Below the pieces are notes generated by a model. It was given only the letters and a program-made list of their open reading frames with translations. It was not told the DNA's origin and ran no database searches. DNA of 64,000 bases from Pseudoxanthomonas mexicana (GTDB lineage Bacteria; Pseudomonadota; Gammaproteobacteria; Xanthomonadales; Xanthomonadaceae). The stretch spans positions 1 through 64,000 of the forward strand of contig NZ_PDWV01000019.1 in the NCBI RefSeq assembly GCF_010093385.1, written 5' to 3'. Positions 1-64,000 of this stretch are shown here, one piece after another (positions within the stretch are counted from its first letter, which is position 1; every line of letters starts with the position of its first letter). The position numbers and the translations under genes were made by a program.

Positions 1-1167
1 CAGCACGACCGAAGCGAACAGGATGGTGGCGATGGTGATGCCCGACACCGGATTGTTCGACGAACCGACCAGACCGGCCAAGTAGGCCGATACCGAGACG
101 AACAGGAAGCCCGCCACGATCATGATGATCGCCATTGGGATGCTGACGTGCCACATGCCGACGATGGCCTGGTACAGCAGCAGCAGCGGCAGCACGAAGA
201 CCACCAGCGCCACCAGCATCCACTTCATCGGCAGGTCGCGCTCGGTCTCGGCGACATCGGCGCCGCCGGAACCGGCACGCGCAGCGGCGATGCCGCTCTT
301 CACGCCCGACAGCAGCGACTTGCGCAGGGAGAACAGCGTCCACACGCCGCCGATCAGCATGGCGCCCACGCCCAGGTAGCGGATCTTCGCCGACCAGATC
401 GCACCCGCGATGTCCTCAGGCCCCGCCCCTGCGATGCTCTGCGCCAGCGCGGGATCGGTGCCCATGAAGGCCATGTGGTACAGCGGGATGGCGATGTGCC
501 AGGACAGGATGCTGCCGGACAGCACCACGATGCCGATGTTCAGGCCCACGATGTAGCCCACGCCCAGCAGCGCCGGCGACAGGTTGGTGCCCATGTAGCC
601 CAGGTACTTGCCGAAGAAGCCGGCGCCCGCCGCGGTATCCGGGATCAGGCGCATGCCGCTGTGGGCGGCGACCTTGAGCACGGCGCCGATGGCGGCGGAG
701 AAGGCCAGGATCTTCAGGCCGGGGCCCGGATTCTCACCCGCTTTCAGCACTTCGGCCGCCGCCTTGCCCTCGGGGAACGGCAGCGGTTCCTCGACGATCA
801 TCGCGCGGCGCAGCGGCACCGAGAACAGCACGCCCAGCAGGCCGCCGAGACCGGCGATGGCCAGCACCCAGGAATACTGGAAGTCCTGCCAGTAGCCCAG
901 GATGATCAGGGCGGGGATCGTGAAGATCACGCCGGCCGCGATCGACGAACCGGCCGAGGCGCCGGTCTGCACGATGTTGTTCTCCAGGATCGTGCCACCG
1001 CCCAGCAGGCGCAGCACGCCCATCGAGACGACCGCCGCCGGGATGGCGGTGGCCACGGTCAGGCCGGCGAACAGGCCCAGGTAGGCGTTGGCGGCCGACA
1101 GCACGACGGCCAGCACAATGGCCAGCACGACGGCGCGGAAGGTAAGTTGCGGGGTCCCCGAGCTCAT
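1..1167 (-). CDS. OPT family oligopeptide transporter (N-terminal part; gene runs off the window)
   Basis: The minus strand is open from an ATG at 1167 to the window edge, giving the first 389 residues of a hydrophobic multi-span protein. Near the N-terminus it reads RAVVLAIVLAVVLSAANAYLG, followed by AGLTVATAIPAAVVSMGVLR and ILENNIVQTGASAGSSIAAG, which resemble the start of oligopeptide/metal-peptide transporters of the OPT family. The start overlaps no other gene and the gene is divergent from the POT transporter at 1280. OPT proteins import peptides or metal-ligand complexes by proton coupling; the substrate cannot be told from sequence. The C-terminal part lies beyond base 1. Confidence 0.85.
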   Translation of the reverse strand, partial: MSSGTPQLTFRAVVLAIVLAVVLSAANAYLGLFAGLTVATAIPAAVVSMGVLRLLGGGTILENNIVQTGASAGSSIAAGVIFTIPALIILGYWQDFQYSWVLAIAGLGGLLGVLFSVPLRRAMIVEEPLPFPEGKAAAEVLKAGENPGPGLKILAFSAAIGAVLKVAAHSGMRLIPDTAAGAGFFGKYLGYMGTNLSPALLGVGYIVGLNIGIVVLSGSILSWHIAIPLYHMAFMGTDPALAQSIAGAGPEDIAGAIWSAKIRYLGVGAMLIGGVWTLFSLRKSLLSGVKSGIAAARAGSGGADVAETERDLPMKWMLVALVVFVLPLLLLYQAIVGMWHVSIPMAIIMIVAGFLFVSVSAYLAGLVGSSNNPVSGITIATILFASVVL

Positions 1168-1245
1168 TGCATGTTCCCGAATTGCGGAAAGCCGACACGC
1201 TAGCGTCCGCTGCCCGGCAAGTCCAGCCGGAACGGGCGCCGTCGC

Positions 1246-1251
1246 TATACT
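1246..1251 (+). promoter_or_regulatory. -10 element for the POT transporter gene
   Basis: TATACT is one mismatch from the sigma-70 -10 consensus and lies about 29 bases before the proposed TTG start at 1280. No convincing -35 was found at the expected distance, so the call rests on the -10 alone. Confidence 0.4.
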
Positions 1252-1279
1252 CGCCGCGGAATCCACGCCGGAGCGGCCC

Positions 1280-3091
1280 TTGACCCCCCTCGCCCCCGCG
1301 TCCGCTGGCCGCGACGACTTCCTGGGCCACCCCAAGGGCGTCTACGTCTGCTTCTTCACCGAGATGTGGGAGCGCTTCTCCTTCTACGGGATGAAGGCGC
1401 TGCTGCTGCTGTACCTGACCAAGTACCACCTGTTCGCCGACGGCGCGGGTTACGACCTGATCGGGGCCTATGGCGGGCTGGTCTACTGCGTGCCGGTGAT
1501 CGGCGGCGTGCTGGCCGACCGCTGGCTGGGCATGCGCAAGGCCGTGGTCTTCGGCGGGTTGTTGCTGGTGGCGGGCCATGCGGGCATGGCGCTGGAAGGC
1601 GCGGCGGCGACGATGGACGCTGGCGTGGTCACGCGCGACGAGGGCGCGCTGCGCACGATGTACGTGTCGCTGGCACTGATCGTCATGGGCGTCGGCTTCC
1701 TGAAGCCCAACATCACCGGCATCGTCGGCCGGCTGTATCCGGCGGGGGATCCGCGCCGCGATGGCGGCTTCAGCCTGTTCTACGCCGGCATCAACCTCGG
1801 CGCCCTGCTCGCCTCGCTGGTGTGCGGTTACCTGGGCGAGACGCTGGGCTGGAAATACGGTTTCGGCGCTGCCGGCATCGGCATGCTGCTGGGGCTGGCC
1901 ATGTTCCTCTGGGGCCAGCGCTACATGCATGGCCACGCCGAACCGCCCTCGCCCGCGGCGCTGCGCGCGCCCGTATGGGGCGTCCCGCGGGAATGGCTGA
2001 TCTACGCGGGCGCCGCGCTCGGCGTACTGCCGGTGGCCTGGCTGATGTGGGCGGCGGCCAACGGCGCGTTCGCCCTGGGCGGCGAGTTCTCGCTGGCGCT
2101 GGCCTTGATGCTGCTGGTGCTGGCCGTGGTGATGGCGTGGTTCCTCTGGTTCATCGCCACCCAGTGCACGCCGGTGCAGCGACGCCAGATGCTGGCGCTG
2201 ATGGCACTGATCCTCATGTGCCTGGCGTTCTTCACCCTGTACGAGCAGACGTACGGCTCGTGGGTGATGTTCACAGACAGGATGCTGACGAAAGACCTGT
2301 TCCCGTCATTGGTACAGCCGGCATCGGTGGTGGTCTGGTCGGACAGCCTTGCCGCGAACGTCGCGCTATTCCTCGGCAGCGCACCGTGGTCGACCTGGGC
2401 GCTGGTGGCGATGCCGCTGTCGTTCGTGATCGCGTCGCGCTGGTCGGAGCGGAGCGCGCACCCGGGCCGCCCTCGCGTGCTGTTCCTGGGAACCGCGGTC
2501 CTGATGGTGATGCTGGTACTGCGAGACTCGCTGGTCCTGCCTCAGACCGCCGGTTCGCTCACTTATCTGGGTGCGATGTTCCTGGTGGTGCTCGCACCGC
2601 TGTTCGCTTGGCTGTGGGCCACGCTGGGGCGCCGCGGCCGGGACCCGTCCAAACCGGTGAAGGGCGCACTGGGCCTGCTGTTCGGCGGTCTGTCCTTCAT
2701 CCCGCTGGCATTGGCCGCACAGCAGGTGGGTGCCACCGGCATGGTCGCGAGCGTGTGGTGGCTGGTGCTGGCCTATCTGCTGCTGGAGATCGGCGAGATG
2801 TGCCTGGCGCCGGTGAGCCTGGCGGCGGTCACCGAATTGTCGGTGCCGCGCGTGGTGAGCTCGATGATGGGCATGTGGCTGCTGGCGACCGCGTTCTCGG
2901 AAACGCTGGCGGCGCAGTTCGGCAAGCTCGCCGCGATGGACGTTCCGGCGGCCGGCGCCCTGGACATCGCCCACGCCGCCACCGGCTTCGCCGACCTGTT
3001 CTGGCTGATGATGTGGATCGGCCTGGGCTGCGCCGCGGTCGCGCTGCTGGCTTCGCCGTGGTTGCGGCGGGCGATGCGCACGGCGGACTGA
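1280..3091 (+). CDS. POT/PTR family proton-dependent peptide transporter
   Basis: 603 residues from a TTG at 1280. This start was chosen because GGAG lies 7 bases upstream and the conserved domain begins 15-20 residues later; upstream in-frame starts overlap the divergent OPT gene. Residues 26-38 carry the PTR2 signature (FFTEMWERFSFYGM), and a second signature (SLFYAGINLGALL) follows in the first half. About 12-14 hydrophobic segments are visible. Family members import di- and tripeptides with protons across the inner membrane. It sits back to back with an OPT transporter, giving two unrelated peptide importers in one locus. No periplasmic binding protein genes are nearby, as expected for a secondary transporter. 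Confidence 0.9.
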   Translation: MTPLAPASAGRDDFLGHPKGVYVCFFTEMWERFSFYGMKALLLLYLTKYHLFADGAGYDLIGAYGGLVYCVPVIGGVLADRWLGMRKAVVFGGLLLVAGHAGMALEGAAATMDAGVVTRDEGALRTMYVSLALIVMGVGFLKPNITGIVGRLYPAGDPRRDGGFSLFYAGINLGALLASLVCGYLGETLGWKYGFGAAGIGMLLGLAMFLWGQRYMHGHAEPPSPAALRAPVWGVPREWLIYAGAALGVLPVAWLMWAAANGAFALGGEFSLALALMLLVLAVVMAWFLWFIATQCTPVQRRQMLALMALILMCLAFFTLYEQTYGSWVMFTDRMLTKDLFPSLVQPASVVVWSDSLAANVALFLGSAPWSTWALVAMPLSFVIASRWSERSAHPGRPRVLFLGTAVLMVMLVLRDSLVLPQTAGSLTYLGAMFLVVLAPLFAWLWATLGRRGRDPSKPVKGALGLLFGGLSFIPLALAAQQVGATGMVASVWWLVLAYLLLEIGEMCLAPVSLAAVTELSVPRVVSSMMGMWLLATAFSETLAAQFGKLAAMDVPAAGALDIAHAATGFADLFWLMMWIGLGCAAVALLASPWLRRAMRTAD

Positions 3092-3121
3092 ACCCCGCCG
3101 CGCGAATCGCCTGCGGCCGTA

Positions 3122-4009
3122 TCAGCTGCCCAGCACCTGCTGCAAGCCCGCGCGCCACTCGGGAAGCACGTGCCCGAGCACCTGTTCCAGCCTGCCGATG
3201 TCGAGGCGGGAGTAGCCGGGTCGACGGGCGCGCGTCGGATAGTCGGACGTGGCGATGGGAATCACCTTGGGTGCGCATGAGATCAGTCCGCGCGCCAATG
3301 CCTCTTCAAAAATGGCTTCGGCGAACCCATGCCAGCTTGTCTCGCCACAGGGTGTGAGGTGAAACGTTCCGGATGGCGCATTGCGCAGGCCAAGCAGTTC
3401 CGTTGTGACATCCGCGATCAGCGCCGCCGGCGTGGGCGTACCGACCTGATCGGCGACCACGCGCAGTTCGTCACGGTCCGCGCCGAGCCGCAGCATCGTC
3501 TTCATGAAGTTGTGGCCGTGCCGGCCATAAACCCATGCGGTGCGCAGGATCAGATGCCGCCCCCCGACCGAACGGACCGCATCTTCGCCAGCAAGCTTGC
3601 TGGCGCCGTAGACACCCAGTGGCGCCGTCGGATCATCCTCGCGATAAGGCCGCGAGCCCTGCCCATCGAACACATAGTCGGTCGAGTAGTGGACGAACGG
3701 AATGTCTCGCAGGGCGCATGCGCGCGCCAATACACCCGGGGCCTCCGCATTGGTACGGAAGGCCGCATCGACATCGTCCTCGGCCTTGTCTACCGCCGTG
3801 TAGGCCGCGGCATTGACCACGATGGCCGGCGCCACGCGCTCGACGAGCTCCGCAAGAGTGTCGGGGCGATCGAAATCGGCCACTTCACAATGCGCACCCT
3901 CGGGCAACTCGCCGGAGCGCGTGGTAACGACCACGTCGCCCAGCGCACGCAGACTTCGCCTCAGCTCATGCCCGACCTGGCCGTTGCCGCCGAACAGCAG
4001 GACGGTCAT
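3122..4009 (-). CDS. rmlD: dTDP-4-dehydrorhamnose reductase
   Basis: 295 residues. RmlD reduces dTDP-6-deoxy-L-lyxo-4-hexulose to dTDP-L-rhamnose with NAD(P)H, the last step of the pathway in the cytoplasm. It has the nucleotide-binding motif GGNGQVG at residues 7-13, STDYVFDG at 109-116 and the catalytic YxxxK as Y134/K138. Its ATG (4009-4007) overlaps the rmlC stop by 4 bases (ATGA), indicating translational coupling at the 3' end of rmlBACD. The open frame continues upstream to 4783, but that extension is an alternate frame of rmlC and rmlA. Confidence 0.96.
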   Translation of the reverse strand: MTVLLFGGNGQVGHELRRSLRALGDVVVTTRSGELPEGAHCEVADFDRPDTLAELVERVAPAIVVNAAAYTAVDKAEDDVDAAFRTNAEAPGVLARACALRDIPFVHYSTDYVFDGQGSRPYREDDPTAPLGVYGASKLAGEDAVRSVGGRHLILRTAWVYGRHGHNFMKTMLRLGADRDELRVVADQVGTPTPAALIADVTTELLGLRNAPSGTFHLTPCGETSWHGFAEAIFEEALARGLISCAPKVIPIATSDYPTRARRPGYSRLDIGRLEQVLGHVLPEWRAGLQQVLGS

Positions 4010-4563
4010 GGCGTGTAGGTCGGCAGCCGCTCCGGCGCCACATCCGCGAGCAGGGGCGCGACGGCGTCCTTGGCCGACAGCTGCGGCTCGGTCACCGGCC
4101 AGTCGATGCCGATGGCCGGATCGTCCCAGCGCACGCCTGCATCCGCTGTCTTGTCGTACACGGCCGTACACAGGTAGCTGAACACCGCGCGCTCCGAGAC
4201 GACAGCGAAGCCATGCGCAAAGCCTTCCGGAATCCAGAACTGCCGCTTGTTCTCGGCGCTGAGCATCACGGCAGCCCATTGCCCGAAAGTCGGCGATCCG
4301 CGGCGGATGTCGACGGCGACGTCGTACACCTCGCCCTCCAGTACGCTGACTAGCTTGCCCTGGGGATTCGGCCACTGGTAGTGCAGGCCCCGCAGGACTC
4401 CGCGGACCGACGTCGATACGTTGCTCTGGACGAAGGCGGTCGGCAGGCCGTGCTGGCCGTAACGTTCCGCGTTCCATGTCTCGAAGAAGAACCCGCGCTC
4501 GTCGCCGAAGACCACCGGCTCGATCACGACGCATCCCGGCAACAACGTTTCGACCACCTTCAT
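4006..4563 (-). CDS. rmlC: dTDP-4-dehydrorhamnose 3,5-epimerase
   Basis: 185 residues, the normal size for RmlC. The cupin-fold epimerase converts dTDP-4-keto-6-deoxy-D-glucose to the L-lyxo form. The catalytic histidine lies in GLHYQ (H61) with Y130 as the likely acid, and [20 protein letters not shown] is the conserved beta-strand block. The ATG at 4563 overlaps the rmlA stop by 4 bases and the stop overlaps the rmlD start in the same way. The longer open frame to 4779 was rejected because it runs into rmlA. Confidence 0.96.
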
Positions 4564-5447
4564 CGCACGATCCCACGCGATACCAGCGACAGCAGGTACT
4601 GGCCGTAGCCGTTCTTGGCCAACGGCGCGGCGAGCCTTTCGACCTGCGCGGCATCGATCCAGCCATTGCCGAAGGCGATCTCCTCGGGGCAGCAGACGCG
4701 CAGGCCCTGGCGCGCCTCGATCGTCTCGATGAAGTTGGAGGCTTCCAGCAATGACTGGTGCGTGCCCGTATCCAGCCACGCATGGCCGCGGCCCAGCGGC
4801 TCCAGGTGCAACTCGCCGGCCTCGAGATACCGCCGGTTGAGGTCGGTGATCTCCAGTTCGCCGCGCGACGATGGCTTCAGCTCCGAAGCGTATTCGCTGG
4901 CCATGCCGTCGTAGAAGTACAGACCGGTCACCGCGTAATTGGAACGCGGATTCGCCGGTTTTTCCTCAATGCCAACGACACGCCCCTGCGCATCGAACTC
5001 GGCGACGCCATAGCGCTCCGGATCGTTCACCCAGTATCCGAATACGGTAGCACCCTCGCTCCGCGCATCAGCGCGACGCAGCATGTCGGTGAAACCGTGC
5101 CCGTAAAAAATATTGTCCCCCAGCACCAGGCAGCTCGGCTGTCCGGCCACGAAGTCCCGACCGATCAGATAGGCTTGCGCCAGGCCATCCGGGCTCGGCT
5201 GCGCGGCGTACCGGATGTCCATGCCCCACTGGGAACCGTCGCCCAGCAACGTCTTGAACAGGGCCTGTTCATGGGGGGTATTGATCACCAGCACTTCGCG
5301 GATGCCCGCCAGCATCAGCACGCTGAGCGGGTAGTAGATCATCGGCTTGTCGTACACCGGCAGCAGTTGCTTGCTGATCGCCTGCGTCAACGGGTAGAGA
5401 CGCGTACCCGAGCCGCCGGCGAGAATGATGCCCTTGCGCTTCGTCAT
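4560..5447 (-). CDS. rmlA: glucose-1-phosphate thymidylyltransferase
   Basis: 295 residues. RmlA makes dTDP-glucose from dTTP and glucose-1-phosphate, the first committed step to rhamnose. GGSGTRLYP at residues 11-19 is the nucleotidyltransferase signature; further conserved blocks are [16 protein letters not shown] and [10 protein letters not shown]. It is the second gene of rmlBACD, starting 10 bases after the rmlB stop. dTDP-rhamnose normally feeds O-antigen or other surface glycans, but no glycosyltransferases lie in this window. Confidence 0.97.
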
Positions 5448-5457
5448 TGCATCTACC

Positions 5458-6513
5458 TCAGACGGCCGTGCCGATGCGTTCGAGGCGGTAGCTGCCGTCC
5501 AGCACGCGCTTCACCCAGGCCTGATTGGCGAGATACCAGTCGACGGTCTCCGCGATGCCCTGCTCGAAGGTGTATTCCGGCTCCCAGCCCAGCTCGTCGC
5601 GCAGCTTGGACGCATCGATCGCATAACGGCGGTCGTGTCCCGGGCGATCGGTCACGAAGGTGATCTGGCTGCTGCGTGGCTTCCCGTCGGCGCGCGGCAT
5701 CCGTTCATCGAGCAACGCGCAGATCGTGTGGACGACTTCGAGGTTCTGCTTCTCGGCATTGCCGCCGACGTTGTACGTCTCACCCACGCGCCCCTTCTCC
5801 AGGACGGTGCGGAGGGCCCGGCAATGATCGCCTACGAACAGCCAGTCGCGGACGTTCTTGCCGTCGCCATAGACAGGCAGCGGCTCCCCGGCGAGCGCGC
5901 GCGCGATGATCAGCGGAATGAGCTTCTCCGGAAAATGATAGGGACCGTAGTTGTTCGAGCAATTGGTGGTCAGGACCGGCAACCCGTACGTGTGATGGAA
6001 CGCGCGCACCAGGTGGTCGGAAGCCGCCTTCGAAGCCGAATACGGCGAATTGGGCGCGTACGGCGTTGATTCGGTGAACTTTCCGGTCTCGCCCAGCGAA
6101 CCGTAGACCTCGTCGGTGGACACGTGCAGGAAGCGGAACCGCTCGCGCGCCTCCCCTTCCAGTGCCTTCCAATAGTCACGGACCGACTCGAGCAATCCGA
6201 GCGTACCGACGACGTTTGTCTGGATAAACGCCGCAGGTCCGTCGATCGAACGATCCACGTGGCTCTCGGCGGCGAAGTTCACCACCGCATCCGGACGATG
6301 TTCGGCTAGCAGCCTCGCGACCAGCGCGCGGTCGCCGATATCGCCTTCGACGAAGACGTGCAGGGGGTTGTCCTGTACCGAAGCCAGCGTATCTAGATTG
6401 CCCGCGTAAGTGAGCGCATCCAGGTTGACGACCTTGGCGCCGCTTGCGACGGCGCGCAGCACGAAGTTCCCGCCAATGAAACCGGCGCCGCCGGTCACGA
6501 GCCAAGTAGGCAT
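5458..6513 (-). CDS. rmlB: dTDP-glucose 4,6-dehydratase
   Basis: 351 residues, an extended short-chain dehydrogenase. NAD-binding GGAGFIGGN lies at residues 8-16, STDEVYG at 132-138 with the catalytic D/E pair, and YxxxK at Y158/K162. It converts dTDP-glucose to dTDP-4-keto-6-deoxyglucose. It is the first gene of the rmlBACD operon. AGGGAG-like purines just before the ATG act as the ribosome site. The 71-base gap to ssb upstream contains no clear terminator. Confidence 0.97.
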
Positions 6514-6584
6514 GTATTGCTCCCTTCTTCAATTAGTCCTAGTCACGCCAGATCCGGGTTAAAACCCATACGCATTCGGGAAGC

Positions 6585-7073
6585 TCAAAAAGGAATGTCG
6601 TCATCCGCGAAGTCATCCATCGGCGCCGGCTGCGAGGCCGGTGCAGGCGTCGGACGGCGCTGGCCGCCGCTCTGGTTGCCGTAGTCCTGGCGCGGGGCCC
6701 GCGCCGGGCGGTCTCCGCCCGCGCCGCCACCGCCGCCTTCACGGCCGCCGAGCATCTGCATCTCGTCGGCGATGATGTCGGTGGAGTACTTCTCCTGTCC
6801 GTCCTGGCCGGTGTACTTGTCGTAGCGAATCGAACCTTCGACGTACACCGAGCTGCCCTTGCGCAGGTATTCGCCGGCGATCTCGCCGAGCTTGCCGAAG
6901 AACACCACGCGATGCCATTCGGTGCGCTCCTGCTGGTTGCCGTCCTTGTCCTTGCGCACGCTGGTGGTGGCCAGGCTGATCCGGGTGATCGCCATGCCGC
7001 CCTGGGTGTAGCGGGTTTCGGGGTCGTTACCGAGGTTGCCGACCAGGATGACTTTGTTGATGCCGCGGGCCAT
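6585..7073 (-). CDS. ssb: single-stranded DNA-binding protein
   Basis: 162 residues. An N-terminal OB fold ([51 protein letters not shown]) is followed by a glycine/proline-rich disordered linker. The acidic tip DDDIPF at the extreme C-terminus is the docking site for replication and repair partners. It coats single-stranded DNA during replication, recombination and repair. It is divergent from ispB, with 153 bases between the two starts. Confidence 0.97.
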
Positions 7074-7194
7074 ATCGATATCCGTTCAGGGATGCCCGCC
7101 GAGCGCGGGCAAAGACCAGTGGAGTATACCCGCCTGGCCTTCGCCATCGGCCGCCGGCCCACGCGCCTGTAGGGCATTGCCGCACCCAAGACCC

Positions 7195-7200
7195 TATAAT
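7195..7200 (+). promoter_or_regulatory. -10 element upstream of ispB
   Basis: A perfect TATAAT lies 26 bases before the ispB ATG. The hexamer 17 bases upstream (GGGCAT, 7172-7177) is a poor -35, so the promoter assignment rests on the -10. Confidence 0.5.
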
Positions 7201-7226
7201 TGCGTGACTTTCCGGCCCGTCGCCCC

Positions 7227-8225
7227 ATGTCCGTCGTCGAACCCCTCCGCACCGCCCTAGCCCTGCCCGGCATCCAGTCGCTCGCCCAGGCCGACATGGC
7301 CGCCGTCGATGCCCTGATTCGGGCGCGCCTGGCCTCGGACGTGGTGCTGATCAACCAGATCGCCGACCACATCATTTCCGCCGGCGGCAAGCGCCTGCGG
7401 CCCATGCTGGTGGTCCTGGCGGGCCAGGCCTGCGGCCCGACCACGCCGGACCATCACCAGCTGGCGGCCATCATCGAATTCATCCATACGTCCACCCTGC
7501 TGCACGACGACGTGGTGGACGAATCCGACCTGCGCCGCGGTCGCAGCACGGCCAATGCCCTGTGGGGCAACGCGCCCAGCGTGCTGGTAGGCGACTTCCT
7601 GTATTCGCGCAGCTTCCAGTTGATGGTGGAGCTGGACCGGATGGACGTCATGCGCCTGCTGGCCGACACCACCAACCGCATCGCCGAGGGCGAGGTGCTG
7701 CAACTGCTGCACGTCCACAACCCGGATACCGATGAAGCCGCCTATCTGCGCGTGATCGAGCGCAAGACAGCCGTGCTGTTCGCCGCGGGCACCCGGCTGG
7801 GCGCGATGGCGTCGGGCGCGAATGAGGGGATCCAGCGCCGCCTGTACGACTACGGCATGGCGCTGGGCTATGCCTTCCAGATCGCCGACGATGTACTCGA
7901 CTACACGGCCGATGCCGAAGCGCTGGGCAAGAACCTGGGCGACGACCTGGCCGAGGGCAAGGCCACGCTGCCGCTGATCCACGCGATCCGTCATTCCGAT
8001 ACGGCCACCGCCGAGCGCCTGCGTGCCATCGTGCAGGAAGGCGACGCGGGCGCCATGCCCGAGGTGCTGGCCGCCATCCGTGCGACCGGCGGGCTGGACT
8101 ACAGCCGCGAGCGCGCGCGCCACTATGCGGCGATGGCCGAACAGGCGCTCGATGGCCTGTCCGAATCCGATGCGCTGGCCGCGCTGCGCGGCCTGGCCCG
8201 CTATGCGGTGGAACGCGGGCACTGA
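7227..8225 (+). CDS. ispB: octaprenyl diphosphate synthase (trans-polyprenyl synthase)
   Basis: 332 residues from an ATG at 7227. It condenses farnesyl diphosphate with isopentenyl diphosphates to make the ubiquinone side chain. The two aspartate-rich motifs are LLHDDVVDESDLRRG (DDVVD at 94-98) and QIADDVLDYTADAEALGK, with SAGGKRLRPM at about 51-60 binding diphosphate. Chain length cannot be read directly from sequence, so octaprenyl rather than another length is inferred from the closest family. Confidence 0.93.
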   Translation: MSVVEPLRTALALPGIQSLAQADMAAVDALIRARLASDVVLINQIADHIISAGGKRLRPMLVVLAGQACGPTTPDHHQLAAIIEFIHTSTLLHDDVVDESDLRRGRSTANALWGNAPSVLVGDFLYSRSFQLMVELDRMDVMRLLADTTNRIAEGEVLQLLHVHNPDTDEAAYLRVIERKTAVLFAAGTRLGAMASGANEGIQRRLYDYGMALGYAFQIADDVLDYTADAEALGKNLGDDLAEGKATLPLIHAIRHSDTATAERLRAIVQEGDAGAMPEVLAAIRATGGLDYSRERARHYAAMAEQALDGLSESDALAALRGLARYAVERGH

Positions 8226-8238
8226 CCCGCGCCCCACC

Positions 8239-9021
8239 TCACTTCGCGAACACGTCCTCGAAGAAGTCCGCCATCATCCGGTAGGCGCGTCGGGCCGAGG
8301 GGGCGTGGTAGACGCAACCCGGCGGATTCTGCGCATCGGATTCGGCGAAGCAGTGCACCGCACCGCCGAAACTGACGAACTGCCAGTCGGCACCCGCCTT
8401 GCGCATCTCGTCCTGGAACGCGGTGATTTCCGCAGCCGAAACATAGGTGTCGTCGCCGCCGTTGAGCACCAGCACGGGCGACTTCACCGGACCGGCGGCG
8501 GGCAGGTCGGTGGCGAGTCCGCCATGCAGGCTGACCACGCCCGACAACGCATCGCCAGCGCGGACCAGTTCCAGCACCGTGCTGCCACCGAAACAGTAAC
8601 CGAATGCGCCGATGCGGGTCACGTCGACCAGCGTTCCGGGTTGTTGCTTCAGCACCTCGACCGCCTTCTGGACACGGGCACGCAATTTCGGTCGATCGGC
8701 ACGCATCGCGGTGGCCACCGGGCCGGCCTCGGCATCGGTCTTCGGACGGATACCCTTGCCGTAGACATCGGCGACCAGCACCACGTAGTCGTCGCCGGCG
8801 ACCAGGCGCGCCTTCTCTATGGCGGAATCGTTCACGCCCTTCCAGTTGGGCACCATCACCAGGCCGGGACGCGGTTGCTTCACCGCATCGTCATAGACCA
8901 GGACGCCGGCGAAGGTGTCGCCGCCGATCGTCCATTCCACGGGCTTGGCGATGGGCGCGGCGAACAGGGCGGGCGACCAGAGAAGCGAGAACACAGCAGG
9001 CAGCAGCAGTCGGCAACGCAT
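8239..9021 (-). CDS. exported dienelactone hydrolase family protein
   Basis: 260 residues with a signal peptide (residues 1-21, ending ALFAA). The alpha/beta-hydrolase triad of the DLH family is visible: nucleophile C143 in GYCFGG, acid D190 or D191 in NGGDDTYV, and H223 in GGAVHCF. GAGGAA precedes the ATG by about 6 bases. It is convergent with ispB with only 13 bases between the stops. Substrates of exported DLH proteins in this group are unknown; an ester or lactone hydrolase is the safest statement. Confidence 0.88.
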   Translation of the reverse strand: MRCRLLLPAVFSLLWSPALFAAPIAKPVEWTIGGDTFAGVLVYDDAVKQPRPGLVMVPNWKGVNDSAIEKARLVAGDDYVVLVADVYGKGIRPKTDAEAGPVATAMRADRPKLRARVQKAVEVLKQQPGTLVDVTRIGAFGYCFGGSTVLELVRAGDALSGVVSLHGGLATDLPAAGPVKSPVLVLNGGDDTYVSAAEITAFQDEMRKAGADWQFVSFGGAVHCFAESDAQNPPGCVYHAPSARRAYRMMADFFEDVFAK

Positions 9022-9094
9022 GGCGGGTTCCTCGTGTGGGCAGGCTGAGGAACCAGTCTACGCCGCCTCCCTGCGAATGGATTCACGCGATGGC

Positions 9095-10498
9095 TCAGGC
9101 GAGACCCAGGCCCGGGATCGCCGTGATCGCGTCCGGATCGAATCCGGCCAGCTCCGCGAAATGGCGGCCACGCGCGACGTAGTCCTTGTACTGACCGAAG
9201 CTGGGCGCGCCGGGCGACAGAAGCACCACGCCCTCGCCGCCCAGCGCCCCGCGCGCGGCCGTCATCGCCTCCGGCAGCGTCTCGACGCCGATCAGCGTGA
9301 ACCCCGCCTCCTGCGCCACCGGTGCGAGCAACGCGTGGATGCGCGGGCCATTGGCGCCCATCGTGATGAGGGTGGCCGGCGCGTCGTGGCGCATGTGCGC
9401 CGCGAAATCGGACCAGTCCACACCCCGGTCGTGCCCACCGACTAGCAGCGCGATGCGCCGTCCCGCGAAGCAGTCCAGCGCGGCCAGCGTGGCGTGCGGC
9501 GTGGTGCTGATGGAATCGTTGACCCAGGTGATGCCGTCGCGCGTCCCCATCGTCGGCAGACGGTTGGGCAGCGGACGGAACGACTGCGCCTGCGCGGCCA
9601 GCGGCAGCGCATCGATGCCCCGCGCCTCCAGCGCCGTCAGCACAGCGCACAGGTTGCTCCGGTTGTGGCGTCCCGGCAGCGGTAGCGGGCGGGTGTCCAT
9701 GACGAACACGTTGCCCCGGTACAGATCGTCCTCGCGCAGGTGCCAACCGTCGTCACGGTTGAACCAGCGTACGTCGCTGTGCGGCAGCGCCAATGCGGCC
9801 AGCCGCGGATCAGCGGCGTTGAGCACGGCGATGCGCGGGTGTGCGTCCATGACGAGCTTCAGCTTGTCCTCGATGTAACGCGCCTCGCTGCCGTGCCAGT
9901 CCAGGTGCTCGGGGAACAGGTTCAGGACGATCGCCACGTCCGGGCGTGCGCCGCTGTCGGCGACATCGCCGGTCTGATAGCTGGACAGTTCGATGGCCCA
10001 TTCGTCCGGCGCCGGCCGAGGATCCAGCACCTCCAGCATCGGCAGACCGATATTGCCCGCCAGGACGGTGCGCTTTCCCGCCGCACGCAGCAGATGCGCG
10101 AGCAGCGAGGTGGTCGTGCTCTTGCCCTTGGTGCCGGTGACGCAGAACGTATGCGGGACCACGCCGTCGTCGCCCGCGTGTTCGCCGAACCACAGGCCGG
10201 TGCCCCCGATGAAGCGGGTGCCTGCCCCGGCCGCGGTCACTGCCGCGGGGGTGTAGGGGCTGATACCGGGCGACTTGATGACGATCTCGAACGCGGACAG
10301 GCGTTCGGCGCCCGCTTCTATCTCCACCGACAGCAGCGGGTCGCCCAGCGCCGCGGCGTCCGCGGCTTCCTGTTCGTTGCAGAACAGCGTCAGCGGCAGC
10401 GAGGGCTGCCGCACACGCACGGCGTGATGCGCGGCGCGGCCTTCACGTCCCCATCCCCACAGCGCGACACGCCGACCCTCAAGCTGCGAAATTCGCAC
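9095..10498 (-). CDS. murD2: UDP-N-acetylmuramoyl-L-alanine--L-glutamate ligase (MurD2)
   Basis: 467 residues from a GTG at 10498, chosen because GGGAG lies 6 bases upstream and the Rossmann domain ([11 protein letters not shown]) starts right after. It is a Mur ligase with the ATP loop TGTKGKST at 121-128, [11 protein letters not shown] in the centre and [12 protein letters not shown] in the C-terminal domain. In Xanthomonas, MurD2 adds L-Glu (not D-Glu) to UDP-MurNAc-L-Ala and the partner MurL then epimerises it. The gene overlaps the end of murL by 20 bases, which supports this role over canonical MurD. Confidence 0.87.
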
Positions 10499-11834
10499 GC
10501 AGGCGCTCCCACAGCGCAGCAGGAATGCGGTGCTCGCCACCGATTTCCAGCAACGGCGCCACGACCAGTTCTGATGCGTCGAGTTGCGGGCGGATCTCGC
10601 GGTTGAAACGCGCGACGATCGCGTCCTCGCGCCACTCCGGCCGGTCACCCAGCGCGGCCATCGCCGCGCGCGATTCCTGGCCTTCGCCGACGCATTCGAA
10701 AGGCTTGTGGTCCTGATACTCCAGCAAGGCGTCGAAGCCGCCGGTCTGGTTCGCGTCGTCCAACAGGTTGCGCCCGAAAATGCCGACGAGGCGTGGCTTC
10801 GGCATGAACGGCGCCAGCGCGAGGAACACGAAGTGGCATTTCGGGCACACGCCGCACCAGCGGTTGGTGGGACGCTCGCCCAGCAGATGGAAATTGCGGT
10901 TGCAACTGGAGAAATGCGCGTCGTAATGATCGGTGCGGGCGAACTGCCGCGCCACCGCCAACTCCGACAGCGGCCGCAGCAGCGAGTAGTACTGCAGGTC
11001 CGCAGCCACGTGCGACTGCACGTACGCGCCGAACGCGCTCTCGAACGCCCAGCCCTTCGACCACTGGTGGTTCACCTCGCCGGTGCCCGGGATCATGCTG
11101 CCGTAGCTGGCCGAACGCTCATTGGAGAACACCACCTGGTCCACGCTGTGCAGCAGCGCCGCCAGGACCATGATCGCCGAGTTGATCGCGGTGACCGGGA
11201 TATGCCCGTTCCATGCGCCCTGGCGGTTGTACTCGAACAGCTCCGGCGCCAGCGCGCGGCCGATGTTGAGCGTCGGCAGGCCGGTACGGGCCGCGCAGGC
11301 GGCGATCAGTTGCGAACCACCGATCCAGGTGACGGTCTGCTCGACGCCCGCGCCACGCAGCGCCTCGATGCTGACCAGCGAATCCTTGCCGCCGCCGATG
11401 GCGACCAGCGCATGCTCGCGCAATCCGGCCGCGGCCGCCGGTGCCGGCGCCTGCGCCGCAACCGGGAAGCGCACGCGACCGTGCAGGCTCAAGCCATTGC
11501 GATACGCAAACTCGCCCAGGCCGTGCACGTAGACCTGTTCCATCAGCACCGCGGTGGCGGCGTCGATGGCATAGCCCTCGATGCGGATCTCGTTCGGCAC
11601 CGCCGCCTTGTAGTAACTGACGCCGGTGATCAGGTGCAGCAGGCGCACGGCGTGCTCGACGGCCTGTGCGCGAGTGGCGTCCAGCGCGAACGGCGCGCCC
11701 GGGATCGTCACGGTCTCTGTAAGCTCGGGGCCTTCGTCGAAGGCGTACACCAACCGCGCGACGCCGGTCTCCGCATCGAAGGAACAGCGGACGAAACGGA
11801 AGGCGCGGATGCTGGATTTGTCGAAGGTCGTCAT
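10479..11834 (-). CDS. murL: UDP-N-acetylmuramoyl-L-alanyl-L-glutamate epimerase (MurL)
   Basis: 451 residues. MurL is the ATP-dependent glycopeptidyl-glutamate epimerase described in Xanthomonas oryzae, which converts the terminal L-Glu of UDP-MurNAc-L-Ala-L-Glu to D-Glu and so bypasses glutamate racemase. The central domain has a PP-loop-like GGGKDS at 147-152. A cysteine-rich stretch follows near residues 310-335 ([21 protein letters not shown]), typical of the family. Its ATG overlaps the stop of the upstream membrane protein by 4 bases and its 3' end overlaps murD2. Assignment rests on the PP-loop architecture and the murD2 partner. Confidence 0.88.
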
Positions 11835-12325
11835 GCGTGATCCGTGGAAGGAACGGCCTGGCGGCGCAGGTAGCGGCGGCAGGCGAAGTATTCAAGAACG
11901 AACAGCGGTACGGCGCCGAACAGCACGGCCGCCACGGAACCGTAGAAGATGATGACAGGCAACCAGGCCAGCGCCTCCGCGAATCCTGCCGGCCTGCTGG
12001 CCGCCAGCTGGTCGATGCCGGTGGCCACTACCGCCCAGCCGGCGATCGCGAACGGCAGCAGCAGGAAGATCGCCAGCAGAACGCGCAGCGCCATGCCGCC
12101 GGCCTTCCATTGACGTCCGGCCGCGCTGGCACGCGCATGCCAGCGGGTGACGGACCACGCGCCGAACCCGGCCGCCAGCACCGTGGCCGGCAGAAGGCGC
12201 AACGCGGATGCCAGCTCCGCCATTCCGGGCGTGCGGCGGTCCGCGTCCATGAGCAACACGACCGCGACGGTCAGTGCCGCAGCGGCCATCAGGCTGGACA
12301 CCATGAATTCAGTCCGCGGCGACAT
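11831..12325 (-). CDS. four-helix membrane protein of unknown function, coupled to murL
   Basis: 164 residues with four hydrophobic segments at about 8-28, 40-58, 78-105 and 120-148 and a basic C-terminus. I do not recognise a named domain. The ATG at 12325 has GGAG 9 bases upstream and overlaps the lysC-lysA 3' end by 17 bases; an internal ATG at 12304 is an alternative. Its stop overlaps the murL start by 4 bases. The tight coupling between a DAP/lysine enzyme and the MurL/MurD2 pair hints at an envelope role, but this is context only. Confidence 0.7.
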   Translation of the reverse strand: MSPRTEFMVSSLMAAAALTVAVVLLMDADRRTPGMAELASALRLLPATVLAAGFGAWSVTRWHARASAAGRQWKAGGMALRVLLAIFLLLPFAIAGWAVVATGIDQLAASRPAGFAEALAWLPVIIFYGSVAAVLFGAVPLFVLEYFACRRYLRRQAVPSTDHA

Positions 12326-14939
12326 CGCCGGGCACTCCTTCCATCACGTCTTCCGCCGGCAGGCCGCGCAGGTTGTAGTGGCTGGCCATCACGTAGCCGT
12401 AGGCACCCGCGTCGGAGAACAGCAGCACGTCGCCCTCGGCTGTCGCCGACGGCAGCCGGCGACGCTTGCCGAAGATGTCGCTGGATTCGCAGATCGGACC
12501 CACCACATCGAACGCTTCCTGTTCCGCATCATCCAGGCGCGACAGGTTGGCCACATCGTGCCAAGCGTCGTACAGCGCGGGGCGTATCAGCGTGTGCATG
12601 CCGGCATCGCTGCCCACCCGGCGGATGCCCAGCTTCTCCACCACCTGGGTGACCTGGGCCAACAGCACCCCGCATTCGGCTACCAGATAGCGACCCGGCT
12701 CGATCACCAGTTGATAGCCGGGATACGCCGCCTTGATCGCCGCGAGACCTTCGCCCCAGGCCGCCAGATCGAAGGGTTCGTCCGTTTCCGCATAGGGGAT
12801 GGGCAGTCCGCCCCCGATGTCGATGGTCTCGATGGTGCCGATCTGGTCCGCCAGCCCGCCCAGCTCGTCGGCGATCTGGTTCCAGTGCTGCGCGCTTTCC
12901 ACGCCGCTGCCCAGGTGCGCGTGCAGGCCGACGACGCGCGCGTCCAGCGCACGCGCGGCGGACAGGAACTCCTCGAGCTTCACCAGCGGCAGGCCGAACT
13001 TGGATGTCTTGCCGCCGGTCTTCACCTTGTCGTGGTGGCCGTCGCCGCGCCCCAGGTCCACCCGCAGCCACAGGCGCCGGCCGCGGAACACCTCCGGCCA
13101 GTGCTGCAGCGCTTCCACATTGTCGAGCGTGACATTGATGCCGCGCTCCAGGGCGAAGGCGTACTCCTCGCGCGGTGCGAAGCTGGGCGTGAACAGCACA
13201 CGCTCCATCGGCAGCGAAGGCGCCACCTCGAACACGCGCTCGAGTTCGCCGCGGGACACGCATTCCAGGCCGAAGCCCTCCTCCACCAGCGTCCGCAGGA
13301 TGTCGGGATGCGAGTTGGCCTTGATCGCGAAGAAACGCCGGTCGACCGCCGCGATGCCCGCCAGTGCGCGGGCGCGGGCGCGCACCACGTCCAGGTTGTA
13401 GACGTAGCGGGGTGTGCCCGCCTGCGCCAGCGACAGCAGATGCCTGCGCGCAGCGGATGCGCTCCACCAGCGCACGCCGCGATGGCGCACGGCACCGTTG
13501 ATCTCGCGCCAACTGGGTCCGAACACGCTGGCCTCGTCGGTCGGCATGGCGCCGCTGTCGATCAGGGCCTCGTGCAGCAGCGGCAGCATGCCCTCGGCAT
13601 CGGCCTCGTCGATCACGAAGGTCAGGTTGAGGTCGTTGGACGACTGCGAGATCAGGTGCACGCGTTCGCGGCCGAACATGGCCCAGACATCGGACAGCTT
13701 GTGCAGCAGCGAGCGCATGCCGCGCCCGACCAGGGTGATGGCCGTGCATGGCGCGATCACCTTCCCCCGGCAGATCTCGGCCAGGTCGGCCGACAGCGCG
13801 GCCAGCACGTCGGTGCTGACCAGGTTCTCGCTGGGATCCAGCGACACGGTGACGTTGGTCTCCGACGAACCGATCAGGTCCACCGACAGGCCATGCTTCT
13901 TGAAACGGGCGAACACGTCGGCCAGGAAGCCGACCTGCTGCCACATGCCGATGCCTTCCATCGACACCAGCACGATGCCGTTGCGGCGGCTGATGGCCTT
14001 TACGCCCGGCACGGTCAGGGCATTGCCGTCGATGGTGGTCCCCGGCAGGTCCGGGCGCTCGGTATCGAGGATCGCCATGGGCACGCCGGCGTCGCGGCAG
14101 GGCTTGATGGAACGGGGATGCAGCACCTTCGCGCCGGTGGTCGCGATTTCCTGCGCTTCGTAGTAATCCAGCCGCGTCAGCAGTCGGGCATCGGGCACTT
14201 CGCGCGGGTTCGCGCTGAACATGCCGGGCACATCGGTCCAGATCTCAACGCGCTGCGCACCCAGCAGTGCGCCGAAGTAGGCGGCGGAGGTATCCGAACC
14301 ACCGCGCCCGAGGATGGCGGTGCCGCCATCGGCATGCCGGGAGATGAAACCCTGCGTCAGCAGCATGGTCGTCGGCTGGCCGGCGAACGCGCGGCGCCAG
14401 TCCTGGTCCGGCGCGGTGTTGCACGACACCGACAGTCGTTGCGCCCACGGACTCTGGTTGGGCAGGAAGTTCGCCTGCAGCCAGTGGCGGGCGTCCACCC
14501 AGCCGAAATCCAGCCCCTGCGCGCGCAGATAGGCCACACCGAGGGTGGACGAGAGCAGCTCGCCCTGCGCCAGCACCTCGGCCTGCCAGTCCAGCGTGCG
14601 GGTCGCGGCACGCGCATCGACCAGCAGGTTGCGCAGCGCCGCCAGGCGGTCGCCCAGCACGGCGTCGGCATCCAGCTCCAGTTCGACAAGGAACTCGCGG
14701 TGGCGGTGTTCCAGTTTCGCCACGCGCTCGGCGCTGTCGGCCGCGCCGTCGGCGATGGCGGTCAGTTCATTGGTGACGCCGGACAGCGCCGACACCACGA
14801 CCAGCACGCGAACACCCTGCTCTTCCGCCCGCTGTTTCGCCAGTTTGCCGATCGTGTTCCAGCGATGGCGGCGCGACACCGAGGTGCCGCCGAACTTGAG
14901 GACGATCCAACGATCAGACGCGGGAGTGGCAGAAGGCAT
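12309..14939 (-). CDS. lysAC: bifunctional aspartokinase / diaminopimelate decarboxylase
   Basis: 876 residues, a fusion of both ends of lysine synthesis. Residues 1 to about 460 are aspartokinase: KFGGTS at 15-20, GRGGSDTSA in the nucleotide site, and ACT-like regulatory repeats (SMEGIGMWQQVG; LVGRGMRSLL). The second half is PLP-dependent DAP decarboxylase, with the PLP lysine at K540 (FFAIKANSHP), HLGSGVES, IDIGGGLPIPY, EPGRYLVAECG and CESSDIFGK. The fusion is known from xanthomonads. The start at 14939 was chosen at the conserved N-terminus; the frame is open further upstream to 15095 without homology. It is the first gene of the operon with murL and murD2. Confidence 0.95.
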   Translation of the reverse strand: MPSATPASDRWIVLKFGGTSVSRRHRWNTIGKLAKQRAEEQGVRVLVVVSALSGVTNELTAIADGAADSAERVAKLEHRHREFLVELELDADAVLGDRLAALRNLLVDARAATRTLDWQAEVLAQGELLSSTLGVAYLRAQGLDFGWVDARHWLQANFLPNQSPWAQRLSVSCNTAPDQDWRRAFAGQPTTMLLTQGFISRHADGGTAILGRGGSDTSAAYFGALLGAQRVEIWTDVPGMFSANPREVPDARLLTRLDYYEAQEIATTGAKVLHPRSIKPCRDAGVPMAILDTERPDLPGTTIDGNALTVPGVKAISRRNGIVLVSMEGIGMWQQVGFLADVFARFKKHGLSVDLIGSSETNVTVSLDPSENLVSTDVLAALSADLAEICRGKVIAPCTAITLVGRGMRSLLHKLSDVWAMFGRERVHLISQSSNDLNLTFVIDEADAEGMLPLLHEALIDSGAMPTDEASVFGPSWREINGAVRHRGVRWWSASAARRHLLSLAQAGTPRYVYNLDVVRARARALAGIAAVDRRFFAIKANSHPDILRTLVEEGFGLECVSRGELERVFEVAPSLPMERVLFTPSFAPREEYAFALERGINVTLDNVEALQHWPEVFRGRRLWLRVDLGRGDGHHDKVKTGGKTSKFGLPLVKLEEFLSAARALDARVVGLHAHLGSGVESAQHWNQIADELGGLADQIGTIETIDIGGGLPIPYAETDEPFDLAAWGEGLAAIKAAYPGYQLVIEPGRYLVAECGVLLAQVTQVVEKLGIRRVGSDAGMHTLIRPALYDAWHDVANLSRLDDAEQEAFDVVGPICESSDIFGKRRRLPSATAEGDVLLFSDAGAYGYVMASHYNLRGLPAEDVMEGVPGDVAAD

Positions 14940-15093
14940 GGATAGAGTGGCGAGGATGCCCGAACCCTTCGGGCGTGAACCGTCGATTCTAGCCCAAGGC
15001 CCCGCGTGCGACCCGGACCGTACCGCATGCAACGAACCCCGTCGGCAGCCACCCGACTTGATAAGCTGCCCGGCCCCCACGCGAATCCCCCCC

Positions 15094-15972
15094 ATGACCT
15101 CTCGCCGCTACGTCCAGCTGGACGTGTTCGCCGACCGCCCCGGCGCGGGCAATCCACTGGCCGTCGTCCTCGACGCCGCCGGGCTCGATGACGCCGCCAT
15201 GCAGGCCATCGCCCGCTGGACGCGATTGCCGGAAACCACCTTCGTCTTCGCGCCCACGCGCCCGGATGCCAGCTACGCCGTGCGCATGTTCAGCCCGCGC
15301 CGCGAGGTGCCGTTCGCCGGTCATCCCAGCGTCGGTACCGCGCACGTGGTACTCGATGCCGGCCTTGCAGCCCCCGTCGATGGCCTGCTGCTGCAGGAAG
15401 GTGCGGCCGGCGTGCTGCCGCTGCGCGTCGAGGGCGACGGCGCGGCGCGTACGATCGCCGTGCGCACGCCGCGCGCGACCGTGGTGAAGGAAGGCGATCG
15501 CGCAGGCGACGCGCTGCTGGGTGCCGCCCTCGCGACCCTGCCACCCGGCGAGCTGCCGCCCGCCCTGGTCGATGGCGGCCGCCGTTGGTGGCTGGCCGAG
15601 GTGCGCGACGAAGCCGCGCTGCGGACCGCCACGCCCGACTGGGATGCGATCAGTGCCCTGGCGCGGGCCACCGACAGCATGGGCGTGTGCGCCTACTCAC
15701 GCACACCGGGCCGCGACTACGACCTGGCCGTGCGCGCCTTCGTCGGTGCCCCGGCGGCGTTCGAGGACGCGGCATCCGGTGCGGCGAACGCCACGCTGGC
15801 GGCGGGGCTGAAATCACGCGATGCCCTCCCCGGCCGTGACGGACGCTACGTCGTCAGCCAGGGCCGCGAGGTGGGCTACGACGCCCGCCTGCAGTTGCGC
15901 GTCGACGGCGCCGGCGATGTCTGGTCCGGCGGCCATGTGCGCACCATCGTGACCGGGCAGATCGACTGGTGA
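15094..15972 (+). CDS. PhzF family isomerase/epimerase
   Basis: 292 residues. Two-lobed diaminopimelate-epimerase-like fold. The N-terminus RRYVQLDVFADRPGAGNPLAVV and the motif RLPETTFVF (candidate catalytic E47) match PhzF, as does FSPRREVPFAGHPSVGTAH. A C-terminal FEDAASGAANA block completes the family pattern. No phenazine genes are nearby, so a housekeeping isomerase of unknown substrate is more likely than phenazine synthesis. The ATG at 15094 follows a C-rich stretch with no good ribosome site. The gene is divergent from the lysC-lysA fusion. Confidence 0.9.
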   Translation: MTSRRYVQLDVFADRPGAGNPLAVVLDAAGLDDAAMQAIARWTRLPETTFVFAPTRPDASYAVRMFSPRREVPFAGHPSVGTAHVVLDAGLAAPVDGLLLQEGAAGVLPLRVEGDGAARTIAVRTPRATVVKEGDRAGDALLGAALATLPPGELPPALVDGGRRWWLAEVRDEAALRTATPDWDAISALARATDSMGVCAYSRTPGRDYDLAVRAFVGAPAAFEDAASGAANATLAAGLKSRDALPGRDGRYVVSQGREVGYDARLQLRVDGAGDVWSGGHVRTIVTGQIDW

Positions 15973-15987
15973 TGCGTTCGCGCCCAC

Positions 15988-16107
15988 TGTAGGAGCGACG
16001 TGAGTCGCGACCGCAAGGCAGGCGGCACGAGGAACCCCTGGTGTATGCACGCGCCACGCATCGCCGCTCACCCAACGCCCCGGTCGCGACTTACATCGCT
16101 CCTGCAG
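15988..16107. repeat. REPIN-like pair of inverted GTAG-type extragenic palindromes
   Basis: Positions 15988-16012 read TGTAGGAGCGACGTGAGTCG and continue CGACC. Positions 16082-16107 carry the same element inverted, with only a few changes when reverse-complemented. Each copy contains its own small hairpin (GCGAC/GTCGC around a 4-base loop). About 70 bases separate the arms. This fits the GTAG-headed REP families of Pseudomonas and xanthomonads arranged as a REPIN. It lies between the convergent PhzF and amidohydrolase genes. Confidence 0.75.
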
Positions 16108-16116
16108 ATGTAGCCG

Positions 16117-17790
16117 TTACTCTGCCTCGTACACCGCCTTGCCATCCACCCACGTCGAACGGACGTGCAGGTCGTCGAGCTGCTCACCGGGAATCGCCAG
16201 CGGATCCTCATCGAGCACGACGAAGTCCGCACGCAGGCCCGGCGCGAGCCGACCCACTTCGCCTTCGTCATGCGCCGCCCATGCCGCGTCGGCGGTGAAA
16301 CCGCGCAGCGCCTCGGCCGCGCTGAGGCGCTGGTCGGGCATCCAGCCACCCTCGGGCGCATCGTGCCCGTCCTGACGCGTCACTGCGGCGTGTAGGCCGC
16401 GACGCGGATCGACCGATTCCACCGGGAAATCCGATCCCAGCGCCAGCTTCGCGCCGCTCGCCTGCAGGCGCTGCCAGGCATAGGCGCCACGGATGCGTAC
16501 CGGTCCCAGCCGGTCCTGCGCCCATGGCATGTCGGACGTCGCATGCGTGGGCTGCATCGAGGCGATCACGCCCAATGCGGCGAATCGCGGGAATTCCTCC
16601 GGCGCCACCACCTGCGCGTGCTCGACGCGCCAGCGATGATCGGTCTTCGCCGCATCACCCAGCACGCGCGCATAGGCATCCATCACCAGCCGGTTGCCGC
16701 GGTCGCCGATGGCGTGCGTCGCCACCTGCACGCCGCAGCCGCGCGCCTTGCGCATGGCCGCCTCCAGCGCCGCCGGTTCGGTCACCAGCAGGCCACGGTT
16801 GCCGGGATCGTCGCTGTAGTCCTCCAGCAGGGCGGCGCCCCGGCTGCCCAGCGCGCCGTCGGCGTACAGCTTCACGCCCCGCATCTGCAGGCGGCCGCCG
16901 GCATGGCGGTACAGTCCGCCGGCACACAGGTCCGCCAGCGCCGCGTCGTCGCCATCGGCATAGGCGTCGATGCGCAAGGGCAACCGCCCCTCGTCGGCGA
17001 ACTGCTTCATCAGTGCCAGGTCCTCGCGCGATACGCCCATGTCGTGCACGCCGGTGAGTCCGTTGCGCACGGCAGCCTGGGTGGCCTTCTCCAGCGCCTG
17101 CCGGCGGTAAGCCGCATCGGGCGCCGGCACCACCGCATGGACGAGCGACATGGCCGCATCGACGAATACGCCGGTCGGGCGGCCGCCCGCTCGCTCGATA
17201 CGGCCGCCATCCGGTTGCCACTCGCCGTCCAGCGGTCGCGACGCCTTCGCCGAAGCCGCGCGCAGCGCTGCGCTGTTGGCCCAGCCGGCATGGCCGTCCA
17301 CGCGCTCCAGCCACACGGGGCGATCGGGAAAGGCCGCATCCAGGTCGGCGGCGGTGGGAAACGCCTTCTCCGGCCAGTCGTTCTGGTCCCAGCCGCTGCC
17401 CAGCAGCCACGCATTGGCGGGCAGCTGCTTCTCGTATTCGCGCAACCGCGCGATCACGTCCGCCTTGTCGCGCGCGTCCACCAGGTCTGCGCGCATCAGC
17501 GCGTAGCCCAGGCCCATCACATGGCCGTGCGCATCGATCAGGCCGGGAATGACGGTCTTGCCGGGCGCTTCCACGCGGCGGGCGTCGGGATACCGGGCGC
17601 GCAGGTCATCGGCGCCGCCGACAGCGAGAATGCGGCCCTGCGCATCCCAGGCGATCGCCTGCGCAACCGGGTGCGCCGGATCGGACGTGTGCACGCGCTC
17701 CGCCGTCAGCACGTGGACCTGCGCCTGCGCCAGGCCCGCGACAACCACGCATCCCACACCCAATCCCGTCAACCACGCCAGACGCCGCAT
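16117..17790 (-). CDS. exported metal-dependent amidohydrolase (YtcJ-like)
   Basis: 557 residues with a signal peptide (1-23, ending AQAQ). Amidohydrolase family 3: the metal-binding IDAHGHVMG in the N-terminal third, GWDQNDW, HAIGDRGNRLVMDAY and RVEHAQVV in the barrel, and SDFPVESVDPRRGLHAAVTR near the C-terminus. Family members hydrolyse amide or related C-N bonds; the substrate is not predictable. The secreted location suggests scavenging. Its 3' end lies 10 bases from the REPIN-like repeat. Confidence 0.9.
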   Translation of the reverse strand: MRRLAWLTGLGVGCVVVAGLAQAQVHVLTAERVHTSDPAHPVAQAIAWDAQGRILAVGGADDLRARYPDARRVEAPGKTVIPGLIDAHGHVMGLGYALMRADLVDARDKADVIARLREYEKQLPANAWLLGSGWDQNDWPEKAFPTAADLDAAFPDRPVWLERVDGHAGWANSAALRAASAKASRPLDGEWQPDGGRIERAGGRPTGVFVDAAMSLVHAVVPAPDAAYRRQALEKATQAAVRNGLTGVHDMGVSREDLALMKQFADEGRLPLRIDAYADGDDAALADLCAGGLYRHAGGRLQMRGVKLYADGALGSRGAALLEDYSDDPGNRGLLVTEPAALEAAMRKARGCGVQVATHAIGDRGNRLVMDAYARVLGDAAKTDHRWRVEHAQVVAPEEFPRFAALGVIASMQPTHATSDMPWAQDRLGPVRIRGAYAWQRLQASGAKLALGSDFPVESVDPRRGLHAAVTRQDGHDAPEGGWMPDQRLSAAEALRGFTADAAWAAHDEGEVGRLAPGLRADFVVLDEDPLAIPGEQLDDLHVRSTWVDGKAVYEAE

Positions 17791-17849
17791 GCCGCTCTCC
17801 CCAATCGGTCCAGGGCGCGACTATGCGCAATGGCGTCGCGCACGGCAAC

Positions 17850-17873
17850 AAAAGAGGGGCCTTGCGGCCCCTC
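17850..17873 (-). terminator. Rho-independent terminator downstream of the glycine-zipper gene
   Basis: GAGGGGCC (17854-17861), loop TTGC and GGCCCCTC form a perfect 8-bp stem. Read on the minus strand it is followed by four T residues. It lies 63 bases past the stop of the gene at 17936-18637. Confidence 0.75.
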
Positions 17874-17935
17874 GGTTGCGGCATTCCCCTGCCCTGCGAC
17901 GTGGTGCTCGCATGAAAGGCCTGGGCGATGCTTAC

Positions 17936-18637
17936 TTACTCCGGGCGGACGTCCACCCGGATGCGGATACGGTCACCGGGGTGATGATCGGTACGGGCAT
18001 GGTAGGTGCGGTTGCCGTATTCGTAGGTCACGTCGTATCCACTGACACGGCCGTCACCATAGTAATCGTCGCCATAGCGACCATTGCCCGCGGGTACCGG
18101 ATCGCAGACGCGAACCTGTCCCCGCTGCATGCGGCGATCGCGCTGCGCGCTGTCGTAGATCGAGCGCCCGGCCATGCCGCCCACCATCGAGCCCACCGCG
18201 GTCCCGACATAACGGCCGCTGCCGTCGCCGACCTTGCTGCCGAGCACCGCGCCGGCGATGCCACCGATCACCGTGGCGACGGTACGGCCCGTCTCGGCGG
18301 AACGGTCCGGATAGCGGCGGTCGCCGTAGTAGCCGTCGTCGCCATAGCGATCGTCGGGATAGCCGTCGTTGCGATAGCCATCGCGGTATTCGTCGCGGGC
18401 GTATACGTCATCGGCGTTGCGGTAGTAGCAGCGCTGCCCCGTCGTCGTGTTGGCATAGCCGTCATTGCGGCCATAACCATTATCGATGATCGGGTCCACG
18501 CGCACCACGCGCGCATAATCGTAATAGGGCTCGTCGCCGTAGCGATCCGTCGTGCCGTAGTAGCGCGCGGACTGCGCGGATGCCATGCCGGAAGCGAGCA
18601 GGCCGATGGCCAGCACGGTGGCGGATAGACGCTTCAT
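17936..18637 (-). CDS. glycine-zipper 2TM-domain outer-envelope protein (17 kDa antigen-like)
   Basis: 233 residues with a signal peptide (1-21, ending MASAQ). The N-terminal half is a Tyr/Asp/Gly/Arg-rich low-complexity region. Residues about 115-160 hold the glycine zipper (VIGGIAGAVLGSKVGDGSGR; GTAVGSMVGGMAGRSI) typical of the Rick_17kDa_Anti family. The C-terminus (VTYEYGNRTYHARTDHHPGD) also resembles this family. No lipobox cysteine follows the signal peptide. Such proteins insert into or brace the envelope; the precise role is unknown. Its ribosome site lies in the arm of a strong hairpin (18648-18672). Confidence 0.85.
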   Translation of the reverse strand: MKRLSATVLAIGLLASGMASAQSARYYGTTDRYGDEPYYDYARVVRVDPIIDNGYGRNDGYANTTTGQRCYYRNADDVYARDEYRDGYRNDGYPDDRYGDDGYYGDRRYPDRSAETGRTVATVIGGIAGAVLGSKVGDGSGRYVGTAVGSMVGGMAGRSIYDSAQRDRRMQRGQVRVCDPVPAGNGRYGDDYYGDGRVSGYDVTYEYGNRTYHARTDHHPGDRIRIRVDVRPE

Positions 18638-18647
18638 CTCGGGTACT

Positions 18648-18672
18648 CCCCCACGCCGGATTGGCGTGGGGG
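18648..18672 (-). promoter_or_regulatory. hairpin overlapping the ribosome site of the glycine-zipper gene
   Basis: On the minus strand CCCCCACGCC, loop AATCC and GGCGTGGGGG form a perfect 10-bp stem. The next bases are AG, so the Shine-Dalgarno GGGAG (8 bases before the ATG) lies largely inside the 3' arm. There is no T-run after the hairpin, which argues against a terminator for the upstream hydrolase gene. A translational control element is possible. Confidence 0.5.
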
Positions 18673-18707
18673 CATGCTCGGCCGATGCGAGTGAAACACG
18701 GCTGAAC

Positions 18708-19403
18708 TCAGCCGGCTTTCGCGGCCCGGTTTAGCCATTCGACAGCTTGCGCGGCGATGCCAGCCGCTTCGCGCCCCAGCAACGGCCCGACATGCGAACC
18801 TGAAACCGTTTGCAGCACGTCCGCGTCCCACGCCTCGGCCATGGCGCGCGTGATCGACGGTGGCACGTCATCGTCATGTGCGGACGCCACGCACAACATC
18901 GGGCATGCGGAACGTTCCGTCGCGACACCGCGCCAGGCCTCGCGCAGCACCGCACCGGATTCGTCGCGCCAGTGGCGGAACGCAAACAGCGTCGTCGCGT
19001 CGTCCGCATCGGGCATTGCTTCGCGCGTACCGCTCAGACGGGCAGCGCGCCGCCACGGCACCACATCCGGCCAGTCGCGCGTCGGCATGTCCACGTGCCA
19101 CGGCACCGGAGGCAACGGATTCACCAGCACCACCGCATCCGCGCCCTCGGCGGCATCCAGCGCCAGCAATCCGCCCAGGCTTGCACCGACCAGCACGCGC
19201 GGCCGCGGCAATGCCGCCAGCGCCGCGCGCACCTGCGCCTGATAATCCTGCAGACGCGTGGCCGCCACGTCGCCGCGCACAGGCACGAGGTCGGGGGCCG
19301 CCACCCGGAAGCCCGCCGTCTCGAACACGCCACGCCACACGTTCCATTCCCAGCCGCCACCGCCCGCACCATGCACGAGCAGCGCGGCGCGCGAACGCGT
19401 CAA
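18708..19403 (-). CDS. alpha/beta hydrolase
   Basis: 231 residues from a TTG at 19403 that overlaps the OsmC stop; GGAGG lies 9 bases upstream, inside the osmC-like gene. Oxyanion motif HGAGGG is at 11-16, the nucleophile elbow GASLGG puts the serine at S75, and the acid and histidine are likely in ASAHDDDVP and SGSHVGPLL. It fits small serine hydrolases of the RBBP9/alpha-beta type. The TTG start and overlap imply translational coupling with the OsmC protein. The substrate is unknown. The longer frame to 19805 is a shadow of the OsmC gene. Confidence 0.82.
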   Translation of the reverse strand: MTRSRAALLVHGAGGGGWEWNVWRGVFETAGFRVAAPDLVPVRGDVAATRLQDYQAQVRAALAALPRPRVLVGASLGGLLALDAAEGADAVVLVNPLPPVPWHVDMPTRDWPDVVPWRRAARLSGTREAMPDADDATTLFAFRHWRDESGAVLREAWRGVATERSACPMLCVASAHDDDVPPSITRAMAEAWDADVLQTVSGSHVGPLLGREAAGIAAQAVEWLNRAAKAG

Positions 19404-19834
19404 AGCAGGGTCGCCTCCAGCGACACCGGCACCGACAGCGCGCGCGAGATCACACAGCCCGCCTTGGCCTGCTGGGCGATCTCCTCGAACTGTGCCGCAT
19501 TGATTCCCGGCACGCTGGCCGAGACGGTCAGCTTGATCGCGGTGATCGTCGGGCCCGGATCCATGCCCGGCTCCATCGTCGCCTCGGCGCGCGCCTGCAG
19601 CTTGTCGGGCGTGAAGCCCGCCTTGCCCAGCACCGCCGACAGCGCCATGGTGAAGCAGCCGGCATGCGCGACCGCCAGCAGTTCCTCCGGGTTGGTGCCC
19701 TTCTCGTCGCCGAAGCGGGTCTTGAACGAGTAGTTCTGGCCTTCGAACAGGCCGCTCTGCGGCGTGCTGAGGCTGCCCTTGCCGGACTGCAGGTCGCCGG
19801 CCCACACCGCATCGGCGTAACGCTTCAAAGCCAT
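19400..19834 (-). CDS. OsmC family peroxiredoxin-like protein
   Basis: 144 residues, full length for OsmC. The two redox cysteines are C60 (AVAHAGCFTMAL) and C127 (QQAKAGCVISRAL), with the conserved NPEELLAVAHAGCF block. OsmC/Ohr proteins reduce organic hydroperoxides in the cytoplasm using thiols. The pattern fits OsmC proper better than Ohr, although this is a judgement by eye. It forms a two-gene unit with the hydrolase that overlaps its stop codon. No OhrR-type regulator is adjacent. Confidence 0.9.
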   Translation of the reverse strand: MALKRYADAVWAGDLQSGKGSLSTPQSGLFEGQNYSFKTRFGDEKGTNPEELLAVAHAGCFTMALSAVLGKAGFTPDKLQARAEATMEPGMDPGPTITAIKLTVSASVPGINAAQFEEIAQQAKAGCVISRALSVPVSLEATLL

Positions 19835-20039
19835 GGTCGTACTCCTCGGGTCAGGGGAAACGCAGGGTACACCGTCGGATGTTCACGCCATGTACCGCAG
19901 TGCGACTTGACCCCTCCACCCCCGCACGCCGATGCTGACCGCCCGCCATGACCGCCCGCCGAGCGCCACGCTCACGGGACGCGCTCTGCCCGGACAGCCA
20001 TGACGGCCCTTCGACCCAACCTACGGGAGGAACGGCCTC

Positions 20040-22085
20040 ATGTCGTACAGCACGCAACAGATCCGCAACGTGGCCCTGGCAGGCCACCCCGGCGCCGGCA
20101 AAACAACACTCTTCGAAGCCCTGCTGCATGCCGGCGGCGCCCTCCAGGTGGCAGGCACCATCGAACGCGGCACCACCGTGTCCGATCACGATCCCCTCGA
20201 GAAGAGCCGCGGCCACTCCATCGATACCGCCATCGCCAGCACCGACCACGGCGGCATGCACGTCAACCTGATCGACACGCCGGGGTATCCGGAATTCCGC
20301 GGTCCGGCACTGTCGGCCCTTTCCGCGGTGGAAACCGCCCTGATCGTGGTCGACGCCGACCAGGGCGTCGCGCATGGCACGCGCCGCCTCATGGAACGCG
20401 CCGCCCAACGTCACCTGTGCCGCGCCATCGTCATCAACAAGATCGACCATGAAGGCGCCGACTGCGCCGGCGTGCTGGCGGCGCTGCGCGAGGAGTTCGG
20501 CCCCGAAGTGCTGCCGCTCAACCTGCCCGCCGACGGCGGCAAGGCGGTCATCGACTGCTTCCGGCAATCCACCGGCGTCTCCGACCTGGGCGATGTGGCC
20601 GACTGGCACCAGAAGATCATCGACCAGGTGGTGGAGATCAACGAGACCGTGATGGAACATTACCTGGACCTGGGCGAAGGCGGACTGTCCGGCGAGGAAC
20701 TGCACGACGCGTTCGAGCAGTGCCTGCGCGAGGGCCATCTGGTACCGGTGTGCTTCGCATCGGCACGCACGGGCGTGGGCGTCAAGGAACTGCTGGACGT
20801 GGCCGAGCGCCTGTTCCCCAATCCGGCCGAAGCCAACCCGCCCCCGTTCGTGAAGCTCAACGGCACCGGCCCGCAACCCATCGAGGCCGTGCCCGATGCG
20901 CGCGCGCATGTCATCGCCGATGTCTTCAAGATCGTCAACGACCCGTTCGTCGGCAAGCTGGGCATCTTCCGCGTGTACCAGGGCACGCTGAAGAAGGACT
21001 CGCAGCTGTTCGTCGACGACGGCAAGAAGCCCTTCAAGGTGGGCCACCTGTTCAAGCTCAGGGGCAAGGACCACATGGAGATCGAACAGGCCATCCCCGG
21101 CGACATCGCCGCGGTGGCCAAGGTGGAGGACCTGCACTTCGACGCCGTGCTGCACGACAGCCACGACGAGGACCACATCCACCTGGCCCCGATCGATTTT
21201 CCCAAGCCCATGTTCGGCCTGGCCATCGAGGCCGCCAGCAAGGGCCAGGAACAGAAATTGTCCATCGCCCTGCAGAAGCTGGCAGAGGAGGATCCCGCCT
21301 TCGTGGTCGAACACCAGCCCGAATTGAACGAGACCGTGATCCGCGGCCTGTCCGACCTGCACCTGCGGGTCATGCTGGAGCGGTTGAAGGAGCGCCACGG
21401 CGTGGAGGTGAAGACGCGGCCGCCGCGCATCGCCTACCGCGAGACCGTCGCGGCGAAGGCCGAGGGCCACCATCGCCACAAAAAGCAGACCGGCGGCGCC
21501 GGCCAGTTCGGCGAAGTGGCGCTGCGCATCGAGCCGCTGCCGCGTGGCGCCGGCTTCGAATTCGTCGACGAGGTGAAGGGCGGCACCATCCCCGGGCAGT
21601 TCCTGCCGGCGGTGGAGAAAGGCGTGCGCCAGGTACTGTCGGCGGGGGCGGGCGCCGGCTATCCGCTGCAGGACCTGCGGGTGATCGTCCATGACGGCAA
21701 GCACCATCCGGTGGACAGCAAGGAGGTGGCCTTCGTCGCCGCCGGCAAGAAGGCGTTCCTCGATGCCATCGCCAAGGCCAGGCCGCTGGTGCTCGAGCCG
21801 GTGGTGGACCTGGAAGTGGCGGTACCGGAAGCGCAGGTCGGCGACATCACCGGCAACCTCGCCGGCAAGCGCGCACGCATCAACGGCACCGACACCGTGC
21901 ACGGCGAGATCCTGGTGAAGGCGCAGGTTCCCCTGGCGGAACTCGAAGGCTATGCCGCGGAACTGAAATCGATGACCGCCGGCCGGGGTCGCTACAGCCT
22001 GGATTTCAGCCATTACGAGCCCGTTCCACCGGCAGTGCAGCAGCGGCTGATGGAGGCCTACCGGCCACGGCACGACGAGGACTGA
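20040..22085 (+). CDS. elongation factor G-like translational GTPase (EF-G paralogue)
   Basis: 681 residues, near full EF-G length. G1 is GHPGAGKT (15-22), G3 DTPG (79-82) and G4 NKID (133-136). Domain II, the QTGGAGQFGEVALRIEPL block of domain IV and a C-terminal DFSHYEPVP (domain V) are present. The G2 element reads SRGHSID instead of the RGITI of canonical EF-G, so this is one of the divergent second EF-G copies rather than the str-operon factor. No ribosomal genes are adjacent. GGGAGGAA precedes the ATG. A role in ribosome recycling or stress translation is inference. Confidence 0.88.
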   Translation: MSYSTQQIRNVALAGHPGAGKTTLFEALLHAGGALQVAGTIERGTTVSDHDPLEKSRGHSIDTAIASTDHGGMHVNLIDTPGYPEFRGPALSALSAVETALIVVDADQGVAHGTRRLMERAAQRHLCRAIVINKIDHEGADCAGVLAALREEFGPEVLPLNLPADGGKAVIDCFRQSTGVSDLGDVADWHQKIIDQVVEINETVMEHYLDLGEGGLSGEELHDAFEQCLREGHLVPVCFASARTGVGVKELLDVAERLFPNPAEANPPPFVKLNGTGPQPIEAVPDARAHVIADVFKIVNDPFVGKLGIFRVYQGTLKKDSQLFVDDGKKPFKVGHLFKLRGKDHMEIEQAIPGDIAAVAKVEDLHFDAVLHDSHDEDHIHLAPIDFPKPMFGLAIEAASKGQEQKLSIALQKLAEEDPAFVVEHQPELNETVIRGLSDLHLRVMLERLKERHGVEVKTRPPRIAYRETVAAKAEGHHRHKKQTGGAGQFGEVALRIEPLPRGAGFEFVDEVKGGTIPGQFLPAVEKGVRQVLSAGAGAGYPLQDLRVIVHDGKHHPVDSKEVAFVAAGKKAFLDAIAKARPLVLEPVVDLEVAVPEAQVGDITGNLAGKRARINGTDTVHGEILVKAQVPLAELEGYAAELKSMTAGRGRYSLDFSHYEPVPPAVQQRLMEAYRPRHDED

Positions 22086-22250
22086 GCCGCGCCGCGGGGT
22101 GCGGCGTCCTGTCGCGGTGCAGCGCGATGGATGCCGCATCCGGTGCATGATCGTCCGCCGTTTCGGTCGCGGCGCCGGCGATTTCCGACGTGCGGCGGAG
22201 GCGAAACAAGAAAAAACCGAAAAAAAAGGCGTTTTGGGGCCTTTACGCTC

Positions 22251-22279
22251 TTGGCGCCGCCAGTTCTTTGCCCTACATT
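22251..22279 (+). promoter_or_regulatory. sigma-70 type promoter of the HU-like gene
   Basis: TTGGCG (22251-22256), a 17-base spacer and TACATT (22274-22279) match a standard housekeeping promoter. A-rich runs at 22206-22228 upstream could act as an UP element. The implied leader before the ATG at 22338 is about 50 bases. Confidence 0.55.
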
Positions 22280-22337
22280 TCGCATGCCGACGCGATCGGC
22301 CCGATTACCCAACCACTCGACCGTAGAGACAGGACAC

Positions 22338-22736
22338 ATGGCAAAGAGCACCAAGAAGGCCGCGCCGAAGAAGGCCGCCAAGAAAGCTGCACCGAAGGCC
22401 GCCGCCAAGCCGGCCGCGCCGAAGCCAATCAAGGAAGCGCTGAGCAAGTCGGGCCTCGTCGCCCACATCGCCGAAGCCACCGCCGTGGCCGCCAAGGACG
22501 TCCGCGCCGTGCTGGCCTCGCTGGAAAGCGCCGTGCATGCGTCCATCAACAAGAAGGGCGCCGGCGCCTTCACCCTGCCGGGCCTGCTGAAGATCACCGC
22601 CGTCAACGTGCCGGCCAAGCCGAAGCGCAAGGGCATCAACCCGTTCACCAAGGAAGAGCAGTGGTTCGCCGCCAAGCCCGCCTCGGTGAAGGTCAAGGTG
22701 CGTCCGCTGAAGAAGCTGAAGGACGCCGCGGCCTGA
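22338..22736 (+). CDS. HU family DNA-binding protein with a lysine/alanine-rich N-terminal tail
   Basis: 132 residues. Residues 1-30 are a Lys/Ala/Pro-rich tail resembling eukaryotic histone H1 C-termini. Residues 31-132 form an HU/IHF fold (KSGLVAHIAEATAVAAKDVRA; KKGAGAFTLPGLLKITAV; KPKRKGINPFTKEEQ), with the PFTKEEQ-type arm replacing the usual HU RNPQTG. This would be an abundant nucleoid protein that bends or bridges DNA. A strong promoter and a strong terminator flank the gene, consistent with a monocistronic, highly expressed unit. Tail-bearing HU variants are known in several proteobacteria. Confidence 0.9.
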   Translation: MAKSTKKAAPKKAAKKAAPKAAAKPAAPKPIKEALSKSGLVAHIAEATAVAAKDVRAVLASLESAVHASINKKGAGAFTLPGLLKITAVNVPAKPKRKGINPFTKEEQWFAAKPASVKVKVRPLKKLKDAAA

Positions 22737-22760
22737 TCGCCGCGCACCTCGTGTGACCCG

Positions 22761-22792
22761 AACGGGACGGCTTGGCCGTCCCGTTTTTTTTT
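22761..22792 (+). terminator. Rho-independent terminator of the HU-like gene
   Basis: ACGGGACGGC, loop TT and GCCGTCCCGT form a long GC-rich stem directly followed by a run of T residues (22784-22792), 25-35 bases after the HU stop. Confidence 0.92.
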
Positions 22793-22888
22793 GCCCGCCG
22801 GTACGGCCCCTGCCGGAGGTCACCCCTTGTGATCGCATGCCGCTGCCCGCAGGTCCGGAGTGTCCCTTCCGAACAAGGCGCACCACGC

Positions 22889-23956
22889 ATGAAGATCCAG
22901 GGTTTCCTCGACCACCTGCTCAAATCCTCCAGCGGCAACGGCAGCGTGCTCAATGCCGACTTCGGCAAGGGCGCCATCACCGGCGGCGCGCTGGGCCTGC
23001 TGCTGGGCAAGAACAAGACCTCGCGCAAGCTGGCCACCTATGGCGGCCTGGCGGCGATCGGCGTGATGGCCTACCGCGCCTATAACGACTACAAGCAGCA
23101 GCAGGGCGGTTTCGCGGCGGGCGCGGGACCGCAGACCGTGGACCGGCTGCCGCCGCCGCAGGCGGAACTGCACAGCCAGGCGATCCTGAAGGCGCTGGTG
23201 GCAGCCGCCAAGGCGGATGGCCATATCGACGCGCGCGAACGCGAAGTGATCGAAGGCGAGTTCTCGCGCATCGGCACCGATGGCGAACTGCAGCAGTGGC
23301 TGCACGCCGAACTCGAGAAGCCGCTGGACCCGGCGGAAGTCGCGCGCGCCGGCAGCACACCGGAGATCGCCGCGGAGATGTACCTGGCCAGCCTGATGGT
23401 GGCCGACGAGCAGAATTTCATGGAACGCGCCTATCTGGACGAGCTGGCTAAGCAACTGCGGCTCGAGCCATCGCTGAAGGCGCAGTTGGAGCGCCAGCTG
23501 GCGCAGCCACAGCCGCCGGCACTGCCCTGCCCCGCCACATGCGGCCTGCCGCGCGCCGCGGGCGACGCATCGCCTGGTGGTTGCTCACGCTGTCATTGCT
23601 CGGCCTCCTGCTCGCATGGGCATGGAGCCGACCGTTCATGGCGTCGCCGCGCATGTGGTGGGACATCTCGCGCGCATCGCCGCCCGACGCCTTGCCGGTA
23701 CCGGTGGACGGCGTGCGTGCGCGGCAGATCGCCGACACGTTCGGCGCGCCACGCGGTGCGGACCGCACGCATCAGGGCGTGGACATCTTCGCCGCGCGCG
23801 GCACGCCCGTGCGCAGCGCCACGCGCGGTATCGTCGTCGCCATCCGCGACAGCGGCCTGGGGGGCCGCCAGGTGTGGGTCCTGGGACCGGGTCGCGAGCG
23901 GCACTACTACGCGCACCTCGACGACTGGGCGCCTGGCCTGGCCACCGGCCAGGTGA
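22889..23956 (+). CDS. TerB-like DUF533 membrane-associated protein, probable stop-codon loss
   Basis: The conserved part is residues 1 to about 213: a glycine-rich membrane stretch (GAITGGALGLLLG; LATYGGLAAIGVMAYRAY) followed by a helical TerB-like domain (ILKALVAAAKADGHIDARER; ERAYLDELAKQLRL). The family normally ends about there. Here the frame runs on for 142 more residues, entirely inside the next gene in another frame, giving 355 residues. The codon at 23528-23530 is TGC where a single change from TGA would restore a natural end 9 bases before the M23 start. Either a real stop-loss or a base-call error is likely. ATG 22889 was chosen because the domain starts there. Confidence 0.7.
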   Translation: MKIQGFLDHLLKSSSGNGSVLNADFGKGAITGGALGLLLGKNKTSRKLATYGGLAAIGVMAYRAYNDYKQQQGGFAAGAGPQTVDRLPPPQAELHSQAILKALVAAAKADGHIDAREREVIEGEFSRIGTDGELQQWLHAELEKPLDPAEVARAGSTPEIAAEMYLASLMVADEQNFMERAYLDELAKQLRLEPSLKAQLERQLAQPQPPALPCPATCGLPRAAGDASPGGCSRCHCSASCSHGHGADRSWRRRACGGTSRAHRRPTPCRYRWTACVRGRSPTRSARHAVRTARIRAWTSSPRAARPCAAPRAVSSSPSATAAWGAARCGSWDRVASGTTTRTSTTGRLAWPPAR

Positions 23957-24108
23957 TCCGCGCGGGCGACGTGCTGGGTTTCATCGGCACGTCGGGCAAT
24001 GCGCGCGGGACGCCGCCGCACCTGCACTACGGCATCTACGGCGCGCAGGGCGCCTACGATCCCCTGCCGCTGTTCCGGGCCGGCGCCACGTCCACGACCG
24101 TTCGCTGA
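23539..24108 (+). CDS. M23 family zinc peptidase, membrane-anchored
   Basis: 189 residues. An N-terminal membrane anchor (WWLLTLSLLGLLLAWAW, about 13-29) is followed by a LytM/M23 domain. The zinc ligands are in THQGVDIFAARGTPV (HxxxD) and HLHYGIYG (HxH), with HYYAHLDDW between. The domain lacks an obvious block elsewhere, so it is likely an active peptidoglycan endopeptidase acting in the periplasm. The first 418 bases are overlapped by the read-through extension of the DUF533 frame. Confidence 0.88.
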   Translation: MRPAARRGRRIAWWLLTLSLLGLLLAWAWSRPFMASPRMWWDISRASPPDALPVPVDGVRARQIADTFGAPRGADRTHQGVDIFAARGTPVRSATRGIVVAIRDSGLGGRQVWVLGPGRERHYYAHLDDWAPGLATGQVIRAGDVLGFIGTSGNARGTPPHLHYGIYGAQGAYDPLPLFRAGATSTTVR

Positions 24109-24215
24109 ACCACGCCGGCCGGCGGAACAGTCCATCACGGCGCGCCCCCTCGTTAGGGCTGCCGGGCGCGCCTATCTTGGCCATGGTCCCCACCGCGCCA
24201 CCAGCGCACGCCCCC

Positions 24216-24527
24216 ATGCCCAACGACACCCACCGCTACCGCATCACCGTCACGCCCATCGAGGACGATGGCCTGCAGTGCAATGGCCGCTGCACCATCG
24301 AATTCGAACACGCCTGCCATGACGACTGGATGCGCATTCTCGAGAACATCCAGCGCCAGCGCGGCCTCAGCGGCGACGAGCGCGCCGCGCTGGTCGTGGG
24401 CACCAAGCTGCTGAGCGGGCTGATGCTCGACCACCGCAAGGACGCCGACGACCTGTTCGCACCCCTGCGCCCGCACATGGGCGAGTTCATCCGTTCGCTG
24501 AAGGAGCGCGGTCGCGACGCCGGCTGA
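24216..24527 (+). CDS. DUF3861 family protein
   Basis: 103 residues from the ATG at 24216. The sequence HRYRITVTPIEDDGLQCNGR, the HDDWMRILENIQ block and SGLMLDHRKDADDLFAPLRP fit DUF3861, a small cytoplasmic family of unknown function. No good ribosome site is visible; an in-frame ATG at 24183 would add 11 residues. The gene is followed after 30 bases by the Cdd1-like gene in the same direction. Confidence 0.75.
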   Translation: MPNDTHRYRITVTPIEDDGLQCNGRCTIEFEHACHDDWMRILENIQRQRGLSGDERAALVVGTKLLSGLMLDHRKDADDLFAPLRPHMGEFIRSLKERGRDAG

Positions 24528-24557
24528 GCGCGACGTCGCGAGGATAACCTCCGCACG

Positions 24558-24848
24558 ATGAAGGCCCGCCATGCCGCCGAAGCCGCCACCCTCGAGGACA
24601 TCCCCAACATCGGGCCCTCCATCGCAGGCGACCTACGCGGCATCGGGATCGCCACGCCACAGGCGCTGGTGCGCCAGGACCCGTATGCCCTGTACGAACG
24701 GGTGAACGCTGCCACCGGCCAGCGCCACGACCCCTGCCTGTGCGACTGCTTCATCGCCGCCGTGCGCTTCATGGAAGGTGGCCCGGCCACGCCATGGTGG
24801 CGCTACACCGCCGAACGCAAGCGCCATTTCGCCGACCACGCCGGTTAG
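24558..24848 (+). CDS. Cdd1-like helix-hairpin-helix protein
   Basis: 96 residues. The N-terminal LEDIPNIGPSIAGDLRGIGI is a helix-hairpin-helix element. The HDPCLCDCFIAAVRFMEGGP segment and C-terminal PWWRYTAERK match the small Cdd1 (pathogenicity locus) family, often annotated as mitomycin-resistance related. The HhH suggests DNA binding or a DNA-repair link, but no function is established for this group. Confidence 0.78.
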   Translation: MKARHAAEAATLEDIPNIGPSIAGDLRGIGIATPQALVRQDPYALYERVNAATGQRHDPCLCDCFIAAVRFMEGGPATPWWRYTAERKRHFADHAG

Positions 24849-24901
24849 CGTCCGGACAGGCATGCCCGGCTATGGTGCGCCGACGCCTTCCGGAGCCTGC
24901 C

Positions 24902-25474
24902 ATGCGCCGCACCCGACGCCAGTTCTTCACCCTCGCCCTTGCCGCCGGCGCCACGCTCGCACTGGCGGGCTGCAGCACGCTCAATGCGGTCACCGGCCTG
25001 CTGGGCAACCAGATCAACTTCCCCCAGCCGCAGTTGCAGCGCTACCTCAACCAGAGCTTCCCGCGCGAGTTCGACAAGCTCGGCGGCCTGGTGTCCGCCA
25101 CACTGACCAACCCGCGCCTGAGCATTCCCACCGGCGACGACCGGCTGCGCCTGGACTTCGACATCGGCGTGAGCGCGCTGGGCGCGCGCGATGGCAGCCG
25201 CGGGCACTCCGCGCTGGCCAGCCGCCTGCGCTACGACCCTGCCACCCGTGGCCTGCATCTGGACAACCCGGAAATACTCTCCGTGGCCGTGCCCGGCGCG
25301 GGCTCGCTGATGCCCGGCGGTACCCGCCAGCTGGTCAATACCGTGCTGCAGGAGTACGCGCGCAGCGAGCCGGTCTACAGGATCGAGAGCGACGTACTGC
25401 GCCGCCTGCCGGCCAGCAAGCAGATCGGCAACCCTCAGATCGAGGATGGCCGCGTGGTCATCCCCCTGCAATGA
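24902..25474 (+). CDS. DUF1439 lipoprotein (YceB-like)
   Basis: 190 residues. The signal peptide ends in LALAGC, a lipobox placing the acylated cysteine at about residue 24. The rest is a DUF1439 domain: FPQPQLQRYLNQSFPREFDK, LTNPRLSIPTGDDRLRLDFD and SRLRYDPATRGLHLDNPEI. An RR in the first residues is probably only the n-region. It is an envelope lipoprotein of unknown function. A paralogue follows directly, sharing the LRYDPxTRGLHL motif. Confidence 0.87.
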   Translation: MRRTRRQFFTLALAAGATLALAGCSTLNAVTGLLGNQINFPQPQLQRYLNQSFPREFDKLGGLVSATLTNPRLSIPTGDDRLRLDFDIGVSALGARDGSRGHSALASRLRYDPATRGLHLDNPEILSVAVPGAGSLMPGGTRQLVNTVLQEYARSEPVYRIESDVLRRLPASKQIGNPQIEDGRVVIPLQ

Positions 25475-25485
25475 GAGGCGACACG

Positions 25486-26043
25486 ATGATGAAGCCGCTT
25501 CTGGCCCGCCTTGCGCTGCTCGCTTTCCTCGCCGCGCCCCTGCTGGCATCCGCGGCCACGCCTGCCGTACTGCGGTTCGATGCGGGACAGCTGCAGAGCG
25601 CCGCGCGCGCCGGCTTTCCGCTGGAAGAGTCGCTGCTGGAAGGCTTCGCATCGTTGACCCTGAGCGATCCCGACATCAGCATCCCGCAGCCCGGCGAGCG
25701 CGTGCACCTGCAGATGAATTACGACATCGCCCTGGCAACGGGCGAGCGCTTGGAGTACGGCAACGTAGTCGTCAGCAGCGGCCTGCGCTACGACCCCGGC
25801 ACGCGCGGCCTGCACCTGGTGGATCCGCACCTGGAACACCTGGGCTCCGCTGCGGGCGGGCGCGGCCTGCCCGGTTCGCGCGACGTACTGCAGGACCTGA
25901 TCCGCGAGTACGCCCGCACCCGCCCGCTGTACCGGTTGAGCGCCGAGGACCTCGCGCAGGTGCCCGGCACGCTGACGGCCGATTCGCTGCGGATCCGCGA
26001 CGGGCACGTGGAACTGCAGTTGCCGGTGGACGCGGCACGCTGA
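25486..26043 (+). CDS. DUF1439-like exported protein, tandem paralogue
   Basis: 185 residues from the ATG at 25486, with GAGG 8 bases upstream; in-frame ATGs at 25471 and 25489 are alternatives. The signal peptide ends ASAA and carries no lipobox cysteine, unlike the upstream copy. The core repeats the upstream pattern: LTLSDPDISIPQPGERVHLQ, SGLRYDPGTRGLHLVDPHLE and QDLIREYARTRPLYRL. It is 11 bases after the paralogue's stop, so the two are co-transcribed. One copy is membrane-tethered and one soluble in the periplasm. Confidence 0.83.
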   Translation: MMKPLLARLALLAFLAAPLLASAATPAVLRFDAGQLQSAARAGFPLEESLLEGFASLTLSDPDISIPQPGERVHLQMNYDIALATGERLEYGNVVVSSGLRYDPGTRGLHLVDPHLEHLGSAAGGRGLPGSRDVLQDLIREYARTRPLYRLSAEDLAQVPGTLTADSLRIRDGHVELQLPVDAAR

Positions 26044-26118
26044 GCCCGGCGCCGCTCTACGGCGCCAGGCCGTTCGATGGCCAGGCGCGTGGCATTGCCT
26101 GGCCGCCGGGCGGTGCCG

Positions 26119-28338
26119 CTACAGTTCGAAGCGGTAGCTCAGCTTCACGATCAGCTGCTCGTCGTTGCGCAGGCTGAAACTGTCGCGCAGTGCCTCGTCG
26201 GAGCCTTCCGTCCCGGCCAGTTGCTCGTAGCCGCCGCGGGCGTACACCACGTACAGGTAGGACAGCGGCGCGAGTTCGTAGCGGTAGCGCACCTGGAAAC
26301 CGAGGTTGCGCACCTGGAAGTCCTCGACCGTGTCGCTGGCCGCCACCGCATGCCCGGCCGCATCGAAGCGCCACGCATCGTGCGCCCGCGCACTGATGGC
26401 GATCGCCTCCAGCTTCACGCGAAGCTCCTGCCGCGGGTCGATGTTCCAGTCCAGGCCGGCGCGCAGCGTCGTCTCGCGACCGTCGAACGCGCCCACCAGG
26501 TCGCCTTGCGCGGCCCCCTGCCAGATCAGCCAGTCCGGGCGCCTGACGAGGTTCAGACCCGCGTTGAGGCTGAAGGCGTCGTTGATGAAATACGTGGCCC
26601 CATACCAGAAGGCCGAACCCAGCTTGCGGTTGCCCGCCAGGCCGCCGCCGAAGGCCTCGACCTCGACCTCGTGCGCCCAGTTGCCCTTGCGCGGACGCTC
26701 GTACTCGAAATATGCATTCAAGTTCGCCGGCAGACGCACGATACCGTTGCCGCGCAGCAACGTATCGCTGATCCCTGCACTGTTGACGTTGATCTGCGCA
26801 TACTCGTAGCTGCCGTCGCGCAGCTGGCCTTCGCGGCTCATCCGGAACTGGTCGTTGAGCTTCTCGCCGTGGTTGTTGTGGTTGCTGCTGACGCGCCAGC
26901 GCCAATCCTTGGACGAATAGCGCGACGCCTCCGGAAGGCCGGTGAACCGCCTGCGCACTTCCCAGTGCAGGTAGTTGGTGCTGTTGCGCGACAGGTAGCC
27001 GAAGTCGTTGAGCTGCAGGTCGTTGCCGAAGTGCATGGCGATCCACTGCTGGCGCCAGCCGTGGTCCATCTCGTAGTCGGCCCAGACGGTGGCGCCGTAG
27101 TCCTGCAGCGCGTCGCCGGCCTGGTCGATGCGGCTGCCCAGCAGGCGCGTGCGGACGTTCCAGCGCGCGCTCGGCCGCCAGTTGTGGTCCACGCCGAGCA
27201 CGGTGGCCTCGCGGTCGCGCCAGGGATCGTCGACGCGGGTCAGCATGGCGCCCAGATTCTGCATGTCGAAATCGCGTACCAGCCGCACCGCGTGGTAACG
27301 GCGGCCGGTAGCGCCATCCTCGTCGGCGGAGAACAGGCCGTAGTTCACCCGGCCCAGGCTGCCGTTCAACTTGACCGCCGCCGTGATGTCGCCGGTGCTG
27401 CCCACACGACGCGTGTAAAGCTGCTGGCTGTCGTCCGACGGCGTGGTCAGTTCGAAGATGCCCTGATTCTCGGTGAAGAACGGACGCTTGTCGCTGATGA
27501 AGGTCTCGGTGGCGCTGAAGTTCACCACCAGGTCGTCCGCTTCCACCTGGCCGAAGTCGGGATTGACCGTGGCCGACAGCTGGAAGCGGCCATTCGGCTT
27601 CCAGAAGATGTCCGCGCCGCCGTTGAAATCGCTGCCGCCGCCGACGTTGTCGTACAGGCCGGACACGTAGGGCGTGATGGCGAGCAACGACTGGTCGTAC
27701 CGCGCAACGGTGATCGGCGCGAAGTCCGACAGGAAGCGCGGACGCTCGAAGCTCGCCTGCGGCCACGCCATGCGCTCGCCGGTGGAGCCGATCACGCGCG
27801 CCAGGAACACCTTCAACGTGCGCTGGCCGTCCGTGCCGTCGCGCATGGGCGCGGTGTGCCACGGGATCAGCATTTCGACCGACCAGCCCTGTTCGTCCTC
27901 GGCCACCGCATGCCGCCACTGGCCGTCCCAGTCGTCGCTGAACTGGTTCTCGTTGGTGATGATCTCGTCGGCGATGCCGCCGGTGGAACTGACGGTGAAG
28001 GCGTAGCCGGTGCGCCCGTCGCCGTCGAAATCGACGAAGGCATTGACGCGGTCGACCTGCTCGTCGAAGTCGCGCTGCACCTTCTGCCGCGTGCGGGGCA
28101 CGTCGGGCGGCTGGGCGTTGCGGAACGCGATGGCCAGGCCATCCGGCGTGGCGAGCACCCAGGCCTCGGTGGCGAGCGAACCGGGTTCGCCGGTCAGCGG
28201 CTGGGTCTTGCGGAAGTCGGCGACGTGATGCGCGTCCTGCCACTCGGCGGAGTGGATGCGGCCGTCGATCTCGACGGCCTGCACCGCGGCACACGGCAGG
28301 ACCAGCGCAAGCGCGCCGGCGAATCGGGTAAGCATCAT
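26119..28338 (-). CDS. DUF5916 exported protein with CBM9-like N-terminal domain
   Basis: 739 residues, signal peptide 1-22 (ending AVQA). Residues about 25-230 form a CBM9-like sandwich (VEIDGRIHSAEWQDA; FVDFDGDGRTGYAFTVSSTG; GWSVEMLIPW). The rest is the DUF5916 region, rich in alternating aromatic strands and ending in F-x-L, which looks like a beta-barrel of the outer membrane. Two ATGs in tandem (28338, 28335) could serve; neither has a clear ribosome site. Homologues are often near TonB systems or peptidases in this lineage, but the function is unknown. Confidence 0.83.
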   Translation of the reverse strand: MMLTRFAGALALVLPCAAVQAVEIDGRIHSAEWQDAHHVADFRKTQPLTGEPGSLATEAWVLATPDGLAIAFRNAQPPDVPRTRQKVQRDFDEQVDRVNAFVDFDGDGRTGYAFTVSSTGGIADEIITNENQFSDDWDGQWRHAVAEDEQGWSVEMLIPWHTAPMRDGTDGQRTLKVFLARVIGSTGERMAWPQASFERPRFLSDFAPITVARYDQSLLAITPYVSGLYDNVGGGSDFNGGADIFWKPNGRFQLSATVNPDFGQVEADDLVVNFSATETFISDKRPFFTENQGIFELTTPSDDSQQLYTRRVGSTGDITAAVKLNGSLGRVNYGLFSADEDGATGRRYHAVRLVRDFDMQNLGAMLTRVDDPWRDREATVLGVDHNWRPSARWNVRTRLLGSRIDQAGDALQDYGATVWADYEMDHGWRQQWIAMHFGNDLQLNDFGYLSRNSTNYLHWEVRRRFTGLPEASRYSSKDWRWRVSSNHNNHGEKLNDQFRMSREGQLRDGSYEYAQINVNSAGISDTLLRGNGIVRLPANLNAYFEYERPRKGNWAHEVEVEAFGGGLAGNRKLGSAFWYGATYFINDAFSLNAGLNLVRRPDWLIWQGAAQGDLVGAFDGRETTLRAGLDWNIDPRQELRVKLEAIAISARAHDAWRFDAAGHAVAASDTVEDFQVRNLGFQVRYRYELAPLSYLYVVYARGGYEQLAGTEGSDEALRDSFSLRNDEQLIVKLSYRFEL

Positions 28339-28451
28339 GGGGATCGGGGGTGGGTCCGGTGCGCGCACGTTAGCCGCGCGGCACGGTCGCCACACCTGCC
28401 TTCGGTCATTTCAACCTTCCGGCTTCCTGCGGCATCCGTGCCAAGTGGAGA

Positions 28452-28925
28452 TCAGCGCCCTTTCTTGGGCTGCAGCATCGTGCCCGTGCACTTCTTGCTA
28501 CCGCACCGGCACGCCCAGATCTTCTTCAGGCGCGCGGTATGCGGCTCGTCCAGGGTGATGCCGTAGTTGTAGGTCAGCTCCTCGCCGGGCTTGATGGCGC
28601 GGATGGCCTCGATGAACACCTTGTCCTTCTTGCGGTTCTTGCCGTCGTGCTCTTCGATCACCGCTTCGCAGTTGGGATCGCAGCTGTGGTTGATCCAGCG
28701 CGCCTTGTTGCCCTTGTGGTTGGCGTCGATCACGTACTCGTCGTTGAGCGTGAACAGGAAGGTGTGGCCGGAGTCCACGTCGCCGGTGTCGTCGGCGTCC
28801 ACTTCCTCGTGCGTGCGTCGCTTGCCCTTGTATTCCACCACCCGCTCGCCCTTCTCGATCGGGGCGATGGCGAACACGCCGTTGCCGTGGATGTCGGATT
28901 GGCGGGCTTCGATCTTGCGGGGCAT
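28452..28925 (-). CDS. SET-domain protein lysine methyltransferase with post-SET motif
   Basis: 157 residues from the ATG at 28925; the frame is open to 28967. The SET core is complete: HGNGVFAIAPIEKGE binds AdoMet, NHSCDPN lies at 79-85 and TYNYG at 118-122. The C-terminus has CxCx4C (C139, C141, C146), which with C82 makes the zinc site of a eukaryotic-type post-SET region. Such enzymes methylate lysines on proteins. Bacterial members include chlamydial and Legionella effectors, but standalone housekeeping copies are common in xanthomonads. There is no secretion signal. Confidence 0.88.
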   Translation of the reverse strand: MPRKIEARQSDIHGNGVFAIAPIEKGERVVEYKGKRRTHEEVDADDTGDVDSGHTFLFTLNDEYVIDANHKGNKARWINHSCDPNCEAVIEEHDGKNRKKDKVFIEAIRAIKPGEELTYNYGITLDEPHTARLKKIWACRCGSKKCTGTMLQPKKGR

Positions 28926-29077
28926 GCGGGGGTCCGGCGGGAGGGAGGAGGGACGATTCTCGCCCAACGCGCGGCGTTTCCCAACTTTCCGTTGCCTGAA
29001 CGCCTCCGCTCGGACGCGTGGCCGGTCCGCGCAGGGCGGCGCGTTCGATGCCCGTTCCCCTCATTGCGACCCCCTCC

Positions 29078-29614
29078 ATGCGCGCCCACCCGTTCCTGTT
29101 CGCCACCGCCCTGTGCCTGGGCCTGTCCGCCTGCCAGCCCTCCGAAACCCGGACCACCTCGCGTCTGCCGCCGTCCACGCCCAGCGACACCGACCTTCTG
29201 GCCCGGGGCGAATACCTGGTGCGGACAACCGGCTGCAACGACTGCCACACGCCCGGTTATGCCGAATCCGGCGGCACGACCGACAAGGCGGGCTGGCTGG
29301 TGGGTTCGCCGATGGGTTTCCATGGTCCGTGGGGCACCACGTATCCGAGCAACCTGCGCCTGCGCATGCAGCAGCTGACCGAAGCGCAATGGCTGGAATA
29401 CAGCGCCAACCTGCGTACCCGACCGATGATGCCGGACTTCGCCGTGCGCGCGATGACCGAGGAAGACCGTCGCGCGATCTACCGCTTCATCCATTCGCTG
29501 GGCGCTGCCGGCCAGCCCGCGCCCGAGGCCCTGCCGCCGGGCCAGACGCCGCCGGCGCCGTACCTGGGCCTGGTGCTGCCGACCCCGCCGGCAGATGCGC
29601 CTGCGGCCCACTGA
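29078..29614 (+). CDS. mono-haem cytochrome c-like lipoprotein
   Basis: 178 residues from the ATG at 29078. The lipobox LSAC puts the acylated cysteine at about residue 19. One haem-attachment motif CNDCH follows at about residue 53. RPMMPDFAVRAM may supply the axial methionine. The C-terminus is Pro/Ala-rich. It is probably a periplasm-facing electron carrier anchored in a membrane. The partner oxidoreductase is not in the window. It is divergent from the SET-domain gene. Confidence 0.83.
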   Translation: MRAHPFLFATALCLGLSACQPSETRTTSRLPPSTPSDTDLLARGEYLVRTTGCNDCHTPGYAESGGTTDKAGWLVGSPMGFHGPWGTTYPSNLRLRMQQLTEAQWLEYSANLRTRPMMPDFAVRAMTEEDRRAIYRFIHSLGAAGQPAPEALPPGQTPPAPYLGLVLPTPPADAPAAH

Positions 29615-29629
29615 AGCCTTGGGGCCGCC

Positions 29630-29827
29630 TCATCCGAGGCGGCCGTCGAACATCCAGAAGAAGCCCAGTGCCAGACCGAACACGGTCCAGAACAACTGGC
29701 CAAGTCCGCGAAACAGCTTCACGGCCAGGTATACGCCGCCAATGGCGAGCAGCACGCGCCAGACGAACCTCTGGTCCAGGCCGTGACCCGATGGCGTGGA
29801 AGCGGAAGAAGCGTGGGTGGTGTTCAT
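29630..29827 (-). CDS. small membrane protein, unknown
   Basis: 65 residues from the ATG at 29827, with AGGA 8 bases upstream. Two hydrophobic helices (VWRVLLAIGGVYLAVKLF and LFWTVFGLALGFFWMF) follow a polar Ser/Thr/His-rich head. No family was recognised. The frame is open much further upstream (to 32005), but that region is antisense to the suf genes. It is convergent with the cytochrome gene. Confidence 0.55.
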   Translation of the reverse strand: MNTTHASSASTPSGHGLDQRFVWRVLLAIGGVYLAVKLFRGLGQLFWTVFGLALGFFWMFDGRLG

Positions 29828-29975
29828 GGAGGCAATCCTGGGAAAGAGACCGTCCGGAGTGGACGATGGCCATCTTCCCTGCGCGCCGGCGGCCGCATCA
29901 GTCCAAGCCGTCAGCCTTCGCGGGTGACATTCGTCAGCCGCGCGGCGCCCGCCTAAACGGGGGAAACCCCCGCAT

Positions 29976-30018
29976 TTGAGCCCGGCGGACCAAAAGCGTA
30001 CAATTTCGGTACGTTTTA
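29976..30018 (+). promoter_or_regulatory. suf operon promoter with overlapping palindromic operator
   Basis: TTGAGC (29976-29981), a 17-base spacer and TACAAT (29999-30004) form a good sigma-70 promoter. An inverted repeat AAAAGCGTAC (29992-30001) / GTACGTTTTA (30009-30018), one mismatch and 7-base spacer, covers the -10. That is the size expected for an Rrf2-family dimer, so autoregulation by the first gene is likely. A GC hairpin (29958-29972) lies just upstream. Confidence 0.65.
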
Positions 30019-30034
30019 TGGATTCCCCCGCCCC

Positions 30035-30496
30035 ATGCTCCGCGTCACCAAGCTGACCGACTACGCCACCGTCGTCCTGACCGTGCTCGCCGCCCGGCCG
30101 GGCGAGATCCTCAGTGCGTCCGACCTGGCCGAGCATTCCGGCCTGGAGACGCCGACCGTGAGCAAGGTGCTGAAACCGCTGGCGCAGGCCGGGCTGGTGG
30201 AAGGCCTGCGCGGCGTGCACGGCGGCTACCGCCTGAGCCGCGAAGCGGCCGACATCAGCCTGATCCAGATCGTCGAGGCCATGGAAGGGCCACTCGCGAT
30301 GACCGAATGCAGCCAGAGCGAAAGCCACTGCGGCATCGCCCACCAGTGCGGCGCGCGCGCCAACTGGCGCCTGATCAATGATGTGGTGGCAGACGCCCTG
30401 CGCGGCTTCACGCTGGCGCAGATGATCGCCCCGCCCCCCTCCTCTTCCGACGACATGCGCAGGCGCCCCATCGCCGTGCAGGTCGCCACCCGCTGA
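30035..30496 (+). CDS. Rrf2 family SUF-operon regulator
   Basis: 153 residues. The N-terminal winged helix (MLRVTKLTDYATVVLTVLA; SASDLAEHSGLETPTVSKVL) binds DNA. Three cysteines spaced as in IscR-like Fe-S sensors occur in TECSQSESHCGIAHQC. It matches the SUF-specific Rrf2 regulators that precede sufB in xanthomonads. It probably senses Fe-S status by ligating a cluster and represses its own operon through the palindrome at 29992-30018. sufB starts 15 bases downstream. Confidence 0.9.
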   Translation: MLRVTKLTDYATVVLTVLAARPGEILSASDLAEHSGLETPTVSKVLKPLAQAGLVEGLRGVHGGYRLSREAADISLIQIVEAMEGPLAMTECSQSESHCGIAHQCGARANWRLINDVVADALRGFTLAQMIAPPPSSSDDMRRRPIAVQVATR

Positions 30497-30511
30497 ACCG
30501 CAGGCAGCCCC

Positions 30512-31951
<1,440 letters not shown>

Positions 31952-31960
31952 GGCTTTTCC

Positions 31961-32100
31961 CTTCTCCCGTCGGGAGAAGGTGCCCGTAGGGCGGATGAGG
32001 GGCAACGAAGTCCGGCGCTCTCAAACATCTGGACTCCATCGCCCCTCACCCCAACCCCTCTCTCCCACGGGACTTCCTTTGGTCGCCGCTGGGAGAGGGG
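31961..32100. repeat. extragenic palindromic repeat between sufB and sufC
   Basis: The gap holds CTTCTCCCGTCGGGAGAAG (31961-31979), then GGCGGATGAGGGGC, then the inverted GCCCCTCACC (32041-32050), then a second imperfect hairpin CCCCTCTCTCCCACGG / CCGCTGGGAGAGGGG (32055-32100). This composite is the type of dispersed CCCTCTCCC/GGGAGAGGG repeat common between genes of xanthomonads. Here it interrupts an operon. Confidence 0.7.
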
Positions 32101-32126
32101 CTCGAAAGAATCAAACGGAAACGAAC

Positions 32127-32890
<764 letters not shown>

Positions 32891-32891
<1 letters not shown>

Positions 32892-34153
32892 TGAGCGCGT
32901 TGCTGGATTCCCTGTCCGCCACCTTCCACGGCGATCCCGCACGCCGCGCTGCGCTCGACGAGGCGTTGCGCGACGGCCTGCCCGGCCCGCGCACCGAGGC
33001 GTGGAAGTACACCTCGCTGCGGCAACTCGAACGTCGCAGCTTCGCCGCTGTCGAGGCGCTGCCGTCGCTGGACCCGATGCTGCTGGCCGATATCCCGGCG
33101 CCGCGCGCGGTGTTCGTCAACGGCCGCTACTCGGTCGCGCTGTCCCTGACCACCGACCTGCCGGACGGCGTCAGCCTGCAGCTGTTGTCCGAGGCACTGG
33201 CGGAGGGCGGCGACGCGGCGCGCTTCCTGCAGCGTCGTTTCGAGCGCACCGACGAAGTCTTCGCCCGGCTCAACGCCGCGCTGGCGACCGAAGGCCTGCT
33301 GCTGCGCGCCGAGGCCGACGTGCGGAGCGAGCAGCCGCTGCATCTGGTCTTCATCGGCACCGAGGACGGCGCCGACCGCGCCTGGCATCTGCGCAACCTG
33401 ATCGAACTGCGCGCAGGCGCCGCGTTGACCGTGGTGGAACACCACTTCGCTGCCACGCCGCACGCGCACTTCATCAACGCCCTGAGCCACGTGCACCTGG
33501 CGAAGGGGGCGACCCTCTCGCACGCGCGCATCCAGAGCGACAGCGAGCGCGCCACCTCGCTGCTGCGTACCGACGCGGTACTCGCGCGCGATGCCGACTA
33601 CCGGCGCGTCGACCTGGAGCTGGGCGCCGCGCTGTCGCGCCACGAGCTCAACGTACGCCTGGAAGGCGACAACGCGCGCCTGACGGCGAACGGCGTGCTG
33701 CTGGCCGGCGGGCGCCGGCATGTCGATCCCCGCCTGGGCATCGACCATATCGGCCGGGACACCGCCTGCGAACTGACCTGGCGCGGGCTCGGCGCAGGCC
33801 GTGGACGCGCGGTCTTCCATGGCGGCATCCTGATCCGCGAGGGTGCGGACGGCACTGATGCAGCGCTGTCGAACAAGAACCTGCTGCTGTCGGACAACGC
33901 CGAGATCGATACCCAGCCCGTGCTGGAGATCCACGCCGACGAAGTGAAGGCCGCCCATGGCGCGACGGTCGGCCAGCTCGATGCCAATGCCCTGTTCTAC
34001 CTGCGCTCGCGCGGGTTGACGCAGACCGAAGCCCGGCAGCTGCTCACCACCGCGTTCTGCCGCGAACCGCTGGGCGTCATCGCGCATGCCGGCGTGCGCG
34101 AAGCCCTGCTCGCCCGGGTGGACACCGCGCTGGCGGCGCTGGAGGCACCATGA
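32891..34153 (+). CDS. sufD: Fe-S cluster assembly protein SufD
   Basis: 420 residues, usual size. SufD pairs with SufB and is needed for iron entry. Conserved blocks include GPRTEAWKYTSLRQL near the N-terminus, ELRAGAALTVVEHHF, RHELNVRLEGDNARLTANGV and the C-terminal DEVKAAHGATVGQLDANALFYLRSRG. It overlaps sufC by 1 base and sufS by 4 bases, so the three are translationally coupled. Confidence 0.96.
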
Positions 34154-35397
34154 ACCGCGAGGCCCTGTCCGGTGCCCGCACCGCGATCGACTGGGCGCGC
34201 GTGCGCGAGGACTTCCCGCTGCTCGCACGGCAGGTGAATGGCAAGCCGCTGATCTATCTGGACAGCGCCAACACGGGCCAGAAGCCGGCATCGGTGATCC
34301 AGACGGTCGATGACTTCTACCGCCAGCACAACGCCAACGTCAGCCGTGCCGTGCACACGCTGGGCACCGAAGCGACGGATGCGTACGAACGCGCACGCAA
34401 GAGGCTGGCGCGCTTCCTCAACGTGCGGCCGGACGAACTGGTGCTGTGCAGCGGCACCACGTTCGCGATCAACCTGGTGGCGTACTCGTGGGCGCTGCCG
34501 CGCCTGAAGGCCGGCGACACCATCCTGGTGTCGCGCATGGAGCACCACGCCAACATCGTGCCGTGGCAACTCGTGGCCCAGCGCACCGGCGCGACGATCA
34601 AGGTCGCGGAGATCCACGCCGACGGCACGCTCGACCTGGACGCGCTGCACGCCGCCATGACCAGCGACGTGAAGCTGCTGGCGATCACTCACACCTCCAA
34701 CGTGCTGGGGACGGTCAATCCGGTGCGCGAGATCTGCCGCGAGGCACGCAAGCGCGGCATCGTCACCGTGGTGGACGGCTCGCAGGCGGTGCCGCACCGC
34801 GCGGTCGATATCGCCGCGATCGGCTGCGATTTCTACGCGTTCACCGGCCACAAGATGTGCGGCCCCACCGGGACCGGCGCGCTATGGGCGCGCAAGGAAC
34901 ACCTGCAGGCCATGCCGCCGTTCATCGGCGGCGGCGAGATGATCAAGGAAGTGAGCTTCGACGGCACGGTGTTCAACGACCCGCCGCACAAGTTCGAAGC
35001 CGGCACGCCCAACATCGCCGGTTTCATCGGGCTGGGCGCGGCCGTGGACTACCTGGACGCGCTGGGCATGGCGAACGTGGAGGCCCGCGAGGCCGAACTG
35101 TTGGCGCACGCCACCGAGGAACTGGACCGGATCGACGGCCTGCGCATCGTCGGCCGCGCGCCGGACAAGGCGGCAGTGATCTCGTTCCTGATCGAAGGGG
35201 CGCACGCGCACGACCTGGCCACGCTGCTGGACCTGGAAGGCGTCGCCGTCCGTTCCGGCCAGCACTGCGCACACCCGCTGCTGCAGTTCTACGGCATAGC
35301 CGCCACGCTGCGGGCCTCGTTCGCCTTCTACAACACGCATGAGGAAGTGGACGCCTTCATCGCCGCCCTGAAAAAGGCGCACGCCCTGCTGGCGTAA
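34150..35397 (+). CDS. sufS: cysteine desulfurase SufS
   Basis: 415 residues. PLP-dependent group II desulfurase that takes sulfur from cysteine for SufBCD. The PLP lysine is in FYAFTGHKMCGPTGTGALW, the substrate pocket in HHANIVPWQ, and the catalytic cysteine in RSGQHCAHPLLQ. The order sufB-C-D-S is standard. No sufE or sufU follows within the window, so the sulfur acceptor must be elsewhere. Confidence 0.97.
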   Translation: MNREALSGARTAIDWARVREDFPLLARQVNGKPLIYLDSANTGQKPASVIQTVDDFYRQHNANVSRAVHTLGTEATDAYERARKRLARFLNVRPDELVLCSGTTFAINLVAYSWALPRLKAGDTILVSRMEHHANIVPWQLVAQRTGATIKVAEIHADGTLDLDALHAAMTSDVKLLAITHTSNVLGTVNPVREICREARKRGIVTVVDGSQAVPHRAVDIAAIGCDFYAFTGHKMCGPTGTGALWARKEHLQAMPPFIGGGEMIKEVSFDGTVFNDPPHKFEAGTPNIAGFIGLGAAVDYLDALGMANVEAREAELLAHATEELDRIDGLRIVGRAPDKAAVISFLIEGAHAHDLATLLDLEGVAVRSGQHCAHPLLQFYGIAATLRASFAFYNTHEEVDAFIAALKKAHALLA

Positions 35398-35399
35398 CC

Positions 35400-35417
35400 C
35401 TGCGGGCATGCCCGCAG
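35400..35417. repeat. 18-base perfect palindrome between sufS and the GNAT gene
   Basis: CTGCGGGCATGCCCGCAG is a perfect palindrome placed 3 bases after the sufS stop. No T-run follows, so a terminator is unlikely; an operator or an RNA-processing site is possible. TACAAT at 35424-35429 just after it could be an internal -10. Confidence 0.5.
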
Positions 35418-35436
35418 CCGCCCTACAATGGACGGC

Positions 35437-35976
35437 ATGGATACCCTCAGCTTCCGCCCCGCCAACCACGCCGACATCCCGGCCCTCGTCGCCCTGGTCA
35501 CGTCCGCCTACCGCGGTGACGTCAGCCGGCAGGGCTGGACGACGGAAGCCGACCTGCTGGACGGCCAGCGCATCGACCCCGATGTCCTCGCGCGCGACAT
35601 CGGCCGCGAGCGCAGCCGCATTCTGGTTGCAGAGCGTGCCGGCGAAATGCTGGCATGCGCGCACGTGGCCGAGGAGGACGGCGCGGGCTACTTCGGCATG
35701 TTCTCGGTACGCCCCGACCTGCAGGGCGGCGGCGTGGGCAAGGCCATGCTGGCCGAGGCCGAACGCATCGCGCGCGAGGAGTGGCAGCTGCCGACCATGC
35801 GCATGACCGTGATCGACATCCGGGACGAACTGATCGCGTTCTATGAACGCCGCGGCTACGCGCGCACGGGCATCAAGAAGCCCTTCCCCTACGGCGACGA
35901 GCGTTACGGCATTCCCAAGCGCGCGGACCTGCGCTTCGAGATCCTGGAGAAACCGCTGACGGGAGCCGCCGCATGA
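35437..35976 (+). CDS. GNAT family N-acetyltransferase in the suf operon
   Basis: 179 residues from the ATG at 35437 (an ATG at 35428 would add 3). GNAT fold with the acetyl-CoA loop VRPDLQGGGVGKAMLAEAE and the C-terminal FYERRGYARTGIKKPFPYG. The substrate is unknown. It sits between sufS and the Rieske-type gene, overlapping the latter by 4 bases, so it is probably expressed with the suf genes, although the palindrome and possible -10 before it could give separate control. Confidence 0.85.
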   Translation: MDTLSFRPANHADIPALVALVTSAYRGDVSRQGWTTEADLLDGQRIDPDVLARDIGRERSRILVAERAGEMLACAHVAEEDGAGYFGMFSVRPDLQGGGVGKAMLAEAERIAREEWQLPTMRMTVIDIRDELIAFYERRGYARTGIKKPFPYGDERYGIPKRADLRFEILEKPLTGAAA

Positions 35977-36305
35977 GCGAGACCTGGACGTTCGTATGCG
36001 CCGCAGGCGAGCTGTTGCCCGGCGAGCTGAAAACCGTGTTCGACGAGGTCACCGGCACGCCCATCGTGGTCCTCAACCACGACGGCGATCTCTATGCCCT
36101 GGAAGACAAGTGCAGCCATGAGGACTTCGAACTGTCCTCCGGCCACTTCGATCCGGCGGACGCCAGCATCGAATGCGTCCTGCACGGGGCACGTTTCGAT
36201 GTCCGCGATGGCCGTGCCCTGTGCGCGCCGGCCTACTCGCCGGTAGCGAAGTTTCCGGTGCGGCTGGAGCATGGCGGCATCTGGACACGGGACGACCGGG
36301 ACTGA
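35973..36305 (+). CDS. Rieske-type [2Fe-2S] ferredoxin
   Basis: 110 residues. The Rieske ligands are complete: CSH (C47, H49) and CVLH (C68, H71), 18 residues apart between H49 and C68. This is the size of the ferredoxin component of non-haem dioxygenases. No oxygenase is near. Its place at the end of a suf operon suggests a role in Fe-S assembly or electron supply to it. Homologues are annotated as non-haem iron oxygenase ferredoxin subunits at the same site in xanthomonads. Confidence 0.9.
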   Translation: MSETWTFVCAAGELLPGELKTVFDEVTGTPIVVLNHDGDLYALEDKCSHEDFELSSGHFDPADASIECVLHGARFDVRDGRALCAPAYSPVAKFPVRLEHGGIWTRDDRD

Positions 36306-36334
36306 ACGCGGAATGTGAACATTCTGTTGTAATC

Positions 36335-36353
36335 GCAAATCATTCTCATTATC
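36335..36353 (+). promoter_or_regulatory. Fur box upstream of the siderophore receptor unit
   Basis: GCAAATCATTCTCATTATC, read as its reverse complement, matches about 15 of 19 bases of the Fur consensus GATAATGATAATCATTATC. It lies 68 bases before the GTG of the small exported ORF and about 535 bases before the receptor gene. Confidence 0.75.
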
Positions 36354-36402
36354 CTGTCGCACCCTGCGGCAGATCGCCGCAGCCCGTCTCTTCGAGGCTC
36401 CG

Positions 36403-36747
36403 GTGCCGCGCGTCCCCCACCCCGTCCTGTCGACCGTCGTCTGCCTGCTGCTGGCATGCGTGACGCTGTTCGCGGGCGGGCTCCACGCTACGACGGTACG
36501 GCCCGTCGACGACACCCCGGCCCTGACCCGCGTTGTCCCGGCAAGCGAGGCCTTCGAGCTGACCGCGCGTGATCACGACGCCGACCACGACGCCTTGCCC
36601 CTGCCTGCCGACTCCGAGCCGGCGACGGGCCATGTACGCGCATCCGCGCCGCGGTGTCCCCTCCAAGGGCGATACCCCGCCTTCTCGATGCACGACGATC
36701 CGCGTGCGCGCCCCCCCGCCTATCGCGGCTGCGGTCCTCCCCGCTGA
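36403..36747 (+). CDS. possible small exported protein between Fur box and receptor
   Basis: 114 residues from a GTG. Residues about 7-29 form a clean signal-peptide-like segment (VLSTVVCLLLACVTLFAGG). The mature part is rich in Asp, His, Pro and Arg with no recognised domain. Third codon positions are GC-rich like real genes here, but there is no strong ribosome site or homology, so it is uncertain. The following 141 bases to the receptor start hold nothing recognisable. Confidence 0.45.
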   Translation: MPRVPHPVLSTVVCLLLACVTLFAGGLHATTVRPVDDTPALTRVVPASEAFELTARDHDADHDALPLPADSEPATGHVRASAPRCPLQGRYPAFSMHDDPRARPPAYRGCGPPR

Positions 36748-36888
36748 TTTCCTGCGGCGCCGTGCGCCGTCGCGTGACGCCTCGTTTCGCCGACACACCG
36801 AACGCCGTGCGCAAGACACGGACCCGTTCCCTCTCCGTCCCGTAGCCTTCGCCACCGGGTCATCCGCTCAAGCACACCAAGGATGCCT

Positions 36889-39222
36889 ATGAACTTCCGC
36901 CCATCCCCGCTGACCGCTGCCCTGCTCCTCGCCATCACGGCCCCGGCCATGGCCGCTCCCACCGGCGATGCCCCCGCCGATGCCGCCATGCAGGCAAAGG
37001 AACTGGACACCGTGGAAGTACACGGTGAACGCGTGCAGAAAGCCAGCTCGCCGAAGTACACCGAGGCGTTGGTGGACACGCCGCAGACCATTACCGTGGT
37101 GACCAGCGAGGTCATGGCGCAGCAGAACCTGCTGGGCCTGAAGGACGTACTCAGCACGCTGCCCGGCATCACCTTCGGCGCAGGCGAAGGCGGCGGAGGG
37201 TATGGCGACAGCATCAACCTGCGCGGCTTCACCGCCAGCAGCGACATCACCACCGACGGGGTACGCGACAGCGCGCAGTACACGCGCAGCGACACGTTCA
37301 ATCTGGAGTCGATCGAACTGATCAACGGCGCCAATTCCGCTATGTCAGGCGCCGGCTCCGTCGGCGGCAACATCAACCTGGTCAGCAAGACCGCGCGCGA
37401 AGGCGACTTCAACACCTTCACCGTGGGCGCAGGATCCGACAAGTACGGCCGCGTGACGGCCGACAGCAACTTCGACTTCGAGAACGGCGTCGCCGTGCGC
37501 CTGAATGCGATGGGGCATACCCAGGATGTCCCGGGCCGCGACGAGGAGTTCAAGCACCGCTGGGGCTTCGCGCCGTCGATCGCGTTCGGCCTGGGTTCCG
37601 ATACCCGCTTCACGCTGAGTTACCTGCACCAGCACGACAACAACATGCCGCAGTACGGCGTGCCGTTCGCGCTGAGCCCATTCAACGACGGCCCACTGCC
37701 CGGCGTTGATCGCGAAACGTACTTCGGTTACCGGAACACGTCGCGCCAGGAAAGCGATGTCGACATGCTGACCGGCGTACTGGAGATGGACTTCGGCGAT
37801 CACGTGAGTCTGCGCTCCCTTGGGCGCCTGCAGCGCGTGGAGCAGTACACGAATGCCACCGCACTGCAGGGCAGCTGGTGCCTGGCAAACGGCACCAATC
37901 CCTATACGGGAGGTGCCTGCGCGACCCTGCCTGTCGGTCCGGGCGTGCCGGCCGGCACCGTCCAGCCGCCGGGCACATGGTCTCCGACCGGCGGGCCTCG
38001 CGGTTTTGTCCGCGATACGGAGAACTTCATCGCGCACAGCCAGACGGACCTGTCGTTCGGTTTCGACACGGGTGCGGTACGCCACGATGTGGTGGCCGGC
38101 GTATCGTTCAGCAAGGAGGATTTCGAGCTCGACAGCGGCTCCGGCTTCCGCAATGCAGACGGCAGCGAACTCGCCAACGACAACAGCAGCTATCCGCTGC
38201 AGGACCTCGACAATCCCTACAACGTGTGGACCGGTCCCAGGAATTTCGTCCGTACCGGCCACACCGAGGGCAGCTTGGACAACCAGGCGGTATACGTGTT
38301 CGATACGTTGAAGTTCAATGACCGGTGGCTGCTGAACCTGGGCGCGCGTTACGAACACAACGAAGGCGATACGGTGACCTATGGCGTGACCGAAGGCCGG
38401 ATCACCGGTGTAACCAACCGCTTCGAGAACGAAGAGGATCTGTTCTCCTACCGCGCAGGCGTGGTCTACAAGCCGGCCGACAACGCCAGCGTCTACCTGT
38501 CGTACGCCAACAGCAAGACGCCATCGAAGACCTCGGTCAACGGCGCCTGCAACGCCAACACGTGCAACGTGGATCCCGAAACCGCGGTCAACGTCGAACT
38601 GGGCACCAAGTGGGACGTGCTGGAGAACCGCCTTGCCCTGACCGCGGCACTGTTCCGCAACGAGCGCCGGAACTACAAGGTGGCCAGCGCCGATCCGCTG
38701 CAGCCCGAGCAGGTACTGGATGGCAAGGCGCGCGTGGACGGTCTTGCGCTGGGCATGGCCGGCAACATCACGCGTGAGTGGGCAGTGTTCGCCAACTACA
38801 CCTTCCTTGACAGCGAAGTACTTCAGAACGCGGCGGATGAAGCCGCGAGCGATCCGGTCAAGGGCCGCGAACTGACCCAGACGCCGCGCCACGCGGCCAG
38901 CCTGTGGACCACTTACGCACTGGGCGACTGGACCTTCGGCTACGGCACGACCTATCAGGGCTCGTTCTATCCGAACAACGCGAACGAGGCCGTGTATCGG
39001 AAGACGGACGCCTACTGGGTGCACCGCGCCATGATCGGTTACCAGATCAACGAACGGATCGGCCTGCAGCTCAACGTCAGCAACCTGTTTGACGAGGAGT
39101 ACTACACGGGCATCCGCAACAACCTGACCGTCGATGCCGCGGGCGTGGTCACCGCCGGCAACGGCTGGGCCAATCCCGGCGAAGGTCGCTCGGCGGTGCT
39201 GACGGCCACGCTCCGCTTCTGA
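36889..39222 (+). CDS. TonB-dependent siderophore receptor (Fiu/PiuA-like)
   Basis: 777 residues from the ATG at 36889, with AAGGA 5 bases upstream (an ATG at 36883 lies inside that site). Signal peptide 1-22 (ending AMAA). A TonB box (LDTVEVHG) precedes the plug domain ([53 protein letters not shown]). The barrel ends in the required aromatic residue (TLRF). The piuC gene next to it and the plug pattern suggest a catecholate or ferric siderophore receptor of the Fiu/PiuA type. Probable repression by Fur-Fe. Confidence 0.92.
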
Positions 39223-39236
39223 GGCGGGCATCGCTC

Positions 39237-39267
39237 GCACCTTGTCCATGCACAATGGACAAGGTGC
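39237..39267 (+). repeat. 13-bp perfect inverted repeat between receptor and piuC
   Basis: GCACCTTGTCCAT, loop GCACA and ATGGACAAGGTGC form a perfect 13-bp stem. It begins 15 bases after the receptor stop and ends 19 bases before the piuC ATG. There is no T-run, so it may stabilise or partly attenuate the upstream message rather than terminate fully. Confidence 0.8.
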
Positions 39268-39286
39268 TCCATTCGAGGTCATCGAC

Positions 39287-39973
39287 ATGCTGCTCGCCAT
39301 ACCCGAGGTGTTGACGCCGGAACAGGTCGCGCAGGCCCGCGCGCAGTTGGACGCCGCCGACTGGGCGCACGGCCGCATCACCGCGGGCTACCAGTCGGCC
39401 AAGGCCAAGGACAATGCTCAGCTGCCGGAGGATTCTCCCGCGGCCCGCGAAGTCGGTGCCCTGATCCTGGACGCGCTGTCGCGTAACAGCACCTTCTTCT
39501 CCGCGGCGCTGCCCAAGCGCATCTATCCGCCCCTGTTCAACCGCTATGACGGCGGCCAGTCGTTCGATTACCACGTGGACAATGCAGTCCGCTACGACCG
39601 AAGCCGCGGCGGCGTCGATCCCGTGCGCACGGACCTGTCGGCCACGCTGTTCCTCAGCGCGCCGGAGGACTACGACGGCGGAGAACTCGTCATCGAGGAC
39701 ACCTTCGGCACACAGCGCGTGAAGCTGCCCGCCGGCCACATGGTGCTGTATCCGGGCACGAGCCTGCACAAGGTGACGCCTGTGACCCGCGGGGCGCGCG
39801 TGGCGTCGTTTTTCTGGATGCAGAGCATGGTCCGCGACGATGGTCATCGCCGGCTGCTGTTCGAACTGGACCTGTCCATCCGCCGCCTGACCGTGGACGT
39901 GCCCGAACATGCCGCCCTGGTCCAGCTGACCGGCGTGTACCACAACCTCCTCAGGCAGTGGGCGGAGACCTGA
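39287..39973 (+). CDS. piuC: Fe(II)/2-oxoglutarate dioxygenase PiuC (PKHD-type hydroxylase)
   Basis: 228 residues from the ATG at 39287, with GAGG 8 bases upstream; the frame opens at 39242 but that part lies in the hairpin. The Fe ligands HxD...H are in [11 protein letters not shown] and [13 protein letters not shown], and the oxoglutarate arginine follows ([10 protein letters not shown]). PiuC/YbiX proteins are the usual partner of PiuA/Fiu receptors; the hydroxylated substrate is unknown, perhaps a siderophore. Confidence 0.92.
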
Positions 39974-39980
39974 GGGACTC

Positions 39981-40001
39981 AAGCAAGATTCAATCTTGTT
40001 T
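39981..40001 (+). terminator. AT-rich hairpin after piuC
   Basis: CAAGATT, centre C, AATCTTG (39984-39998) form a 7-bp stem extendable by A-T pairs, followed by TTTG. It is 8 bases after the piuC stop. The stem is AT-rich, so termination would be weak. Confidence 0.4.
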
Positions 40002-40007
40002 GCACTT

Positions 40008-40026
40008 GATAAGTATTCTCATTTAA
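40008..40026 (+). promoter_or_regulatory. Fur-like box upstream of the second receptor unit
   Basis: GATAAGTATTCTCATTTAA keeps the outer GATAA and central TCATT of the Fur consensus, about 12 of 19 bases. It lies 49 bases before the TTG of the next small ORF. Weaker than the box at 36335 but in an equivalent place. Confidence 0.55.
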
Positions 40027-40074
40027 AATGTCCCGTAACGGCCCGCCGGACTGGCGCGCGCCCTGGGGACCTTC

Positions 40075-40527
40075 TTGAACCAACCGCCTGACAACCCGAT
40101 CGGCCTGCACGCACCGAGACCGGCGCGCGCACCCTGGTGGTCGCGGTCGGGCATCGCGGCCGTCGTGATCGCGCTGTCCCTGCTGCTGGGATTCCACTCA
40201 CCGGTCCCTTCCGGCACGGGTCGGGCGGTTGCTGCTGCCCAGACGGCACCCGCGCTGGTCGCAGGCGAGTCCCGCGACCACGCAGGGGGCGCTCGCGAGG
40301 AGCGCCATCGCGACCTCCCCGCGAAGAAGGCACGACTGATTGCCCTGAAGGTGAAAACCACCCGCGCGCCGGGACACATCCGGGACGCCGCATCGCGCCT
40401 GTCTTCATCACGGCGTGAGCATGGCGGTCCGCAACCGGACCCGCGCATGCCGGACGCCTCTGCCGCCCTGCAACGCCTGGATCCGTCATTGAGCCTGCAT
40501 CACGGCCAGGCACCTCCTGTCGCCTGA
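40075..40527 (+). CDS. possible small single-pass membrane protein before the second receptor
   Basis: 150 residues from a TTG. One hydrophobic helix (about residues 26-40, SGIAAVVIALSLLLGFHS) is followed by a basic, Ser/His/Pro-rich tail. There is no recognised domain. Third-position GC is high as in true genes. It occupies the same place relative to a Fur box and a TonB-dependent receptor as the ORF at 36403, though the two do not look alike in sequence. The rare TTG start without a good ribosome site keeps confidence low. Confidence 0.42.
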   Translation: MNQPPDNPIGLHAPRPARAPWWSRSGIAAVVIALSLLLGFHSPVPSGTGRAVAAAQTAPALVAGESRDHAGGAREERHRDLPAKKARLIALKVKTTRAPGHIRDAASRLSSSRREHGGPQPDPRMPDASAALQRLDPSLSLHHGQAPPVA

Positions 40528-40620
40528 TCCGCTCGCGGCCCGTCCGATCCCGGACGCTGCTTTGTGCTGATCGCGCACCCGCGCGACCGCGCCCCTGCTG
40601 CCCACTTCTTCCCGGATCCC

Positions 40621-42999
40621 ATGAACGTCATCCGTACGTCCGTGCGCGCCTCGCTGCGTCGCAACCGCCTTGCCCTCGCCCTGCTGTCCGTCGCCACTGC
40701 CCCCGCCATCGCGCAGCCCGCGGCCGACGCCGCCGATGTCAGCACCCTCGACACCGTTGTCGTCACGGCCTCCGGTTTCGAACAGAAGATCACCGACGCA
40801 CCCGCCAGCATCAGCGTGATCTCCGCGGAGGAACTGCGCCAGCGCCCCTACATCACCCTGATCGACGCCGTGCGCGACCTGGAGGGCGTCGATGTCGGCG
40901 AGACCTCCGACAAGACGGGACAGAAGACCATCAGCATCCGTGGCATGGGGCCGGACTACACGCTGATACTGATCGACGGCAAGCGCCAGAACAACCACGG
41001 CGACATCTACCCCAACTCGTTCGGCGGCAACCAGTTCAACCATATTCCGCCGCTGGACATGATCCAGCGCATCGAAGTGATCCGCGGGCCGGCGTCCACC
41101 CTGTACGGCGCCGACGCGCTGGGCGGGGTGATCAACATCATCACGCGCAAGGTGTCGGACCGCTGGCAGGGCTCGGCCACGCTCGGCCACGGCATCCAGG
41201 AGAACCGCGATTTCGGAAGCGACAGCACCTTCGACTTCATGTTGATGGGGCCGCTGGTGAAGGAACGTTTGGGCCTGGGCGTGCGCGGTTCGTGGTACGA
41301 GCGGGACGCGTCCACGCCCGAATACGAGGCGATCACCGCGCCGGACGGTACGGTGTTCGAGCGGGCACTGGGCTTCGGTGGCGGCGGCAAGACCGTGGAC
41401 AACACCAACAAGAGCGCGGGCGTCACGCTGAGCTGGACGCCGACGGACAGCCAGAGCGTCATCTTCGACTACGACACGTCCAGGCAGGTGTACGACAACA
41501 CGCCGTACATCAACAACCTGGGCACCGAGACGTATCCGTTGGGCACCGTGGACGGACTGGACGGCATCTGGCGCGCGGCGCCAAGGGTAGGATATGCGGC
41601 CGATCAGGAATTCACCCGCGACCAGTGGTCGGTGACCCACAACGGTCAGTGGGCGTTCGGCGACAGCTTCGTCTCGCTTGCGCACATCGACACCGGCAAC
41701 CACGGCCGCACGCTGCCGTTCACCGTTGCCGAGCGGCTGCTGCACCAGGACATCTACTGCAACAACGCCGTTACCTGCGCTACCGGCCCCTATGCCGGAA
41801 TGACGCGTGCGCAGCGCCAGCAACTGGCCATGGATACCTTCCTCCCGCGTCCGAAGCGCACGATGGAAAGCCGCCAGTACACGCTGGACGCCAAACTGGA
41901 TTTCGCCGTCGGCGAGGCGCACCGCTTCGTCGTCGGCGGCCAGGTGATCGACGGCGAACTGGAAGACGGCGTGTTCGGCATGGAAGGCGGCGGCGATGGC
42001 GGCGGCACCGTCCAGGAGCACAGGATGTGGTCGCTGTTCGCGGAGGACAACTGGAATCCACTGGATGCACTGACCATCACACTGGGCCTGCGCCACGACG
42101 ATCACAGCGTGTTCGGCAGCCAGCTCAGCCCACGCGCCTATGCCGTGTGGGACATCAGCACAGCATGGACGTTGAAGGGCGGCGTCAGCACCGGCTTCAA
42201 GACGCCCAAGACCACCGACCTGTACGACGGCGTCACCGGATTCGGCGGCCAGGGCACCACGCCCTTCGTGGGCAACCCGGACCTGCAGCCCGAGACCAGC
42301 GTCAACAGCGAGATCGCGCTGTACTGGACCTCGCCGGACGACGCGCACAACTTCAATCTCACCGTGTTCCGCAACGACTTCGACGACAAGATCGCACGCG
42401 GCGAAACCAGTCTCAGCTGCGAGCAGACCGGCGGCGTGCGCCCATGCGCCAACCTCGGCGACTACGCGCTGCTGGGTTATACGACGTATGCGCAGAACAT
42501 CAACATCGATGAAGTGCGCATCCAGGGCGCGGAAGTCGCCGGACGCTGGGGCATCACGGAGGCCCTGTCGCTGCGCGCCAACTACACCTTCACCGACAGC
42601 GAGCAACTGAGCGGGGCGCAGAAAGGCCTGCCGCTGACCAACACCGCCCGCCACATGGCCAACGCCAGCCTGAACTGGCAAGCCACCGACCGCTTCAGCA
42701 TGCAGCTGCTCGCCGAAGCCCGCTCCAAGCGTTATCGCGACACGATCAACGGGGTCCGCCGGGACTACCAGGACTACACGGTGCTGCATCTGGGCGCGCA
42801 GTACCGATTCAACGAGCATGTGGCGGTGTCGGGCCGCATCAACAACCTGCTCGACGAAGATTTCACCACCTTCCAGACGGTCTTCAGCGACCTCGACAAC
42901 GACGGCATCTATACGTCCAACGAGGTGTCGTATCTGGACGACTACAACAACAAGGACAAGTCGCGGAACCTGTGGCTGAGCCTCAACGTCAGCTTCTGA
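40621..42999 (+). CDS. TonB-dependent receptor (CirA/FepA type)
   Basis: 792 residues from the ATG at 40621. Signal peptide about 1-31 (ending AIAQ), TonB box LDTVVVTASG, plug domain (ITDAPASISVISAEEL; TISIRGMGPDYTLILIDGKR; IEVIRGPASTLYGADALGGV) and a barrel ending in LNVSF. The plug pattern places it in the CirA/FepA/PirA branch that takes up catecholate siderophores. It is a different receptor from the one at 36889 and shares little beyond the fold. Downstream unit iii has its own Fur-like box. Confidence 0.92.
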   Translation: MNVIRTSVRASLRRNRLALALLSVATAPAIAQPAADAADVSTLDTVVVTASGFEQKITDAPASISVISAEELRQRPYITLIDAVRDLEGVDVGETSDKTGQKTISIRGMGPDYTLILIDGKRQNNHGDIYPNSFGGNQFNHIPPLDMIQRIEVIRGPASTLYGADALGGVINIITRKVSDRWQGSATLGHGIQENRDFGSDSTFDFMLMGPLVKERLGLGVRGSWYERDASTPEYEAITAPDGTVFERALGFGGGGKTVDNTNKSAGVTLSWTPTDSQSVIFDYDTSRQVYDNTPYINNLGTETYPLGTVDGLDGIWRAAPRVGYAADQEFTRDQWSVTHNGQWAFGDSFVSLAHIDTGNHGRTLPFTVAERLLHQDIYCNNAVTCATGPYAGMTRAQRQQLAMDTFLPRPKRTMESRQYTLDAKLDFAVGEAHRFVVGGQVIDGELEDGVFGMEGGGDGGGTVQEHRMWSLFAEDNWNPLDALTITLGLRHDDHSVFGSQLSPRAYAVWDISTAWTLKGGVSTGFKTPKTTDLYDGVTGFGGQGTTPFVGNPDLQPETSVNSEIALYWTSPDDAHNFNLTVFRNDFDDKIARGETSLSCEQTGGVRPCANLGDYALLGYTTYAQNINIDEVRIQGAEVAGRWGITEALSLRANYTFTDSEQLSGAQKGLPLTNTARHMANASLNWQATDRFSMQLLAEARSKRYRDTINGVRRDYQDYTVLHLGAQYRFNEHVAVSGRINNLLDEDFTTFQTVFSDLDNDGIYTSNEVSYLDDYNNKDKSRNLWLSLNVSF

Positions 43000-43032
43000 G
43001 CCGTCGGGGCGTTCCCGCGCCGGTGGGAACGC

Positions 43033-43056
43033 CTCTCAATTGAGAGTTATTCTCAT
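43033..43056 (+). promoter_or_regulatory. Fur-like box and palindrome upstream of the PepSY-ApbE operon
   Basis: CTCTCAATTGAGAG (43033-43046) is a perfect 14-base palindrome that overlaps TGAGAGTTATTCTCA (43041-43055), whose TGAGA/TCTCA arms and TTATTCTCAT core resemble the two boxes upstream of the receptors. It lies about 35-55 bases before the PepSY gene. Confidence 0.55.
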
Positions 43057-43088
43057 CCATGATGTAATGGCCGCCTGTTCCTTCCGCC

Positions 43089-43736
43089 TTGAGAGTGCCG
43101 TTGTCCGCTCCCGTTTCCCCTGCCCTCCAGCAACAACGCCGCGGCTTCTGGCTGCGCACGTTGCATCAGTGGCACTGGATCAGTTCGGCCGTCTGCCTGA
43201 TCGGCATGCTGCTGTTCGCCATTACGGGGATCACGCTGAACCACGCCGCGAAGATCGAAGCCTCGCCCGAGGTCACCCAGCTTACCGCCACCCTTCCTGC
43301 ACCCGTCGTCGCCCTGCTGGGCGATCGACAGGAAGGCAATGCCCCGCTGCCCGCGGCCGTGGGCGATTGGCTGGAGCAGGAACTGTCGATATCGATCGGG
43401 CGACGACCTGCCGAATGGTCGGACATGGAGCTCTATCTCTCGATGCCGGGCCCCGGCACCGACGCCTGGCTCAGCATCGATCGCGAAACGGGGGCGGTCG
43501 AGTACGACCGGACCCGCCGCGGCTGGATCTCCTATTTCAACGACCTCCACAAGGGCCGCAACGCCGGGCCGGCGTGGGGATGGTTCCTGGACATCTTCGC
43601 CGTGGCGTGCCTGGTGTTCTGCATCACCGGCCTGTTCCTGCTCTACCTGCACGGGCGGCAGCGCCGCATGACCTGGCCGATGGTGGGCCTGGGCCTGCTG
43701 GTGCCGCTGCTGATCGCGCTGCTTTTCATCCATTGA
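43089..43736 (+). CDS. PepSY-domain inner-membrane protein, probable redox component
   Basis: 215 residues from a TTG at 43089; GTG at 43095 and TTG at 43101 are possible. Three membrane helices (about 31-51, 163-186, 197-214) enclose a periplasmic PepSY-like region. Histidines H26, H29, H52, H154 and H188 flank the helices, as expected if b-type haems are bound. PepSY membrane proteins such as FoxB of Pseudomonas act as siderophore-iron reductases. It is first in the operon with DUF2271, DUF4198, ApbE and a flavoprotein reductase. A reductase role is inference. Confidence 0.85.
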
Positions 43737-43764
43737 TCCCCTTCAACGAACCGCGAGTGACCGC

Positions 43765-44295
43765 ATGTCGAAGATCGCCGTCCACACCACGCTGACCATC
43801 GCGCTCAGCGGCCTGCTGGCCACGCCCGCCTACGCCGCCACGCTCGACATCAATGTCGAGATCCCCAAGCTCAATGTGGCCGAGTACCACCGTCCTTACG
43901 TCGCCGTGTGGATCGAAGGCGCCGACCAGAAGGTCGCCGCCAACCTGTCCGTCTGGTACCAGCAGACCAGCAATTCCGAAGGCCACGGCACCAAGTGGCT
44001 GCCCGACCTGCGCCAGTGGTGGCGCAAGTCCGGCCGCTCGCTGAAGGTGCCGGTGGATGGTGTGACCGGACCCACCAAGCCGGTCGGCAAGCACGCATTG
44101 AGCTTCAGCGACAAGCAGCATCTGGCCAGGCTGGCGCCCGGCCAGTACACGCTGGTCGTCGAGGCCGCGCGCGAAGTCGGTGGCCGTGAACTGCTGAAGA
44201 TTCCTTTCACCTGGCCCGCCAAGGGCGCACCGCAGTCGGGCAAGGCGCAGGGCGCCACCGAGCTGGGCGCCGTCACGCTGACGGTCAAGCCCTGA
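43765..44295 (+). CDS. DUF2271 periplasmic protein, candidate covalent FMN carrier
   Basis: 176 residues, signal peptide 1-24 (ending AYA). DUF2271 beta-rich domain ([50 protein letters not shown]). Residues 98-104 read DGVTGPT, which fits the ApbE target pattern Dxx(S/T)GxT with proline in place of the usual alanine; T104 (codon 44074-44076) would carry FMN by a phosphoester. The transferase is encoded two genes downstream. It would be a periplasmic flavin electron carrier. Confidence 0.85.
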
Positions 44296-44327
44296 TCTTT
44301 TCTTCCATCTATCCGCTGGAGATTCCG

Positions 44328-45140
44328 ATGAAGCGTTCCCTCGCCGTAGCCATCGCCCTGGCCTCCGCCCTCCCCGCCACCGCGCTGGCGCACAAGGCCT
44401 GGTTGCAGCCGTCGCAGACCGTCATCGCCGGCACCAATCCGTGGATCACGGTGGATGCGGCGGTATCCAACGACCTGTTCTACTTCAACCACGTTCCCCT
44501 GCGCACGGAAGGCCTGGCGATCACCGCCCCCGACGGCAGCGCGGTCGAGGCGCAGAACCTGGCCACGGGCAAGTACCGCACGGTGTTCGACGTCGAGCTG
44601 AAGCAGCAGGGCACCTACCGCATCGCCACGATCAACAAGGGCCTGATGGCCCGCTGGGAAGGCGCCGACGGCAAGCCGGGCGGCCTGCGCGGCGCGAAGC
44701 CCGAAGACCTGGCGACCAAGGTGCCGAAGGATGCGAAGAACCTGCAGGTGTCGCAGTCGATCGGCCGCATCGAGACCTTCGTGACCAACGGGGCGCCCAA
44801 CGACACTGCGCTGAAGAGCACCGGAGAAGGCATCGAACTGCTGCCGGTGACGCACCCGAACGACCTGTTCGCGGGAGAAGCGGCCACCTTCCGGATGCTG
44901 GTCGACGGCAAGCCGGCGGCCGGGCTGGAATTCGAGATCACCCGCGGCGGTACGCGCTATCGCAACGCGCAGGAAGAGATCAAGGTCACCACGGATGCCA
45001 ACGGCGAGTTCAGCGTGACCTGGCCGGAAGCCGGCATGTACTGGCTGGAAACCGGCACGCAGGACGACAAGACCACCGTGCCGCAGGCCAAGCAGCGTCG
45101 CCTGAGCTATGTCGCCACGCTGGAAGTGCTGCCCCAGTAA
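44328..45140 (+). CDS. DUF4198 periplasmic protein
   Basis: 270 residues, signal peptide 1-21 (ending ALA) directly followed by HKAWLQPS, the conserved mature N-terminus of DUF4198, whose first residue is a histidine that could bind metal. Two beta-sandwich domains are visible ([57 protein letters not shown]). DUF4198 relates to NikK-like metal-binding periplasmic proteins. In this operon it may present or hold iron. No transporter subunit is adjacent. Confidence 0.87.
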
Positions 45141-45149
45141 GACGGAGCC

Positions 45150-46178
45150 ATGCCGCCGGACGCAGTACCGGCGGCATGGATCGGCATGAACATCTCCCTT
45201 CCCTCCCCCGCTGCGCAGGCAGCGCCGGTGCATGCACTGCACGGGCAGACCATGGGTACGACGTGGTCCGTCCAGTACACCAGCCCGTCGCGCATCGATC
45301 CGCATGCATTGCACGACGCCATCCAGGCGCGCCTGGACGAATTGGTCGCGCAGATGAGTACGTGGGAGGAGGACGCCGACATCATGCGCTTCAACCGCTG
45401 CGCCGCAGGCGAATGGTTCGTCCTGCGGGACGACATGCTGCAGGTGCTCATGGTGGCGCTCGACATCGCGTCACGCAGTGACGGCGCGTTCGACCCCACC
45501 GTGTCGCCGCTGGTGGCGGCATGGGGATTCGGGGCGCATGCGCAAAGGCGGGGTCGCCCCACGCCCGCGGCGCTGGTCGAAGCCCGCTCCCGCGTCGGCT
45601 GGCAGCACCTGCGGCTCGATGCCGCGCAGCACCGCGTCCGCCAGCCGGGCGGTGTGATGCTGGACCTTTCGGCCATCGCCAAGGGCTACGGCGTGGACGT
45701 GGTGGCCGCCCTGCTGCGGCGTCGCGGTATCGATGCCGGCCTGATCGAAGTGGGCGGCGAACTGTATGGCTATGGCCGCAAGGCCGACGGTCAACCATGG
45801 CGCGTGCTGGTGGAATCCTCCCCGGATGAGGAAGCCGACAACGAAGGCCTGGAACCGCGGGTACTGGCACTGGATGGCATGGCCGTCGCCACCTCGGGCG
45901 ACCGCTGGCATGCGTACGCGCAGGATGGTCACCGCTACTCGCACACGATCGACCCGCGCAGCGGCGAGCCGGTGACCGATGCCGCTGCCGCAGTGACCGT
46001 GATCGCGGCCGATGCGATGCACGCCGATGCCTGGGCCACCGCCCTGACCGTCATGGGCACCGAAGAAGGTCCGGCTTTCGCGGCGCATCACGGTCTGGCG
46101 GCGCGCTTCCTGCAACGCACCGGCGAAGGCTTGCGGGAAACCATGACGCCAGCGTTCGAGCAGCACCTGGCGGCATGA
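45150..46178 (+). CDS. apbE: FAD:protein FMN transferase (ApbE)
   Basis: 342 residues from the ATG at 45150 (ATG at 45186 also possible). It moves FMN from FAD onto a threonine or serine of periplasmic proteins. Family blocks: GQTMGTTWSVQY, FDPTVSPLVAAWGFG, LDLSAIAKGYGVD, IEVGGELYGYG, YSHTIDPRSGEPV and the metal-binding DAMHADAWATALTVMG. No typical signal peptide or lipobox is seen, which is unusual for an exported enzyme; the start may be misplaced. The likely substrate is the DUF2271 protein upstream. Confidence 0.92.
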   Translation: MPPDAVPAAWIGMNISLPSPAAQAAPVHALHGQTMGTTWSVQYTSPSRIDPHALHDAIQARLDELVAQMSTWEEDADIMRFNRCAAGEWFVLRDDMLQVLMVALDIASRSDGAFDPTVSPLVAAWGFGAHAQRRGRPTPAALVEARSRVGWQHLRLDAAQHRVRQPGGVMLDLSAIAKGYGVDVVAALLRRRGIDAGLIEVGGELYGYGRKADGQPWRVLVESSPDEEADNEGLEPRVLALDGMAVATSGDRWHAYAQDGHRYSHTIDPRSGEPVTDAAAAVTVIAADAMHADAWATALTVMGTEEGPAFAAHHGLAARFLQRTGEGLRETMTPAFEQHLAA

Positions 46179-47821
46179 GCACGGCAGGCCCTTCACCTCG
46201 GCACGGTAGCGCCGCCCTGGTTGGCAATGCGCTGGTGATGCTGTCGCTGGCCGCGTGCGCCTGGCTGTTCGCTGGCTTGCACGAGGGCGACTGGTGGCAG
46301 GCCAGCCCGTCCAGGGCCCGCGTCTTCATCGCCGCCGCCGCCTTGCTGGCGTATGCCGGACTGGTGGCGGGCATGCTGTCCCGCGCGCGCAAGCACGACA
46401 CGTCGGGACAACCGGTGATGCTGGCCGGATCGGATGCGACGTGGGTGGTGCATGCCAGTCAGACCGGTTTCGCGATGGAGCTGGCCGATATGACCGCCGC
46501 GTCGCTGCGCCACGGCGGCGTTGCGGTCCAGCGCGCGGGGCTGGAACGGCTGGATGCGGCACGGTTGCAGTCCATCGGGCGCGCCGTGTTCGTCGTCAGC
46601 CCCACCGGCGAAGGCGATCCGCCCGACCCCGCGCTCGGCTTCGTCCGCCACGTGATGTCGCAGACACTCCCGCTGCACACGCTGCGCTACGCCGTCCTGG
46701 CCCTGGGCGATCGCGAATACGCGCAGTTCTGCGCCTTCGGCCACCAGCTCGATGACTGGCTGCGGCGACAGGGCGCGCAACCGCTGTTCGACCTGGTGGA
46801 AGTCGACAACGCCGACGACAGTGCCCTGCGCCACTGGCAGCACCATATCGGCCAGTTGGGCGACGGGTCCGACGCGCAGGACTGGTCCACGCCGCGGTAC
46901 GAATCCTGGCGGTTGCGCGATCGTGTCGAGCTGAATCCCGGCAGCATTGGTGGGCCCGTGTTGCCCCTTTCCCTGACACCCGGATCCGGTTCGCTGCCCG
47001 ACTGGGCCGCTGGCGACATCGCCGAGATCGGGCCGTGCCGCGCCATGGCCGAGGTCGACGAGGTCCTGCAGCGCACGGGCCTGGCGGGCGATGTTCCCGT
47101 GCAGTGGCAGGACCACGCGCAACCGCTGGCGCAGGTACTTGTCCGCAGCCAATGGCCCGTCGCGGACCATGAGCTCTGGCGCGGAGATGCGCAGGCGCTC
47201 GCCGATGCCTGCACGCCCCTGCCGCACCGGGAATACTCCATTGCGTCCCTTCCCGGCGATGGCGCGCTGCACCTGCTGGTGCGCCTGATGCATCACGCAG
47301 ACGGTACCGCCGGCCTGGGCAGCGGCTGGCTGTGCCGGCATGCGCAGCCGGGAGACGCCATCGCCCTGCGCATCCGCCGCAATCCGAATTTTCATCCGCC
47401 CGCCGCCGATGTACCGATGATCCTGATCGGCAACGGCACGGGCCTGGCGGGTCTGTGCGCCCGCCTGAAAGCGCGGGCGCTGGCCGGCGCGACGCGCAAC
47501 TGGCTACTGTTCGGCGAGCGCCAGCGCGCGCACGACGCCTTCCTCGCCGACGAACTGGCGGCATGGCAGGCGCAAGGCCTGCTCCCACATCTCGACCTGA
47601 CTTTCTCGCGCGATGGCGACACCCACCGCTACGTCCAACATGCGCTGGCTTCGCACGCGAACCGGCTGCGGCAGTGGGTCGAAGAAGGCGCGGCGGTGTA
47701 CGTATGCGGAAGCCTGGCCGGCATGGCGCCCGACGTGGACGCCACGCTGCGCCGCATCCTGGGCGAGGACAAGGTCGAAGCCCTGCGGACCGCCGGGCGC
47801 TATCGCCGGGACGTGTACTGA
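46175..47821 (+). CDS. membrane-anchored flavodoxin-reductase (sulfite reductase alpha-like)
   Basis: 548 residues. Two N-terminal membrane helices (about 16-35 and 47-67) precede a flavodoxin domain (VVHASQTGFAMELADM; VSPTGEGDPP; LALGDREYAQFC), a ferredoxin-reductase FAD domain (REYSIAS near 354) and an NADPH domain (LIGNGTGLAGLC; VYVCGSLAGMAPDV). The layout is that of CPR/CysJ with FMN, FAD and NADPH, tethered to the inner membrane. It would pass electrons from NADPH to the PepSY protein. It overlaps apbE by 4 bases. CysI is absent nearby, so sulfite reduction is unlikely. Confidence 0.9.
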   Translation: MSTAGPSPRHGSAALVGNALVMLSLAACAWLFAGLHEGDWWQASPSRARVFIAAAALLAYAGLVAGMLSRARKHDTSGQPVMLAGSDATWVVHASQTGFAMELADMTAASLRHGGVAVQRAGLERLDAARLQSIGRAVFVVSPTGEGDPPDPALGFVRHVMSQTLPLHTLRYAVLALGDREYAQFCAFGHQLDDWLRRQGAQPLFDLVEVDNADDSALRHWQHHIGQLGDGSDAQDWSTPRYESWRLRDRVELNPGSIGGPVLPLSLTPGSGSLPDWAAGDIAEIGPCRAMAEVDEVLQRTGLAGDVPVQWQDHAQPLAQVLVRSQWPVADHELWRGDAQALADACTPLPHREYSIASLPGDGALHLLVRLMHHADGTAGLGSGWLCRHAQPGDAIALRIRRNPNFHPPAADVPMILIGNGTGLAGLCARLKARALAGATRNWLLFGERQRAHDAFLADELAAWQAQGLLPHLDLTFSRDGDTHRYVQHALASHANRLRQWVEEGAAVYVCGSLAGMAPDVDATLRRILGEDKVEALRTAGRYRRDVY

Positions 47822-47831
47822 CCTGTCGTCC

Positions 47832-48422
47832 TCAGCGGCCTTCGGCCTCGATGCGGATGGCCAACAGCTCACCACCACCGTGCAAGGCATGCCGCGTGCG
47901 CGTGTCGCCCCCGGTCAGAACGGCAGTATCGCCGCTGCACAGGTCGTCAAGGCCGCTCGCCGCGTCGAACGCCGCCTGTCCGGCGATCAGGGGGACGACC
48001 CAGTGCACTCCGGGCTCGGTGAAGAACAGCATCGGCCCCACCAGCGGACGATGCAGCAGTTCGGTACGGACCCGGCCACGCCGCCACATCAGGTTGAAAT
48101 CGTGCGTCGTGCCGTCGACCAGCTCGCCCGTCACCACGTCCTCGCCCGCGAACCGATAGCGGTCGTGGGGCGGCATCAGATCGACCGTGCGCCCGTCTTC
48201 GAACCTCAGGCGCAACCCGTTCCCGCGCAGCAGCACCAGTTCGCGGTCGACGCCGGGGAACGATGAGAACGCCGCATCGCGTTCGATCTCGGCGATCGAC
48301 AGCCGCCAGTCCCAGTCATCGTTGTCCGGGACCCGCGCGATCTCGCGGGTCCAGCCCAATCCATTCTTCCAGCGCACCCGCCGGTACTCGTTGGCGTGAA
48401 TGACGCGCGATGATTCCGGCAT
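47832..48422 (-). CDS. HutD/Ves family cupin protein
   Basis: 196 residues from the ATG at 48422, with GGGGA upstream. HutD/Ves pattern: MRVIHANEYRR-like start with RWKNGLGWTREIA, DWDWRLSIAEIERDAAFSSF, LVLLRGNGLRLRF and FAGEDVVTGELVDGTTHDFN. The family is a small bicupin of unknown biochemistry, sometimes linked to histidine use or cold response. Convergent with the flavoprotein gene with a 10-base gap. No hut genes are adjacent. Confidence 0.88.
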   Translation of the reverse strand: MPESSRVIHANEYRRVRWKNGLGWTREIARVPDNDDWDWRLSIAEIERDAAFSSFPGVDRELVLLRGNGLRLRFEDGRTVDLMPPHDRYRFAGEDVVTGELVDGTTHDFNLMWRRGRVRTELLHRPLVGPMLFFTEPGVHWVVPLIAGQAAFDAASGLDDLCSGDTAVLTGGDTRTRHALHGGGELLAIRIEAEGR

Positions 48423-48492
48423 GATGTCCCCCGGCAGTCCGTCGCGGGATTCTAGCCGGCGCCCGGCCTTGCCGCGCCTGCCCACCCACAAA

Positions 48493-48535
48493 CGACAACG
48501 CCCGGACGTGCGTCCTGCGCGTCCGGGCGTTGTCG
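48493..48535 (-). terminator. 16-bp inverted repeat, likely terminator of the ComEA-like gene
   Basis: CGACAACGCCCGGACG (48493-48508) and CGTCCGGGCGTTGTCG (48520-48535) form a perfect 16-bp stem with an 11-base loop. On the minus strand TTTGTG follows. It lies about 170 bases past the ComEA-like stop. The rest of the 282-base gap between hutD and that gene holds nothing recognisable. Confidence 0.55.
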
Positions 48536-48704
48536 ACATCCCTGTCGGTCTACCGCCGGCGAATCAGGCTGCAACCTGCTGCCGACCTGCGCGTCGTGCG
48601 CGATATGGATACGTCCCTGTCGGCATCCCGCCTGTTTCCCCCTGGCTTCCTGCCCCTGTGCCTGGCGCTCCACGTCCTGTGGAGACGCCCGGCACGGGAA
48701 TCGA

Positions 48705-49043
48705 TCAGCGCCGCGCGACCGGCTTGGCGGGCGCCGCGGTTGCGGCAGCCGGCTTGCGCGCCGGAGCGGCGCCCGTGCGCAGCTCGATGCGGTCGCGGTT
48801 CTGCTCGACGATGCTCAGGCCGATGCCCTTCACCATGGCGAGCTCCTCGGCGCTCTTGAACGGGCCGTTGGCCTTGCGGTACTCGACGATCGCGGCCGCC
48901 TTCGACGGACCGACCCCGACCAGCACGCGATCCAGCGCGGCCGCGTCGGCGGTGTTGATGTTGACCTTCTCGGTGGCCAGCGCCTGCGCGGCGATCAGCA
49001 GCGACAGGACGGCGGCGAACACGGTGTGGACGAACGACTTCAT
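48705..49043 (-). CDS. ComEA-like helix-hairpin-helix DNA-binding protein
   Basis: 112 residues with a signal peptide (ending ALA, about 23). Two HhH units: VNINTADAAALDRVLVGVGP and ELAMVKGIGLSIVEQNRDRI. An Ala/Pro/Lys-rich tail follows. It fits the short ComEA form of Gram-negatives, a periplasmic DNA-binding protein used in DNA uptake; a single TM anchor is absent. Whether the strain is naturally competent cannot be judged here. Confidence 0.88.
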   Translation of the reverse strand: MKSFVHTVFAAVLSLLIAAQALATEKVNINTADAAALDRVLVGVGPSKAAAIVEYRKANGPFKSAEELAMVKGIGLSIVEQNRDRIELRTGAAPARKPAAATAAPAKPVARR

Positions 49044-49216
49044 GACGACTCTCCTTGTGGCGATGGACTGTCCCTGGACGGCGGACGCCTCTTGGCATCC
49101 GCCATGTTGCCGCTGCAGGCCGATGACCTTGGCGGCAGGTTCAGTCTTGCGTTCCCACGGGCTTCAAGATATCGCCCGAGCACGGGGGAATCTGCCCGTA
49201 AACACCGCGCATGCAT

Positions 49217-49232
49217 GTAGGAAAAGTCCTAC
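49217..49232. repeat. short palindrome upstream of the M20 peptidase
   Basis: GTAGGA, loop AAAG, TCCTAC. It lies about 55 bases before the peptidase ATG, in the region expected for promoter control. The 242-base gap around it has no other recognised feature. Confidence 0.4.
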
Positions 49233-49285
49233 CCCTTTCCAGGGCGTAGAATGACCGCCTGTGCCTTTCAGTACCCGGAGTTGCC

Positions 49286-50776
<1,491 letters not shown>

Positions 50777-50800
50777 TCCAGACAGGTCGTGCCACCTGCA

Positions 50801-50824
50801 GAAGGCCGGGGCGACCCGGCCTTC
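50801..50824 (+). terminator. hairpin terminator after the M20 peptidase
   Basis: GAAGGCCGGG, loop GCGA and CCCGGCCTTC form a perfect 10-bp stem 25 bases after the stop. No strong T-run follows, so termination may be Rho-assisted. Confidence 0.6.
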
Positions 50825-50993
50825 GATCATTCCGGCCTCATGCTCATGCCGGCTCCTGAAGGTCCGACTCACCAAGCCCCGAGTCGGCTCCTCCGCCTCC
50901 GACTCTCTGAGCGCCATGCCGGCCGCTGCCCACGCCGCGGGCAGCTGGGTTACGCTTCACGTCGCCCCACACCTTCCCAACCGGAGCGTTTCG

Positions 50994-51260
50994 ATGGAAC
51001 AGATCTTTGGCGGCGGCATCCTGTGGACCCTGCTCATCGGCTTCCTGGCCGGCCTGCTGGCGCGTGCGCTGAAACCCGGCGACGACAAGCTGGGCTTCTT
51101 CATGACCATCGTGCTGGGCATCCTGGGCGCACTGCTGGCGCGCTTCATCGGCGGGACGCTCGGCTGGTACAGCCCCGGCGAACCGACGGGATTCATCGCC
51201 TCGGTGATCGGCGCCATCGTGCTGCTGCTGATCTACGGCATGGTCCGCAAGAAGAAGTGA
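50994..51260 (+). CDS. GlsB/YeaQ/YmgE family stress membrane protein
   Basis: 88 residues from the ATG at 50994, with GGAG 7 bases upstream. Three hydrophobic segments and the family patterns IGFLAGLLARALKPGDDKLG, GILGALLARFIGG and GFIASVIGAIVLLLIYGMVRKKK. It belongs to small inner-membrane proteins induced by stress in enterobacteria (also called transglycosylase-associated). Function is uncertain. A strong terminator follows. Confidence 0.93.
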   Translation: MEQIFGGGILWTLLIGFLAGLLARALKPGDDKLGFFMTIVLGILGALLARFIGGTLGWYSPGEPTGFIASVIGAIVLLLIYGMVRKKK

Positions 51261-51276
51261 CATCCCGGAGAGAACG

Positions 51277-51307
51277 AAGGCCCCGCTCACGCGGGGCCTT
51301 TCCTTTT
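51277..51307 (+). terminator. bidirectional Rho-independent terminator
   Basis: AAGGCCCCGC, loop TCAC and GCGGGGCCTT form a perfect 10-bp stem followed by TCCTTTTT. It lies between the convergent GlsB-like gene and xanB and can serve both. Confidence 0.9.
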
Positions 51308-51327
51308 TGCACGCGCGGGCGATACGG

Positions 51328-52734
51328 TCACTGACTTCTGCCGTACACGTCCTCGAACCGCACGATGTCGTCCTCGCCCAGGTAGCTGCCGGACTGCACT
51401 TCGATCAGCTCCAGCGGCACCTTGCCCGGATTCTCCAGGCGATGCTTCACGCCCAGCGGGATGTAAGTGCTTTCGTTTTCCGACAGCAGCAGGGTTTCAT
51501 CGCCGCGCGTCACCTTCGCGGTACCGCTGACCACGATCCAGTGCTCGGCGCGGTGGTGGTGCATCTGCAGGCTCAGCGCGGCACCGGGCTTGACCTTGAT
51601 GCGCTTGACCTGGTGGCGGCCTCCGTTGTCGACCGAATCGTAGCTGCCCCACGGACGGTGCACTTCGCGATGCAGGACGGCCTGGCTGCGTTGTTCCTGC
51701 TTCAGCCGCGCGACCACCTGCTTGACCTCCTGCACCTTGTCTTTGCGCGCGACCAGCACGGCGTCGTCCGTCTCCACCACCACGATGTCGTCCACGCCCA
51801 CCAGCGCCACCAGTCGCTGCGCGTAGGCGTAGCTGTTGCGGCTGTCGACCGCGATCACGTCGCCGTGGTGCGCATTGCCATCGGCATCGCGCTCGGCCAC
51901 GTCCCACAGCGCGGACCAGCTGCCGACATCGTTCCAGCCGATGTCCACCGGCAGCACCATCGCATCGGCGGTTTTCTCCATCACCGCGTAGTCGATGGAG
52001 TCCGACGGACACGCACCGAAGGCGTCCTTGTCCAGGCGCACGAAATCGCCATCGTGCCGCGCGGCCGCATGCGCCGCGCGCACGGCATCGACGATATCGG
52101 GACGGAAGCGCGCGAGTTCTTCGAGGTAGCGGCTGGCGCGGAACAGGAACATCCCACTGTTCCAGTAATAGCCGCCTGCATCCAGATAGGACCTGGCCGT
52201 GGCGGCATCGGGCTTCTCGACGAAGCGCAGGACCTGGCGCAGGCCGTCGCCGGCTTCGGCCTGGATGTAACCGAAGCCCGTTTCCGGTGCATCGGGCACG
52301 ATGCCGAAGGTCACCAGCGCACCGGCCTCCGCCGCGGACGACGCCTCGCGCACGGCGCGCTGGAAGCCGGCGACGTCGCGGACCACGTGGTCCGACGGCA
52401 GCACCAGCAGCAGCGGATCGGCGCCGCCCGCCATCGCCTGCAGGGCCGCGGCGGCAATCGCTGGCGCCGTGTTGCGACCCACCGGTTCCAGCAGGATCGC
52501 CGGTACCGGCGCGCCCACCTGGCGCAACTGTTCGGCGACCAGGAAGCGGTGCTCCTCGTTCGCCACCACGATCGGCGCCAGATCGGCCAGCGCTTCCACG
52601 CGGCGCCACGTGGCCTGCACCATGGTGTCGTCGCCGGCAAGCGGCAGGAACTGCTTGGGGTAGGCCTCGCGGGAGAGCGGCCACAGGCGCGTGCCGGAGC
52701 CGCCGGACAGCAGCACGGGTTGGAGTTGGGCCAT
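51328..52734 (-). CDS. xanB: mannose-1-phosphate guanylyltransferase / mannose-6-phosphate isomerase
   Basis: 468 residues, a type II bifunctional enzyme. N-terminal GDP-mannose pyrophosphorylase: [20 protein letters not shown] at about 9-28 and [11 protein letters not shown]-terminal cupin phosphomannose isomerase: [30 protein letters not shown] and [14 protein letters not shown]. It produces GDP-mannose for exopolysaccharide and LPS. In Xanthomonas the equivalent, XanB, serves xanthan and LPS. It is divergent from amgK. Confidence 0.95.
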
Positions 52735-52806
52735 GCAAGCCTCGCAAGTCGGTAGGGCGCCAGTTTACCCTGTAGCCCTTTGACGCCTGTGCCCGCCCCC
52801 GACCGC

Positions 52807-53823
52807 ATGAACCCTACGATTCAGGACCCTTCCGGGCGTGGCGCCCAACGCCTGGAGTGGGCGCGCGGCGCGCTCGGCGACCCCTACGCACAACTGGAGC
52901 GCGCGTCGATGGACGCCGGCTTCCGCAGCTACTGGCGCAGCCTGGGCGATGGTCCCGGGCGCATCGTGATGGACTCGCCTCCGGGCCTGGAGGATGTCCG
53001 TCCCTGGCTGTCCATGCGCGAACTGCTGGTGAGCGGCGATGTGCGCGTACCGGAGGTGCTCGCCATCGACATCGAACACGGCTTCCTGCTGCTGGAGGAC
53101 CTGGGCGGTCCGACCCTGGCGCATGTGATCAGCGAGGACAACGCGGACACCTGGTTCGATGCCGCGCTGGAGCAGTTGCTGCGGCTGCAGGCGATCGTTC
53201 CACCCGCCGGCATGGGGGAGTTCGGCGAAGCGCTGCTGCAGCGCGATGCCGGCCTGTTCGACGAATGGTTCCTGCGTCGCCATCTGGGACTGGTGCTGGA
53301 CTGCGGCGAGAGCGAGGGACTGGAGCTGGCCCAACGCCGGTTGATGGACAATGCGCTGGGGCAGGCGCGCGTGCTGACGCATCGGGATTTCATGCCCCGC
53401 CACCTGATGCCGGTGACGCCGGGGCCGGCGGTGCTGGATTTCCAGGATTGCGTCCGCGGGCCGATCGCCTACGACGCGATGAGCCTGTTCAAGGATGCGT
53501 TCCTGAGCTGGCCGCTGGAACGCGTGGATGGCTGGCTGGCCCGCTATCACGCCCGTGCGACGCGCGCCGGACTACCGGTGCCCGAACTGAAGGTGTTCCT
53601 GCGCGACGCCGACTGGATGGGCATCCAGCGCCACCTGAAGATCCTCGGCATCTTCTCGCGCCTGCACTACCGCGACGGCAAGACGCGCTACCTGCCCGAC
53701 GTGCCGCGCTTCATCCGCTACCTGGACGAGGTCCTGCCGCGATATCCGGAACTGGATGGCCTGCGGACGCTGCTCGACGCGCGCATCAAGCCGGTGCTGC
53801 AGGCGCGGGGCGAGATCGCATGA
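52807..53823 (+). CDS. amgK: anomeric N-acetylmuramate/N-acetylglucosamine kinase
   Basis: 338 residues. Aminoglycoside phosphotransferase-like kinase. Catalytic loop LTHRDFMPRHLMPV, metal site LDFQDCVRGP and LLLEDLGGPTL in the nucleotide lobe. AmgK phosphorylates MurNAc at C1 for cell-wall recycling that bypasses fosfomycin-sensitive de novo synthesis. Identity is backed by the murU gene, which overlaps its stop by 4 bases. TTG at 52780 would add 9 residues. Confidence 0.9.
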   Translation: MNPTIQDPSGRGAQRLEWARGALGDPYAQLERASMDAGFRSYWRSLGDGPGRIVMDSPPGLEDVRPWLSMRELLVSGDVRVPEVLAIDIEHGFLLLEDLGGPTLAHVISEDNADTWFDAALEQLLRLQAIVPPAGMGEFGEALLQRDAGLFDEWFLRRHLGLVLDCGESEGLELAQRRLMDNALGQARVLTHRDFMPRHLMPVTPGPAVLDFQDCVRGPIAYDAMSLFKDAFLSWPLERVDGWLARYHARATRAGLPVPELKVFLRDADWMGIQRHLKILGIFSRLHYRDGKTRYLPDVPRFIRYLDEVLPRYPELDGLRTLLDARIKPVLQARGEIA

Positions 53824-54524
53824 AGGCCCTGATCTTCGCGGCCGGCCTGGGCGAGCGCATGCGCCCCCTGACGGACCACACGCCCAAGCCGCTCATCGAA
53901 GCCGGCGGCAAGCCTTTGATCGTCTGGCATCTGGAAAAGCTGGCGGCGATGGGCGTGCAGGACGTGGTGATCAATACCAGCTGGCTGGCCGACCGCTTCC
54001 CGGTGGTGCTGGGCGATGGCGCGCGCTGGGGCCTGCGGATCCAGTATCTCTACGAAGGCGACACGCCCCTGGAAACCGGCGGCGGCATGCTCAATGCCCT
54101 GGTAGTGCTGGGCGAAGCACCGTTCCTGCTGGTCAATGGCGACATCTGGACCGATTTCGATTTCAACCGGCTGCCGCGCGAGCCGCAGGGTCTCGCGCAT
54201 CTTGTGATGATCGATCCGCCCGGCTACGCCACCCATGGCGACTTCGCACTGGACCCTGCCGGGCATGTCCGCGGCGACGGCGAGCGCCGCCTTACCTACG
54301 CGGGTATCGGCGTCTACCGCCCGGCCCTGCTGGACGGTTGGGCTCAGCATGTGGACGACCACGCCAGCATCGCCGGGAACGGAAAGCCGCGCTTCCGCCT
54401 GGCGCCGATCCTGCGCGCGCACATGCCTGCGGGTCGGATCCATGGCGAACATCACGCTGGCGGCTGGACCGATGTCGGCACGCCGGAACGCCTGGCCGAC
54501 CTGAACCGCGAGCTGTCGCGCTGA
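53820..54524 (+). CDS. murU: N-acetylmuramate alpha-1-phosphate uridylyltransferase
   Basis: 234 residues. Nucleotidyltransferase signature FAAGLGERMRPLTDHTPKPL at the N-terminus, VINTSWLADRF, and NGDIWTDFD with the metal aspartates. MurU makes UDP-MurNAc from MurNAc-1-P and UTP. The ATG overlaps the amgK stop. Together the pair gives the recycling shortcut to UDP-MurNAc, feeding the same precursor pool as murA and murD2 in this window. Confidence 0.92.
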   Translation: MKALIFAAGLGERMRPLTDHTPKPLIEAGGKPLIVWHLEKLAAMGVQDVVINTSWLADRFPVVLGDGARWGLRIQYLYEGDTPLETGGGMLNALVVLGEAPFLLVNGDIWTDFDFNRLPREPQGLAHLVMIDPPGYATHGDFALDPAGHVRGDGERRLTYAGIGVYRPALLDGWAQHVDDHASIAGNGKPRFRLAPILRAHMPAGRIHGEHHAGGWTDVGTPERLADLNRELSR

Positions 54525-54571
54525 CGTTGCGGCCTGCGACGGAAGACCTCGGCGGCGCGTAGTGTGGGGCT

Positions 54572-55132
54572 ATGGATGCTCCCGCCCACGCCCCCGATCC
54601 CGACGCCGAAGCCGAGCGGCTTCGACGGGCCCGCAGGGGCGACGGCGCTGCATTCGAAGCGCTGTACTACGACCACGCGCGCGCGCTGCATGCGCTGGCA
54701 TGCCGGCTGACGGGCAACGCGGCGGAAGCCGAGGACATCGTGCAGGAGACCTTCCTGCGAATGTTCGGCTTCCTGTCCGGGCTGCGCGAAAACACACCGT
54801 TGCGGCCGTGGCTGAAGCGCGTGGCGGCCAATCTGGCGATCGACCGCCTGCGCCGGCAGCAGCACCCCGGCACCGACATGGCCCTTGCCGCGCTGGCCGA
54901 TACCGCCTCCGCCTCGCCAGCCGACGCCGCCGATGCCGACACCCTGTTGCGACGCCTGCCGCCGCTCGCCCGTACTGTCGTATGGCTGCACGAAATGGAG
55001 GGCTGGTCGCATGAGGACCTGGGCCGCCGCTTCGGACGCACCGCCAGCTGGTCCAAGTCGCTGATGTCGCGCTCGCTGGCGCGCCTGCGCCAAGACCTCG
55101 ACCCCCATGGAGACGCTCCCCATGACACCTGA
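54572..55132 (+). CDS. ECF-type RNA polymerase sigma factor
   Basis: 186 residues. Sigma region 2 (FEALYYDHARALHALACRLT; AEDIVQETFLRMFGFLSGLR; WLKRVAANLAIDRLRRQ) and region 4 (LPPLARTVVWLHEMEGWSHE; LGRRFGRTASWSKSLMSRSL). Group IV (ECF) factor. The next two genes encode a membrane protein of anti-sigma layout and a periplasmic PDZ protein, so the three form a likely signal unit. The target regulon is unknown; no obvious ECF promoter (AAC...CGT type) was found before the gene. Confidence 0.9.
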   Translation: MDAPAHAPDPDAEAERLRRARRGDGAAFEALYYDHARALHALACRLTGNAAEAEDIVQETFLRMFGFLSGLRENTPLRPWLKRVAANLAIDRLRRQQHPGTDMALAALADTASASPADAADADTLLRRLPPLARTVVWLHEMEGWSHEDLGRRFGRTASWSKSLMSRSLARLRQDLDPHGDAPHDT

Positions 55133-55511
55133 ATCCCTCCACGCGCGCCTGGCCGCACTCCCGGAGCCGGATCTGCCGCCCGCGCTGTGGCCGCGTGTCC
55201 GGCATGCGCGCACGCGGCAACGCGAACGCCGCAGGCGGTTCGCCGCCGGCGCCATGACCGCGTTGGTACTGGCGGCCTTGCCGATGGTCTACACGCGTCT
55301 CTTCCCGCCTGCCGCACCCGTACCCGAGCGCTTGGCAGTGGTTCCGCGCGCGCCGCTGCACGAGGAGCCGCTGCGCGCCGTCGACCGCGAGCTGCAGCAC
55401 GCCTACGAGCGAGGCGCCAGCGAGCAGGAACTGCAATGGCTCTGGCAACGGCGTGAGGCGCTGGCGCGCAGCGGCGCTGCCCCTTCCCTGCCCCAACCGG
55501 TAGAAATCTGA
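55122..55511 (+). CDS. putative anti-sigma factor, single-pass membrane protein
   Basis: 129 residues from the ATG at 55122, with GGAG 9 bases upstream; ATG 55107 is an alternative. A cytoplasmic segment of about 40 residues (LHARLAALPEPDLPPALW), one helix (about 41-58) and a periplasmic tail of 70 residues with a coiled-coil-like region (DRELQHAYERGASEQELQW). No HxxxCxxC zinc motif. It overlaps the sigma gene's end by 11 bases. Assignment as anti-sigma is from layout and context. Confidence 0.7.
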   Translation: MTPESLHARLAALPEPDLPPALWPRVRHARTRQRERRRRFAAGAMTALVLAALPMVYTRLFPPAAPVPERLAVVPRAPLHEEPLRAVDRELQHAYERGASEQELQWLWQRREALARSGAAPSLPQPVEI

Positions 55512-55521
55512 GGTGGATACC

Positions 55522-56397
55522 GTGAATACCTTCCGTTTCGTTACGCACACCCTGATCGCCGCCGCATGGGCGACCGGTCTTGCGACCAGCGCGCACGCGC
55601 AGTCGACGCGCGAACTCGACGCCGCCCTGCTGCAGATGTCGGAACGCGGGGATCTCAAGGACACCGGCGCTCCGCAGGTGATCCAGAAACCCGCCCAGGT
55701 CCGCTACGAACTGGGTGCCGTCGTCGACGTGCGCGCGGCGCAGCGCAACGGCCTTCCCGTGCTGGCGCTGACACCCGATGGACCCGCCGCGCGTGTAGGA
55801 CTGAAGGCCGGCGACCGGCTGGTGGCCCTGAACGGCGTACGCCTGGACGGCACCGCGCCGCCGGCACCGCTGCTGGAGCAGGCAATGCAGCGCGGTGCGG
55901 GCCGGGTGAGCGCCGAGATCCTGCGCGGCACCACGCCCCTGAAGCTCGAGGGAGCGGCCGGCGTGGTGGCCGTGCCCGCCTACCGCATCGAGATAGGCCC
56001 CGAAACCCGGGGCGCCTGCGGATTCGTCACCGCGCACGCCGGCACCGTTCCCAAGAGCCAGGGCATCTTCCGCGCCGACATCACGACCATCGACGGACGC
56101 AGCACGCCGCTGCAGCCGGTGAACCGGCACCGGCTGCCCGTCGGCCGCCACGTCCTGGTGGTGCGCGAATTCATCGACCGGCACCGCCTGAACTCCGCGC
56201 AGCTGCTGCAGATCGACAAGATGAAGCGCTTCGCGATGGCCAAGGCGTACAAGCCGCTGGTGGTCGACGTGAAGCCGAACACCAGCTACCGCATCGGCGC
56301 GCGCCTGCTGCGCGACAGGCTGGACACCCAGAGCCTGCGCGAAAATGCCTACTGGGAGCCGGTGGTGTGGGAGGAGGTCCCCGAAACCTGCCCCTGA
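55522..56397 (+). CDS. exported PDZ-domain protein of the sigma/anti-sigma operon
   Basis: 291 residues from a GTG at 55522, chosen over GTG 55513 because GAGGTGGA precedes it at proper spacing. Signal peptide ends SAHAQ. A PDZ domain spans about 70-130 (VLALTPDGPAARVGLKAGDR; LVALNGVRLDG). The rest is a family-specific beta region (RGACGFVTAHAGTVPKSQGI). No serine-protease domain, so it is not DegS. It may sense or bind envelope misfolding signals for the anti-sigma. Confidence 0.75.
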   Translation: MNTFRFVTHTLIAAAWATGLATSAHAQSTRELDAALLQMSERGDLKDTGAPQVIQKPAQVRYELGAVVDVRAAQRNGLPVLALTPDGPAARVGLKAGDRLVALNGVRLDGTAPPAPLLEQAMQRGAGRVSAEILRGTTPLKLEGAAGVVAVPAYRIEIGPETRGACGFVTAHAGTVPKSQGIFRADITTIDGRSTPLQPVNRHRLPVGRHVLVVREFIDRHRLNSAQLLQIDKMKRFAMAKAYKPLVVDVKPNTSYRIGARLLRDRLDTQSLRENAYWEPVVWEEVPETCP

Positions 56398-56411
56398 TGC
56401 CGCGCGGGGCC

Positions 56412-57134
56412 TCAGCCCGCGGCGCCGAGCGTCTGCCGCAGGAAGGGCACGGTGATCCGGCGCTGTGCCGCCAGCGAGGCACGGTCCAGCCGGTCGAGCA
56501 CCGCGACCAATGCGCCCAGGTCGCGGTCGGTGCGCGTGAGCAGCCAGTCGAGTGCGGCCTCTTCCAGTATCAGGCCACGCCGTTGAGCGCGGTCGCGCAG
56601 CACGTCGCGGCGCCCTGCGTCGTCGAGGGGATGCAGCGTGAAACGTAGGCATTGCTGCAGGCGCGAGCGCAGGTCCGGCAGCACCAGGCCGATGTCGTCG
56701 GGAATGCTGCGCGCGGTGTAGAGCACATTCAGTCCCGAGCCGCGCGCCCGGTTGTGGAAGTCGAACAGCGCGACTTCGTCTTCCCGCGTACCGGCGATCG
56801 CGTCCAGGCCATCCACCGCAACCACATCATGGCCTTCCAGGGCATCGAGCGCCTCGCGCATTCGTCCTGCCGCCGCGATGGCCGGCAGATAGGCCGCCCG
56901 CCGTCCCTGTTGCTCGGCGGCCGCGCAGACGGCCAGCGCCAGGTGGGTCTTGCCGGTCCGCGACGCGCCGGCCAGGTACACCCAGTCCGCGCCCGTCCCT
57001 GCAGCCAGCCGCGACAAGGCCGCCAACGCGCCGTCCGGCGGCGCGATGAAGCTCTCGAAGCGCTGGTCCGGCGGATAGCGCAGCGCCAGCGGCAGTTGCG
57101 GTCCCAGCCCGGCCCCCGGAACGTCGCGGCTCAC
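56412..57134 (-). CDS. hda: DnaA regulatory inactivator Hda
   Basis: 240 residues from a GTG at 57134 with GAGG upstream, overlapping the upstream stop by 4 bases (GTGA). AAA+ domain related to DnaA domain III: LALRYPPDQRFESF at the N-terminus (clamp-binding region), GASRTGKTHLALAV (Walker A), VVAVDGLDAIAG (Walker B) and a DnaA-like lid. Hda with the sliding clamp promotes ATP hydrolysis on DnaA to prevent re-initiation. The larger open frame to 58247 is a shadow of the AI-2E transporter. Confidence 0.93.
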   Translation of the reverse strand: MSRDVPGAGLGPQLPLALRYPPDQRFESFIAPPDGALAALSRLAAGTGADWVYLAGASRTGKTHLALAVCAAAEQQGRRAAYLPAIAAAGRMREALDALEGHDVVAVDGLDAIAGTREDEVALFDFHNRARGSGLNVLYTARSIPDDIGLVLPDLRSRLQQCLRFTLHPLDDAGRRDVLRDRAQRRGLILEEAALDWLLTRTDRDLGALVAVLDRLDRASLAAQRRITVPFLRQTLGAAG

Positions 57135-58294
57135 GGCGCCTCGTTTTCCCGCGTCGAGGCCTGCTCCACGCTGCTCTTGTCGATGTACGAATCCAGCACG
57201 ATGGACGGCCGGTCGCCGGCATACAGGCGGCTCTGCGTGTAGCGTTCGTGGGCGAAGCGCAGCAGCACGTTGGCGATCGCGGCCACTGGCAACGCCAGCA
57301 GCATGCCGAGGAAGCCGAACAGCTGGCCGCCGGCCATGATGGCGAAGATCACCGCCACCGGATGCAGGCCGATGCGGTCGCCGACGATGCGCGGCGTCAG
57401 CACATAGCCTTCCAGCATCTGGCCCACCACGAACACGCCCATCACCATCGCCACCAGCGACCAGTCGCCGCCGGACTGCACCATCGCGGCGATCACGCCC
57501 AGCACGATGCCGGTGGCGGTGCCCAGATACGGCACGAAGCTGATCAGGCCGGCGATGATGCCCACCAGCAGGCCCACCTTCAGGCCCACGATCGACAGGC
57601 CGATGGCATAGATCGCGCCCAGCGCCAGCATCACCAGGAACTGGCCGCGCAGGAAGGCGCCCAGCACCTCGTTGGACTCCAGCGCCAGCCGGGTGACCGT
57701 GGCGATATGGTCGCGCGGCACCAGCGCGGCGATGCGTTCGACCAGCAGGTCCCAGTCGCGCAGGAAGTAGAAGGTCAGGATCGGCAACAGCACCAGGTTG
57801 GCGATCCACGCCATCACCGCGAAGCCCGAGCGCGAGAAATAGCCGAACAACGTGGCCGCCACGCCACCGGCCTGCTGCCAGTGGCCGCGCACCCACTCGG
57901 TCAGCCGGTCCACGTCCAGCCAGGCGACCAGCTCCAGCCCGGTCCGCTGCTCCACCCACGGCAGCGCCGTCTGCATGAACCAGTCGCGGTACGCCGGCAG
58001 CGATTCGATCACCGTGACCACCTGGCGCTCGATCATCGGCACCAGGATCACCAGCGACAGCACCAGCAACAGCAGCATCAGGGTGAAGACCAGCACGACC
58101 GCGGTCGTGCGCGAGCGCCCCGACCGTTCCAGCCGGTCCACCCACGGATCGCCCAGCCAGCCCAGCAGCGCCGCGCAGACGAAGGGCGTGAGCACGGGCG
58201 CCAGCAACCAGATCAGCCAGCCCACGATCAGGGCGATCAGCAACCATTGCCAGCGACGGGCCAGCGTACCTGCCGGCGTGGAGGAGAGATCCAT
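57131..58294 (-). CDS. AI-2E family transporter (PerM-like)
   Basis: 387 residues from the ATG at 58294. About 7-8 membrane helices; N-terminal WLLIALIVGWLIWLLAPVLTPFVCA and C-terminal block FVPYLGTATGIVLGVIAAMVQ plus EGYVLTPRIVGDRIGLHPVAVIF define the AI-2E/UPF0118 family. Substrates vary across the family (autoinducer or ion export); the member here cannot be assigned. It is translationally coupled to hda, a common arrangement in gammaproteobacteria. Confidence 0.92.
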   Translation of the reverse strand: MDLSSTPAGTLARRWQWLLIALIVGWLIWLLAPVLTPFVCAALLGWLGDPWVDRLERSGRSRTTAVVLVFTLMLLLLVLSLVILVPMIERQVVTVIESLPAYRDWFMQTALPWVEQRTGLELVAWLDVDRLTEWVRGHWQQAGGVAATLFGYFSRSGFAVMAWIANLVLLPILTFYFLRDWDLLVERIAALVPRDHIATVTRLALESNEVLGAFLRGQFLVMLALGAIYAIGLSIVGLKVGLLVGIIAGLISFVPYLGTATGIVLGVIAAMVQSGGDWSLVAMVMGVFVVGQMLEGYVLTPRIVGDRIGLHPVAVIFAIMAGGQLFGFLGMLLALPVAAIANVLLRFAHERYTQSRLYAGDRPSIVLDSYIDKSSVEQASTRENEAP

Positions 58295-58308
58295 GCAGCG
58301 TCCTTGTG

Positions 58309-59391
58309 TCAGCGCATCTGGTAGACGGGCGGTTCGCCTTCGCCGCCGGTGAACGGCGCCTCGTCGCCCATCGTGCGGCGGAAACCGGCCAGGCCGGAAA
58401 CGAATTCGAGATCGAGTTCCAGCGTGTCGCCGCTGGCGCGCACCGGCGTGATGCGGCGGACCACGGCCATCTTCTGCAGGTGCCCGGTCAGGCGCAGGTA
58501 GTCGTCGGTGGTGCGGATACCGGTGAACAGCACCCGGTACGTGCCGGCGGGACCAGCGCTGCCGCGCTTGCCGTAGCGCTTCACCAGTGCATCGGCCGTG
58601 CCGTCGGCGCCAGATGCCATCGCGCGGCGCGCGTCGGCATCGCTGACCGACCATTTCGCCAGCACCTTGCCGGCGTCGACGAATCCCCAGTCGGCGGTCC
58701 AGCCGCCCTTGTTGCGGTACAGCTTGCCCACCAGTTGCATGGGCGGGCTGTAGCGCGCCGATGCGCGCGCCACCGCCGCCGTGTCCTGGCGCCAGATGGC
58801 GCCGACCAGCGCCTGCTCGGCGGCGCCGCCGGCCGGCAGGCCCAGGCTGTAGCCGCGTTCGATGGCGCGATTGAGCAGCGGCCGGGCGGCATTGGCGTGC
58901 TGCAACCCCATCAGGCGGGGCCCGCTGCCGTCGTTGATCGCCAGCCAGACCACCGGCTTGGGGCGGGGCTGCGGCCAGACCGGCAGGCCCAGCGCACCGG
59001 CCAGGCCGTTGACCTGATCTTCGTCGAAGCGCACCACCAGCGTGGTGCGGAACGTCGGCGCGCCGGTCGGCGACGTGCCCTGGTCCTGGCGGTAGTCGTA
59101 ACCCTCCACGTAATCCCGGGCGTTGCGCAGTTCGGCGCCCACGCCCGGGCGCGACATCGCCGAACGGTCACCGCTGAGCTTGGCCAGCACGCTGCCCAGC
59201 GCGCGCGCGAAGCCGCCCTGGCGCTCCTCCTCGCCCTGCCCGTTCACCGGGACTTCCGCCTGGTACAGGCCGCGCGCGGAGACCGCATCGCCCTCCGTGC
59301 GCAGGCCGGACTGCGCCAGCGCGGCGGTGCTCAAGGTCAAGGTCGCCAGCAGCAGGGCGGCGGCGAGGGCGATAGCGGAAGTGCGGCGCAT
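58309..59391 (-). CDS. DUF2066 exported protein
   Basis: 360 residues from the ATG at 59391 (a TTG at 59394 is adjacent). Signal peptide 1-26 (ending ALAQ). DUF2066 pattern: [35 protein letters not shown] and [21 protein letters not shown] beta-rich periplasmic protein of unknown function. It lies 14 bases upstream of the AI-2E gene in the same strand, then hda, an arrangement conserved in many gammaproteobacteria next to purM. Confidence 0.87.
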
Positions 59392-59493
59392 CAAGCGTCC
59401 TTGGACTCGACAGACCCCTCGAATTGTTGCGCGAATGGGCCTTGCCCGCCAACGTCACCCGTTCAGGACGGCCGCGCGCCCACCCGATTCCTT

Positions 59494-59499
59494 TAAAAT
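59494..59499 (+). promoter_or_regulatory. -10 element upstream of purM
   Basis: TAAAAT precedes the purM start by 34-67 bases, depending on the start used. The region at -35 is GC-rich with no clear match. Confidence 0.35.
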
Positions 59500-59560
59500 C
59501 CCACCTCTCGCCCACCGACGACCGCCCGTGACCCAGCCGACGCCCCCTGCCTCCACCCCG

Positions 59561-60577
59561 ATGACCTATCGCGACGCGGGTGTCGACATCGACGCCGGCA
59601 ACGAGCTGGTCGAGCGCATCAAGCCGCTGGTCAAGCGCAGCTTCCGCCCGGAGGTGATGGGCGGTCTGGGCGGCTTCGGCGCCCTGTTCGACCTGTCCGG
59701 CAAGTACCGCGAGCCGGTGCTGGTCTCGGGCACCGACGGCGTGGGCACCAAGCTGAAGCTGGCGCAGCAGTTGGGCCGCCACGACACCATCGGCATCGAC
59801 CTGGTCGCCATGTGCGTGAACGACGTGCTGGTGCAGGGCGCCGAGCCGCTGTTCTTCCTCGACTACTTCGCCACCGGCAAGCTCGATGTCGATACCACGG
59901 TCGCCGTGGTCGGCGGCATCGCCCGCGGCTGCGAGCTCTCCGGCTGTGCGCTTATCGGCGGCGAGACCGCCGAGATGCCCGACATGTACGGCCCGGGCGA
60001 ATACGACCTGGCCGGCTTTTGCGTGGCCGCGGTGGAGAAGTCGCGCCTGCTGGATGGCGCCAAGGTGCGCGCCGGCGACGTGCTCATCGGCATCGCGTCC
60101 AGCGGTCCGCATTCCAACGGCTATTCGCTAGTGCGGCGCATCTACGACCGCGCCGGACGGCCCGCCGACCTGGACGTGGGCGGCGTGAAACTGGCCGATG
60201 CGCTGATGGCGCCGACCACGCTCTACGTGAAGCCGATCCTGGAGCTGCTGCAGGCGCACGACCTGCATGGCATGGCGCACATCACCGGTGGCGGCCTGAC
60301 CGAGAACATCATCCGCGTCATCCCCGATGGGCTGGGTCTGGAGATCGACGCCAGCGCCTGGACGCTGCCGCCGGTGTTCGACTGGCTGCAGCGCGAAGGC
60401 GCGGTGGAAAACACCGAGATGTGGCGCACCTTCAACTGCGGCATCGGCTTCGTGCTGGTGGTGGCACCCGACCAGCTGGCCGCCGTGCAGGCCGACCTGG
60501 CACGCCTGCAACTGGCGCACTGGCAGATCGGCGAAGTCGTCACCGCCGCGGGCGGCGAACGCGTCCGCATCGGCTGA
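59561..60577 (+). CDS. purM: phosphoribosylformylglycinamidine cyclo-ligase
   Basis: 338 residues from the ATG at 59561; a GTG at 59528 would add 11. PurM makes aminoimidazole ribotide (AIR). Conserved blocks: [76 protein letters not shown] and [14 protein letters not shown]. It is divergent from the DUF2066 gene and is separated from purN by a membrane-protein gene. Confidence 0.95.
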
Positions 60578-60584
60578 TCGCGGC

Positions 60585-61205
60585 ATGCCGCGCAGCAAGG
60601 CGATCGCCTTCGGGCTGACGCTGGCGGTGTTCGCCGCCAGCTGGATCGCGCCGCGCTGGCCGCTGGAACAGGGCATGCACAGCAGCCTGACGGTCGTGGG
60701 CCTGGGCTGGCTGTGGTGGCACGACCGCCGTTGGCCGCTGCGTCCGACGCACTTCGCCCTGATCTGCGCCTTCATCGTCGCGCACTGCATCGGCGCGCGC
60801 TGGCTGTATTCCTATGTCCCGTACGACGCCTGGCTGCAGACCGCCACCGGCTGGTCGCCGGCGCAGGCGTTCGGCTGGCACCGCAACCACTTCGACCGCT
60901 TCATCCATCTGATCTACGGTCTGTGCTTCACGCCCGCCGTCTGGCACTGGTTGCGCCAGCGCTGGCCGTCGCTGTCGGTGGGACATGCCTTCACCGTGAC
61001 GGTGATGCTGATCATGTGCACGAGCCTGCTGTACGAGTGGTTGGAATGGGGCATCGCGCTGACGATGTCGCCCGAGGCCGCCGAGTCCTACAACGGCCAG
61101 CAGGGCGATGTGTGGGATGCGCATGCGGACATGCTGCTGGCCACCGTCGGCGCCCTGCTGGTATGGCCCCTGGCGCGTGCCGAGCGCCGCGGGACCCCGG
61201 CATGA
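60585..61205 (+). CDS. YjdF-like (DUF2238) integral membrane protein
   Basis: 206 residues from the ATG at 60585, 7 bases after the purM stop. Five or six hydrophobic helices with conserved polar motifs in them: SYVPYDAW, NHFDRFIHLIYGL, LLYEWLEWG and QQGDVWDAHADMLLATVGA. DUF2238/YjdF is a broad family without known biochemistry. Its place inside purM-purN, overlapping purN by 4 bases, implies co-expression with purine synthesis. Confidence 0.87.
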   Translation: MPRSKAIAFGLTLAVFAASWIAPRWPLEQGMHSSLTVVGLGWLWWHDRRWPLRPTHFALICAFIVAHCIGARWLYSYVPYDAWLQTATGWSPAQAFGWHRNHFDRFIHLIYGLCFTPAVWHWLRQRWPSLSVGHAFTVTVMLIMCTSLLYEWLEWGIALTMSPEAAESYNGQQGDVWDAHADMLLATVGALLVWPLARAERRGTPA

Positions 61206-61855
61206 CCGCGCGTCGGGCCGTGCTGGCCTCGGGCAGGGGCAGCAACCTGCAGGCGATCCTGCACGCCATCGAGGCGGGCACGCTGAAGGCCGACGTGGTG
61301 GGGGGGTTCTCGGACAGGCCGGCCGCAGCCGCCCTGCAGCAGGTCCCGCCTGAAAAGCGCTGGAGCGCGCGCCCCGCGGCCTTTTCCACGCGCGCCGCCT
61401 ATGAGGCCGCACTCGCGGACGCGGTGGCCGCCACCCGCCCCGACTGGGTGGTGTGCGCGGGGTACATGCGCATCCTGGGGGATGCGTTCATCGCCCGGTT
61501 CCGCGGGCGCCTGCTGAACATCCATCCTTCGCTGCTGCCGAAGTACCGCGGCCTGCATACCCACGCCCGCGCGCTGGAGGCCGGCGACCGCGAACACGGC
61601 GCCAGCGTCCACTTCGTCATTCCTGAACTGGACGCGGGCACCGTGGTGGCCCAGGTCCGAGTGCCCATCGTGGCCGGCGACAACCCCGAGACACTGGCGG
61701 CGCGGCTGCTTCCGCGCGAGCACGCGCTGCTGGTGGCCGTCCTGCAGCTGGCGGCGTCGGGTGCGTTGGCTGAACAGGGCGACATCACGCTCTGTCACGG
61801 TCAGCCGCTATTAAATCCCCTGTGCCTAGATTCGGCCGACCGATTGGTTTCCTGA
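61202..61855 (+). CDS. purN: phosphoribosylglycinamide formyltransferase
   Basis: 217 residues. PurN transfers a formyl group from 10-formyl-THF to GAR. ASGRGSNLQAI at the N-terminus, LLNIHPSLLPKYRGLHTH with catalytic N/H, and GASVHFVIPELDAGTVVAQ with the catalytic aspartate. The ATG overlaps the upstream stop by 4 bases. No purine regulator site was recognised. Confidence 0.94.
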   Translation: MTARRAVLASGRGSNLQAILHAIEAGTLKADVVGGFSDRPAAAALQQVPPEKRWSARPAAFSTRAAYEAALADAVAATRPDWVVCAGYMRILGDAFIARFRGRLLNIHPSLLPKYRGLHTHARALEAGDREHGASVHFVIPELDAGTVVAQVRVPIVAGDNPETLAARLLPREHALLVAVLQLAASGALAEQGDITLCHGQPLLNPLCLDSADRLVS

Positions 61856-61862
61856 CCCCCCG

Positions 61863-62579
61863 ATGCTCTCCCCCCTCCGTCCCCTGCTGCTCGGCCTGGC
61901 TCTGGCCGGTTCCGCTGCGCCCACCCGGGCGCTGGAACCGTTCGTGGCCAGCTACCAGGCCTACAACGAGGGCAAGCTGGCCGGCAACGCCAGCATGAAG
62001 GTGACGCCGCGGGCGGGCGACCAGTGGCAGATCGACCTGAACGTAAAGGGCACGCGCGGCTTCGCGCGCCTAGCGGGACTGAACATCGAGCAGAGCACGG
62101 AGTTCGACACCCGCGACGGGCAGTTCCGTCCGCTCAGCCAGGCCACCGTCCGTCACGCCCTGCTGATGGGCAAGAAGATGGTCGGCACCTACGACTGGAA
62201 AAGCGGCACCGCCCAGTGGCAGGGCGACATCAAGAAGAACCGGCGGGCACCGTTGCAGCTGCAGACCGGCGACATGAGCGCCCTGCTGATGAATCTGGCG
62301 GTGATCCGCGACGCCGCACCCGGCAGGCAACTGACCTACCGCGTGGTGGACAACGGCCGCGTGCGCGAGTACCAGTACGTGGTCTCGCCCGAGCCCGAAA
62401 CCGTGACGGTCGAGGACCTGAGCTACAGCGCCCTGCGCGTGAGCCGGTCCAACGGCGGCAACGACGAGACCATCTTCTGGGTCGCCGATGGCGTACCCAC
62501 CCCCGTGCGCATCCTGCAGCGGGAAGACGGCCAGGACGGCGTGGATCTGCGCCTGGTCGAATATCAGGGAGTACCGTGA
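61863..62579 (+). CDS. DUF3108 exported protein (first tandem copy)
   Basis: 238 residues, signal peptide about 1-23 (ending TRALE). DUF3108 beta-rich domain: FVASYQAYNEGKLAGNASMK, STEFDTRDGQFRPLSQ, YDWKSGTAQWQGDIKK and QREDGQDGVDLRLVEY. Likely periplasmic, unknown function. It begins 7 bases after purN and overlaps the next paralogue by 4 bases. Confidence 0.86.
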   Translation: MLSPLRPLLLGLALAGSAAPTRALEPFVASYQAYNEGKLAGNASMKVTPRAGDQWQIDLNVKGTRGFARLAGLNIEQSTEFDTRDGQFRPLSQATVRHALLMGKKMVGTYDWKSGTAQWQGDIKKNRRAPLQLQTGDMSALLMNLAVIRDAAPGRQLTYRVVDNGRVREYQYVVSPEPETVTVEDLSYSALRVSRSNGGNDETIFWVADGVPTPVRILQREDGQDGVDLRLVEYQGVP

Positions 62580-63271
62580 ACATGCTGAAGAACACGCTTG
62601 CCATGCCCCGCACGCTGCTGGCCGCCGCCCTGCTGGCCGCCGCCAGCGCACCCGCGTTGGCCGTCGAAGCCTTCACCGCCCAGTACAACGCCAGTGCGCT
62701 CGGCATGGTGGGGGAAGGCCAGATGTCCGTCTCGCCGCAGCCCGGCAACCGCTGGCAGTACACGCTGAGCGTGCGCAACCAGGCGGTGGATCTCAGCCAG
62801 AAGACCGTGTTCGATGTGCAGGATGGACGCATGCGCCCGCTCAGCAGCAGCGACACGTCGCGCCTGCTGATCAAGAAGAAGAACGTCAACACGGTCTACG
62901 ACTGGTCGAAGGCCCAGGCCACGTGGAGCGGCGACGTGAAGCCGGACCGCGCCGGCCCGGTGAAGCTGGCGGCCGGCGACATGGATGCGCTGCTGGTCAA
63001 CCTGGCCATCGTGCGCGACGTGGCCGCAGGCAAGCCGCTGACCTACCGCATGGTCGAGAACGGCCGCGCCAAGCCCATGACCTACCAGGTGGCGGGCAAG
63101 GAGCGCATCACGGTCGCGGGCAAGCCACAGGAGGCCACCAAGGTCGTGCGCACCGATGGCGACAAGCAGACCATCGTCTGGGTGGTGGCCGATGCCCCGG
63201 TGCCGGCGCGCATCCTGCAGCGCGAAAAGGGCCAGGACACCATCGACCTGACGCTGAAATCCTGGCGCTGA
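62576..63271 (+). CDS. DUF3108 exported protein (second tandem copy)
   Basis: 231 residues from a GTG at 62576 overlapping the upstream stop (GTGA); ATG at 62582 is equally possible. GGGAG precedes. Signal peptide ends ALAVE. Shares with the first copy YDWSKAQATWSGDVKPDR and QREKGQDTIDLTLKSW, so the pair arose by duplication. It is followed by a strong terminator. Confidence 0.86.
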   Translation: MNMLKNTLAMPRTLLAAALLAAASAPALAVEAFTAQYNASALGMVGEGQMSVSPQPGNRWQYTLSVRNQAVDLSQKTVFDVQDGRMRPLSSSDTSRLLIKKKNVNTVYDWSKAQATWSGDVKPDRAGPVKLAAGDMDALLVNLAIVRDVAAGKPLTYRMVENGRAKPMTYQVAGKERITVAGKPQEATKVVRTDGDKQTIVWVVADAPVPARILQREKGQDTIDLTLKSWR

Positions 63272-63292
63272 ATCATCCCGGCGCCGCAATGG

Positions 63293-63318
63293 AAAAGCCC
63301 GGCATGGCCGGGCTTTTT
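63293..63318. terminator. bidirectional Rho-independent terminator
   Basis: AAAAGCCCGGC, loop ATG, GCCGGGCTTTTT. A-run on one side and T-run on the other let it serve both the DUF3108 pair and the convergent EF-hand gene. Confidence 0.92.
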
Positions 63319-63319
63319 C

Positions 63320-64000
<681 letters not shown>

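Follow-up and report, generated by a model that had tools for sequence, protein, structure and literature searches.

A leaderless ApbE beside a signal-bearing DUF2271 protein in a predicted iron-repressed operon of Pseudoxanthomonas mexicana

An operon of Pseudoxanthomonas mexicana encodes an ApbE flavin transferase without a recognised export signal beside a DUF2271 protein that bears one, a pairing that the literature covered, in the portions available, does not discuss. The operon lies in a window of 64,000 nucleotides (assembly GCF_010093385.1, contig NZ_PDWV01000019.1, positions 1–64,000, forward strand), which is the whole stretch of DNA that was analysed. The explanation towards which we lean is that the operon is a known PepSY-like flavinylation system, repressed by iron, with its ApbE working in the cytosol; the carrier is probably flavinylated there and then exported by Sec. 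Published work is cited from the portions of each paper that were available. Comparisons were made with a family set of 80 named Lysobacteraceae loci (several counts refer to 81 rows or regions, the window included) and with a diverse set of 60 places from 59 genomes, drawn from 79 places over the cut-off after setting aside the window, genomes L002 and L003, the additional copies of G603 and G508, and the 14 matches of lowest strength.

Gene order and the Fur-like box

Domain profile searches identified the following features, the last five being the operon itself, all on the + strand:

36883..39222, +: Fiu-like TonB-dependent siderophore receptor (CciT/PiuA-like), upstream neighbour; PF00593/PF07715, TIGR01783 over cut-off, best model Fiu at 423 bits, below its cut-off
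39242..39973, +: PKHD-type Fe(II)/2OG dioxygenase (YbiX/PiuC/CciO-like); NCBIfam NF003975, 368 bits, over cut-off
40618..42999 (listed ORF from 40564), +: CirA/IreA-like TonB-dependent receptor; PF00593/PF07715, catecholate receptor models below cut-off
43041..43055, +: Fur-like box TGAGAGTTATTCTCA, by pattern match
43089..43736 (TTG start assumed), +: PepSY_TM_like_2 inner-membrane protein; PF16357, 287.8 bits
43765..44295, +: DUF2271 protein with Sec-type signal peptide; PF10029, 169.8 bits
44328..45140, +: DUF4198 periplasmic protein with signal peptide; PF10670, 199.2 bits
45150..46178, +: ApbE FMN transferase; PF02424, 278.3 bits
46175..47821, +: CysJ-like reductase with flavodoxin (FMN) domain and FAD/NADPH region; Flavodoxin_1 PF00258, 83.2 bits, best NCBIfam model cysJ at 222 bits, below cut-off

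The initial annotation had described a Fur-like box followed by five tightly packed genes in this order, and the open reading frames, the domains and intergenic gaps of 28, 32, 9 and -4 bases (-4 being an overlap of ATGA) bear it out. All five genes are complete and in the same order in 78 of the 80 named Lysobacteraceae loci, the exceptions (L030 and L046) being loci cut short. A homologue of the YbiX-type dioxygenase lies upstream of the PepSY gene in 78 of the 80 relatives. A search of the 80 loci gave a single relative for the small ORF at 40075–40527.

The same five gene kinds, in the same order, make up CC3059–CC3063 (CCNA_03155–03159) of Caulobacter crescentus, which are Fur-repressed by microarray, lacZ and EMSA (PMC3751524) and whose transposon mutants are unfit in EDTA (PMC12004947). 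The Caulobacter receptor/dioxygenase pair cciT-cciO is located away from that operon, while the similar pair of P. mexicana adjoins its operon.

At up to three mismatches, TGAGAATNATTCTCA occurs at three sites in the 64 kb against 0.49 expected, a number reached by 3 of 100 shuffles; they lie ahead of the first receptor (36334), between the dioxygenase and the second receptor (40007) and ahead of the PepSY gene (43041). At no more than one mismatch there are two sites in the whole genome, and a reversed control gave none. Counting the window, a palindromic Fur-like pattern (at least 12/16) is present upstream of the operon in 50 of 81 Lysobacteraceae; the figures are 27 of 51 for diverse regions and 3 of 1320 for simulated ones. 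The count of 50 is not blind, because the pattern was picked after sight of the window's box. With an E. coli-type 19-mer Fur consensus, a score of at least 13 is reached in 8/81 Lysobacteraceae and 21/51 diverse regions and in 25/1320 shuffles; the window's box itself matches 11/19. Under the explanation that we favour, the operon would be repressed by iron, a prediction made from the match to a Fur-like box.

A route directed to some other metal, or to a target in respiration or redox repair, with the PepSY protein supporting copper or nickel handling, would find parallels in a DUF4198 family member that binds Ni2+ with a Kd of 18 nM (PMC12537917) and in the PepSY_TM protein CrpH, which is reported to support heme-copper oxidases (PMC13038864). 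Such an end point is improbable, however, in view of the Fur-like box, the siderophore-type receptors and dioxygenase upstream, and the published Fur control and EDTA phenotype of the Caulobacter genes.

The proposed electron route

Meheust et al. (eLife 2021, PMC8238504) named a "PepSY-like" system in 3220 clusters and proposed ferric reduction for it; 1077 PepSY-like genes carried an NAD-binding domain. Their systems likewise comprise PepSY, ApbE, DUF2271 and DUF4198, and are recognised by a PF03929 or PF16357 gene within five genes of ApbE or DUF2271 and by at least one target that bears a signal peptide or can be lipidated; in the window the PF16357 gene adjoins DUF2271, whose leader has a hydropathy of 1.88. 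The route from NADPH through the reductase and PepSY to DUF2271 is an already published hypothesis (PMC8238504, PMC3751524, PMC12004947).

In P. mexicana, a membrane-anchored FMN/FAD reductase would draw electrons from NADPH and hand them to PepSY-bound heme, from where they would cross the membrane to covalent FMN at Thr104 of periplasmic DUF2271, which may then reduce ferric iron or a ferric siderophore in the periplasm. The DUF4198 protein, whose mature form is predicted to start at His22 (invariant in 23/23 rows), would probably bind the metal so released or act as its escort; a search of solved structures with it gave two weak matches to another enzyme (E 0.035 and 0.067). Import of Fe(II) could be the task of FeoB, encoded away from the operon.

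His29 and His154 of the PepSY protein are invariant in all 137 aligned rows (near-copies included) and His52 is kept in 131, and the protein is predicted to be a heme-bearing electron conduit. Sequence searches of solved structures returned no relative at E 5 for either PepSY or DUF2271. FoxB and Caulobacter HiuB, also PepSY membrane proteins, are siderophore reductases whose hemes are ligated by histidine, and the HiuB gene adjoins a TonB-dependent receptor (PMC11334425, PMC12424826). As described in the available portions of these sources, however, the hiuABC operon contains no DUF2271, ApbE or reductase gene, and the P. mexicana PepSY protein is of the short PF16357 form. FoxB is not known to have DUF2271, ApbE or reductase partners either.

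The reductase contains the flavodoxin, FAD and NADPH regions of the CysJ/CPR diflavin reductases, an architecture it shares with CysJ and NADPH-cytochrome P450 reductase, and its best solved relatives are the NADPH sulfite reductase flavoprotein 6efv and P450 reductases. Since its score lies below the curated cysJ cut-off, it is not CysJ itself; it also differs from CysJ in having hydrophobic segments, seen by eye, at its N-terminus, and its operon has no sulfite reductase beta subunit. Functional links between the parts are supported by gene fusions in relatives: ORFs joining PepSY_TM, flavodoxin and NAD-binding domains adjoin DUF2271 and ApbE in three of four scanned, PepSY is fused to DUF2271 in L166, and four ORFs (including L174 and L179) fuse ApbE to DUF2271. 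What the initial annotation says of iron, of the components and of the path from NADPH through reductase and PepSY to DUF2271 fits the domains, the fusions and published work; its end point on siderophore iron is an inference.

ApbE without a leader and its presumed substrate

In the window's ApbE no signal peptide, lipobox or transmembrane segment was recognised, and hydropathy stays below 1.6 ahead of the TMGT core. An export signal was recognised in none of 79 Lysobacteraceae operon ApbEs, while the DUF2271 protein of the same operon has one. Leader calls rest on hydropathy and inspection by eye; a cut-off of 1.8 was used in place of 2.0 because only 67 of 81 family DUF2271 leaders reach the latter, and 1.8 is passed by all controls (81/81 family DUF2271 and 80/80 family DUF4198 leaders). 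The one family ApbE of the 79 that attains 1.8 (L083) does so in read-through upstream of where translation probably begins. A loose lipobox pattern in 6/79 family rows was likewise put down to read-through upstream of that point, and no stretch in these rows attains 2.0. Among 36 diverse operon ApbEs, four of them from Lysobacteraceae, four pass 1.8, L140 with a lipobox and L125, L172 and L175 weak or ambiguous; these last three overlap with DUF2271 leaders of the diverse set, 9/56 of which fall below 1.8. Off the operon, 17 of 17 ApbEs pass 2.0.

In a quick tree, which does not include the second ApbEs of two-ApbE genomes, the operon ApbEs group together as a single clade (41 rows, SH-aLRT 96). 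Aligned with solved ApbEs, all 41 keep the catalytic His, Asp and Ser columns, equivalence with H257, D285 and S241 of V. cholerae ApbE (PMC12052999) being set by motif; a stricter His pattern, found in 32/41, proved too strict. The initial annotation gives the enzyme the usual ApbE role on exported proteins, a point to be corrected in view of its want of an export signal.

In the available portions of PMC8238504 the systems are described as extracytosolic flavinylation, and neither a leaderless ApbE nor a TGPT motif is mentioned there. That work showed flavinylation of DUF2271 upon cytosolic co-expression with ApbE, in the portions available for Amantichitinum ursilacus only; the ApbE used is described as signal-peptide-truncated, which implies a leader in the native enzyme. 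The ApbE of Klebsiella pneumoniae fumarate reductase is cytosolic and likewise lacks a signal peptide (PMC12052999), but the enzyme that it flavinylates is soluble and stays in the cytoplasm, whereas the presumed substrate here has a Sec-type signal. Among the literature matches listed, and in the portions of open papers available, we found no discussion of a leaderless ApbE with an exported substrate.

The predicted acceptor motif of DUF2271 is DGVTGPT (residues 98–104), with Thr104 as the predicted FMN acceptor. The canonical [S/T]GA[S/T] is absent from the window's protein, which satisfies the relaxed form D-x-x-[ST]-x-[AP]-[ST]. Proline in place of the canonical alanine occurs in 15/40 loci with a local ApbE and 0/20 without one. 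Seven residues suffice for flavinylation, and changing the alanine to valine in the K. pneumoniae substrate left about half of it (PMC12052999); proline could therefore lower flavinylation of DUF2271. In the predicted structure (23 rows; mean pLDDT 61.7), residues 89–104, motif included, fall below 50, a confidence too low to base a fold comparison on.

All 81 Lysobacteraceae DUF2271 rows depart from the canonical motif and the ApbE looks cytosolic, which might mean that DUF2271 is no longer flavinylated, that TGPT is degenerate and ApbE serves a cytosolic protein, and that iron is reduced by PepSY itself, as has been suggested of FoxB. We think this improbable: Thr104 and Asp98, six residues earlier, are invariant in 23/23 rows, the genome scan of P. 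mexicana (one DUF2271, one ApbE, one FeoB) found no FMN_bind substrate, and ApbE is present in 82/83 family genomes with DUF2271 against 20/67 without it.

Possible flavinylation before export

The lack of an export signal in the operon ApbE suggests that flavin is joined to the carrier inside the cell, before export. We tentatively propose that a dedicated leaderless ApbE clade flavinylates DUF2271 in the cytosol, joining FMN to the pre-protein before or during Sec export, and that the unfolded FMN-bearing pre-protein then crosses the Sec channel. Set against this, DUF2271 leaders beside a local ApbE are not significantly less hydrophobic (p 0.058), and RR occurs in few DUF2271 leaders (3/36).

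The same electron route would operate if ApbE reached the periplasm by an unrecognised path and flavinylated DUF2271 there, which is where a review (PMC12052999) puts ApbE for secreted targets. The lipobox of L140, in the same clade, the leaders on all four ApbE+DUF2271 fusions, the weak hydrophobic N-termini of L125, L172 and L175, and a short RVLIP-like N-terminal motif in 18/36 diverse operon ApbEs are consistent with such a path. We nevertheless consider it unlikely, though not far-fetched. Eleven of the 79 family loci have an in-frame upstream stop that leaves at most 25 codons before the TMGT core, and hence little space for a signal peptide and linker. Furthermore, a leaderless operon ApbE occurs in 35 genomes, weak cases counted; in 28 of them it is the sole ApbE, and FMN_bind occurs in none of these 28, although a periplasmic enzyme could use such substrates; without the three weak-leader genomes the count is 0/25. 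The other seven have a second ApbE, leader-bearing in 7/7, and FMN_bind in 7/7. The ApbEs read across genomes were all but one of the four in G545 and one weak ApbE each in G603 and G508. Where the DUF2271 locus contains no ApbE (20 genomes), a leader-bearing ApbE is always encoded elsewhere and FMN_bind is always present. Against the cytosolic reading, a leaderless ApbE outside the DUF2271 locus accompanies a leader-bearing one in four genomes. The ApbEs of FMN_bind genomes, by contrast, appear to be lipoprotein, Tat-like or membrane-anchored. Among the genomes with a leaderless operon ApbE, FMN_bind proteins thus occur only together with a second, leader-bearing enzyme, a correlation that yields a directly testable prediction.

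FAD is made in the cytosol. Exported proteins are usually held to receive their covalent flavin in the periplasm, which calls for a supply of FAD outside the cytosol. If flavinylation precedes translocation, the FAD supply problem vanishes and Sec must tolerate a bulky aromatic adduct; Sec export of an FMN-carrying pre-protein is not documented in the literature covered, in the portions available. The operon itself is one more member of a published, widespread iron-linked system, and its leaderless ApbE matters more. If our proposal is true, Sec would carry a protein with covalently bound FMN, and one carrier family would receive its flavin on different sides of the membrane, from a leaderless ApbE here and from an exported ApbE or an exported ApbE-DUF2271 fusion in other lineages.

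Gene content and setting of the PepSY operon

The five genes that the initial annotation had read as a tightly ordered operon were recovered at the same positions on the forward strand, with intervals of 28, 32, 9 and -4 bases, and their ORFs matched the Pfam families PepSY_TM_like_2, DUF2271, DUF4198, ApbE and flavodoxin.

Within 36334-43055, directly 5' of the operon: Fiu-like receptor, YbiX/PiuC-type dioxygenase and CirA-like receptor
43089-43736, + strand: PepSY protein
43765-44295, + strand: DUF2271 protein
44328-45140, + strand: DUF4198 protein
45150-46178, + strand: ApbE
46175-47821, + strand: reductase

The C-terminal half of the reductase aligns to the FAD/NADPH region of the sulfite reductase flavoprotein and P450 reductases, and the DUF2271 protein shares 97% identity with its counterparts in P. 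japonensis and Pseudoxanthomonas sp. 3HH-4, from which the genome is taken to be that of a Pseudoxanthomonas relative. The Fiu-like receptor and the dioxygenase resemble Caulobacter CciT-CciO, for which EDTA phenotypes are described from the same Caulobacter screen as the PepSY operon (PMC12004947); in the window this pair and the PepSY operon are neighbouring loci. A small ORF (40075-40527) lies between the dioxygenase and the second receptor, 3' of a Fur-like site; it had a single relative among 80 loci searched (L024, 41% identity) and no match in a Pfam search. On the minus strand, 48705-49043 encodes a short leader-bearing protein whose translation has, by eye, a ComEA-type helix-hairpin-helix appearance.

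All five genes occur in the same order in 78 of the 80 named Lysobacteraceae loci, the remaining two (L030 and L046) being cut short. A dioxygenase homologue lies 5' of PepSY in 78 of the 80. It is within 300 bases at 14 loci, six of which (L056, L086-L089 and L097) show an apparent overlap of 3-27 bases between the two genes, with starts extrapolated from the alignment. This overlap suggests that receptor through reductase may form one operon in Luteimonas and its relatives. A run of receptor, dioxygenase, PepSY, DUF2271, DUF4198 and ApbE is found on plasmids from Methylobacterium currus and Sphingomonas parapaucimobilis, and a plasmid from Acidovorax sp. DW039 bears the five-gene block. Among 60 diverse loci, PepSY, DUF2271 and DUF4198 were together in the fetched stretch in 50; 20 were without a local ApbE, four had an ApbE-DUF2271 fusion and four a PepSY-reductase fusion.

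The operon, its gene order, Fur control and the ferric-reductase hypothesis have already been published (PMC3751524, PMC8238504, PMC12004947, PMC7190382). The new element would be the pairing of a leaderless ApbE with an exported substrate, resting on the predicted location of ApbE; such a pairing was not discussed among the open-access literature matches listed.

Leaderless ApbE proteins and their probable substrate

The N-terminus of the window ApbE, MPPDAVPAAWIGMNISLPSPAAQAAPVHALHGQTMGTTW, lacks both a hydrophobic core and a lipobox. Leaders were scored by hydropathy as the best charge-free 11-mer ahead of the ApbE TMGT core, with a cut of 1.8. In Lysobacteraceae the control leaders all reached this cut (DUF2271 81/81, DUF4198 80/80), as did one of 79 ApbEs, L083; because this pass lies in read-through ahead of the likely start, no leader was recognised by eye in any of the 79. 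At 11 of these loci the stretch ahead of the core is limited by an in-frame stop to at most 25 codons. Four of 36 diverse unfused operon ApbEs reached the cut: L140 bears a clear lipobox, and the stretches in L125, L172 and L175 are weak and interrupted by prolines; the controls were less clean here (DUF2271 47/56, DUF4198 51/51). ApbEs encoded away from the operon passed even the stricter cut of 2.0 in 17 of 17 cases. A quick tree of 62 rows placed the operon ApbEs, among them L140, in a single clade of 41 (SH-aLRT 96), all 41 retaining the catalytic His, Asp and Ser, and the annotated ApbE starts on three named plasmids are consistent by eye with the leaderless reading.

A short N-terminal R-V-L-[IV]-P-like motif, not evident in the Lysobacteraceae ApbEs, is present in 18 of the 36 diverse operon ApbEs (L124, L125, L141, L143, L144, L149, L151, L153, L158-L160, L162, L163, L165, L169, L170, L172 and L173).

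An ApbE was found in all 59 scanned genomes, and 35 carry a leaderless operon ApbE (weak cases L125, L172 and L175 included), which is the sole ApbE in 28. FMN_bind was detected at E 0.001 in none of these 28, or of the 25 left without the weak cases, and in all of the other seven, each of which has a second ApbE whose leader is Tat-like, of lipoprotein type or transmembrane (Fisher p 1.5e-7 for 28 versus 7, kinship ignored). All 20 genomes with an ApbE-less DUF2271 locus have FMN_bind and a leader-bearing ApbE elsewhere; four of them (L233, L235, L238 and L239) have an additional leaderless ApbE-like protein outside that locus. The last four genomes have a fused leader-bearing ApbE and lack FMN_bind, one (G602) also having the lipobox operon ApbE. 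Lysobacteraceae genomes contain ApbE in 82 of 83 cases with DUF2271 versus 20 of 67 lacking it. Searches of the genome that holds the window gave a single ApbE, a single DUF2271 and no FMN_bind. The simplest reading of these genome contents is that the leaderless ApbE would serve DUF2271 and not periplasmic FMN_bind proteins, the outcome expected if the enzyme remains cytosolic.

Likely iron regulation and the proposed electron route

The site TGAGAGTTATTCTCA (43041) matches a Fur-like palindrome with one mismatch. The 64 kb contain three sites with at most three mismatches (36334, 40007 and 43041) versus 0.49 expected; 3 of 100 shuffled controls also reached three, and the whole genome has two sites at one mismatch versus none in the reversed control. 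Of the regions 5' of PepSY, 50 of 81 in Lysobacteraceae and 27 of 51 in the diverse set scored at least 12/16, versus 3 of 1320 simulated, with a pattern that was picked after the window's site was seen and so is not blind. An E. coli-type 19-mer performed much more poorly in Lysobacteraceae, with 8 of 81 regions and 25 of 1320 shuffles at 13 or above. Because the pattern is post hoc and the 19-mer fits Lysobacteraceae poorly, we regard iron regulation of the operon as likely only; for the Caulobacter operon it has been demonstrated (PMC3751524).

The steps of the proposed electron route are linked by fusions of its components in relatives: PepSY_TM with flavodoxin and NAD-binding domains (L180, L181 and L183), PepSY with DUF2271 (L166), and ApbE with DUF2271 (L174 and L179). 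PepSY His29 and His154 are unchanged in 137 of 137 rows, near-copies counted, as expected of predicted heme ligands. The DUF2271 motif keeps the flavinylation Asp and Thr in all 81 Lysobacteraceae rows (DGVTGPT 76, DGVSGPT 3, DGITGPT 1, DGLTGPT 1). Among the diverse loci, the motif has Pro in place of Ala in 15 of the 40 that have a local ApbE and in none of the 20 that lack one (Fisher p 0.001, kinship ignored; four of the 15 are Lysobacteraceae). The predicted DUF2271 structure (mean pLDDT 61.7) was too weak for use. DUF4198 has an invariant His at its predicted mature N-terminus; one member of this family binds nickel and most members keep such a His (PMC12537917). A FeoB gene is present elsewhere in the window's genome. 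Ferric iron may be the electron end point, given the neighbouring genes, the Fur-like box and the published phenotypes.

Proposed flavinylation before export

In published work, co-expression in E. coli of signal-peptide-truncated DUF2271 with ApbE gave flavinylated DUF2271 (PMC8238504), and ApbE needs no more than a seven-residue motif (PMC12052999), so that a folded native substrate may be dispensable. The A. ursilacus ApbE is itself described in print as signal-peptide-truncated, which points to a leader in that species. The DUF2271 leaders look Sec-type, and of the 36 whose locus has its own ApbE only three contain RR. Passage of an FMN-bearing chain through Sec was not documented in the literature consulted.

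Leader scores overlap more among the diverse loci, which slightly tempers confidence both in the step itself, attachment of FMN to DUF2271 in the cytosol by the leaderless ApbE clade followed by Sec passage of the flavin-bearing pre-protein, which we put just short of an even chance, and in the wider reading. The latter, which we lean towards as the best explanation, is an iron-linked electron-transfer system in which DUF2271 would be flavinylated in the cytosol before its export by Sec.
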